Assembly (NCBI GenBank): GCA_012719355.1
Contig: JAAYAM010000277.1
Span: 1 to 39,231 of the forward strand
Length of the DNA: 39,231 bases
Source of the DNA: Acidobacteriota bacterium
GTDB lineage: Bacteria > Acidobacteriota > UBA6911
Reading direction: 5' to 3'
Shown: in pieces, positions 1 through 39,231 of the stretch
Layout of the letters: the number at the start of each line of letters is the position of its first letter
Position numbering within the stretch: the first letter of the stretch is position 1
Position numbers and translations under genes: made by a program
Notes under the pieces: generated by a model
Database searches by the model: none
Told to the model about the DNA's origin: nothing
What the model saw: only the letters and a program-made list of their open reading frames with translations

Positions 1-2031
1 GATATCGCCTGCAAGTTCCAGTACGTATTCGCGCTGGTCTACTCCCTCCAGCAGCTCCCGCCTGATCGCGTAGATGGCTTCGCGCTGCTTGTTCATCACG
101 TCGTCATATTCGAGGAGGTGTTTCCGGATCTCGAAATTGCGCGCCTCGACCTGCCGCTGCGCTCTCTCGATCTGGCGGGTGATGAGTTTACTTTCGATCG
201 GGATGCCTTCATCCATCCCTAACCGTTGCATGATTCCCGAGATACGATCGCTGGCAAAGATCCTCATGAGGTCGTCTTCCAGCGAAAGATAGAACCGTGA
301 TGACCCCGGGTCTCCCTGCCGTCCGGCTCGCCCGCGGAGCTGATTGTCGATGCGTCTCGCTTCGTGCCGTTCGGTTCCCAGAATATGAAGGCCGCCCAGC
401 CTGATCACTTCGTCGTGTTCCTTTGCACAGACGTCCTTCCAGTGGTTCTGAATCTTCTGGTACTCGTCCTGGGCTATGGTTGCGAAATCAATCCCTTTTT
501 CGCGCAGCGTCTGCAGGGCCAGAAACTCGGGATTCCCTCCGAGGAGGATGTCGGTTCCGCGGCCCGCCATGTTGGTCGCAATGGTCACCGCCTTCTTCCG
601 CCCCGCCTGCGCCACTATCTCGGCTTCTTTTGCGTGGTACTTGGCATTCAAAACGACGTGCGGAATATTCTGTCGTTTCAAGAGGCTGCTGAGCTTTTCC
701 GATTTCTCGATCGAAATCGTGCCGACTAGTACCGGTCTCCCCTTCTCATACAGCTCTTTGATCTCGTCCACAACCGCGTTGTACTTCTCCCGCTCCGTGC
801 GGTAAACGACGTCCGGATATTCGGTGCGGATGAGTTCCCGGTTCGTCGGTATGACGTTCACTTCGAGCTTGTAGATTTTATAGAACTCTTCCGCCTCGGT
901 TTCGGCGGTACCGGTCATTCCGGCAAGCGTCTTATACATGCGGAAGTAGTTCTGGAACGTAATCGAAGCGAGGGTCTGGTTTTCTCTCTCGATCTTGACG
1001 TTTTCCTTGGCTTCGAGCGCCTGGTGCAGACCGTCGCTGTAGCGTCGTCCGGGCATAAGCCTGCCTGTAAACTCATCGACGATGACGACTTCACCATCTT
1101 TGACCATGTAGTCGACATCTCTCTTGAAGAGCAGGTGAGCCTTAAGGGCTTGGTAGGTGTGGTGTACCCAGTCCATGTTCTGCGGTTCAAAGAGGTTTCC
1201 AACCCCCAGAAGCTTCTCCGCCTTTTCCACTCCTTCTTCGGTGAGATTGACGGTTCTGGCCTTTTCGTCTATTTGGAAGTCTATATCCCGCCTAAGTTTC
1301 GGGATAATCCGGTCCACCTTGTAGTACTTGTCGGTCGATTCCTCCGCCGGGCCTGAAATGATCAGCGGCGTTCGAGCTTCGTCGATAAGGATCGAGTCGA
1401 CTTCGTCAACGATCGCGTAGTGATATCCGCGCTGGACACAATCCCTGATGTCGTACTTCATGTTGTCGCGCAGATAGTCGAATCCGAGCTCGTTGTTCGT
1501 CCCATAGGTGATGTCGGCGGCGTATGCCCGCTTCCGTTCTTCGTCCGTGAGAGGGTGCTGTATGCAGTCAACCGTCAGGCCCAGCGCCCGATAAATCTTC
1601 CCCATCCATTCGGCGTCGCGACCGGCGAGGTAATCGTTCACTGTGACTATGTGAACCCCTTTGCTTTCCAAAGCATTGAGATAGGCTGGAAGTGTGGCGA
1701 CCAGGGTCTTTCCTTCACCGGTCTTCATCTCCGCGATACGCCCCCGATGCAGCACGACACCACCGACCAGCTGGACGTCGAAGTGGCGCATATTCAATAC
1801 GCGTCTTCCGACCTCTCTTACGGCCGCAAATGCTTCCGGCAGCAGGTCATCCAGGGTTTCTCCGTTTGCGACGCGCTCGCGGAAGACGGGAGTAAGCGCG
1901 GCCAGCTCTGCATCAGAGCGTCGCGCCATTTCGGGTTCCAGTTCGTTGATCCGCCGGACGATAGGAGCTATCTGCTTCAGATCTCTGTCGTTTTTGCTTC
2001 CTACTATTTTCGTTAGAATCGCACTGAACAT
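1..2031 (-). CDS. secA: Protein translocase subunit SecA (5' part, cut by window edge)
   Basis: SecA is the ATPase motor that drives preproteins through SecYEG. The frame is open from an ATG at 2031 to the window edge, giving 677 codons of the N-terminal and central part; the C-terminal end lies outside. The reading begins [19 protein letters not shown], a typical SecA N-terminus. It contains the Walker A MKTGEGKT, the DEAD-type box [15 protein letters not shown], the preprotein cross-linking region after it, and the helicase-2 motifs [10 protein letters not shown] and [10 protein letters not shown]. Near the truncated end, [20 protein letters not shown] is the usual start of the helical scaffold. 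GGAG lies a few bases before the ATG. Divergent from gmhA. The identity is certain; only completeness is unknown. Confidence 0.97.
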
Positions 2032-2062
2032 GGAGATCTCCGAGGATGGGTATAAATCGGTT

Positions 2063-2091
2063 AATCTAACAGATAGAAGAATCTCAGTCAA
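2063..2091 (-). promoter_or_regulatory. Candidate sigma-70 promoter for secA
   Basis: On the minus strand TTGACT (2091-2086) and TAGATT (2068-2063) are separated by exactly 17 nt, a good match to the -35/-10 consensus, about 30 nt upstream of the secA ATG. Seen by eye only; not tested. Confidence 0.5.
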
Positions 2092-2165
2092 TCCGGGGCT
2101 TCGGAAGCGGCCCCCGACCTCATTAGTACTTGACACATAGTAGCGTGCTGGCGGATCTTTGAAAA

Positions 2166-2738
2166 ATGATTGACTCCATCAGAAGGGCTGTGGCCGACAG
2201 CCTGGAACTGAAAAAAATCTTCTTTCAGAGGAATGAGCAGCTGATCGCAGATGTTGCTCGAGAAATCTGTACGGCACTCGAAAATGGCCGAAAAGTGCTG
2301 CTTTACGGCAATGGCGGAAGTGCGGCCGACTCCCAGCACATCGCTGCGGAATGGGTCGGGCGGTTTCGGCGGGAGCGCAGGGCATTCCCGGCAATTGCTT
2401 TGACCACGGACACCTCGATCCTCACGGCTGTGGGGAACGATTACGGCTTCGACCACGTTTTCCTCCGCCAAGTCCAGGCTCTTGGCCGGAAAGGTGACAT
2501 CGCAATTGCGATCTCGACCAGCGGCAACTCTCCCAACGTTCTCCTTGCTACCGATGCGGCGCGGGAAATCGGAATGATAACGATCGGGCTCACCGGGCGA
2601 GACGGCGGGAAACTGGGTTCCAGGGTCGACTACCATCTGAACGTGCCCCACGAGCTGTCGGCGCGGATCCAGGAGGTGCATATCATGATCGGGCATATCC
2701 TGTGTGATCTGGCCGACGAGAACATGAAAGGAATCTAG
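2166..2738 (+). CDS. gmhA: Phosphoheptose isomerase-like SIS-domain protein (GmhA/DiaA family)
   Basis: This 190-residue protein has the single SIS domain and the length of sedoheptulose-7-phosphate isomerase, which makes D-glycero-D-manno-heptose 7-phosphate for the LPS core. Family hallmarks are [19 protein letters not shown] (about residues 45-63), the segment [19 protein letters not shown], the sugar-phosphate loop [18 protein letters not shown], and the C-terminal [15 protein letters not shown] with metal- or substrate-contacting His and Glu. DiaA, a DnaA-binding paralogue, has the same fold, but the heptose-type motifs favour GmhA. The next gene starts 7 nt after the stop, so the two are probably co-transcribed. 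No other heptose gene (hldE, gmhB) is in the window. Confidence 0.85.
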
Positions 2739-2745
2739 CCGCGAA

Positions 2746-3696
2746 ATGTCCAGGTACCGGGTGCGCCCCTACGATCTCGGTTCAGTAAAGACATATCCGC
2801 TGGAAAGCCGCCCCAGCAAAGTCGGAGTAGAACTTTTTGGATGGCCTCACGAAAAAGGGGGGACCCTTTCCGGATTTCTTGACTCCCTCCCGGGTATCCT
2901 TGCTTCAGGCAATCTCAAAGCTCTCGCGCTGGCGGTGACGGAAGCCCGGAGGCGGGAAAAGCCGGCTATTTGGGGAATGGGGGGGCACGTGATAAAGACC
3001 GGGCTGGCCCCTGTTCTGATTGACCTCATGGATCGCGGTCTGATCTCCGCCCTCGCAATGAACGGATCGTGCCTGATTCACGATTTCGAGATCGCTCTCA
3101 TGGGCACCACAAGCGAAGATGTGGACGTACAGCTGAAGACAGGGGATTTCGGCATGGCCGAGGAGACCGGCCGGGACATCAACCGGGCAATAGCAGAGGG
3201 GGTTGCAGACGGCCTCGGAATAGGTGAATCGATGGGCCGCTTTCTCTCAGGTCTTTCCCCGCGGTTTGGTCAGTACAGCCTCCTTCTGCAGGCATACCGC
3301 AGAAGGATCCCGGTGACTGTGCATGTGACGATCGGGGCCGATATCATCCATAACCATCCGGCAGTCTCACCAGCCGCGATCGGCGAGGGGAGTCACCGTG
3401 ACTTCCGCCTTCTCGCTGAGATCGTCTCCGGCCTGAATGACGGCGGAGTGTACCTGAACTGCGGATCCGCTGTCACTCTGCCGGAGGTGTTCCTCAAGTG
3501 CGTTACCCTGGTGCGTAACAGCGGCCGGGTTCTGAAGGATTTTACGACCGCCAACCTTGATTTCATTCAGCACTACCGTCCGACTGAAAACGTTGTCAAA
3601 CGGCCGGTGAGCACCGGTGGCCGTGGGATCGCATTAACCGGACATCACGAAATCATGATACCTCTGCTGGCGGCCTGGCTCGTCGAACTGCAGTGA
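2746..3696 (+). CDS. Conserved protein, distantly deoxyhypusine-synthase-like, function unknown
   Basis: A 316-residue soluble protein without signal peptide or membrane segment. I do not recognise a characterised function. It has strongly conserved-looking blocks: IWGMGGHVIKTGLAPVLIDL (about 84-103), NGSCLIHDFEIALMGTTSEDV, FGMAEETGRDINRAI, ADIIHNHPAVSPAAIGEGSHRDF, GGVYLNCGSAVTLPEVFLK, TTANLDFIQHYRPTENVV and ALTGHHEIMIPLLAAW. The order of a Rossmann-like core, a Gly-rich loop and a late GSAV...PEVF segment recalls the deoxyhypusine synthase superfamily, but the catalytic Lys region cannot be aligned with certainty by eye. Located 7 nt after gmhA on the same strand, so a role in sugar or nucleotide-sugar metabolism is possible but inferred from position alone. 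Its stop is almost in contact with the convergent TPR gene. Confidence 0.7.
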   Translation: MSRYRVRPYDLGSVKTYPLESRPSKVGVELFGWPHEKGGTLSGFLDSLPGILASGNLKALALAVTEARRREKPAIWGMGGHVIKTGLAPVLIDLMDRGLISALAMNGSCLIHDFEIALMGTTSEDVDVQLKTGDFGMAEETGRDINRAIAEGVADGLGIGESMGRFLSGLSPRFGQYSLLLQAYRRRIPVTVHVTIGADIIHNHPAVSPAAIGEGSHRDFRLLAEIVSGLNDGGVYLNCGSAVTLPEVFLKCVTLVRNSGRVLKDFTTANLDFIQHYRPTENVVKRPVSTGGRGIALTGHHEIMIPLLAAWLVELQ

Positions 3697-3697
3697 G

Positions 3698-4558
3698 CTA
3701 TTTGGAGCCTTCGGGCAGTCCTACTCCTGAACGAAGCCGTATCAGCAACGGAAGTTCCTCCATGAACCTGGCGAAACGCTCATCGTGTCTGATCGCGTCG
3801 AAATCGCGCTCTCTTTTGATCTGGGCTATATCGTCGAATCCCAGCGAAACCGCCTCCTTCAGACTTTCGACCGCCCCGGCGGCATCTCCCAGCGACGCCC
3901 GCACCCGGGCGACGTAGTAGCTCCTTTCCCGCATGGATCTGCCTCCCCCGCTCAGCATAACAGCGCTGGCGTCGCCGCTCAGGCTTGCGGGATCCAGGGC
4001 GAGCGCCTTTCGCCATTCGGCAATGGCTTTTTCCGGTTTCTTTCTTTCCAGGTAGACCGATCCCAGATTCATGTGGAAGGTGGCTTCATCCTCCCTGAGC
4101 TTCACAGCTTTCTTGAAATGTTTTTCCGCCTTCTTCAGGTCCCGGCGCGCGAAGAAGACCGCGCCGAGATTGTTGTATGGGTACGGGTATTTCTGGTTGA
4201 GCGCGATCGCCCGCTCAAATGCCGCAACGGCGTCGTCGAACAGACGCAGCTGCGAATAGGCCATGCCGAGCCGATTATAAACGTATTCATTGTTGGGATT
4301 TATCCGTACCGATTCCAGGTACTTGATCAGGGCAGCGTAGTATTCCTTCCTGCGGAATGCGCTTTCCCCTTCCTGCGAAATCTCGTTTGCCCGCAGGATA
4401 TCGGCATCCGAAACGGGGATTCTATAGACGCCCGCTTTGTGACAGGCGAGCAGGGGAATGCAGGCTGCGACCATGAGGAGCGTCACCAGTATCGCCTTCG
4501 CGCGCGGGCGCCCTGCCGTTGTCCGCAGGCCCGGAGTGTCCGCCCCATGTACGAACAT
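3698..4558 (-). CDS. TPR-repeat lipoprotein
   Basis: A hydrophobic segment (AILVTLLMVAACIPLLAC) ends in a lipobox-like LLAC, so the protein is probably lipidated and exported. It is followed by tandem tetratricopeptide units such as YVYNRLGMAYSQLRLFDDAVAAF, YPYNNLGAVFFARRDLKKAEKHF and TFHMNLGSVYLERKKPEKAIAEW, then a helical tail including a shorter repeat. TPR proteins are scaffolds; no enzymatic motif is present. The start is uncertain: the ATG at 4558 gives 286 residues, and a GTG at 4591 would add 11 residues but has almost no space for its GAGG. It is third in an apparent lepA - small membrane protein - TPR transcription unit and ends tail-to-tail with the preceding plus-strand gene, with one base between the stops. 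Confidence 0.8.
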   Translation of the reverse strand: MFVHGADTPGLRTTAGRPRAKAILVTLLMVAACIPLLACHKAGVYRIPVSDADILRANEISQEGESAFRRKEYYAALIKYLESVRINPNNEYVYNRLGMAYSQLRLFDDAVAAFERAIALNQKYPYPYNNLGAVFFARRDLKKAEKHFKKAVKLREDEATFHMNLGSVYLERKKPEKAIAEWRKALALDPASLSGDASAVMLSGGGRSMRERSYYVARVRASLGDAAGAVESLKEAVSLGFDDIAQIKRERDFDAIRHDERFARFMEELPLLIRLRSGVGLPEGSK

Positions 4559-4612
4559 TGTGGAGATACCCTGGGTCTCGCCGGGGATCACCCTCTGGTG
4601 AGCCGGGATTCC

Positions 4613-5002
4613 CTAAAGAGTTCCGATAAAACTCGATGCTTCTACCCGAAAATCCAGGTTCCGTACGAAGAAACCGAAATCGACCGGTACACTGTATTGT
4701 ACGTCGATGTGGACCTGACCGGCGAACCGATCAATCTTGATGTTCTGACGATTGAGCCGGATTTCGTTCCGCTTCGCAAGATCCAGAATGTCTTTGATGA
4801 TCGTTTCGTCGTCGAGAAATTTGGCGCCGGCGCGTCCGGCTTCAGTCTCGATCTGGGATTCGAAGTTGAAATTGGCGTAGTAGACGGGGCCGAGCATGAT
4901 TCCGAGGTAGATCGCTAATGCAAACACGACGATGAAGAACATGCACCCGATCAACCCTTTCCCCTCGGAATCACGCCAGTTGTGGAGATATCCGGATGTC
5001 AT
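4613..5002 (-). CDS. Small single-TM protein, DUF4845-like
   Basis: 129 residues starting at the ATG at 5002, which has AGGAG about 8 nt upstream; an upstream in-frame start at 5083 lacks such a site. After a short cytoplasmic stretch, GKGLIGCMFFIVVFALAIYLGIML is one transmembrane helix (about residues 15-38), followed by an extracytoplasmic domain of about 90 residues with LAKRNEIRLNRQNIKIDRF and VHIDVQYSVPVDFGFFVRNL. The layout (pilin-like N-terminal helix, then a small alpha/beta domain with a VxVxYxVPV strand) resembles DUF4845 proteins, which in proteobacteria often lie near lepA/lepB; the match is by pattern, not alignment. It is downstream of lepA here, where signal peptidase lepB would be expected, but lepB itself is not present. 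Confidence 0.75.
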   Translation of the reverse strand: MTSGYLHNWRDSEGKGLIGCMFFIVVFALAIYLGIMLGPVYYANFNFESQIETEAGRAGAKFLDDETIIKDILDLAKRNEIRLNRQNIKIDRFAGQVHIDVQYSVPVDFGFFVRNLDFRVEASSFIGTL

Positions 5003-5125
5003 CTTGTGCTCTCCTGGGGGACGCACTCCTGATCGGCTGCAACGGGACGCCTCTTCAGTTTTAATTTTGAGTGCTGCCGGCACGCGCCCAGATTACATGG
5101 ATCACACGAATTGTGCAATCTGTGG

Positions 5126-6931
5126 CTACTGTTCCACCTTGAGAATGGCGAGAAAGGCTTCCTGGGGTATTTCGACCTTGCCCAGGCGCTTCATGCGCCT
5201 TTTTCCTTCTTTCTGTTTTTCCAGGAGTTTTCTCTTCCTGGTGATGTCGCCGCCGTAACACTTCGCAAGCACGTTCTTGCGTATGGGCCGGACGACCTCT
5301 CGGGCGATAATCTTGCTGCCGATTGCCGCCTGAAGGACCACTTCGAACATCTGGCGTGGAATCAGTTCCTTCATTTTCTCGATCAGGGCTCTCCCCCGTG
5401 GAGCTGCAGAATCCTGGTGGATGATAAGCGAAAGTGCGTCGACGGGTTCCCCTGCGACCAGTATATCCAGCCTGACCAGGCGTGACTCCTGATATCCCGA
5501 GAAATGGTAATCGAGAGAGGCGTAGCCGCGAGACGCAGACTTCATCCTGTCGTAAAAGTCGAGCACGATTTCGTTAAGCGGTAGTTCGTAAGTGATGAGG
5601 ACGCGGCTGGTGGTAACGTATTCGAACCCCTTCTGCACTCCGCGTTTCTCTTCGGCGAGCTTGAGGATGGGACCGACGTACTCGTTGTTGGTCATGATCA
5701 TGGCGGTGATCATCGGTTCCTCGAACTTCGCTATCTCGGTGACTGGCGGAAGTTTCGAGGGGTTGTGGATCTCGAGGACTTCGCCTTTCTCGGTGGTGAC
5801 CCTGTACCGCACCCCGGGAGCGGTCGTGATGAGCGACAGGTTGAATTCGCGTTCCAGGCGCTCCTGCACGATCTCCATGTGCAGCAGTCCCAGAAAGCCG
5901 CAGCGGAAACCGAATCCGAGGGCACCGGACGTGTCGGGCTCGTAAAAGAAAGCCGAATCGTTGAGCTGCAGCTTCGAAAGCGCGTCCCGCAGCGCCTCAT
6001 AATCTGCATTATCCGACGGGTAGAGTCCGGCGAAGACCATCGGTTTGACTTCCTGGAAGCCGGGGAACGGTTCATCTGTCGGCCTCAGGTCCTCGGTAAT
6101 CGTGTCGCCGATCTTGGTGTCGGCCACCCGCTTGATATTTGCGATGACGTACCCCACTTCTCCTACCGACAACTCATCCACCTCCAGGAGTTTGGGAGTC
6201 AGGACTCCGACCTGCTCGATGGTGAACACCTGTTGCGTGTTCACCATCCTTATTTTCTGCCCCTTTTTCAGCGTCCCGTCTATGACCCGCACCAGCACGA
6301 TTACTCCCCTGTAGGAATCGAACCAGGAGTCGAAAATCAGGGCCTTCAGGGGTTTCTCATATTCCCCCTTCGGAGGATTGAGCCTGTGGACGATCGCCTC
6401 GAGGATTTCTTCTGTGCCGATCCCCTCTTTGGCGCTGGCCAGAATGGCTTCGTCCGGATCGAGTCCGATGATGTTCTCGAGCTGGTCCTTGATTCTCGGG
6501 ATCTCAGCGCCCGGTAGATCGATCTTGTTGACAACAGGGATGATCTCAAGGTGATGGTCCAACGCAAGGTAGGTATTGGCCAGCGTCTGCGCCTCGACTC
6601 CCTGGGAAGCGTCGACCACCAGCAGCGCGCCTTCGCAGGCCGACAGGCTTCTTGACACCTCATAGGAGAAGTCGACATGTCCCGGTGTGTCGATGAGGTT
6701 GAGGACATAATCCTGGCCGTTCTTTGCGCGATAGTTCAGCCGCACCGAATGCGCCTTGATCGTGATGCCCCGTTCGCGTTCCAGATCCATCGCATCCAAT
6801 ACCTGGTCCGCCATTTCGCGCTTTGACAGCGCACCGGTTCGTTCAAGCAGGCGGTCGGCCAGAGTAGACTTGCCGTGGTCAATATGCGCAATGATGGAAA
6901 AATTCCGAATATGGCTCTTATCCGTCGACAC
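5126..6931 (-). CDS. lepA: Elongation factor 4 (LepA)
   Basis: LepA is a ribosome-associated translational GTPase that acts in initiation or back-translocation under stress. The 601-residue length is standard. GTPase motifs are all present: G1 AHIDHGKST (residues 15-23), switch [11 protein letters not shown]3 DTPGHVDF, G4 NKID and a G5 SAKEG. EF-Tu-like domain 2, the EF-G-like domains and the LepA-specific C-terminal domain ([27 protein letters not shown] and [25 protein letters not shown]) follow. Translation starts at a GTG at 6931 with GAGGA about 9 nt upstream. It leads a minus-strand unit with the small membrane protein and the TPR lipoprotein, separated from the former by 123 nt in which I see no gene. 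Confidence 0.98.
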
Positions 6932-7018
6932 TATTCAGTCCTCGATTCCCTGAGCATTCAGACATGAGCTTGTAACTATACCTCGAAGCCTTCCAGACTC
7001 AAATATTGGTGGAGGATG

Positions 7019-7024
7019 TATAAT
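7019..7024 (+). promoter_or_regulatory. Candidate -10 element for uvrB-aroA
   Basis: A perfect TATAAT lies 20 nt before the uvrB ATG in the 112-nt divergent lepA-uvrB gap. No good -35 box sits 16-18 nt upstream, so confidence is limited; I see no clear LexA-type palindrome in the gap. Confidence 0.35.
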
Positions 7025-7043
7025 GAGGATTTGAATTCTTGCA

Positions 7044-9122
7044 ATGGCCAGAAAACCTGCGACAGATAAAGACCTGACCTATTCGACCATCACTTACGGG
7101 AAGGCGCTTATTCATTCCTCCGAATTCAAAATCAGCACCTCTTTCGAACCCTGCGGTCACCAGGCCGCCGCCATAGAGGATCTCGTGAAGGGTATCCAGG
7201 ACGGTGAGAAGCACCTGGTGCTTCTTGGCGTCACCGGGTCCGGAAAGACTTTCACGATGGCCAAGACGATTGAAGCCCTTCAGCGTCCGGCGCTGGTGCT
7301 GGCGCACAACAAGACGCTGGCGGCGCAGCTTTACCGGGAGTTCAAGACGTTTTTCCCGGAGAACGCGGTCGAGTACTTCGTTTCCTATTACGATTACTAC
7401 CAGCCGGAGGCATACATCGCGTCCACTGACACCTATATCGAGAAGGATGCACTGATCAATGACGAAATCGACAGACTGCGTCACTCCGCGACCAGGTCGC
7501 TGTTTGAGCGGAAGGACTGCCTGATCGTCGCCAGTGTCTCGTGCATCTACGGCCTGGGGTCGCCGGAAGCCTACTACGGAATGCTCCTTTTTCTCGAGAA
7601 GGGGGAGAAGATCAAGCGGGATGAGATTCTGCGCCGCCTGGTTGAAATGCAGTACTCGCGCCAGGACTACGGGCTCGAAAGAGGATCCTTCCGGGCGCGT
7701 GGCGATGTGGTGGAGGTCTTCCCAACCTATGAAGACTATGCCGTCCGGGTGGATATGTTTGGAGATGAGATAGAGTCCATCGCCCAGATCGATCCGATAA
7801 CCGGGCGTGTCCTGAAGAAACACGAAAGGCTCCCCATTTACCCGAAGTCGCATTATGTTCAGCCCCGCGACCAACTCCTGCGAGCTATTGACAGCATCAG
7901 GGAAGAGCTGGAGGAGTGGCGCACGGAGCTCGAGAAGGAAGACAAGCTGCTCGAAGCGCGCAGGCTGCACCAGAGGACGATGTTCGATCTCGAGATGATG
8001 AAGGAGCTGGGGTACTGCCGCGGCATCGAAAATTATTCTCGGCACCTCACGGGAAGGAGCCCCGGAGAACCTCCTCCAACGCTGCTGGACTACCTGCCCA
8101 GGGATTGGATACTGTTCGTGGACGAGAGCCACGCCACGATTCCGCAGGTGCGCGGGATGTATTTCGGAGACCGTTCCAGGAAAGAGGCCCTGGTCAAGTA
8201 CGGGTTCCGGCTTCCTTCCGCACTGGATAACCGGCCCCTGAATTTCTCGGAATTCGAAGAAAGACTGAACCAGGTGATCTATGTTTCAGCGACTCCGGGG
8301 CCTTACGAGCTGACGAAGGCTTCGGGAGTCGTCGTCGAACAGCTGGTGCGGCCGACCGGCCTTACCGATCCCCTGATCGAAGTGCGTCCGGTCTCGGGGC
8401 AGGTCGACGATCTCATGGAAGAAATCCGGCTCCGGGCCGAACGCAACGAGCGCGTGCTGGTCACGACTCTGACCAAGCGTATGGCCGAGGACCTTGCCGA
8501 GTACTACACCGAACTGGGGCTCCGGGTACGCTATCTCCATTCGGAAATCGAGACGCTCGATCGGATCAAAGTCCTGAGATCGCTGCGCGCCGGCGAGTTC
8601 GATGCGCTTATCGGGATCAATCTTCTGCGTGAAGGGCTGGATCTGCCCGAGGTCTCGCTAGTTGCAATCCTCGATGCCGACAAGGAAGGATTCCTTCGTT
8701 CCACCACATCCCTGATCCAGACAATGGGACGCGCGGCGCGGCACATCAACGGGAAAGCAATTCTATACGCCGACGTTATTACGGGCTCGATGCATGCGGC
8801 CATCGACGAAACCAACCGTCGCCGCGTCACTCAGCAACGGTACAACGAGGAAAACGGAATCACGCCGCAATCGATCGTCAAGCCTCTTGATCCGGAACTG
8901 GTCAGGATTTACGAGGGAGATTATTACGAAATCCCGGCTGTCGCAGAAGAAGTCAGACAGTACAGCTCTCCTGAAGAACTTGATTCTGAGATCAGGCGCC
9001 TTGAAAAGGAAATGCGCGGCGCTGCGAGGGAATTCGAGTTTGAAAAAGCCGCCGCACTCCGGGATCAGGTCAAGAGACTCAAAAAACTTGCCATGGAATT
9101 GTTCAATCAGGAACCATCATGA
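7044..9122 (+). CDS. uvrB: Excinuclease ABC subunit B (UvrB)
   Basis: UvrB is the damage-verifying helicase-like subunit of nucleotide excision repair; it receives DNA from UvrA and recruits UvrC. This 692-residue copy has Walker A GVTGSGKT (62-69), the damage-probing beta-hairpin region [19 protein letters not shown], the helicase motifs [34 protein letters not shown] and [13 protein letters not shown], and a C-terminal UVR coiled coil (about 655-690, [20 protein letters not shown]) that contacts UvrC. It is slightly longer than usual because of about 27 residues before the core. The Q-like motif reads GHQAAAI, where GDQPxAI is typical. The ribosome-binding site is weak (AGGA about 14 nt before the ATG). 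aroA overlaps its stop by 4 nt, implying translational coupling. Confidence 0.98.
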
Positions 9123-10408
9123 TCAAATCGCTGCGCGCAGCACGTACGCTTTCCGGAGTTGTGAATCTTCCGGGGGACAAGTCCATATCTCATCGCTATG
9201 CGATGCTTGCCGCCATATCCGAGGGGACTTCGGTCTTTTCCGGCTTTGCTTCCAGCCGCGATTGTCACAGTACTCTCGATTGCCTGCGCGCCCTGGGGGT
9301 GGAGGTGTCGGTGTCGGGTGACACCGTCGCGATCCAGGGGCGCGGACTCAGTGGGCTGAAGAAGTCGCGCCAGGTGCTTGACGCCGGTAATTCGGGGACC
9401 ACTATCCGGTTGCTTTCCGGGATCCTGGCCGGTCATCCTTTCGAAACCGCCATAACGGGTGACTCGTCCCTGTCAGGCAGGCCGATGGGAAGGATCATCA
9501 GGCCGCTTCAGCAGATGGGAGCGGTCGTCGAATCCAGGGATGGCGGACTCCCTCCGCTGAAAATCCGCGGAGGGCAGCTCAAATCGGTCCGGTACACGCT
9601 TCCGGTTGCCAGCGCCCAGGTGAAATCCTGTGTCCTGCTGGCGGGGTTGTACGCCGACGCAACGACCGCCGTGGAGGAGACGATCCCGACCCGCAGCCAT
9701 ACTGAAATCGCACTGAGAGAATTCGGCGCCACGGTGAGGATCTCGGGAAACTGGATCGAGGTCGATCCGAATCCACATCTGCGAGGACAAACGCTGCGGG
9801 TTCCGGGAGATCTGTCCGGGGCGGCATTCTTCCTGGCAGGGGCGGCGCTGGTTCCCGGTTCCGAACTGCTGCTTCCCGGAGTCGGGCTCAACCCGAGCCG
9901 GCGCACGCTGTTGGATTACCTTGTACGGTCGGGACTCGACCTGAAGGTTCTCAACGAGAGAGAAGATGCGGGAGAACCCCGGGGAGACCTGCGTGTGCGT
10001 TACAGTCCCGATCTGCTGCAGAGCAGGATGCCCCCCATCCAGGGGAATGACACCGCCTCGATGATCGATGAAATTCCCGTGCTCGCCGTTCTCGGTGCCC
10101 ACACCGCAGGTCTGGAGATATCCGATGCCGGTGAGCTTAGAGTAAAAGAGAGCGACAGGATCTCGGCCATCGCGGCAAACCTCCGCGCAATGGGAGCCGA
10201 AGTCTCGGAAAAGCCCGATGGGCTTACGATACAGGGAGGACAGACGCTGCAGAGCGCCGATATCGTGACCCGGAATGATCATCGAATCGGGATGGCCTTC
10301 GCCGTGGCGGCGCTTGCGGCTAAAGGGGAAACCCGCATTATCGATGCCGAATGCGCGGACGTCAGTTTCCCGGGTTTCTGGGAGACGCTGGCCGGAGTCG
10401 CGCGATAG
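9119..10408 (+). CDS. aroA: 3-phosphoshikimate 1-carboxyvinyltransferase (EPSP synthase)
   Basis: AroA transfers the enolpyruvyl group of PEP to shikimate-3-phosphate in the shikimate pathway. At 429 residues it is full length. It has the N-terminal [17 protein letters not shown] (K20, S21-like substrate contacts), [16 protein letters not shown], the PEP-binding loop [41 protein letters not shown], the catalytic DEIPVLAVL aspartate region, RVKESDRI and [14 protein letters not shown]. The ATG lies inside the uvrB stop (ATGA), so it is translationally coupled to uvrB, an unusual pairing of repair and aromatic biosynthesis that probably reflects operon packing only. It ends 12 nt before the convergent sigma-factor stop. 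Confidence 0.97.
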
Positions 10409-10420
10409 GGTGTCCGGTTT

Positions 10421-11008
10421 TCATTTCTTCAACGCCTTCTCAACCAAAGTCTTCAATCGGGCCCTGGCCCTGAAAACCTTCAGCCGGGCTGCCTGCTCGG
10501 TGCATTTCAAGATTTCCGCCATCTTGCTGTAGGATATGGAATTCAGGTCGCGCATCACGAGCGCCATCCGCTGCTGTTCGGGGAGCAGGTCAAGCAGTTT
10601 GTGCAGGAGGGCCCGCAGTTCTCCGCCGTCGGCCGGTTCCACCGGGATCGTGTGGTTGCTGATCAGCTTTTCGATGCTGGATGTCTCTTCCAGGCTCAAC
10701 TCACTGAAGGTGTAGGTCTTCTGGCGCCGGATTCGTCTCAGTTCATCGTAGCACTGGTTGACGGCTATCCTGTAAAGCCAGGGGAAAAAAGGACGCCGGA
10801 TGTCGAATTTGCGTAGCGAGAAATACACTTTGGTGAAGATCTTCTGGGCCACATCTTCCGATTCATGATGATTCCCAATGTAGTGGTAGGCCAGATTCAG
10901 GATACTCTGCTGGTATCGCTGCACCAGCTCTTCGAAAGCCGTAGGATCCCCCTTCCTGCAACGGGAAACCAGCTCATTGTCTTCTTCCGGATATGATTCC
11001 TTCCACAC
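10421..11008 (-). CDS. ECF-type RNA polymerase sigma factor
   Basis: A 195-residue protein with only sigma regions 2 and 4, the extracytoplasmic-function layout. Region 2 holds AFEELVQRYQQSILNLAYHYIGNHHESEDVAQKIFTKVY-type sequence (about 24-63), with the -10 melting segment FFPWLYRIAVNQCYDELRR. Region 4 (about 135-190) has LLDLLPEQQRMALVMRDLNSISYSKMAEILKCTEQAARLKVFRARARL, a helix-turn-helix for the -35 element. It starts at a GTG at 11008. No anti-sigma factor is adjacent. It follows the transglycosylase on the same strand after 133 nt, in which I see no gene, so it could be the last gene of that unit or have its own promoter. Confidence 0.9.
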   Translation of the reverse strand: MWKESYPEEDNELVSRCRKGDPTAFEELVQRYQQSILNLAYHYIGNHHESEDVAQKIFTKVYFSLRKFDIRRPFFPWLYRIAVNQCYDELRRIRRQKTYTFSELSLEETSSIEKLISNHTIPVEPADGGELRALLHKLLDLLPEQQRMALVMRDLNSISYSKMAEILKCTEQAARLKVFRARARLKTLVEKALKK

Positions 11009-11141
11009 GAAGTGGATCCTATGTGATTTAAGGTTAGCCGAATCCTCGTCACAACGTCAGACACAGGAATGCCACAAAGTGAGTTTAGACGTTTCAGGCG
11101 CCGCCGGGTTCAATAATTTTTTGCCCGGACTCCCTTTTTTT

Positions 11142-13325
11142 TCACTCTTTCCGCGCCGAAGAGGCAAGAAGCAGATCGTAGTGGGCCCTGTTGCTCAGAA
11201 CCTGCTTTACATAGTTGCGCGTTTCGGCGAAAGGTATCTGCTCTACGAATTCCGCCATATCCGAGGGGGCCAACTCCTTCTGCCAGCGGGCGACGCGGGT
11301 TCCTCCCGCATTATATGCGGCAAGCGCAAGCTCAGGCTTTCCGTACTGCTTCAGGAGGGAAGACAGGTAGCGCGTCCCGAGGGTGATGTTGGTGTCGGCA
11401 TTGTACAGTCTCTGGGTGGTGAACCTGATTCCAGCCCTTCTTGCGAGATCGCGGCCGGTTGACGGCAGTATCTGCATGAGGCCGCGGGCATTCGCCCGGG
11501 AACGGGCATTCACCTTGAACGCGGATTCCTGCCGGATCACCCCGAGGATAAGCGAGGGTTCCAGCCCGGTTTTCGCTGCCTGGGCCGAAATGATCTTCCA
11601 GTGGCGCACGGGGAAGAACATCTCCCAGAATTCGTCCGGTAATGCAGCCGGGGGGCGTCCGTTATAGTCCGGGACGGCCCTGCGCAGATTGGTTATCGCG
11701 CCGCCGAAATCATCTCGTTGCACGCATATGCTTGCCATCAGGTAAGAGAACAGGTCGCTGTTCTGCGAATACTCCTGCCCTCCCCAGCGGAGTTCGGCCA
11801 GCGCGCTGCCGGTGAGTCCGGCAGCAGCAAGCTCCCTCGCGCGTTCGATTATTATTACCGCTTCGGCAGAAGGGGTCGACAGGTCTACACGTGGAAGCTG
11901 AATTGCGTCGCAGCGGGCGGCCAGCTCATCGAAATTAATCCCCCTGACAGTCCCTGACCCGGCTGCCTTCGACAGGGATTTTTCGGCCTCAAGCGCCAAC
12001 TGGCCGTAATAACTGTTGTTGGCAAGCTGCCGCGTCCTGCGGTAGAGGTAACTCGCGCTTGTGGTATCACCCGCCCGTTCGTGGCATCGGCCGATCCAGT
12101 ACATGGCCGATGCGGCTGAAAGCGGGTTAGGATTTGCAGTCAGATACTGCAGGAAACGCTGTGCCGCAGCTTCGTAGTTTCTTGCGGCGTAGTCAAAGAG
12201 CGCGAGCTTCCAGAGTGCGCGGTCTGAATGGGACCCTTTCGGAAAGTTCCGGTAGAGAACCGAGTATGCTTCCCTCGCTTTTGCCGGGTTGCAATTCACA
12301 TCGTAGTAGGTTGCAACTGAATAGCAGAGTTCTTCTATGTCGGGGGAGCCCGGATAGAGCTTCAATCCTCTGGCGCGCGTCTCGAGAAAGGCCTGTTCTC
12401 TCCCGAGTTTTCGCAGGCAGATCCCCTCGAGGTATATCGCCCTGGCATGGAGAGCGGGATCAGCGGCAGTCACTTTCCGAAGACTGGTCAGTGCGGCCGA
12501 AGTTCTGCCGAGACGGTACTCTACTTCGCCGAATAGAAGATCCCGCTTTGCCGAACTGCTTCGATCCGGCGCCTTCACGCTGCGCAATGCCAGCAGCAGA
12601 GTGCGGGCGCCCCTGTAATTTCCCTCTTTGACCTGTGTCTCGGCGCGCTGCAAACGCTCCTTGTAATGCCGCCCTCCTTTAAGCTCGCCCGCAAGGTAGC
12701 GCTCGGCGAGTGATGCTGAGCTCGAGCTCGGGTAGCTTGAATACACCCGGAGATAGAGTTCCGCCGCTTTTGCCTTTTCGCCCGTAAGGTCGAGTGCCCT
12801 TGCTTCGAAATATGTTGCGTCGGCGCCCGTCCCCAGCTTCGCATTGCCGAGAAGTGCGAGCAGTTCTTTGGGATTCTCCGACTCAAGCAGGGCCTGGCAC
12901 TGTCCTATCAACGCATCCCTTACAAGACGTGAATCCGGATGGCGCTTGACCAGTAGCTGAAAGTCTTCGATGGCCTCTTTGTACTGCTTCAGCATCAAGT
13001 TGGACTTCCCGCGATAGTACAGCACGTAGTCGGCAATGCGGGAAGCCTTTGTCTGTTCGCCCGCGGGCAGGGCCTTCAGGGCTGCGGTGTAGCTCTTCCC
13101 CTCATACGAGTCAATGCCCTGTTTCAGAGCCTTCGCAGTTGTGGAAGGAACCGACTCAAAAACGGCCAATTTCTTCCAGCTGGATGGAAGTTTCGGTTTA
13201 TCGTCCGGGTTGCCGGTGCCTGTTTTGACTCCGGCGGTGGTGCTGCAGATGATTACTGCGGCTGTCCACAACAACACCATCAGCAACAGGTGCCGTTGTC
13301 CAGAGGGTCTTGCTTTTTCTTGCAC
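11142..13325 (-). CDS. Soluble-type lytic murein transglycosylase with TPR-rich N-terminus
   Basis: 727 residues with an N-terminal hydrophobic signal (about 12-32). The long helical region is a chain of TPR-like solenoid repeats, for example AEQRLL/LPAGE units, SYPSSSSASLAERYLAG and YWIGRCHERAGDTTSASYLY. A C-terminal SLT domain (about 580-715) has LEPSLILGVIRQESAF with catalytic Glu600, ANARGLMQILPSTG, NADTNITLGTRYLSSLL and LALAAYNAGGTRV. Such enzymes cleave peptidoglycan between MurNAc and GlcNAc with formation of 1,6-anhydro-MurNAc. Overall design is that of Slt70-like proteins. The GTG start lies 10 nt after the stop of the upstream coiled-coil gene, so they are one operon. Confidence 0.9.
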   Translation of the reverse strand: MQEKARPSGQRHLLLMVLLWTAAVIICSTTAGVKTGTGNPDDKPKLPSSWKKLAVFESVPSTTAKALKQGIDSYEGKSYTAALKALPAGEQTKASRIADYVLYYRGKSNLMLKQYKEAIEDFQLLVKRHPDSRLVRDALIGQCQALLESENPKELLALLGNAKLGTGADATYFEARALDLTGEKAKAAELYLRVYSSYPSSSSASLAERYLAGELKGGRHYKERLQRAETQVKEGNYRGARTLLLALRSVKAPDRSSSAKRDLLFGEVEYRLGRTSAALTSLRKVTAADPALHARAIYLEGICLRKLGREQAFLETRARGLKLYPGSPDIEELCYSVATYYDVNCNPAKAREAYSVLYRNFPKGSHSDRALWKLALFDYAARNYEAAAQRFLQYLTANPNPLSAASAMYWIGRCHERAGDTTSASYLYRRTRQLANNSYYGQLALEAEKSLSKAAGSGTVRGINFDELAARCDAIQLPRVDLSTPSAEAVIIIERARELAAAGLTGSALAELRWGGQEYSQNSDLFSYLMASICVQRDDFGGAITNLRRAVPDYNGRPPAALPDEFWEMFFPVRHWKIISAQAAKTGLEPSLILGVIRQESAFKVNARSRANARGLMQILPSTGRDLARRAGIRFTTQRLYNADTNITLGTRYLSSLLKQYGKPELALAAYNAGGTRVARWQKELAPSDMAEFVEQIPFAETRNYVKQVLSNRAHYDLLLASSARKE

Positions 13326-13334
13326 TTAATACTT

Positions 13335-14606
13335 TCAGCTTTCAACACGTGACCCGGGATATTCACTCCCGAGGGTTGACGGATCATTGTCTCCCAGAAT
13401 CCGGATTATTTCCTCGTGGAAATAATCCATCTGGCATGAGACGCTCGGCGAGACTCTCTTTTCGTACATTTCGCGGCTTCTGTCAACATCGCGTTTCAAT
13501 CTGGAATACAGATCACGGTTCCTGCGGCCTTCTGCAACCTGATTTTCGTTATAGAGTTTTATCTCCGACACCAGCAGGCGGGCAAACCGTTTTGCCTCGG
13601 AATGGAGTTTCTCCTCTTCCGGAGGGCGGGTCGATTCCTTCTGTTTAACCGGAGGCGGCGTCTGGATCGATGGCTCAGCTGTTTCCCCATGGCCGTCTTC
13701 GGCAGCGGCGGGAGTCTCGATTGCAGCGAGGGCGGCAAGAGTCTCGACCGGTGCCGGCGTGCGGATCGCGTCCTCGATTACCGGCTGAACGGGTGCAGGA
13801 GCAGGCTGGGATACCTGCGCAGCCGCAGCCTGGCGCAACTCTCCACTCTGAACGGCGGCTGCTGATGCTTTGACCTCCTTCCGCTCGGGAACGGTCTCGC
13901 TCAGGTGGCGAAGCACCTTCAGTGCAACGTTTTCGAGCCGCAACGTCGTGAACTCCGCTGCGAGCGAGATTGCGTCCGATTCACTCCCCTCATCTCCCGG
14001 GGTTGCTGCGACCAGGAGAGCCACAGGCCGCTGCAGCACGTGTAACGGCACAAGCGTGTACTCTCCTCGTGCCTCCTCGCCCAGAAAGGTCAGCGCCTCT
14101 TGGGTTGAAAGATCGGCTGCCGCGATCGGGGATTCTCCTTTCAGAGCAGTTTCGAACAGTTCGCAGTCCTCACGGGAGAAAACGCAGGAGCTCAGGTTGT
14201 GCGCAACTTCGTCAGAGAAGCCTCTGGACGACCAGCCCGCAAAGCGGTCCCCTCTCACGGCAAAGAGTGCCGCACGGGAGGTGTATTTCTGAACTGCGTC
14301 CAGCAGCGATGCCAGAAGTTCTTCCTGCGTCTCCTTCGTCTTCAGTCTACGGGCAAACGCCAGCAGTTCGCTCGCTTCGAGTTTCTTCTGCCGGATGATC
14401 CCTCCGAGGAGCTCTGTCAGAACGGGCTCGGTTGTCGGAAGCTCGACATGATTGAGCGCATCGAGTTTCTGTTCCAGAAGTTTAACGCCATCTGTAAGAG
14501 AACTGCTGAGCTTCTGCAATTCATTTCCGATTTCGCGGACCTGCGGTAAGAGCGTCCTGTAGGCTTGTTCCCGAAGCCTTTCGGCGCAATCTTGGACGGA
14601 GGGCAT
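13335..14606 (-). CDS. Coiled-coil / GAF-like protein with conserved C-terminal helical motif
   Basis: A 423-residue protein without signal peptide; I cannot name it. Residues 1-60 form a heptad-rich coiled coil (LREQAYRTLLPQVREIGNELQKLSSSL). Residues of about 70-235 look like a GAF-type sensory fold (LLASLLDAVQKYTSRAALFAVRGDRFAGW, YTLVPLHVLQRPVALLVAATPG). An Ala/Pro/Glu-rich linker covers about 245-330. The C-terminus (about 335-415) has FARLLVSEIKLYNENQVAEG, LYSRLKRDVDRSREMYEKRV and DYFHEEIIRIL, a block I associate with multi-domain proteins of Acidobacteriota. It heads the operon with the transglycosylase. A role as a cytoplasmic scaffold or sensor is inference. Confidence 0.75.
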   Translation of the reverse strand: MPSVQDCAERLREQAYRTLLPQVREIGNELQKLSSSLTDGVKLLEQKLDALNHVELPTTEPVLTELLGGIIRQKKLEASELLAFARRLKTKETQEELLASLLDAVQKYTSRAALFAVRGDRFAGWSSRGFSDEVAHNLSSCVFSREDCELFETALKGESPIAAADLSTQEALTFLGEEARGEYTLVPLHVLQRPVALLVAATPGDEGSESDAISLAAEFTTLRLENVALKVLRHLSETVPERKEVKASAAAVQSGELRQAAAAQVSQPAPAPVQPVIEDAIRTPAPVETLAALAAIETPAAAEDGHGETAEPSIQTPPPVKQKESTRPPEEEKLHSEAKRFARLLVSEIKLYNENQVAEGRRNRDLYSRLKRDVDRSREMYEKRVSPSVSCQMDYFHEEIIRILGDNDPSTLGSEYPGSRVES

Positions 14607-14639
14607 GGATGCTCCTAATGACTAAAAAATTGTGAGTGA

Positions 14640-14669
14640 AGACTACCGAACGCCCCTGTGGGGTGTCAA
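14640..14669 (-). promoter_or_regulatory. Candidate sigma-70 promoter for the coiled-coil/transglycosylase operon
   Basis: Minus strand TTGACA (14669-14664), 18 nt, then TAGTCT (14645-14640), about 35 nt upstream of the ATG at 14606, which itself has a TAGGAG ribosome-binding site. The -35 is perfect, the -10 moderate. Confidence 0.4.
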
Positions 14670-14741
14670 TTCCAATTTACTTATCGCCCCGGTAATGCCG
14701 ATCCTTAAGCCCTGTTTCAGAAGGGCGGAAGGGCATAAAGT

Positions 14742-14779
14742 GCGGCGAGGATGGAAGAGTCCGTATCCATCCTCGCCGC
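14742..14779 (-). terminator. Perfect 14-bp inverted repeat, terminator-like
   Basis: GCGGCGAGGATGGA (14742-14755) and its exact complement (14766-14779) enclose a 10-nt loop. It lies in the 306-nt gap 14607-14912 between two minus-strand genes, about 130 nt beyond the stop of the LIC_10091-like gene. There is no strong U-tract on either side, so it could be a rho-independent terminator of weak type, an RNA-stabilising hairpin, or a dispersed palindrome. Apart from this hairpin and the promoter near 14650, I see nothing in this gap. Confidence 0.5.
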
Positions 14780-14912
14780 GTTTAACGAGGTGTGTTCAAT
14801 TGGGGTTGAATGGTACCAATACAGACGTCACTGGTTCCCCAAGGTTGCCTTTTTTTTCAAACAAATTGTCGAACAGGCACACGACACATACTCAAATTGT
14901 TTTCTCGTCTTT

Positions 14913-16061
14913 CTATCTCAGCTTAATTGTGTCTGTGGTCACAATATCCCAGTACGAGACAGTTGTGCTTGGTGTGACTTTGGTGAGGAAAGGCTTTGCC
15001 CACTGCAAAATCTGGGTGAATCTATAGCCGGCTACCTCATCCGGATGGGGAATATAGTTGCTCCAGTGGGCCCGGATGAAAACAGCGCGCTCATCCATCG
15101 GGAGTTCGCTGACGTTGCGGATGAATTCGGGCCATACCATGTTGCGCACGAGGTACTGCTCGACATTGGACGTGTAGAAGACCGTCACGACTTCATCTTT
15201 CTCTTTGAGGAATCTCCCAAGCTCCTTGAGCGCATGCGGACCGGAGAAATCCCCGACAATGGGGATGATTCTGTTCTCTTCCTCCATCTTCTTGATGAAT
15301 GCGAACTCTTCCGAGCTGTTGAGGAAATTCTGCATATTGCCGTCCAGGTCTCGCTCGACGAGGAATTCCCCGTATGTTGGAACGGGTATGTAGTCGTACT
15401 TGATCGAGAGTCCACGGTTGTAGAAAGCGAGATGGATTTTTTCGATTGTCGTCCAGTCTTCTTCGTTCAGACCGAGATCATGCTGTTGCATCAGGAATGA
15501 ACGGGCTCTTTCGTGGATGTCAAAAAAGAACGAGGGATCAGGTTCAGTCTTCTCGAAATACTTCACAAGATCGTCCACCCCGTAGTTGTCACCGTTGAAG
15601 ACGCCTGGTACGATCGGGCGGCCGAGAAGAAATGAGAGATACTGGCTTCTGTCGGCGGCAAGATGAAAGAGCGCCTTGCAAAGAAGGTGGAGCAGCGAAT
15701 TCTGCTTCCTGATGTCCACTATGAACGCATAGCGGGGCCGCGTCTTGGCTATGTAAGTGAAATTCTGGTTCGGGCCGACCCCGATATACACGCCGCCGCG
15801 AATCCCGAGTTCCTTCATTTTCCTCAGCGGGTGGAGATAGGCGGCTTCGTTCGAGACGTAGTTGTCATTCCAGAATTCGCCTCCCTGTTCGGAGACGCGC
15901 CGGATTATCGATGCGAACTGATCGGAAGTGAAGGGGCTGACTGCGGTTTCCTTCGGTCCGGTAACGGCCGACGAGGTCATCAGGATGAGAAAAACCACAA
16001 TCAGGGCGGGGCGATAGAGTGACGGCTGCAGAAATATCTTTCCGTGTTGTTTCAGTGACAT
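14913..16061 (-). CDS. Exported LIC_10091-like conserved protein
   Basis: The chosen ATG at 16061 has a GGCAGGAA ribosome-binding site about 6 nt upstream; an in-frame ATG at 16118 lacks one. The 382-residue product has a membrane-type signal (ALIVVFLILMTSSAVTG, about residues 18-34). Then FTSDQFASIIRRVSEQGGEF, NYVSNEAAYLHPLRKMKELG, RGGVYIGVGPNQNFTYIAKT, RPRYAFIVDIRKQNSLLHLL and IVGDFSGPHALKELGRFL follow the pattern of the LIC_10091 family, named after a Leptospira protein of unknown function with a possible SAM-methyltransferase-like fold. The GVGPNQNFTY and AFIVDIR segments would correspond to the nucleotide-binding loop and second strand. No substrate is known. It stands alone between divergent and same-strand neighbours. 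Confidence 0.75.
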   Translation of the reverse strand: MSLKQHGKIFLQPSLYRPALIVVFLILMTSSAVTGPKETAVSPFTSDQFASIIRRVSEQGGEFWNDNYVSNEAAYLHPLRKMKELGIRGGVYIGVGPNQNFTYIAKTRPRYAFIVDIRKQNSLLHLLCKALFHLAADRSQYLSFLLGRPIVPGVFNGDNYGVDDLVKYFEKTEPDPSFFFDIHERARSFLMQQHDLGLNEEDWTTIEKIHLAFYNRGLSIKYDYIPVPTYGEFLVERDLDGNMQNFLNSSEEFAFIKKMEEENRIIPIVGDFSGPHALKELGRFLKEKDEVVTVFYTSNVEQYLVRNMVWPEFIRNVSELPMDERAVFIRAHWSNYIPHPDEVAGYRFTQILQWAKPFLTKVTPSTTVSYWDIVTTDTIKLR

Positions 16062-16237
16062 AGGTTCCTGCCGGTATTCCGGGTTTGTGGAGTTTTCCGG
16101 AGATGCGGTTCCTTTCATAAGCCGGTTTTGGGGGTGTCAGATCGGAGGGCTAATCTCTTAGTAAGTTTAGCAAAGAAGGGAGTCTCCTGCTAAAATCCCG
16201 TCGTTTACTGAACTGTACCGTAGAAGGACGCATCGAC

Positions 16238-16876
16238 ATGGCCTCGCATCATCAGGAAAGGCGCTTTGTTTTTCTTGCCGGTCTGGCACTTTCTGCCCTG
16301 ATCTTTTGCGGGTGTTCGGAAAGCAGAACCCCCGAACCGGCAGCTCCCGTGGATGGCCTTGCCGGCGAACGGGCGGCGAAAGACGCTTCATTCAGAGGTG
16401 ACGGCTCGCCGATTCCGGTCGAAGAGAGGATCAAGTTCCGCGGGCTGTCATACTATCCGGTGAATCCCGCTCTGAAATTCATGGCGCAACTCAACCGGTA
16501 TCCCGTCGCGACTCCAATCCGGCTGGCAACAAACACGGGCGAGATACGCAGCGGCTTGCGTTACGGCTTTTTCGAATTTGAAGTTGAAGGCACGCCTTGC
16601 AGACTCCAGGTTTACCGTCTCGACGATTCCGGAAACGAGGGACCCTCTCTGTTCATCCCTTTCCGCGACGCAACTTCCGGAAGCGAGACCTACGGGCCCG
16701 GACGCTATATTGATCTGAAAGAAAATACTTCCGGGATCTACGATCTCGATTTCAACCGCGCCCACAATCCTTTCTGCGCGTACAGCGACGAATTCAGCTG
16801 TCCACTCGCTCCGGCGGAGAATACGCTGGCAGTGGCAATCCGGGCCGGCGAAAGGAACTATTCAAGAATGCGGTAA
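16238..16876 (+). CDS. DUF1684 family lipoprotein
   Basis: 212 residues. The N-terminus RRFVFLAGLALSALIFCGCSES carries a signal with a lipobox-like cysteine near 25-27. The C-terminal half has the DUF1684 hallmark LFIPFRDATSGSETYGPGRY, then IYDLDFNRAHNPFCAYSDEF and CPLAPAENTLAVAIRAGERN. Members are usually around 200-300 residues and have no established function; this one is slightly short, the region before the hallmark being only about 80 residues. It is preceded by a weak GAAGGA ribosome-binding site and is divergent from the LIC_10091-like gene. Likely anchored in the outer or inner membrane facing the periplasm; that is inference from the lipobox. Confidence 0.85.
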   Translation: MASHHQERRFVFLAGLALSALIFCGCSESRTPEPAAPVDGLAGERAAKDASFRGDGSPIPVEERIKFRGLSYYPVNPALKFMAQLNRYPVATPIRLATNTGEIRSGLRYGFFEFEVEGTPCRLQVYRLDDSGNEGPSLFIPFRDATSGSETYGPGRYIDLKENTSGIYDLDFNRAHNPFCAYSDEFSCPLAPAENTLAVAIRAGERNYSRMR

Positions 16877-16983
16877 TCGACACGGTTTTTCTCCGTCCGA
16901 TCCTGTAATCTGCGGCTTCGATAGGCCTTCAGTATCGTTCTTGTGAATGCTATGATGCTGTTTCACAATGAAAACGAGGATCT

Positions 16984-17463
16984 ATGTTGGAGATTTCCCC
17001 AGAACTAAAAGGATTACTCGCCCGCACTAAACTGGTTGTTCTTCCGGAAGACTACGTGGTCGTCTATCTGCCGATAGGAGTTCAGGCCATTCCAGGGGAA
17101 TGGTTCCGCCCGGCGACGACACGTTTCGCCGCAGTGATCCAGGAGCCGAAACTGATCACGATGGTTGTGGCCCGGCGCAAATGGATGCGCATGCAGAATA
17201 TGTTCGAAAAATGCGACGTGACGGGTCCTTACAAGGTCATCCACTTCGACGTGAAGCTTTCGCTTGTGGCGAACGGTTATATGGCCGCGATCGGATCAGT
17301 GTTGACGGCTTCCAATATCTGTGCACTGCCGCTGTCATCATTCAAACACGATCACATCATCGTCCCGAAGGCCGATCTTCCGCGCACCGTGAAGGTATTG
17401 AGAAGCCTCCTGGACAGCTGCAGGAAGAAGCCGATCAGGCGAATCGCAAAAAGCAACAAGTGA
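16984..17463 (+). CDS. ACT-domain-like protein
   Basis: 159 residues, cytoplasmic. The pattern VIHFDVKLSLVANGYMAAIGSVLTASNICALPLSSFKHDHIIVPKADLPRTVKVLRSLL (about residues 85-145) resembles the ACT_7/CASTOR-type ACT domain, in which a Gly-x-hydrophobic turn, a strand with an alternative STY/SSF motif and a final helix form an amino-acid-binding ferredoxin-like fold. The N-terminal part (LVVLPEDYVVVYLP...) is the usual preceding strand-rich half. It is a stand-alone regulator-type protein without a catalytic partner; the ligand is unknown. It is 107 nt downstream of the DUF1684 gene and ends immediately before the convergent exonuclease stop. Confidence 0.6.
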   Translation: MLEISPELKGLLARTKLVVLPEDYVVVYLPIGVQAIPGEWFRPATTRFAAVIQEPKLITMVVARRKWMRMQNMFEKCDVTGPYKVIHFDVKLSLVANGYMAAIGSVLTASNICALPLSSFKHDHIIVPKADLPRTVKVLRSLLDSCRKKPIRRIAKSNK

Positions 17464-18282
17464 TCAGGTGGTTCCTGCAACGGCGGACGATGCTTCCCAC
17501 CGCCCGAGGAAATCGAGCAGAAAATTGTCCGCTCCCGCGGAGCCGGCACGCTGCGTAAGGTCTTCCCGTGTTGCCGCAACGGCGGCCTCGTAGGAGGTTT
17601 TGTCGAGTTTTCCCCTCAGCAGCTCGACGCGCAGGAACAGAAGATACGTCTGGAGCACGTCCGTCATGCAGTACTGGTTGATCTCCTTCTGTCTGCCCTG
17701 CCGATAGAGATACTCCACATCTTCCCCCGCTATTGTGTACTTGCCGGGCAGGCCTATGAGCTTTGCAAGAAGATCGAGCGAACTGCGGCGGTATGCTGCG
17801 CCGAAATTAGAGAGAAAATCGCACAGGTCGATATGATAAGCATCGCTGAAACGACTCCCTCGGTACGTAGCTCTTCCCGTTCCTGTCCCGAAATAGCGGG
17901 GAAGCGGTATTCCGAATTTCAGCGCGCGCGTCTCGAGCACCGGCAGATCGAAACCGCGGCCGTTGAACGTCACCAGTGTTTCGGCGTGCTCAAACGCCTG
18001 CCAGAATTTTGCAACCAGTTCGGGTTCCGAAAAGCGGTCCGCCCCGAAGCATCCCATTGACCGGATCCTGTACCTGTCGTCCGCGTGCAGAGTCGAGATG
18101 GCTATCGGGATGTGAAAAGGGATCGGAAAGAAGTCGCTCTGCTGCCCGCTTCGCTCCAATATCCGGTCCCGCGCCATGTCGTACGCCTGCTCGAGTGTCA
18201 GACAGTTTTCGGGATCATAAACCCGTTTGACGAGGTCCTTGTCAACCCTCGTTTCTATATCGAAAACAAGATAGTTGCCCAT
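17464..18282 (-). CDS. 3'-5' exonuclease of the PolB-exo-like (RNase H fold) family
   Basis: 272 residues. The DEDD motifs are visible: Exo I YLVFDIETRVD (D8, E10), Exo II TLVTFNGRGFDLPVLETRAL (with the Asp after Gly-Phe), and Exo III YCMTDVLQTYLLF. Between them is HIDLCDFLSNFGAAYRRSSLDLLAKLIGLPGK, characteristic of the predicted PolB-related exonucleases (DNA_pol_B_exo2). Such proteins probably trim single-stranded ends in repair; the exact substrate is unknown. It is convergent with the ACT-like gene (the two stops are adjacent) and divergent from nrdJ across a 275-nt regulatory gap. Confidence 0.88.
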   Translation of the reverse strand: MGNYLVFDIETRVDKDLVKRVYDPENCLTLEQAYDMARDRILERSGQQSDFFPIPFHIPIAISTLHADDRYRIRSMGCFGADRFSEPELVAKFWQAFEHAETLVTFNGRGFDLPVLETRALKFGIPLPRYFGTGTGRATYRGSRFSDAYHIDLCDFLSNFGAAYRRSSLDLLAKLIGLPGKYTIAGEDVEYLYRQGRQKEINQYCMTDVLQTYLLFLRVELLRGKLDKTSYEAAVAATREDLTQRAGSAGADNFLLDFLGRWEASSAVAGTT

Positions 18283-18379
18283 ATTTCGCAGATCATATCA
18301 GAATTTCCTTTCTGTTCTTACCTGCGAATTATGAATCCGAACTCCTAAATCCCGCTAGCCGTCTGCATGTGAAGAAGAT

Positions 18380-18395
18380 TTGCTAGATATTGTGG
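18380..18395 (+). promoter_or_regulatory. NrdR-box-like site 1
   Basis: This site (ttgctagatattgtgg) matches the remembered NrdR box consensus ACACWATATATWGTGT at 11 of 16 positions. Its start is exactly 32 bp from the start of the stronger site at 18412, the typical tandem spacing of about three helical turns. It sits just upstream of a candidate -35 box of nrdJ. Weaker than site 2 and credible mainly through the spacing. Confidence 0.5.
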
Positions 18396-18397
18396 CG

Positions 18398-18425
18398 TTG
18401 AAAATCTGGAGATACTATATATAGT
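18398..18425 (+). promoter_or_regulatory. Candidate nrdJ promoter overlapped by NrdR box 2
   Basis: TTGAAA (18398-18403), 16 nt, TATAGT (18420-18425). The -10 falls inside the palindrome of NrdR-like site 2, an arrangement suited to repression. A second candidate is TTGACA (18447-18452) with TAAAAA 18 nt downstream. An 8-bp inverted repeat (GGGTGTAT near 18435, ATACACCC near 18482) also lies in the leader. Confidence 0.45.
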
Positions 18426-18427
18426 GA
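18412..18427 (+). promoter_or_regulatory. NrdR-box-like site 2
   Basis: The 16-mer atactatatatagtga matches ACACWATATATWGTGT at 14 of 16 positions and contains a perfect 12-bp palindrome (18414-18425). NrdR is the ATP/dATP-sensing repressor of ribonucleotide reductase genes in many bacteria. The site lies 146 bp upstream of the nrdJ ATG. The nrdR gene is not in the window. Confidence 0.7.
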
Positions 18428-18557
18428 TTATTGTGGGTGTATTTGCTTGACAGGGTCACCGGAGTTCGTGTAAAAACCCAGATACACCCTGATTGTAAGC
18501 CCTTCGGGGAGAATCACGCCACCTGGATTATCGTTCCTTGTGAGGAGGAGTAGTCAC

Positions 18558-21302
18558 ATGAGCAGTAACAAGTCTTTGCCTGTCGAGAGTGTTGCTTCTG
18601 TAGCTTTGACGCCAGAGCGGCGGCGAACCGGGACAGGACTGGAATTCCCACGGCACTTTACCCGTGAAGGTTCGAATCCCTACGACGAGATTGAATGGGA
18701 GGTACGTTCTGCTTCCATTACAAATGAGGAGGGGGAAGTCCTGTTTTGCCAGGAAGCGGTTGAGATTCCCCGGAGCTGGTCGCAGACTGCGGCTAATATC
18801 GTGGTTTCGAAATATTTCCACGGACAGGTAGGGACTCCTCAAAGGGAAACCAGTGTGCGCCAGCTGGTCGAAAGGGTTGTTCGCACCCTGACCGAGTGGG
18901 GGGTCAAGGGAGGGTATTTCGCCTCGGCTTCCGACGCGGTGACCTTTCACGATGAGCTGGCATTTCTGCTTTTGAACCAGTACGTGTCATTCAATTCGCC
19001 CGTCTGGTTCAACTGCGGCATCGAAGAAAAACCGCAGTGTTCGGCGTGCTTCATCAATTCCGTTGAAGACACGATGGATTCAATTCTGACTCTCGCGAAG
19101 ACTGAAGGGAAGCTGTTCAAATACGGGTCTGGGACAGGGACGAATTTTTCGCCGCTGCGCTCCTCGAGGGCGAGGCTTTCGGGGGGAGGGATCGCCTCGG
19201 GTCCAGTCAGTTTCATGAAAGGCTTTGATGCATTCGCCGGCGTAATCAAGAGCGGCGGCAAGACACGTCGCGCTGCCAAGATGGTTATTCTGGATGTCGA
19301 TCATCCTGATGCGGTTGAGTTCATCGAGTGCAAGGCGAAGGAAGAGAAGAAGGCATGGACACTGGTGAATGCCGGATACGACGGCGCGGTGGACGGCGAA
19401 GCCTACAGCAGCATCTTCTTCCAGAACGCGAATAACAGCGTGAGGGTTACTGATGAATTCATGAGGCAGGTGCAACAGGATGGCAACTGGGCAACGCGGG
19501 AACGTCCCACGGGAGAGATCGTGGAAGTGTACAAGGCGCGCGAGCTGATGCGTAAAATGGCGGAATCGTGCCATGCCTGCGGGGATCCGGGAATACAGTA
19601 CGATTCGACCATCAACCGCTGGCACACGTGCAAGAAGTCCGGGAGGATCAATGCGTCGAATCCCTGCTCTGAATACATGTTCCTGGATGACTCAGCGTGC
19701 AATCTCGCATCATTCAACCTGCTGAAGTTCGTCAACGCCGAAGGAGAATTCGAGGTGGAGAGTTTCCGCAGGGCTGTCGATCTGATGATCTCAGCTCAGG
19801 ATATCATTGTGGATAACGCGAGCTATCCTACGGAAAAGATTGAAAAGAACAGCCGCGAATTCCGGCCGCTGGGCCTCGGGTATGCGAATCTGGGCGCTCT
19901 GCTGATGTACAACGGCCTGCCTTACGACAGTGACGAAGGGAGGGCCTTTGCAGCCGCAATTACTGCGGTCATGACGGGGGAAGCCTATCTGCAGTCGTCA
20001 CGCATTGCCGCCAGACTGGGGCCCTTCTTGCAGTACGATCTCAATCGCGAGTCGTTTCTGGAAGTGATGCGCATGCACCGGTCCGCCCTCCAGAACATAA
20101 ACCCGAATTTCGTTCCCCCGGCACTGATGAAAGCGGCCCAGGAATGCTGGGACCTGGTTGTTCTCGAGGGAACCGTCAACGGCTTCAGGAACGCACAGGC
20201 GACGGTGCTCGCCCCGACCGGAACGATAGGGTTCATGATGGATTGCGACACGACAGGCGTTGAACCTGATCTGGCGCTGGTGAAGTTCAAGAAGCTGGTG
20301 GGCGGTGGAGTGATGAAGATTGTCAACGGCACCGTTCCTTTTGCGCTCGCTAAACTGGGATACACCAGGGATGAGATAGCCGCCATAACTGACTACATCG
20401 ATGAAAACGGCACGATCGAAGGTGCGCCGGCGGTTAAACCCGGGCACATCGCTGCATTTGACTGCGCATTCAAGCCGCAGCGCGGAACGCGCTCCATCCA
20501 CTACATGGGTCACGTCAAGATGATGAGCGCAGTACAGCCGTTTATCTCCGGAGCCATCTCAAAGACCGTCAATGTGCCGGAAAACACGACTGTCGAGCAG
20601 ATTGCGGATCTGTACATGCAGGCCTGGCAGCTGGGGGTGAAAGCAATTGCTATATACCGCGACAACTCGAAGAAGACGCAGCCTCTGAATGTCTCCCAGG
20701 GCCGCAAGGAGAAAGAAGCCAAGGCTGAACCGGAATTCAAGCCGGTCCGCCGGAAGCTTCCCCCGGTCCGCAACGCAATCACCCACAAATTCAGCATCGG
20801 CGGCCATGAAGGCTACATTACCGTCGGGATGTATGATGACGGGCAGCCGGGCGAGATTTTCCTTGTGATGGCGAAAGAGGGGAGCGCAATTTCGGGGCTG
20901 ATGGATTCGTTCGCCACCGCCATCTCACTTGCGCTGCAATACGGGGTCCCGCTCAAGGTGCTGATCGACAAATTTTCGCATGTCCGTTTCGAGCCTTCGG
21001 GCCACACGGGAAATTCCGAGGTTCCGTACGCCAAGTCAATAGTCGACTACATCTTCCGATGGCTGGCTTCTAAATTTCTGCCCATCGAAGAGCAGGTGCA
21101 GGCCGGCGTTCATGTGGCGGAGAAACTGAAGGAGACTGAACCTGCCCCCGCCCAGAATGCCGGGTCGACCTCTATGAATGATTTCAGATCGATGTACAAC
21201 CTGGATGATGCGCCGACATGCGCCGGATGCGGCAGCATCATGGTGCGAAACGGATCCTGTTACAAATGCATGAACTGTGGAGAAACCAGCGGCTGCTCGT
21301 GA
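18558..21302 (+). CDS. nrdJ: Adenosylcobalamin-dependent (class II) ribonucleotide reductase
   Basis: NrdJ reduces ribonucleotides to deoxyribonucleotides using adenosylcobalamin to make the thiyl radical. The ATG at 18558 follows GAGGAGG with 8 nt spacing; the GTG at 18540 overlaps that ribosome-binding site and is rejected. The 914-residue product has FNSPVWFNCGI, KYGSGTGTNFSPLRSS, ASGPVSFMKGFDAFAGVIKSG, the active-site NPCSE with Cys370, APTGTIGFMMDCDTTGVEP, and HYMGHVKMMSAVQPFISGAISKTVN. The tail carries the usual extra domain and a Cys-rich end (CAGCGSIMVRNGSCYKCMNCGETSGC), probably zinc-binding. It is preceded by tandem NrdR-box-like sites and followed by malQ after 60 nt. Confidence 0.97.
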   Translation: MSSNKSLPVESVASVALTPERRRTGTGLEFPRHFTREGSNPYDEIEWEVRSASITNEEGEVLFCQEAVEIPRSWSQTAANIVVSKYFHGQVGTPQRETSVRQLVERVVRTLTEWGVKGGYFASASDAVTFHDELAFLLLNQYVSFNSPVWFNCGIEEKPQCSACFINSVEDTMDSILTLAKTEGKLFKYGSGTGTNFSPLRSSRARLSGGGIASGPVSFMKGFDAFAGVIKSGGKTRRAAKMVILDVDHPDAVEFIECKAKEEKKAWTLVNAGYDGAVDGEAYSSIFFQNANNSVRVTDEFMRQVQQDGNWATRERPTGEIVEVYKARELMRKMAESCHACGDPGIQYDSTINRWHTCKKSGRINASNPCSEYMFLDDSACNLASFNLLKFVNAEGEFEVESFRRAVDLMISAQDIIVDNASYPTEKIEKNSREFRPLGLGYANLGALLMYNGLPYDSDEGRAFAAAITAVMTGEAYLQSSRIAARLGPFLQYDLNRESFLEVMRMHRSALQNINPNFVPPALMKAAQECWDLVVLEGTVNGFRNAQATVLAPTGTIGFMMDCDTTGVEPDLALVKFKKLVGGGVMKIVNGTVPFALAKLGYTRDEIAAITDYIDENGTIEGAPAVKPGHIAAFDCAFKPQRGTRSIHYMGHVKMMSAVQPFISGAISKTVNVPENTTVEQIADLYMQAWQLGVKAIAIYRDNSKKTQPLNVSQGRKEKEAKAEPEFKPVRRKLPPVRNAITHKFSIGGHEGYITVGMYDDGQPGEIFLVMAKEGSAISGLMDSFATAISLALQYGVPLKVLIDKFSHVRFEPSGHTGNSEVPYAKSIVDYIFRWLASKFLPIEEQVQAGVHVAEKLKETEPAPAQNAGSTSMNDFRSMYNLDDAPTCAGCGSIMVRNGSCYKCMNCGETSGCS

Positions 21303-21362
21303 GAAGGCCGCTCTTAGGAAATGCCGCTTCTTCTGATATCCTGAATCCTGCGTGCGGATTCT

Positions 21363-22826
21363 ATGAGAAAAAGCGGCATTTTGTTGCACCCCACCTCTCT
21401 TCCCGGCGAGTGGGGAATTGGTGATCTCGGCAGGTGGGCGTACCATTTTGTCGATTTCCTGAAGGAGAGCGGCCAGCGTATCTGGCAGATACTCCCGCTT
21501 GGTCCGACTGTCGGATCTGAGCACTCGCCCTATCAGGCATATTCCAGTATGGCCGGGAATCCGCTTTTGATCAGCATTTCCTGGCTCGTCGAACACGGAT
21601 GGCTTTCTGAGGCAGACATCGGAGAAGTCCCCGGCTTTTCTCCACGCAGGGTGGAGTTCGATAAAGTCATCCCCTTCAAGATGAGGCTCATCAAGAAAGC
21701 TGCGGCTTCCTTCTTCGAGCGTAAGTCTGATCCCCTGTTTAAGGAATTCCTGGATTTCTGTTTAGGGATGAAATATTGGGTCGAGCCGTTTGCCGAGTTC
21801 GCCGCCCTGAAGGAAGCGAACTCAGGATCCGCCTGGACCGCCTGGACCGACAAATCGCGTGCACAGACTCAGGATGTGCTCGATCAGAAATTCATCCAGT
21901 TCGTTTTCTTCCGGCAGTGGGAAGCCCTGAAGCGATACTGCAATGAAAGCGGTATAGAGATCATGGGCGACATCCCCATATTCATTTCGCATGACAGTTC
22001 GGATGTCTGGGCGAACCCGGAACTGTTCGATCTGGACGACAGAGGCTATCCGAGGACAGTTGCAGGAGTTCCTCCCGATTACTTCAGTGAAACCGGACAA
22101 TGCTGGGGGAATCCGCTGTACCGATGGGATGTGATGGAGCGGACCGGCTACCGCTGGTGGATCGACAGAGTCAGGACTATGCTAGCCATGGTTGATATCA
22201 TACGCTTGGATCATTTCCGTGGCTTCGAGGCATTCTGGGAAATCCCAGCCGGATCAACGACGGCCGTCAACGGAAGATGGGTCGAGGGCCCGAGAGACCG
22301 TTTCTTCGAGGCCCTCTCGGGGGCGCTGGGCCAATTGCCGTTCGTCGCGGAAGACCTGGGGTATATAACCCCGGAAGTACACCAGTTGCGCGATCGGTGG
22401 GGATTGCCCGGAATGCGCGTTCTTCAGTTCGCCTTTGGAGACGATTCCAAGGATAATCCGCACAAGCCGTACAACTTCATCAGGAACTGTGTCGCCTATA
22501 CCGGCACTCATGACAATGACACAAGCGCCGGCTGGTTTTCCCCTGCCGGCGATCCGAGACTTGAGCGAGAAAGGGAGGCAGCCCTCAGATACATGGGGAG
22601 CGACGGGACCAATCCTGTGTGGGACTTTATCCGGCTGACCATTTCATCGGTCGCCGACATCGCCATTCTTCCCATGCAGGATGTACTGGGTCTCGGTTCC
22701 GAAGCACGGATGAATCTTCCGGCAACGACGGGAAACAACTGGCGATGGCGGATGACTGAGGATCAGTTGACACCGGCTGCGGCAGCCAGACTCCGGGAAC
22801 TGAACCGGATCTACGGCCGCCTCTAG
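21363..22826 (+). CDS. malQ: 4-alpha-glucanotransferase (amylomaltase, GH77)
   Basis: MalQ disproportionates alpha-1,4-glucans and takes part in glycogen or maltodextrin metabolism. 487 residues, the standard size of the short bacterial type. It starts GILLHPTSLPGEWGIGDLG, has QIWQILPLGPT, the nucleophile region DIIRLDHFRGFEAFWEIP, the acid/base region FVAEDLGYITPEV, and AYTGTHDNDT. The final MQDVLGLGSEARMNLPATTGNNWRWR is the conserved C-terminal signature. There is no strong ribosome-binding site; it could be read from the nrdJ transcript or from its own promoter in the 60-nt gap. Its stop is 4 nt from the convergent ilvE stop. The OtsAB gene nearby fits storage-sugar metabolism. Confidence 0.97.
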   Translation: MRKSGILLHPTSLPGEWGIGDLGRWAYHFVDFLKESGQRIWQILPLGPTVGSEHSPYQAYSSMAGNPLLISISWLVEHGWLSEADIGEVPGFSPRRVEFDKVIPFKMRLIKKAAASFFERKSDPLFKEFLDFCLGMKYWVEPFAEFAALKEANSGSAWTAWTDKSRAQTQDVLDQKFIQFVFFRQWEALKRYCNESGIEIMGDIPIFISHDSSDVWANPELFDLDDRGYPRTVAGVPPDYFSETGQCWGNPLYRWDVMERTGYRWWIDRVRTMLAMVDIIRLDHFRGFEAFWEIPAGSTTAVNGRWVEGPRDRFFEALSGALGQLPFVAEDLGYITPEVHQLRDRWGLPGMRVLQFAFGDDSKDNPHKPYNFIRNCVAYTGTHDNDTSAGWFSPAGDPRLEREREAALRYMGSDGTNPVWDFIRLTISSVADIAILPMQDVLGLGSEARMNLPATTGNNWRWRMTEDQLTPAAAARLRELNRIYGRL

Positions 22827-22830
22827 GCCG

Positions 22831-23751
22831 TCAGTAGACGGGGACGCACATCTCCCGGTATTTCTCATTCCGTCCGCGGACAACATCAAAGTAAACATCC
22901 CGCAGCTTCGCTGTCACCGGGCCGAGTTTTCCGCTGCCGACCGGTCGGTGGTCAACCTTTGTTATGGCCGCGATCTGTACGCCGGTTCCGCAGAAAAATG
23001 CCTCTTCGCACAGATAGACCTCGGTCCGGTCGATCGGGCGTTCGACTACCTCCATCCCAAGTTCTTCGCGCAACAGCATCATGACTGTGCGCCTGGTGAT
23101 CCCTTCCAGGATGTTGTCTGTGACCGGCGGAGTGCAGATGGTTCCTTTACGGATTATGAAGAAATTTTCTGCAGATCCTTCGGCCACATGCCCATCCTGA
23201 TTGAGGACAATGGCCTCGTCGAACCCTGCGCGCACCGCATCTGTTTTGATAAATGCCGAGTTTACGTAGGAACCGGCGATCTTGCCGCGGGCGGGAATCA
23301 TGTTATCGTCGACGCGCCGCCACGAAGAGACCGTCACGTGAATGCCTTCCTCGTCCTCCACATACTGACCGAACGGGATCGATACGATGCTCAGCGCGGG
23401 ATTCAATCCGTGCAGGCGCACGCCGATGATTTCGTCGGCGAAATACGCGATCGGACGGATATAGGCATCGGTCTGATACTTCTCCTTCCTGAGCAGGTCG
23501 ACCGTAAACTGGACTATTTCGCTTTCAGAGTATGGGAATTCCATCAGCAGGAGCTTCGCGGATTCGAGGAAACGCCGGAAATGGTCGTAGGGCTTGAACA
23601 GGAACAGCTGTTTTTCATCCTGGTTCCAGTAAGCTCTGAGTCCTCCGAACACGCCGGTTCCATAGTTGAAAGTGTGGGTCAAAACCCCGACCTTAGCCTC
23701 GCTGTAAGGAACGATCCGGTCTTTAAAGAAAGCGAAATTGGGAAGTGTCAC
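22831..23751 (-). CDS. ilvE: Branched-chain amino acid aminotransferase
   Basis: IlvE is a class IV PLP aminotransferase for the final step of Leu, Ile and Val synthesis. The GTG at 23751, with GAGGAGG 7 nt upstream, is chosen; an ATG at 23796 would add 15 residues containing no family sequence. From this start 306 residues match the family length. Visible features are HTFNYGTGVFGGLRAYW, YIRPIAYF, VSSWRRVDDNMIPARGKIAGSY with the PLP lysine in ARGK, DEAIVLNQDGHVAEGSAENFFI with the conserved Glu, and ILEGITRRTVMML and ERPIDRTEVYLCEEAFFCGTG. It is divergent from msrB. Confidence 0.95.
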   Translation of the reverse strand: MTLPNFAFFKDRIVPYSEAKVGVLTHTFNYGTGVFGGLRAYWNQDEKQLFLFKPYDHFRRFLESAKLLLMEFPYSESEIVQFTVDLLRKEKYQTDAYIRPIAYFADEIIGVRLHGLNPALSIVSIPFGQYVEDEEGIHVTVSSWRRVDDNMIPARGKIAGSYVNSAFIKTDAVRAGFDEAIVLNQDGHVAEGSAENFFIIRKGTICTPPVTDNILEGITRRTVMMLLREELGMEVVERPIDRTEVYLCEEAFFCGTGVQIAAITKVDHRPVGSGKLGPVTAKLRDVYFDVVRGRNEKYREMCVPVY

Positions 23752-23813
23752 GATACATCCTCCTCTTACCCCCTGTTCAGGGGCACCCGATATCATACCT
23801 CACTGAACAGCCA

Positions 23814-23834
23814 ATTCAGAATTCAGAATTCAGA
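23814..23834. repeat. Three tandem ATTCAGA heptamers
   Basis: Three perfect head-to-tail copies of ATTCAGA lie in the ilvE-msrB divergent gap. A small palindrome CCCCTG-TT-CAGGGG (23770-23783) is nearby. Likely a simple microsatellite; no function is implied. Confidence 0.8.
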
Positions 23835-23923
23835 AGTTACGGAAAAAAAAGGGAGATAATGCTCCCCTGGCCGCGTTCGACAGCGTAGCCGGCCCCAGTC
23901 GGGCTCAGCTGTCTTTCTTCATT

Positions 23924-23932
23924 TGGTATAAT
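23924..23932 (+). promoter_or_regulatory. Extended -10 element for msrB, likely leaderless mRNA
   Basis: TGGTATAAT matches the extended -10 consensus TGnTATAAT perfectly and ends 7 nt before the msrB ATG at 23940, so transcription would begin at or next to the start codon. No Shine-Dalgarno sequence is present. No convincing -35 is seen, as is common with extended -10 promoters. Confidence 0.5.
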
Positions 23933-23939
23933 TGCACCG

Positions 23940-24335
23940 ATGCAGGACAAGCTAATTAAACCAGACAGTGTGTGGCGGGAGGAGCTTACTCCTGAACAAT
24001 ACCGGATTACGCGAATGAAGGGGACCGAGCCGCCGTTCTCCGGTGAGTACTGGGATAGTCACGAAACGGGAATGTATTGCTGTGTCTGTTGCGGATCCGA
24101 ACTGTTCAGCTCGGAATCCAAGTACGATTCGGGGACCGGATGGCCAAGTTTCCATGAGCCGGCATCTCCCGAGAGGACCAGGACGGCGGAAGACCACAGC
24201 CACATGATGGAGCGTATTGAGGTTCTGTGCAGCAGGTGTGATGCGCACCTGGGCCACGTTTTCGAAGATGGGCCGAGTGCGTCCGGTCTCCGTTACTGCC
24301 TCAATTCCGCCGCTCTGAAGTTCGCCAGGAAGTGA
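23940..24335 (+). CDS. msrB: Peptide-methionine (R)-S-oxide reductase
   Basis: MsrB repairs methionine-R-sulfoxide in proteins. 131 residues, no signal peptide, so cytoplasmic. It has [29 protein letters not shown], zinc ligands C48 and C51 (CVCCG) and C97 and C100 (CSRC), SGTGWPSF and LGHVFEDGP, and catalytic Cys120 in RYCLNSAAL. The active residue is cysteine (some MsrBs use selenocysteine), so this is the ordinary form. The first ATG is right because the domain signature begins within a dozen residues. A Spy/CpxP-like gene follows after 79 nt. Confidence 0.95.
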
Positions 24336-24414
24336 GTTTTCCTGCCTCCGGTTCAGAGTTTTCCTCCCCAGGTACCCCCGCATATTTAATCTTGATAAGG
24401 TGAGAAGGAAGTAA

Positions 24415-24945
24415 ATGACTATAAGAACATGTCGATTGATACCGGCTTCAATCCTGCTGGTATGGCTGGCGCTGCCGTTGTACGGCGCCCAGGGAAACGA
24501 TCCGGGAATGAAGCAGCGTGACAAGCTCGAAATGCTCAACAGGGCCCTGGAGTATGCCGGTGCACCTCCGCTGGACGAGAATCAGCGGCAGGCAATTGAC
24601 TCCCTCATCGAGGCGCGCAGAGCGGAGCGCGAAAGCCAGCGAACCGACCGGGCGCGTTTTGCGGTCCGAGATGAGATGGAGCAGGCGATTCTATCGGGTG
24701 ATGAAGCGGCCGTCAGCGCAGCCGCCGATCGGATCAGTTCTGAAATCTCGACCCGGGCGGCCACGCATATCCGGGATGCGGGCATCTTCAAGATCAGGGT
24801 GTTGGCGATTCTCACGGAGCAGCAGGTGAGCGCATTGAAGACACAATACGGTGAGAGCGGGCTGGTGCACATTCTGGGGCTCGGCGGGGGATGGTTCAAA
24901 GGCCGCGGGCATGGTATGCACCATCACCGCAGGGGCGTCTGGTAA
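24415..24945 (+). CDS. Periplasmic Spy/CpxP-like stress protein
   Basis: 176 residues with a clear signal peptide (MTIRTCRLIPASILLVWLAL, cleavage near LYGAQG). The mature part is almost entirely helical and charged, with LENQRQ/ILTEQQVSALK resembling the LTxxQ motif of Spy/CpxP/ZraP proteins. These are ATP-independent periplasmic chaperones or metal sensors. The C-terminal GRGHGMHHHRRG is rich in histidine and could bind metal. GAGAAGGAAG before the ATG is a plausible ribosome-binding site. It is followed by a convergent palindrome and otsAB. Function within the family is not certain. Confidence 0.65.
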   Translation: MTIRTCRLIPASILLVWLALPLYGAQGNDPGMKQRDKLEMLNRALEYAGAPPLDENQRQAIDSLIEARRAERESQRTDRARFAVRDEMEQAILSGDEAAVSAAADRISSEISTRAATHIRDAGIFKIRVLAILTEQQVSALKTQYGESGLVHILGLGGGWFKGRGHGMHHHRRGVW

Positions 24946-24963
24946 TCTGAACAGACTGCGGGA

Positions 24964-25004
24964 CCCGGTGTCCGGGGGGAGATTCGTTCACACCTGACAC
25001 CGGG
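24964..25004. terminator. Convergent-terminator-like palindrome
   Basis: CCCGGTGTC (24964-24972) and GACACCGGG (24996-25004) form a perfect 9-bp stem with a 23-nt loop, spanning the otsAB stop codon at 24988 and lying 19 nt after the Spy-like gene. Without a U-tract it is only a likely bidirectional terminator. Confidence 0.45.
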
Positions 25005-27234
25005 GCTCTCTCGCAGCCTGGGCAAGATTACTGAGGAATCTGTAGACCTGATCGGGATTCCGCAGGTTATACCGAGCGTGTGTCTTGGTCATTCCGACAC
25101 GCAGGGAATACGATTCAGGAGGAAGACTTCGAAACAGGTCTTCATCAGTCCAGTCATCTCCGACGGCCAGAATAAAGTCGCGGGCGCACTTGGAGATCCA
25201 GTACTTGGCTGCTCCTCCTTTGTTAACCCCCGCATTCCTTATTTCCAGCACCTTGTGCCCTTTGAGTATCTGAACCTCGATATTGGCGGTAAACTGCACA
25301 AGATTATCCATCAGTTCTGTTGCGACGCTGCGGGCGTGTTCGGGATCAGCGGCTCTGTAGTGCCACGCGATAGAGTATTCCTTTTCTTCCACGAACGAGC
25401 CCGGAAGCCTGTCCGCATACTGAACCAGGACAGGAAGCAGAGACGCTTTCCACTCCTTGTTGTATGGGCCGAAAGTCTCCCATTTCCCGCCGGGTTCCCG
25501 GTGCCAGATGCCGTGTTCGGCGACAATCCCGATCGGAAGAACGCCAAACCATCTCTCCAGGGTGTCTTTGTCCCGGCCGCTGATGAGCACGACGGTGTTG
25601 CAGGGGTCGGCGGCCAGTTTCTGAAGAAGTTCCAATATGGAATCTGAAGGGGTCGCCAGCTGAGGTCTCTTCTCGAATGGCACCAGGGTGCCGTCATAGT
25701 CGATAAACAGGATGCGTCTGGTCGACCGTCCGTACTCATCCGCAATCTGCTTTTCAACCGGGGGAGGGACGAGCCGCTCGCCAAACTTTTCCTGGACCGA
25801 CCGCATCTTATGGAGCTGGTTTACGAAATCTGTGGCCCAGCGGACGACGTCGTACCTGCGCAGTCTCTCCTGCATGATTCCGTTACGCCGTTCCTGTTCA
25901 TCTTTCGGCATCAGAAGCGCTTCCTTCAGAGCCTCTGCAATCTCCAGCCTGTCATTCGGATTTATTATGATCGCTTCTCCCAGCTCTTTGGCTGCGCCCG
26001 CCATCTCGCTCAGTATCAGAACTCCTGTCCGGTCGGTGCGGGAAGCGACGTACTCCTTCGCGATCAGGTTCATACCATCGCGCAGCGGGGTGACCATTGC
26101 GACGTCGCTCAGACCGTACAGGGCTGAGAGCGGGTACAGACTCAGGTGCCGGTATTGATAGATGACGGGCATCCATCCGATAGACCCGAATCTGCCGTTG
26201 ATCCGTCCGACCAGTTCCTCGATCTGCTTTTTCATCATCTCGTAATGCAGCACGCCGATGCGCGAGGGCACAACGACCAGTATCAGGACCAGCCTGCCTT
26301 TGAACTCCGGATACTTTTCGAGCAGCAGTTCGAATCCTTCGAGACGGTTCAGTATGCCTTTGGAGTAGTCGAGCCTGTCAATTGAAAGGACTGTCTTGAA
26401 TCCCGCAAGCGAATGCTGCAGCTTGCTGCGTTCTTCCTGGGTCTCGGGGGAACTGCTGGTTTCGAAGAACCGCTTGAAGTCGATGCCCATCGGATAGGTC
26501 TCGACCTTTACGACGTGGTTGGGGAGCGTCAGAAAGCCCATGTGATGTTCGTGGCCGAGGATACGCAATACCGATTGGAAAAAGTGCTGCATGTATTCAT
26601 ACGTATGAAATCCGACAAGATCTGCTCCCATGAGCCCCTCGAGAATGTCCTTGCGCCAGCGTGGGGGAAGAAGGCGAAAGACTTCGAAGGATGGAAACGG
26701 GATGTGAAGGAAGAAGCCGATCAGGGTCTGCGGCGACTTCTCCTTCAAAAGGCGCGGGAGGAGCATGAGATGGTAGTCCTGCACCCAGACCACATCGTCC
26801 GGCTTGAGGAGTTCCAGAAGGGCATCGCAGAACTGTTCATTGACGCGCTGGTAGGTCTGCCAGAACTCCTCTTCGTAAATTGCGTAAGTCGTGAAGTAGT
26901 GAAAAAGCGGCCAGAGTGTCTTGTTGCAGAACCCCCAGTAGAACTGCTCCATGTCCCGTTCGTCCAGGAAAACAGGATATGAGCCTCTCTCCGCCAGGGC
27001 ACGCCTCCTGACCTCCTCCTTGCACTCCTCGGGTATGGTGCTGCCCGGCCATCCGAGCCACACGTGCTTTTCTTCTCTGGCCAGGTGGTATTTGTAAGAA
27101 TCCAGGAAGGTGCTGAGGCCTGTCACCAGTCCTCCGGCGCTTTCGTCAAACGCAATCCGGTTTTCTTTCCGCCGGACCGTAAATGGAAGCCGGTTGGAAA
27201 CAATAATCAGCCGTCCTTCATCAGTGTTGTTCAT
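24988..27234 (-). CDS. Fused trehalose-6-phosphate synthase / trehalose-6-phosphatase
   Basis: 748 residues combining OtsA and OtsB. Residues 1-470 are a GT20 trehalose-6-phosphate synthase: RLIIVSNRLPF, GGLVTGL, VWVQDYHLMLLPRLL, GFFLHIPFPS, HVVKVETYPMGID, SIDRLDYSKGILNRLEGFELL and TPLRDGMNLIAKEYVAS. Residues of about 505-740 are a HAD-type phosphatase, with FIDYDGTLV carrying nucleophile D512 and D514, VLISGRD, and AVGDDWTDEDLF. Together they make trehalose from UDP-glucose (or another NDP-glucose) and glucose-6-phosphate, a compatible solute and stress protectant. Fused OtsAB forms are known. Neither half has lost its catalytic motifs. It ends in the shared palindrome with the Spy-like gene. 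Confidence 0.95.
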   Translation of the reverse strand: MNNTDEGRLIIVSNRLPFTVRRKENRIAFDESAGGLVTGLSTFLDSYKYHLAREEKHVWLGWPGSTIPEECKEEVRRRALAERGSYPVFLDERDMEQFYWGFCNKTLWPLFHYFTTYAIYEEEFWQTYQRVNEQFCDALLELLKPDDVVWVQDYHLMLLPRLLKEKSPQTLIGFFLHIPFPSFEVFRLLPPRWRKDILEGLMGADLVGFHTYEYMQHFFQSVLRILGHEHHMGFLTLPNHVVKVETYPMGIDFKRFFETSSSPETQEERSKLQHSLAGFKTVLSIDRLDYSKGILNRLEGFELLLEKYPEFKGRLVLILVVVPSRIGVLHYEMMKKQIEELVGRINGRFGSIGWMPVIYQYRHLSLYPLSALYGLSDVAMVTPLRDGMNLIAKEYVASRTDRTGVLILSEMAGAAKELGEAIIINPNDRLEIAEALKEALLMPKDEQERRNGIMQERLRRYDVVRWATDFVNQLHKMRSVQEKFGERLVPPPVEKQIADEYGRSTRRILFIDYDGTLVPFEKRPQLATPSDSILELLQKLAADPCNTVVLISGRDKDTLERWFGVLPIGIVAEHGIWHREPGGKWETFGPYNKEWKASLLPVLVQYADRLPGSFVEEKEYSIAWHYRAADPEHARSVATELMDNLVQFTANIEVQILKGHKVLEIRNAGVNKGGAAKYWISKCARDFILAVGDDWTDEDLFRSLPPESYSLRVGMTKTHARYNLRNPDQVYRFLSNLAQAAREPRCQV

Positions 27235-27383
27235 CTCCTTTTTTCCCCACAGTCAATTGGAAGGTAGGCTACCTTCGGCCTGTTCGTGTGTGGCGTGATG
27301 ACACTCACGCGGATTGTTCTTATTGTCCCATACGAGGGAAGAAGCCCAAAGCCGTGCGGCAAAGCGGGGGGAGGCCACTGCAC

Positions 27384-27424
27384 CAGACTGCATGGGCACG
27401 ACCCAGCATAACCCATGCAGTCTG
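27384..27424. terminator. Perfect 13-bp hairpin downstream of the selenoprotein gene
   Basis: CAGACTGCATGGG (27384-27396) and its complement (27412-27424) enclose a 15-nt loop. It is 20 nt beyond the UGSC-family gene stop in the 209-nt gap to otsAB. T-rich sequence follows it on the plus strand (T-runs at 27428-27443), whereas the minus-strand transcript, which carries the gene, has A-runs before it. It could act as a bidirectional structure; a conventional terminator for the minus gene would want the U-tract on the other side. Confidence 0.45.
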
Positions 27425-27443
27425 TGGTTTTACTGCTTTTTTT

Positions 27444-29168
27444 CTAACGCCACTTGTCTACCGAGGCGCTCGACAGATAGCCGAAATCCCCGGCTTGCCA
27501 GAAGAGGTTGGTTCCGCCTCCCACCGACAGGATGTGTATATTGGAGGGACTCACAATCTGCGGTATCTTAGCGTCCCTCGGGAGTTTCATCCATGATGCG
27601 AACGGTTCTCTCCCCTGCTTTCCGGTCGGGAGTATGAAGTTCTGCACGCTGTAGTAGTTGTCCAGCCAGTCCCCGACAGTGACGAACGTGTTTTTATGGA
27701 TCCATTCGATCAGCTGCTCTTTGGAATCGAATCCTTCACGTTCCTTGAGCTGCTTGATAATAGTCGGGTCGAGCAGCAGCGTGACGGGAGAAAACGGGCT
27801 CACAAACTGCAGCCAGAACGGGATCTGGGTGTGGAAGGGCTTTCCAAAACTCTGATCCGGGTGGGTGAATCCCCAGCCGTTGAAAGTACTGACAACACTT
27901 TCGTTGGGCTTGAATCCGTGCTGCACGTGGAAGGGTTTCCATCCCGGGGGGAGTTCCTCTTCGTTTTCCGGCATGCACAGGTTGTTGTAGTTGAAGTTGT
28001 TCCCCTGGCTTCCCATGTAGGTCTCGCCTACTTTGGCGCCGGCAGCCAGATTGATTGACATCAGGGTCCAGGCTCTTCCTATGACTGCATTGGAATGGTT
28101 GAACGGGCCGAGCGCGCCGATTCCGGCATTCATCTTGATCTCGTTCCGGACAGGGCCGTTCACCACGACCATTCTTGCGAATGAGGTGGTCGAGGTGAAG
28201 AGAGATGGTTGTCCGGTCGAAGCCAGCGCAAGTATCACCGGAAACTGCTCCGGCGTGGCGCCTGCCATCACAGCGTTCACGGCAACTTTTTCCACTGTGT
28301 AGCTCCAGAGCTCGTGCGGCGAGGAAGGCTGCATTCGGCCGACCAGCTCATCCGGTTTCCTGCTGGTTCCTTTCAGCATTTCCGCGACACGCGCTTCTGT
28401 GGGAAGCACTACAGGCAGTCCGTCCGTCCAACCGTTGTCCAGAAACAGGCGGTGCAGCCTGTCGGCGGTGTCCGGTTCGACGAGTCGCGGAGTCGGTCTC
28501 TCGATGAATCCTTTCTTCGTGTCTTCGGCCGTGAGAGGATCCATCAATCCGCCGATGATTTCCTGCAGCACTGGTTTGCCGGAGACCGGGCTATTGCCTT
28601 GGAGGTACTTGCGGCATAGCTCGGCAGGCACGCCCGTGATGGGATGGGGCACGAAAGTGAACCGCTGATTCGGCATTCCTTTCTTGAATGCGTAGGTAAT
28701 TACCAGATCACGAAATACTCTGGTGACGACAGAAGACGTGGGTACTCCAAGTTTTTCGACTGTCCAGCTATGGCCGACGACCGACGGCGAGCAGGAACTT
28801 CAATGACCTACCCCCATGATCATGCCATGGCCTTTCTCCTTTATTTCGGCCCACAGTTTGGGATCGTCGTCGAAATAAGTTCCTGCCTTTATCCTGACAA
28901 CCCAATTGGTTTTCGGATATTTCGCGCTCAGCAGTTTCTGCATCTCCGTGAAGAACTGATGAGTATCGGTGAAACCGATGTCGACGATGTAGATGGTCTT
29001 GCCTTCAAGTGTCGTCAGACGGGGTGCCATGGGAACTCGTGCTATGGCGGGAGGCTGACCAAGCGGGTTGAAAACGGTTATTTTGGGTTCCTGCGCCTCA
29101 GAGACGCTGAAAAACAGCGGAACGTAGAGAATAACTGCTATCAGTGATATGCCGGTTTTCTTTTTCAC
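27444..29168 (-). CDS. UGSC-family selenoprotein, in-frame UGA decoded as selenocysteine (574 aa)
   Basis: Start is a GTG at 29168 with GGAG 7 nt upstream. Residues 1-26 are a signal peptide (ISLIAVILYVPLFFSVSEAQ). An in-frame TGA at 28802-28800 is codon 123. Both sides are open in the same frame: 122 codons before, 451 after, ending at 27444. The sequence around it, GHGMIMGVGH-U-SSCSPSVVGHSWTVEKLGVPT, matches the UGSC family (typically ...GxGxUGSC...), giving a redox-like U-x-x-C motif with Sec123 and Cys126. The large C-terminal part (about 195-574, NGWTDGLPVVLPT, TVEKVAVNAVMAGATPEQFPV, VVVNGPVRNEIKMNAGIGALGP) is a domain often found with it. The half beginning at the 28676 ATG has no usable ribosome-binding site of its own. 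Enzymatic reaction unknown. Sel genes are not in the window. Confidence 0.85.
28763..28802 (-). promoter_or_regulatory. Bacterial SECIS-like hairpin following the UGA
   Basis: Reading the minus strand from the TGA: stem TCC (28796-28794), T.T mismatch, GCT (28792-28790), one unpaired C, GCCG (28788-28785), an 8-nt apical loop containing GGUC, CGGC (28776-28773), a CAT bulge, AGC (28769-28767), T, GGA (28765-28763). The two loop guanines are 17 nt past the UGA, close to the position in E. coli fdhF mRNA, whose loop is also GGUCU-type. SelB recognises such elements. Hand-folded only. Confidence 0.65.
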
Positions 29169-29354
29169 TCCTTTTCTCCTTCGAAAAGCTGCACTTCCGG
29201 TTGGCTCGAGAGTACTCCGGCAAAACTATCCTTTTCAGCGGAAAAATGAAATCAAAAAGAGCAACCCGGGTAGCATTGAGGTTAATGGGTGGCTTGTGGC
29301 CTTTTTTTGGATTAGAATTTCGAAAGCTTCAATTACCCCCTGGAGACAACAGAC

Positions 29355-30326
29355 ATGAAGCGGACCAAACTCGTATTCCTCTCTGGTATCGTGTTGGTGG
29401 GGATGTGCCTGGCTTTGTACAAGAACATGTCGGCAGATGGTGTAACGTCCACCATGCCCGCCGGCCTCGACCGGCTGCCCGGAGACTGTCAGGTTGTCTT
29501 TGGCGTGAACATGCGGAAGTTCGCGGAGAGTCCGGCACAGGAGACATTCCGGCACAACCTTAACAGGCAACTGGGTTTTGATCTTGCCGAGTTCACGCGC
29601 CAGAGCAGTGTTGATCCTGCCCGGGACATTTCGCATCTGGTCGGTGCCGGTTGCTCCGGTAAGGGGGTCGGACAAAGGAATGTAGTTGTCGCGAGCGGCA
29701 CTTTTGACCGGGATCTGCTTTCGAGCTATCTGCGGTCCAAACTGGAGCTGATTGAAATCGAGTATGCGGGCGCGACAGTCCTCATCCTGCCTGACAGGCG
29801 ACGTGATGTCGCCGAGAGGGGGCTCGTCATCATGAGCAATCGTGAAATCGCGCTCGGCGATCTGCAGTTGCTCAAGGATGTGCTCGATCTTCGCGAAAAA
29901 GGAGGGAAGAGCATCCTCGACAATCGGCGGATGGTGTCGCTGATCGAAAGCGTGGATGTGGAGGAGATGTTCTGGTTCGCCGGCGAGGGGCGCGGGTTCA
30001 TCGCGACTCCGCTTCCGGGGGGACTGCCGACCACTTCGTCCATACGTGACGTTACCGGGACCATGAACGTGACCGATGTCATCACCGGCCGGATCGTCGC
30101 GACCGCTTACACCTCTGAGTCCGCCGCGAAGTTTGCAGAAGCCATCAAGGGACTGGTGACGCTGGGACAGCTCGCCGGTGATCGCAATCCGGGTCTGAAG
30201 ATGCTGGCTGACGGATTATCGGTGTCGCAGAGCGAAGCCCAGATAGACATCGGACTCAAATTCCCTGTACAGATGCTGAAAACATTTGACCGCCTCCCGC
30301 CGGGTGAAGCCAGTGGGCGCAATTAG
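29355..30326 (+). CDS. Exported conserved protein of unknown function
   Basis: 323 residues. The N-terminus MKRTKLVFLSGIVLVGMCLALYK is a signal anchor or signal peptide, so most of the protein is extracytoplasmic. The mature region starts AGLDRLPGDCQVVFGVNMRKFAESPAQETFR, a theme seen in acidobacterial hypothetical proteins that evaluate the difference between per-protein norms, but I cannot name the family. Other features are SHLVGAGCSGKG, VMSNREIALGDLQLLKDVLDL and SVDVEEMFWFAGEGRGF, with two extracytoplasmic cysteines near each end of the first third. It begins 186 nt from the divergent selenoprotein gene. CTGGAGAC is a modest ribosome-binding site. The gene after it starts 162 nt downstream, with no clear intervening gene. 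Confidence 0.65.
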   Translation: MKRTKLVFLSGIVLVGMCLALYKNMSADGVTSTMPAGLDRLPGDCQVVFGVNMRKFAESPAQETFRHNLNRQLGFDLAEFTRQSSVDPARDISHLVGAGCSGKGVGQRNVVVASGTFDRDLLSSYLRSKLELIEIEYAGATVLILPDRRRDVAERGLVIMSNREIALGDLQLLKDVLDLREKGGKSILDNRRMVSLIESVDVEEMFWFAGEGRGFIATPLPGGLPTTSSIRDVTGTMNVTDVITGRIVATAYTSESAAKFAEAIKGLVTLGQLAGDRNPGLKMLADGLSVSQSEAQIDIGLKFPVQMLKTFDRLPPGEASGRN

Positions 30327-30488
30327 GTGAAAACACACGGCCCCGTCCGTCCTTCCCTGCAGGCGCATCCTCAACCTGCCCCTGCGCTGTCGAGCTTCGA
30401 CAAAATGAATCCGGCCTATTGGCAGTTGTCCGGCTTGGGGTCACAATAATAGGGAATCAGGCTAATGCCCCTTACCGGAGGAACATTG

Positions 30489-31694
30489 ATGGACAATGCT
30501 GCTATCGAGCGAGCCAAGGCACAATTCGGTAAGCTTCTCGAAGACCAGATGCGCCGTATCGAAAAGGTACTGGCAGCTCCCGACTGGATTGACTACAGCA
30601 AGGTGGAAACGCTCCGGATCGGCATCCTGGCGGGCGATGGAATAGGACCATTCATCGCCGGAGAAGCGAGGAGAATTCTGGAACTGCTGCTGTCGGACGA
30701 AGTCAGAAGCGGGAAAATCGTCATCAACGATATCGAAGGACTCACGATTGAAAACCGTTCCGCTCATGGCAAGACGATACCCGACGACGTCCTGGAAGAG
30801 ATCAGGAAATACCATGTTACGTTGAAAGGCCCCACCTACACTCCGAGAGTGGGGGATCCGTGGCCCAATCTGGAAAGCTGCAACGTGGCCATGCGCAAGG
30901 AACTGGACCTGTTTGCGAATCTGCGGCCCGTCCGGATTCCGACCCAGGGAATCGACTGGGCCTTCTTTCGGGAGAATACCGAAGACCTCTACGCCCTTGG
31001 TCCCTACGGACTCGAAGTGGATGACAACATAACGGTTGATTTCCGGCTCATCAGCAACCCAGGGTCTGAGCGGATCGCACGGCTGGCATTCGACTATGCC
31101 AGGAAGAATAACCGTACCCAGGTCACCTGCGTGACGAAAGCAAATATCATAAAGACTACCGATGGCTGTTTCCTCAAGAGTTTCTATCGCGTGGCGGAAG
31201 AGTATCCGGAAATAAATGCCGATGACTGGTACATTGATATCATGACTGCGAAGCTTGTGGACGAGAAGCGGCGCCGGCATTTTCAAGTGCTGGTTCTGCC
31301 GAATCTCTACGGGGACATCCTTACGGATGAAGCCGCCGAGTTTCAGGGCGGAGTCGGAACCGCGGGAAGCGCCAATATCGGGAAGCAGTACGCGATGTTT
31401 GAAGCAATTCACGGTTCAGCCCCGCGCATGGTCGAGGAAGGAAGGGTACAGTACGCGGATCCCGCCTCGATGATCCGCGCCGCTTCGATGCTGCTCGGCC
31501 ATATCGGGTTTCCGGAGAAGTCGCGCAATCTCGACATGGCGCTGGATATCTGCGCGCAATACGAGAGAAAACTTGTCATCACCGGCCGTCCGACAGGTCC
31601 GAGTGGAACCGAGTTTACAGATTATGTAATGGATTGGCTTGCTGATTCGAAGCTGGCCATGACTTGGGAGAAATATATCAGGGACGGTCAATGA
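30489..31694 (+). CDS. Isocitrate/isopropylmalate dehydrogenase family protein (probable isocitrate dehydrogenase)
   Basis: The ATG at 30489 has CGGAGG 7 nt upstream, favouring it over the ATG at 30465. The 401-residue enzyme has the beta-decarboxylating dehydrogenase layout: RIGILAGDGIGPFIAGEARRIL, substrate-phosphate and Arg residues in LKGPTYTPRVGDP and NLRPVRIP, the FFRENTEDLYALGPYG catalytic-Tyr region, and VLPNLYGDILTDEAAEFQGGVGTAGSANIG near the metal Asp and cofactor site. Substrate choice between isocitrate and isopropylmalate cannot be read with confidence; the adjoining malate dehydrogenase supports isocitrate. The two genes are 51 nt apart and probably an operon. Confidence 0.85.
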   Translation: MDNAAIERAKAQFGKLLEDQMRRIEKVLAAPDWIDYSKVETLRIGILAGDGIGPFIAGEARRILELLLSDEVRSGKIVINDIEGLTIENRSAHGKTIPDDVLEEIRKYHVTLKGPTYTPRVGDPWPNLESCNVAMRKELDLFANLRPVRIPTQGIDWAFFRENTEDLYALGPYGLEVDDNITVDFRLISNPGSERIARLAFDYARKNNRTQVTCVTKANIIKTTDGCFLKSFYRVAEEYPEINADDWYIDIMTAKLVDEKRRRHFQVLVLPNLYGDILTDEAAEFQGGVGTAGSANIGKQYAMFEAIHGSAPRMVEEGRVQYADPASMIRAASMLLGHIGFPEKSRNLDMALDICAQYERKLVITGRPTGPSGTEFTDYVMDWLADSKLAMTWEKYIRDGQ

Positions 31695-31745
31695 TAAGCC
31701 GGTACAACGACTGATTATACTTCCAAATCGAAAAGGGGGAGTCAT

Positions 31746-32699
31746 ATGCGTAAGAAGGTTGCGCTGATAGGGGGCGGCCAGATCGGCCAGATCCTGGCCA
31801 TGCTGACTTCAATGAAGGAACTCGGCGATGTCGTAATCCTCGACATGCCGGCATTTGAAAACCCGGTTAAAGGCAAGGCACTCGATCTGGCCGAGATGGC
31901 CCCTCACGGCAACTACGACAGCCGGATAATCGGTACATCAGATTACAAAGACATCGAAGGGGCGGATGTCGTGATTGTCACCGCCGGAAAACCTCGTGAA
32001 GCGGGAATGACCCGGGAAGATCTTCTGGACATAAACACCAAGGTCATTGCCGATGTGGCAAAAGGGGTTCGGCAACATGCGCCGAGAGCGTTCTGCATCA
32101 TCATCACCAATCCGCTCGATGCCATGGTTTATGTGTTCCACAAGGTCAGCGGCTTTCCGAAGCAGCAGGTTGTCGGAATGGCGGGCACGCTGGATACCGC
32201 ACGCTGGCGCGCGTTCATTGCCATGGAACTCGGGGTGTCGGTTGCCGACGTTGCCGGTACAGTTCTCGGGGGGCACGGCCCTGACATGGTCCCTCTTCCG
32301 CGCCTGACTACGGTAGGGGGAGTGCCGCTTGCCGAGATTGCCACGAAAGAACAGATCGACAGGCTGGTTACCAGGACCCGGGAGGCAGGGACTGAAATTG
32401 TAAAGCTCTTTGGAAAAGGCTCCGCATTTTTCAGCCCGGCGTGGAGCGCCATCGTGATGGCCGAGTCATATCTTAAGGACAAGAGGCGTGTGCTCGCCTG
32501 CGCAGCGATGTGCGAAGGTGAATACGGGGTTCAGGGACTGTTTATCGGCGTCCCCGCACTCATAAGCGCCAAAGGGGTCGAGAAGATATTTGAGATTCAA
32601 CTGACCGAAGAGGAAAAGGCCCAGCTCAGTAAGACGGTCGAGGGGGTGAAGAAGACCGTATCGGAGTGCAGGATCTCGCCGGCGGAACCGCTACCGTAG
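31746..32699 (+). CDS. mdh: Malate dehydrogenase (LDH-type)
   Basis: Oxidises malate to oxaloacetate with NAD. 317 residues of the lactate/malate dehydrogenase superfamily, the MDH type III group. It has the nucleotide loop GGGQIGQ (9-15), the conserved Asp after the second strand (VVILDM), the substrate loop AGKPREAGMTREDL with the Arg that selects malate, ITNPLDAMVYVF, catalytic LGGHGPDMVPLP with His, and AGTEIVKLFGKGSAFFSPA. GGGGGAG lies 6 nt before the ATG. The last 9 nt overlap the convergent methyltransferase gene. Position after the isocitrate-type enzyme suggests a TCA cycle pair. Confidence 0.94.
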   Translation: MRKKVALIGGGQIGQILAMLTSMKELGDVVILDMPAFENPVKGKALDLAEMAPHGNYDSRIIGTSDYKDIEGADVVIVTAGKPREAGMTREDLLDINTKVIADVAKGVRQHAPRAFCIIITNPLDAMVYVFHKVSGFPKQQVVGMAGTLDTARWRAFIAMELGVSVADVAGTVLGGHGPDMVPLPRLTTVGGVPLAEIATKEQIDRLVTRTREAGTEIVKLFGKGSAFFSPAWSAIVMAESYLKDKRRVLACAAMCEGEYGVQGLFIGVPALISAKGVEKIFEIQLTEEEKAQLSKTVEGVKKTVSECRISPAEPLP

Positions 32700-33485
32700 C
32701 GTGGCATGCCAGTTCTGCGTGTTGCCGCCCGACTGTACCGTTCCTTCTATGGTATTCCCGATTACCCGTCCCGAGTACTTGCTGTTTCCGGCGGTGAAAC
32801 TTATCTGATCACCGTTGAGTATGGGATTGGTGATTCCGTTGCCGTTGAGAGTGCCGGAAATCTTCTGAAACTTCTGGGTCAGGGTGAGTTCTGCGGTGCT
32901 ATTGTCTGTCTTCCACGCCCAGCTTCCTTCCACTCTTGCGGGGACTATCCAGAGATAAGCGGTGCGGCCTTCTTTCTGGACAGTCTGATCGGCCTCCCAG
33001 TCCCCCATGTCAAAGGCATGTGAGACAACCCGGGTTCCAGGCTTAAGTTTCAAAATGGAAGGGCGCAGCCTCAGATTGAGATGCTGGAGAAGGTACATCG
33101 TGATGACGGTGGCTTTACTCAGGTCAATCTCGAATATGTCAGCCTGCTCGAACGAGGCTTTCTGGGCGACACCGGCTTTCTCGGCGTTGCGTCTTGACAG
33201 TGCCACCATGTCAGAGTTGTATTCGACTCCGAGCGCACGCGCTCCGTGTTTAGCGGCCGCAATCACGATCCGGCCGTCTCCGGAGCCGAGATCGATCAGG
33301 AAATCGCCGGGAGTCACCTTAGCCAGATCGAGCATGGCCTCAACCAGCTTTTCGTCTGTGGGCACCCAAATGACGTCTTTCCCCGGTTGCCCGACACTCG
33401 GTTCATATTGTTGTGCGGGAGATGCTGATGGGAGGAGTAACAGACACGCTGCCAGAAAGAGCACCAACCAGGACTTACTTCGCAT
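32691..33485 (-). CDS. Exported SAM-dependent methyltransferase-like protein
   Basis: The ATG at 33485 with GGAG 6 nt upstream begins a signal peptide (SWLVLFLAACLLLLPSASPAQ), so a 264-residue protein would be exported; an upstream ATG at 33521 adds 12 residues. The mature part starts with KDVIWVPTDEKLVEAML, then the class I methyltransferase motif I FLIDLGSGDGRIVIAAAKHG, the acidic end of strand 2 (LGVEYNSDM), and motif-II-like QADIFEIDL. After about residue 175 is a C-terminal extension of beta strands (SGTLNGNGITNPILNGDQISF, YSGRVIGNTIEGTVQSGG). SAM in the periplasm is not expected, so either the substrate is met before export or the fold has another role. Its tail overlaps mdh by 9 nt. 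Confidence 0.8.
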   Translation of the reverse strand: MRSKSWLVLFLAACLLLLPSASPAQQYEPSVGQPGKDVIWVPTDEKLVEAMLDLAKVTPGDFLIDLGSGDGRIVIAAAKHGARALGVEYNSDMVALSRRNAEKAGVAQKASFEQADIFEIDLSKATVITMYLLQHLNLRLRPSILKLKPGTRVVSHAFDMGDWEADQTVQKEGRTAYLWIVPARVEGSWAWKTDNSTAELTLTQKFQKISGTLNGNGITNPILNGDQISFTAGNSKYSGRVIGNTIEGTVQSGGNTQNWHATLR

Positions 33486-33557
33486 ACTCAGCTCCGGAAA
33501 AGAGGGAAAGGCAGCCGGCAAGGGAATTGCCTGCTGCCCTGACTACTGCCGAGTGCT

Positions 33558-34097
33558 TTAGCAGCGGGAGGCGATCCAGCCGCTGCCGCACAGCGAGAAG
33601 CATTCGCCACAGGCGCGGCAGGAGAGCTCTGCTCCCTCGATCAGCTCGGGCCTGCGCTCGATGCCTCGCCCCTTGAAGTAAATCTTATTCGACTTCTTGA
33701 CCTCAGAGCAATACCTGAGACAGAGCCCGCAAAGGCTGCAATCGGTCAGACCGGTTGTGAAGCGGGATGAAGTGACCCCGTATTCTTTGGCATAAGGCTG
33801 CCATGAAGGCCAGAGAAGCTCTATGATCATGCGGCGGATCCGCCTGATCTTCTCCGTGGTGGTCTGTACGCGCAGCCCTTCTTCCACCGGATAGACGCAC
33901 GATGCCACCAGCCGTTTGCGGCCCGCGCTGGTTTCGATTTCGACCATGCACATGCGGCACCCGCCATAGGGCTCCAGCCTGTCATCGTCGCACATGGTTG
34001 GTATCTTGATTCCGATTGACTTTGCCGCCTGCAGGACCGTTGTCCCTTCTGCAGCCTCTACCGTCCGGCCATCAATTTCCATTTTTACGTTTGACAT
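33558..34097 (-). CDS. NuoG/HoxU-like iron-sulfur subunit (small)
   Basis: The ATG at 34097 has GAGG 8 nt upstream. 179 residues: a [2Fe-2S] N-terminal domain (VKMEIDGRTVEAAEGTTVLQAAKSIG, PTMCDDDRLEPYGGCRMCMVEI) with its four Cys at roughly 35-70, then two [4Fe-4S] motifs, CSLCGLCLRYC and CRACGECFSLC, as in HoxU and the NuoG N-terminus. The His-containing cluster (HxxxCxxCxxxxxC) that normally lies between them is absent. The chain ends just after a Cys, without the long catalytic portion of NuoG or formate/hydrogenase alpha subunits. It begins 10 nt after the NuoF-like stop, so they are translationally linked. Likely relays electrons from the flavoprotein to a partner outside the window. Confidence 0.88.
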   Translation of the reverse strand: MSNVKMEIDGRTVEAAEGTTVLQAAKSIGIKIPTMCDDDRLEPYGGCRMCMVEIETSAGRKRLVASCVYPVEEGLRVQTTTEKIRRIRRMIIELLWPSWQPYAKEYGVTSSRFTTGLTDCSLCGLCLRYCSEVKKSNKIYFKGRGIERRPELIEGAELSCRACGECFSLCGSGWIASRC

Positions 34098-34107
34098 TGG
34101 GACCTCA

Positions 34108-36027
34108 CTACTGTTTGCCTGCGGGCAGGGTTGCTGCCGCTGCTGGTTGATTCTGAATCGTATACGCGGGTACCTTGATGACAGCCCTGCACTTATCGGG
34201 GCAGGCCGTGTAACAGGCGCCGCACTTGATGCATTTTGCCTGAACAATTGTGAAGACCTTGTCTTCCGACTTGTTCACTGCGCCGACGGGGCAGGCGCGC
34301 AGGCAGGCACCGCATGCCTTGCACCTTTCCTGGTCGATCTGATAGGCGATCAATGCCGTACAGACTCCGGCCGAGCAGCGCTTTTCCCTGATGTGCTCCA
34401 GGTATTCATCGCGGAAGTACTTCAGCGTTGAGGCCACCGGGAAAGGAGCGGACTGGCCGAGCGCGCACAGCGAGGCAGCTTCCATGAATTCGGCGAGCTC
34501 ATCGAGGGTATCGAGATCCTGTTCCTCACCCCATCCTTTCGTGATCCTTTCCAGGATGGCGAGCATCTGGCGCAGGCCTTCGCGACACGGGACGCACTTG
34601 CCGCACGATTCGTGAGCCAGGAAGTTGATGTAGTACCTCGCGGTATCGACCATGCAGGTGTTCTCGTCCATGACGATCATTCCGCCGGAACCCATCATGG
34701 ATCCGACCTGGCTGAGCTCGTCGAAAGCGACCGGCAGATCCAGGAGCGACTCAGGTATCACTCCACCTGAGGGGCCTCCTGTCTGGACGGCTTTGAATTT
34801 CTTTCCGTTGGGTATGCCGCCGCCGATCTTGAAGATGATGTCGCGCAGGGGAATTCCCATCGGGACCTCGACCAGGCCGGTGTTCTTCACTTTGCCGACC
34901 AGCGAAAAGATCTTAGTCCCCTTGCTCTTTTCGGTTCCCATGCTGCGGAACCAGTCCGCGCCCTTGTCTATGATCTGAGGAACATAGGCCCAGGTTTCAA
35001 CGTTGTTCAGGCACGAGGGTTTCCCCCACAGCCCTTTTTCCGACGTGCGGATGTACTTAGGACGGGGTTCCCCTACACGGCCTTCGATTGCACTCATCAG
35101 CGCGCTCGATTCACCGGAGACAAATGCGCCGGCGCCGCGATGTATCTTCACGTCGAACGAGAACCCGGATCCCAGTAGGTTCTTGCCGAGGAGCCCGTAT
35201 TCTCTTGCCTGTTCAAGCGCCTTCGCGGCGTGGGTTCGGGCCAGCGGATACTCCTGCCGTACATAGATGAAACCTTCCGATGCTCCGATGGCGTAGGCTC
35301 CGAGAATGAGGCCTTCCAGAACGCTGTGAGGATTGCCTTCGAGCAGGCTGCGGTCCATGTAAGCTCCCGGATCTCCTTCGTCGGCGTTGACGATGACATA
35401 CTTCGGTTCGCCTTGGGCTTTACGCGTGGTTTCCCACTTGATGCCCGCAGGGAATCCGCCGCCGCCGCGCCCGCGCAGGTTGGCCTTCTTCACTTCCTCC
35501 AGAACGGCTTCCGGAGTCATGCCGGACAGCGCTTTCGCCAGCGCCGAGTAGCCTCCCACCGCGATGTAATCGAGTATGTTTGCGGCGTCGATCCGAACGT
35601 TGTTGGCGAGCAGAACGCGCTTCTGGTACTTGTAGAACGGGATCTCGTCAAGATTCCCGAGGCGCTTGCCGCTGTCCTCGTCGAGATACAGCAGCTTATC
35701 TGTAGCCCCTTCTCCTGTGACCGCCTTGTCGATGATCGCCGGCACGTTCTTTGGTTGCGCTCCCAGGAAGCAGGCATCCGACGGCTGGATCACGACAAGC
35801 GGTCCTCGTTCACAGAAACCGTGGCAGCCGGTTCGCCGCACTCCGATCCTGTCGCTGAGACCGCGTTTTTCGATCTCCTCCTCGAAGGCGTCGGCCAGGG
35901 TTTCGGCGCCATAGGCGCGGCAGCCCGTGCCCGCGCACACAGCCACCCATTTTTCCTTGGCATTGCGCCCGGCGATGATTTCTTCCCTAAGTTTTTCAAG
36001 ATCTGCAGGGGTTTCTAAGCGAGACAT
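34108..36027 (-). CDS. NuoF/HoxF/HndC-like NAD(P)H-oxidising flavoprotein
   Basis: 639 residues, the long diaphorase form. The N-terminal thioredoxin-like [2Fe-2S] domain has CAGTGC and RTGCHGFC (about 31-80). The flavin/NADH core includes NLRGRGGGGFPAGIKW, VIVNADEGDPGAYMDRSLLE, GAGAFVSGESSALMSAIEGR and QTGGPSGGVIPE. Next is ESCGKCVPCREGLRQML (the NuoF [4Fe-4S] cluster). The C-terminus adds a two-cluster ferredoxin (CKACGACLRACP and CIKCGACYTACP). Such proteins pass electrons from NAD(P)H to Fe-S partners in bidirectional hydrogenases, bifurcating complexes and formate dehydrogenases. The start overlaps the upstream REC-NuoE gene by 13 nt. Confidence 0.93.
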   Translation of the reverse strand: MSRLETPADLEKLREEIIAGRNAKEKWVAVCAGTGCRAYGAETLADAFEEEIEKRGLSDRIGVRRTGCHGFCERGPLVVIQPSDACFLGAQPKNVPAIIDKAVTGEGATDKLLYLDEDSGKRLGNLDEIPFYKYQKRVLLANNVRIDAANILDYIAVGGYSALAKALSGMTPEAVLEEVKKANLRGRGGGGFPAGIKWETTRKAQGEPKYVIVNADEGDPGAYMDRSLLEGNPHSVLEGLILGAYAIGASEGFIYVRQEYPLARTHAAKALEQAREYGLLGKNLLGSGFSFDVKIHRGAGAFVSGESSALMSAIEGRVGEPRPKYIRTSEKGLWGKPSCLNNVETWAYVPQIIDKGADWFRSMGTEKSKGTKIFSLVGKVKNTGLVEVPMGIPLRDIIFKIGGGIPNGKKFKAVQTGGPSGGVIPESLLDLPVAFDELSQVGSMMGSGGMIVMDENTCMVDTARYYINFLAHESCGKCVPCREGLRQMLAILERITKGWGEEQDLDTLDELAEFMEAASLCALGQSAPFPVASTLKYFRDEYLEHIREKRCSAGVCTALIAYQIDQERCKACGACLRACPVGAVNKSEDKVFTIVQAKCIKCGACYTACPDKCRAVIKVPAYTIQNQPAAAATLPAGKQ

Positions 36028-37124
36028 GCTTGCGCCTCCTCTTTCTCAAGTGACTTTATGACTTTCTCGAGCTTGCTCCTTGAAGGATCGCGATAGTACT
36101 GCGAGTCGATCTGAACAACCGGAGCCAAAGCGCAGCATCCGATGCAATGGACTGTCTCGAGAGTGAACTGCTGCCTGCTGTCGGTCTGTCCGGCTTCGAT
36201 TCCCAGGACAGCCGAGACTCGAGTCAGCGTTTCCGACGCGCCGCGTACGTGACAGGCCGTTCCGGTGCAGACCTGAATCGTGTGGCGGCCACGTGGCTCG
36301 AGGCTGAAGGCCTCATAGAAATTCGCAATGACGTAGATCTCCCGGAGAGGTATGTTGAGCCTGCCGGAAATCCAGCTGAGAATGTGCCGGGGCAGCCAGC
36401 GGAACTTCTCCTGTATGTCGAGCAGCACCTGGATCAGGGCGTTCTTCTGGAAATCATACTTCTTCATGATGGCGTCGGCCTCTCGAAGCTCATTTCGTAT
36501 GTCCAGAATTGCCCGTTCCTTCTTCTTGATCTGGCCCAGACTTTCGGCGTGATACCGTGCTTCGCTTTCGAGATAGGCGAGCTCATCGAGCAGCTGCCGT
36601 TTCTCGAGGCCGAGCGAGTACGCTTCCCCTAATACGTCCAAGCCCTGGAGCAGAAGATCGTACTTGTCGTGACGCTGTTCTTCCGCAGCCCCCGCCGCCT
36701 GCGCTTCCTTCTTCAGAGCACTCAGGCTTAAGCCCCTGCGGACCGTCTCGAGCAGCTTCTCCGGCTCAAATGGCTTGGTCAGAAAGTCGAACGCGCCGAG
36801 TTTCATCGATTCAACGGCGGAATCGACCGTGCCGTGGCCGGTGACCACAACCGGCACTGCCGAAGGGTCCGTTTTCGTCAACTGTCCCAGCAGATCCAGT
36901 CCAGACATCCCCGGCATCTTAAGGTCCAGGAGGACGACGTTCGGATGAGACTCTCCGGCCAACTTCAGCCCCTCAGTCCCGTTCTTTGCCGTCGCGACCC
37001 GATATCCCCCGGTCTGCAAAGTCTGACTGCACGCTTCCAGGAAATTCTCTTCATCATCAATAATCAGTACATCGAGCGGTTGCGTTTCCGCCCGCTCGCC
37101 TGCACGCCGTTTGCTGGCATCCAT
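36015..37124 (-). CDS. Response-regulator receiver domain fused to NuoE-like [2Fe-2S] subunit
   Basis: The ATG at 37124 with GAGG about 8 nt upstream gives 369 residues. Residues 17-130 are a complete receiver domain: DVLIIDDEENF (D23, D24), the phosphoacceptor D67 in LLDLKMPG, T95 in VVTGHG, and K117 in LTKPFEPEKL. A helical, charged linker (about 135-235, SEARYHAESLGQIKKKERAI) follows. Residues of about 240-369 are a NuoE/HndA-like domain: ALIQVLLDIQEKFRWLPRHI, NFYEAFSLEPRGRHTIQVCTGTACHVRG and HCIGCCALAPVVQI, with Cys in C-x4-C and C-x3-C. The protein thus has both a phosphorylation switch and an electron-transfer site, while the next genes are its NuoF- and NuoG-like partners. No kinase is adjacent. 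A DNA-binding output domain is absent. Confidence 0.93.
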   Translation of the reverse strand: MDASKRRAGERAETQPLDVLIIDDEENFLEACSQTLQTGGYRVATAKNGTEGLKLAGESHPNVVLLDLKMPGMSGLDLLGQLTKTDPSAVPVVVTGHGTVDSAVESMKLGAFDFLTKPFEPEKLLETVRRGLSLSALKKEAQAAGAAEEQRHDKYDLLLQGLDVLGEAYSLGLEKRQLLDELAYLESEARYHAESLGQIKKKERAILDIRNELREADAIMKKYDFQKNALIQVLLDIQEKFRWLPRHILSWISGRLNIPLREIYVIANFYEAFSLEPRGRHTIQVCTGTACHVRGASETLTRVSAVLGIEAGQTDSRQQFTLETVHCIGCCALAPVVQIDSQYYRDPSRSKLEKVIKSLEKEEAQACLA

Positions 37125-37308
37125 AGTCAAACCTCGTAAGCGAATTGTTTGATTGCTCGGCAGATTGTCTGACACGCGAAAACCCGCCACTAAATCACTT
37201 AGCAATCGACATGCCAAGCGCCCTCAATCCTGGCACCTTCCGATTAACTCCACTATTGAAGAGACTTAGTTTGACTAATGCACACGGGGTTGTCAATTAG
37301 AGATTCTG

Positions 37309-37348
37309 GAGGTGGTACTTTTTGTATCGGTTTATCGAGAGGTGGTAC
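37309..37348. repeat. Direct repeats GAGGTGGTAC upstream of REC-NuoE
   Basis: Two 10-bp perfect copies (37309-37318 and 37339-37348) lie exactly 30 bp apart, about three helical turns, in the 298-nt gap 37125-37422. They are upstream (in the minus direction) of a TTGACA at 37296-37291 with a poor -10 downstream. Possible regulator-binding sites for the diaphorase operon; the regulator is unknown. Confidence 0.35.
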
Positions 37349-37369
37349 GAAATGAGCCGGTGTGGTGAT

Positions 37370-37400
37370 CCGGGAGAAGGCTTTAGCCGCCTTCCCCCGG
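37370..37400 (-). terminator. Terminator-like hairpin after the GWxTD-like gene
   Basis: A 12-bp stem with one A.C mismatch (37370-37381 with 37389-37400) and a 7-nt loop starts 23 nt beyond the stop at 37423 of the minus-strand gene. No U-tract follows on that strand, so the assignment is tentative. Confidence 0.45.
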
Positions 37401-37422
37401 GCTTGTATTCGAAGAAGCTGGA

Positions 37423-38154
37423 CTAATACGTCAGCTCATTTTTGAATTTCATTTTGTCCAGTCTGAACTCCATGAAGGCTCTTCCACTCCCCAGTCCGCC
37501 GATTACGGGATAGTCGAATTCCAGCCGGAGGTGTTTGTCTTCGGGACTCAGAATCGGCTTGCCGTCGATCGTACGGGGGAAAATGAACTGGAATTCAGGC
37601 TGATCTCCACCCGCGGCCGCGAAGAGGGCAAGGGGCACCTTTTCGCCCTTAGTTCCGCTCAGGTAGACGGAGTTCTTGAGCAGTTCTGCGGTCTGGGCCT
37701 GCCAATGGCGCACCAAGTCCCGGTAAAACTGCTGGTTGTTTGTCGAGTAGGAAACGTGTACGACGATTCCGTCGGTCGGTATGGACGCGAAAAATGCCGC
37801 CGCGCTCCTGTCGAACTGCTGTTTCTGTTCGGCCGACAGCTTGTCGTACTTGTTTGCAATCTGCATGCGGCGAACGATGGCCTGCTGGATTGGCTTCGCC
37901 GACCGTAATTGCACGAGATAGCTGATGAAAGGTGCCCTGCTGTCCATGGCATCAGTGGAATCCGCACCCCGTGCCGACTGGTCGGTAAGGTCACGCGCCC
38001 AGGGTGAATTTTCCAGCAGCTTCCTGCATTCCTTTTCGGACCATTCGGTATATTCCTTCTTGTCCCAGAATTCTGCGCCGAAAGCCATAACCGTCAGCAG
38101 CAGAACCGCCACGGAAGCGCAGAACATCTGCTTCACATCTACAGGGGATCGCAT
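37423..38154 (-). CDS. Exported GWxTD-like protein of unknown function
   Basis: 243 residues with a signal peptide (MFCASVAVLLLTVMAFGA). The mature N-terminus EFWDKKEYTEWSEKECRKLLENSPWARDL is the acidobacteria-associated pattern of a Trp-rich start followed by a weakly conserved domain, similar to proteins annotated as GWxTD-type. Later parts have QIANKYDKLSAEQKQQFDRSAAAFF and a mixed alpha/beta tail ending in MKFKNELTY. No catalytic residues can be named. It starts 36 nt after the stop of the upstream TPR gene, so the two are probably co-transcribed. Confidence 0.7.
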   Translation of the reverse strand: MRSPVDVKQMFCASVAVLLLTVMAFGAEFWDKKEYTEWSEKECRKLLENSPWARDLTDQSARGADSTDAMDSRAPFISYLVQLRSAKPIQQAIVRRMQIANKYDKLSAEQKQQFDRSAAAFFASIPTDGIVVHVSYSTNNQQFYRDLVRHWQAQTAELLKNSVYLSGTKGEKVPLALFAAAGGDQPEFQFIFPRTIDGKPILSPEDKHLRLEFDYPVIGGLGSGRAFMEFRLDKMKFKNELTY

Positions 38155-38189
38155 TCCTTGCTCCTTACTGTTCCGTTATTGTCAAATCT

Positions 38190-39200
38190 TCAGTTCTTCA
38201 GTGCCTTAATGACTTCCTGGGCAACTGAAACCTGTTCCGGTTTCTGTCCGATCTTTATGTATGTTTCCAGAGCTTCCACTGCTGCGGCAAAAGTCTCGGG
38301 TTTGCCGGACAGACACATGCCGAGTTGGTAGTAGGCCTCTGCGTAATTTGCGTCCGCCGCAATCGCAGCCTTGAACGCTTCGGCCGCCTGTTCCATCTCG
38401 CCGCTGTTCATCAAAGTTATTCCGATGTTGTATGAGTTCTGTGCTGCACCGGCAGGATTCAGCTCCATTGCCTTCTTGAAAGCTTCCTGCGACTCAGCGG
38501 TCTTCCCCATCCTGCTCAGGATGGCGCCCTTGGTGGTATACAGCGATGCATCTGAAGGGGTGATGGCGAGCGCCTTGTCAAGCGTGGCCAGAGCCTCATC
38601 GTTCTTGCCGGACCTGGAGTAAGCGTCGGCGACCCGGGCGAGAATTCCCGGCTGCTTCTGGTCTCGTTCGAGGGCCTGGTTGAACTCGACTATCGCTTCT
38701 TCGTACTTCCCCTGCTCGGCCAGTTGTACTCCGAGATCGAAGTGCTGTTTGATTTCCGCCGAAAAGGCCTTTACCTTCTCCTGCTGTTCGAGCTTCTTCT
38801 TGTAGTCCTCTATCTCTTCGGCGGTCATTTCGAACGGGAGTCTGTAGTCCTGGCCCGGGGTAAGCTGAAAATCGACCCTCTTCTGTTCATTCAGTTCCGG
38901 TCTTATGTTTTCCTGGTAAGCCGGCTGAAAGCCCTCCTTGCGCACGATAATGCGGTAGGTAGCGGCCTGCAGACCCAGGAGATAGGTGTACTCACCTTTC
39001 TTGTTCGTCTTGGTCTTGAGATCCCTGAATACATCTACTCCGACTATCGATACCTGCGCGTCGGCCACGGGTTCTCCTTTATCGTCGGTTACCTTGCCGG
39101 TTACCGACCGGCTCTGCGCCGCCGCCGGGACTGCCGCCGCCAGTAGCAGCAGCAAGGACAGGACCGCTGACGGAAGACATTTGTATGATAAGGCTTTCAT
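38190..39200 (-). CDS. Exported carboxypeptidase-regulatory-like domain + TPR protein
   Basis: 336 residues. A signal peptide (SAVLSLLLLLAAAVPAAAQ) precedes an immunoglobulin-like domain of the CarboxypepD_reg type: VTGKVTDDKGEPVADAQVSIVG, KTNKKGEYTYLLGL and YRIIVRKEGFQPAY (about 33-105). After a charged helical linker come tandem TPRs from about 150 to the end (HFDLGVQLAEQGKYEEAIVEFNQALERDQ, PSDASLYTTKGAILSRMGKTAESQEAFKKAMEL, YNIGITLMNSGEMEQAAEAFKAAI). This is a surface or periplasmic scaffold pattern common in Acidobacteriota and Bacteroidota. Purine-rich GGAGG lies a few bases before the ATG at 39200. Confidence 0.85.
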   Translation of the reverse strand: MKALSYKCLPSAVLSLLLLLAAAVPAAAQSRSVTGKVTDDKGEPVADAQVSIVGVDVFRDLKTKTNKKGEYTYLLGLQAATYRIIVRKEGFQPAYQENIRPELNEQKRVDFQLTPGQDYRLPFEMTAEEIEDYKKKLEQQEKVKAFSAEIKQHFDLGVQLAEQGKYEEAIVEFNQALERDQKQPGILARVADAYSRSGKNDEALATLDKALAITPSDASLYTTKGAILSRMGKTAESQEAFKKAMELNPAGAAQNSYNIGITLMNSGEMEQAAEAFKAAIAADANYAEAYYQLGMCLSGKPETFAAAVEALETYIKIGQKPEQVSVAQEVIKALKN

Positions 39201-39231
39201 GCGACCTCCTGGTTTATTGCTCAGATAAAAA

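Follow-up and report, generated by a model that had tools for sequence, protein, structure and literature searches.

One open frame across a UGA codon: a predicted exported UGSC-family selenoprotein from an expanded family in a genus of Acidobacteriota

Background

A protein in which the UGSC domain is fused to a conserved domain of unknown function (UGSC/Unknown_1) was reported in 2008 from ocean metagenomes in the Global Ocean Sampling selenoproteome paper (PMC2398784). UGSC proteins are a little-studied family of selenium proteins. The family figures 26 and 33, which we read as organisms and proteins (ISME J 2016, PMC5029168), correspond to about 1.3 proteins per genome. Selenocysteine (Sec) is also found in GrdB, the selenoprotein B of glycine/betaine/sarcosine reductase, and in PrdB of d-proline reductase (PF07355, TIGR01917, TIGR01918), where it is used in the reductive cleavage of amino acids (PMC13188914).

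The locus analysed here lies in the window, i.e. the whole stretch of 39,231 nucleotides of contig JAAYAM010000277.1 from an Acidobacteriota bacterium (assembly GCA_012719355.1). As judged from comparative sequence evidence, it is one gene with Sec at codon 123 and not two genes. An initial sequence-only reading had already proposed this; the follow-up added the signal peptide, the C-terminal domain as a separate unit, the expansion across the genus and the relationship to GrdB.

Results

On the minus strand, the frame from 29168 to 27444 contains the TGA at 28802-28800 as its sole internal stop and is otherwise open to the TAG at 27446-27444 (Table 1). The sequence-only reading had placed the split gene correctly, with a GTG start, the TGA as codon 123 and a TAG end, and the 41 codons that it described as open between the TGA and the ATG at 28676 are indeed open. 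Its prediction that standard gene calling would split the gene is borne out by the mechanical ORF list, which gives both expected pieces, 28800-29168 (122 aa) and 27444-28676 (410 aa). It was also fair to deny the second ORF a usable ribosome-binding site: only an AAAGGA directly abuts the ATG at 28676, without any spacing, and a GAAGGAG lies 7 bases ahead of the GTG at 29168.

Table 1. Positions of the gene and its predicted features in the window
Feature	Position	Strand	Basis
Gene, 574 residues, GTG start, TAG stop, UGA codon 123 read as Sec	27444..29168	minus	
Shine-Dalgarno sequence GAAGGAG, 7 nt 5' of GTG	29176..29182	minus	sequence
Predicted Sec-type signal peptide VKKKTGISLIAVILYVPLFFSVSEA, residues 1-25	29094..29168	minus	sequence and hydrophobicity heuristic, no dedicated predictor
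UGSC domain (PF24696), residues 32-187, proposed remote relative of the GrdB/PrdB active-site domain	28608..29075	minus	
UGA codon, predicted Sec123	28800..28802	minus	
Cys126, putative resolving partner in U-x-x-C	28791..28793	minus	Cys of UxxC near-invariant among Sec members
SECIS-like apical hairpin, nt 15-30 from the U of UGA, loop GU at nt 22-23	28773..28788	minus	
C-terminal domain, residues 235-574, uncatalogued, no PDB match for the model	27447..28466	minus	
Spurious second ORF expected from a gene caller, ATG 28676	27444..28676	minus	ORF list

The source genome (G000; 4.57 Mb in 377 contigs) encodes selA (555 bits), a full-length selB (398 bits), selD (366 bits) and a tRNA-Sec with the anticodon tca (UCA), so that the complete set, selC included, is present, whose absence was named in advance as a refutation of selenocysteine. 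The selD gene (G000:C126:9885-10814) has an in-frame TGA of its own and is likely a selenoprotein gene itself. Each of nine other genomes of the genus possesses one ortholog with 72-81% identity, whose only in-frame TGA falls at the corresponding codon. Since this holds for nine out of nine, the open frame is not a product of chance. In the tree, the window gene and these orthologs form a single clade with a support of 1.0. Across the nine orthologs, 120 of the 206 codon differences in residues 124-164 are synonymous, and third positions take 62% of the base changes there, matching the flanking coding regions; in the region of the signal peptide, which is without such constraint, only 16% are synonymous. 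The stretch behind the UGA is therefore conserved and coding-like without a frame break in any of the nine orthologs, and the second anticipated objection, a segment that is not conserved or is disrupted in related genomes, falls away as well. In the wider family, the TGA occupies the same column in 91 of 109 aligned members. Taken together, the Sec machinery, the orthologs and the Cys homologs described below support a protein of 574 residues, and there is hardly any doubt left that UGA 123 is decoded as Sec. This remains a prediction, as incorporation was not measured and there are no peptide or selenium data.

The SECIS criterion, a hairpin right after the UGA with GU in its apical loop, is met. 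In the Sec members (n=91), the 42 nt after the UGA fold more stably, with a mean z of -1.32 compared to other windows of their own gene and of -0.95 compared to synonymous re-draws, while the same site in non-Sec paralogs (n=13, with Ser, Leu, Gly, Asn or Thr) gives -0.03 and +0.04; the window gene itself reaches -1.77 and -0.89, respectively. The loop GU at nt 22-23 is present in 30 of 33 distinct sequences of the USxC group and in 21 of 21 of a second group. In this second group, pairing (0.865) exceeds the maximum of 500 shuffles (0.825), and the other groups only equal their shuffle maximum. The evidence from covariation is limited, because the stem pairs are mostly invariant. The putative hairpin is thus well supported by position and enrichment but only partly by covariation, and Rfam has no match at the UGA.

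The assignment to the UGSC family holds, as PF24696 matches the window protein with 92 bits at a cut-off of 25. The score against NCBIfam NF041046 is only 67.1 bits and misses the equivalog cut-off of 125; the protein therefore represents a divergent, fused branch of the family. Of the anticipated U-G-S-C-type motif, the family stood but not the exact letters, which are U-S-S-C (GVGH-U-SSC). The conserved site, Sec or Cys followed after two residues by a further Cys, is occupied by U123-S-S-C126, and homologs with Cys at exactly the site of codon 123, the existence of which had been left to be checked, were found. The fused Cys protein of Neorhizobium galegae, detected by tblastn on plasmids, matches the window protein with 47% identity across 96% of the length (GVGH-C-STC instead of GVGH-U-SSC) and sits among Sec forms of Rokubacteria in the tree. 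Variovorax has a fused C-G-S-C form, and further C-G-S-C forms are present in the haloarchaea Natrinema, Halalkalicoccus and Haloterrigena. Within the genus set, none of the 109 members has Cys at the Sec site. The idea that no Cys form exists was nevertheless rejected, since plasmid records outside this set gave such forms. As far as alignments can establish it, Sec and Cys are interchanged in the UGSC fusion family. A Sec-type fusion is located on the conjugative IncP plasmid p2-T1 of Acidovorax sp. T1 (7001-8179), where it is recorded only as a 291-bp hypothetical gene, which is the kind of misannotation that had been predicted. No relatives were found in viral contigs.

It is quite likely that the window protein is exported, although the signal peptide was assigned by a heuristic only; 74 of 104 family members also satisfy this simple hydrophobicity criterion, and some non-Sec paralogs resemble TAT lipoproteins. 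The C-terminal 340 residues and their stand-alone relatives gave no match in Pfam or NCBIfam. Pro256, Val261, Ala296, Met301, Gly338, Asn360, Gly364, Arg365 and Glu401 never vary among 112 sequences of this domain and Asp249 hardly does, and no invariant Cys exists. Its AF2 model (pLDDT 78, pTM 0.81) matched nothing in the PDB below E 1 (best E 1.7) and nothing significant in BFVD, so subject to model quality the domain may have a new fold. The full-length model (pLDDT 65) had no PDB match below E 0.001, and profiles of both domains against PDB sequences returned only noise.

In three distant genomes (G017, G037, G045) and in haloarchaea, the UGSC domain and the C-terminal domain are encoded by separate, adjacent genes, and the window protein is therefore a fusion. 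We consider it highly probable that it is one bifunctional protein, the two parts of which, going by this gene arrangement, presumably act together. On one contig of genome G007 (L192, G007:C100:25000-44000), several UGSC fusion genes are clustered with two stand-alone genes, one for UGSC and one for the C-terminal domain.

A search with PF24696 in ten genomes of the genus revealed 10-28 UGSC-domain genes per genome, with twelve in the source genome; genomes from elsewhere in this class gave no match or a single one. Among the matches listed, those of the source genome carry one TGA each, except for a fragment cut by the contig end, and non-Sec copies appear in G004, G007 and G008. Between U and C of the UxxC motif, the residues vary by clade (USSC, USTC, USQC, USVC, USLC, UDGC, UDSC, UPGC, UWGC, UHGC and UGSC). 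Where paralogs have Ser, Thr, Asn, Gly or Leu at the Sec site, this suggests a loss of the selenol and not a change to Cys. A close paralog in G008 (C178, L068 1568 frame) with Leu (CTG) at this site branches from within the Sec forms of the tree. The named contigs that bear orthologs belong to Acidobacteria MAGs from Zodletone spring, as the isolate names suggest, and from other samples, with Rokubacteria next. The gene counts demonstrate an expansion of the UGSC family in this genus of Acidobacteriota, of which our literature search found no published report.

A 591-aa UGSC paralog of two of these genomes, G007 (L191, G007:C289) and G009 (L190, G009:C14), contains four in-frame TGAs at codons 131, 132, 566 and 568. 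The first pair is an adjacent TGATGA at the active site (GFGG-U-U-GC), the second lies near the C-terminus (GGH-U-V-U-AP), and a strong hairpin follows each pair. The two copies are 88% identical, and their differences are biased towards synonymous ones; both assemblies are apparently drafts of many contigs. A bacterial precedent for adjacent selenocysteines was not found in the literature search, which is no proof of novelty. The paralog would allow to test whether one bacterial ribosome run decodes two consecutive UGAs.

Discussion

The explanation that we prefer, with a probability of roughly 0.5 for the whole of it, is an exported selenol-based reductase that cleaves its substrate. Sec123 would be inserted by the resident SelA, SelB, SelC and SelD, helped by the hairpin directly after the UGA, and the protein would then be exported via its signal peptide. 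The N-terminal UGSC domain would present the Sec123 selenolate, which, as inferred from homology and from the UxxC motif, might attack an electrophilic bond of a small organic substrate, cleave it reductively and be left as a selenenylsulfide with Cys126. Re-reduction could be accomplished by a thioredoxin-reductase-like flavoprotein or another electron carrier, as the operons of Cys homologs imply. The fused C-terminal domain, with its conserved Asp249, Asn360, Arg365 and Glu401, would probably bind or prepare the substrate, and paralogs with differing middle residues in UxxC may form a repertoire for different substrates.

The relationship to GrdB and PrdB rests on profile comparisons. In hhalign, the UGSC domain matches PrdB/GrdB-like proteins of other Acidobacteriota, many of which have Sec themselves, with a probability of 75-86% and scores of 42.7-46.8, and the Sec columns align Sec-to-Sec; 40 column-shuffled controls stayed at or below 20.9 and the reversed profile at 11.7. 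Such proteins (L140-L159) have U in motifs such as PVUPMCNQT, and many appear truncated at the TGA under the standard frame. When 13 diverse UGSC domains were compared to 18,950 NCBIfam models, the most-shared matches after UGSC were of the GrdB family, namely TIGR01917 in five domains (best E 0.0014), GrdF in three (0.013), TIGR01918 in two and GrdH in one, all below the models' own cut-offs. PF07355 has no match in the window protein, in stand-alone UGSC proteins or in the source genome. Against the relationship stand also the lack of a matching PDB structure, the low confidence of the modelled Sec loop (pLDDT < 50) and the differing redox motifs, which are UxxCxxC in GrdB, UxxxC in the PrdB-like proteins of our analysis and UxxC in the window family. 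A remote kinship with Sec opposite Sec is therefore supported, but only over about 70 profile columns and with sub-threshold family matches.

The protein might instead be a Dsb- or Prx-like protein of the cell envelope, either an antioxidant with a thioredoxin fold or a thiol-disulfide oxidoreductase. The UxxC motif and the exported location would suit this function, and a likely thioredoxin-like fold was suggested when the family was first described (PMC2398784). We regard it as unlikely, although it is the strongest competitor. The AF2 model has the order E58-64, H70-83, E88-94, H103-112, E115-120 with Sec after the third strand, which is Rossmann-like and not thioredoxin-like, and the closest profile relatives belong to the GrdB family and not to Trx or Prx. 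Moreover, the large conserved partner domain points to an enzyme acting on a substrate, as do catabolic operons in which solute-binding proteins are encoded alongside CoA or amide enzymes. In Variovorax and Haloterrigena, the Cys homolog shares an operon with a Pyr_redox_2 protein (pyridine-nucleotide reductase) of 303-305 aa with thioredoxin-reductase-type CTAC/CAKC motifs; these are only two of the plasmid contexts examined, and no such gene was seen beside the window gene. Other homologs are found in catabolic contexts with TctC and TRAP receptors, a CoA transferase, the PEP mutase family and malonyl-CoA enzymes. Because of the GrdB relation, the thioredoxin-reductase-like partners and these contexts, a substrate-cleaving reductase is favored over a general antioxidant. 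GrdB-like reductive chemistry itself is inferred, its substrate is unknown, and we would put it at slightly less than an even chance. It is weakened by the occurrence of Cys relatives in Neorhizobium and haloarchaea, since one would expect reductive cleavage less in such aerobes, and complicated by export, as no route is known for re-reducing an exported selenol.

It is also conceivable, but rather improbable, that the selenoprotein and the tungsten aldehyde-oxidoreductase (AOR) systems that this genus has work together, for instance with the selenoprotein as the exported partner for electrons or substrate. The AOR family (PF02730) has expanded too, to 8-25 copies per genome in the source genome and nine others of the genus, and 15 of 151 UGSC matches lie within 6 kb of an AOR gene, where about 6.5 are expected. 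Three UGSC paralogs of the source genome (L052, L053, L062) adjoin AOR genes, two of them together with a gene for a TAT-exported 4Fe-4S protein. However, the excess is small (about twice the expectation), the genomes are not independent, and no AOR gene adjoins the window gene.

A UGA acting as a real stop, in a decayed gene or between two separate proteins, is scarcely credible: apart from the mechanical listing of two ORFs, everything speaks against it, namely a TGA position shared by all nine orthologs, purifying selection on both sides and in between, Cys homologs read through as single proteins, the full Sec machinery and the second ORF without a spaced ribosome-binding site. Pseudogene and two-gene readings were accordingly rejected on coding-like conservation, Cys read-through forms and the layout of the ribosome-binding sites. 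Least plausible of all is a UGA that this organism suppresses or has reassigned, e.g. to Trp, a reading invited by the many in-frame TGAs in UGSC genes and rejected because TGA is the normal-end stop of about half of the other window genes, so that the code is standard, and because the in-frame TGAs are confined to one motif column matched by Cys outside the genus.

As a wider and speculative picture, which we hold to be less likely than not, a lineage of anaerobic Acidobacteriota might have turned a GrdB-like Sec reductase, fused to a partner domain whose fold may be new, into many exported terminal reductases for different organic substrates, following a logic like that of other expanded periplasmic reductase families. 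One member would have four selenocysteines, from tandem UGAs at the active site and a U-V-U near the C-terminus, with a SECIS-like hairpin per pair.

Conclusions

The 10-28 UGSC genes per genome far exceed the figure of about 1.3 for the family, and since nearly all of them are broken by standard gene calling, such genomes are badly misannotated. The link to GrdB/PrdB, the conserved partner domain and the thioredoxin-reductase-like partners turn an unknown into a testable enzyme class, for which the Neorhizobium Cys form offers a version whose expression does not depend on selenium machinery.

Compared to the UGSC family as defined by PF24696 and NF041046, the window protein has the Sec in UxxC at the same place, the same strand-helix context and the same interchange of Sec and Cys, but it differs by USSC instead of UGSC, by the signal peptide, by the second fused domain and by a score below the NF041046 cut-off. 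The UGSC/Unknown_1 fusion (PMC2398784) likewise joins UGSC to a second, conserved domain of unknown function and probably represents the same architecture, although the sequences were not compared. It was described from metagenome fragments, and the part of the text available to us mentions neither export nor expansion, a relation to GrdB or split-gene pairs. The haloarchaea Natrinema, Halalkalicoccus and Haloterrigena encode both domains of the window protein side by side, however as two unfused genes and with Cys instead of Sec. With GrdB and PrdB, the window protein shares the aligned Sec and a Rossmann-like order in which a strand ends at the redox motif, and thioredoxin-reductase-type partners occur in some operons of UGSC homologs; it differs from them in having UxxC and not UxxCxxC and in its predicted export.
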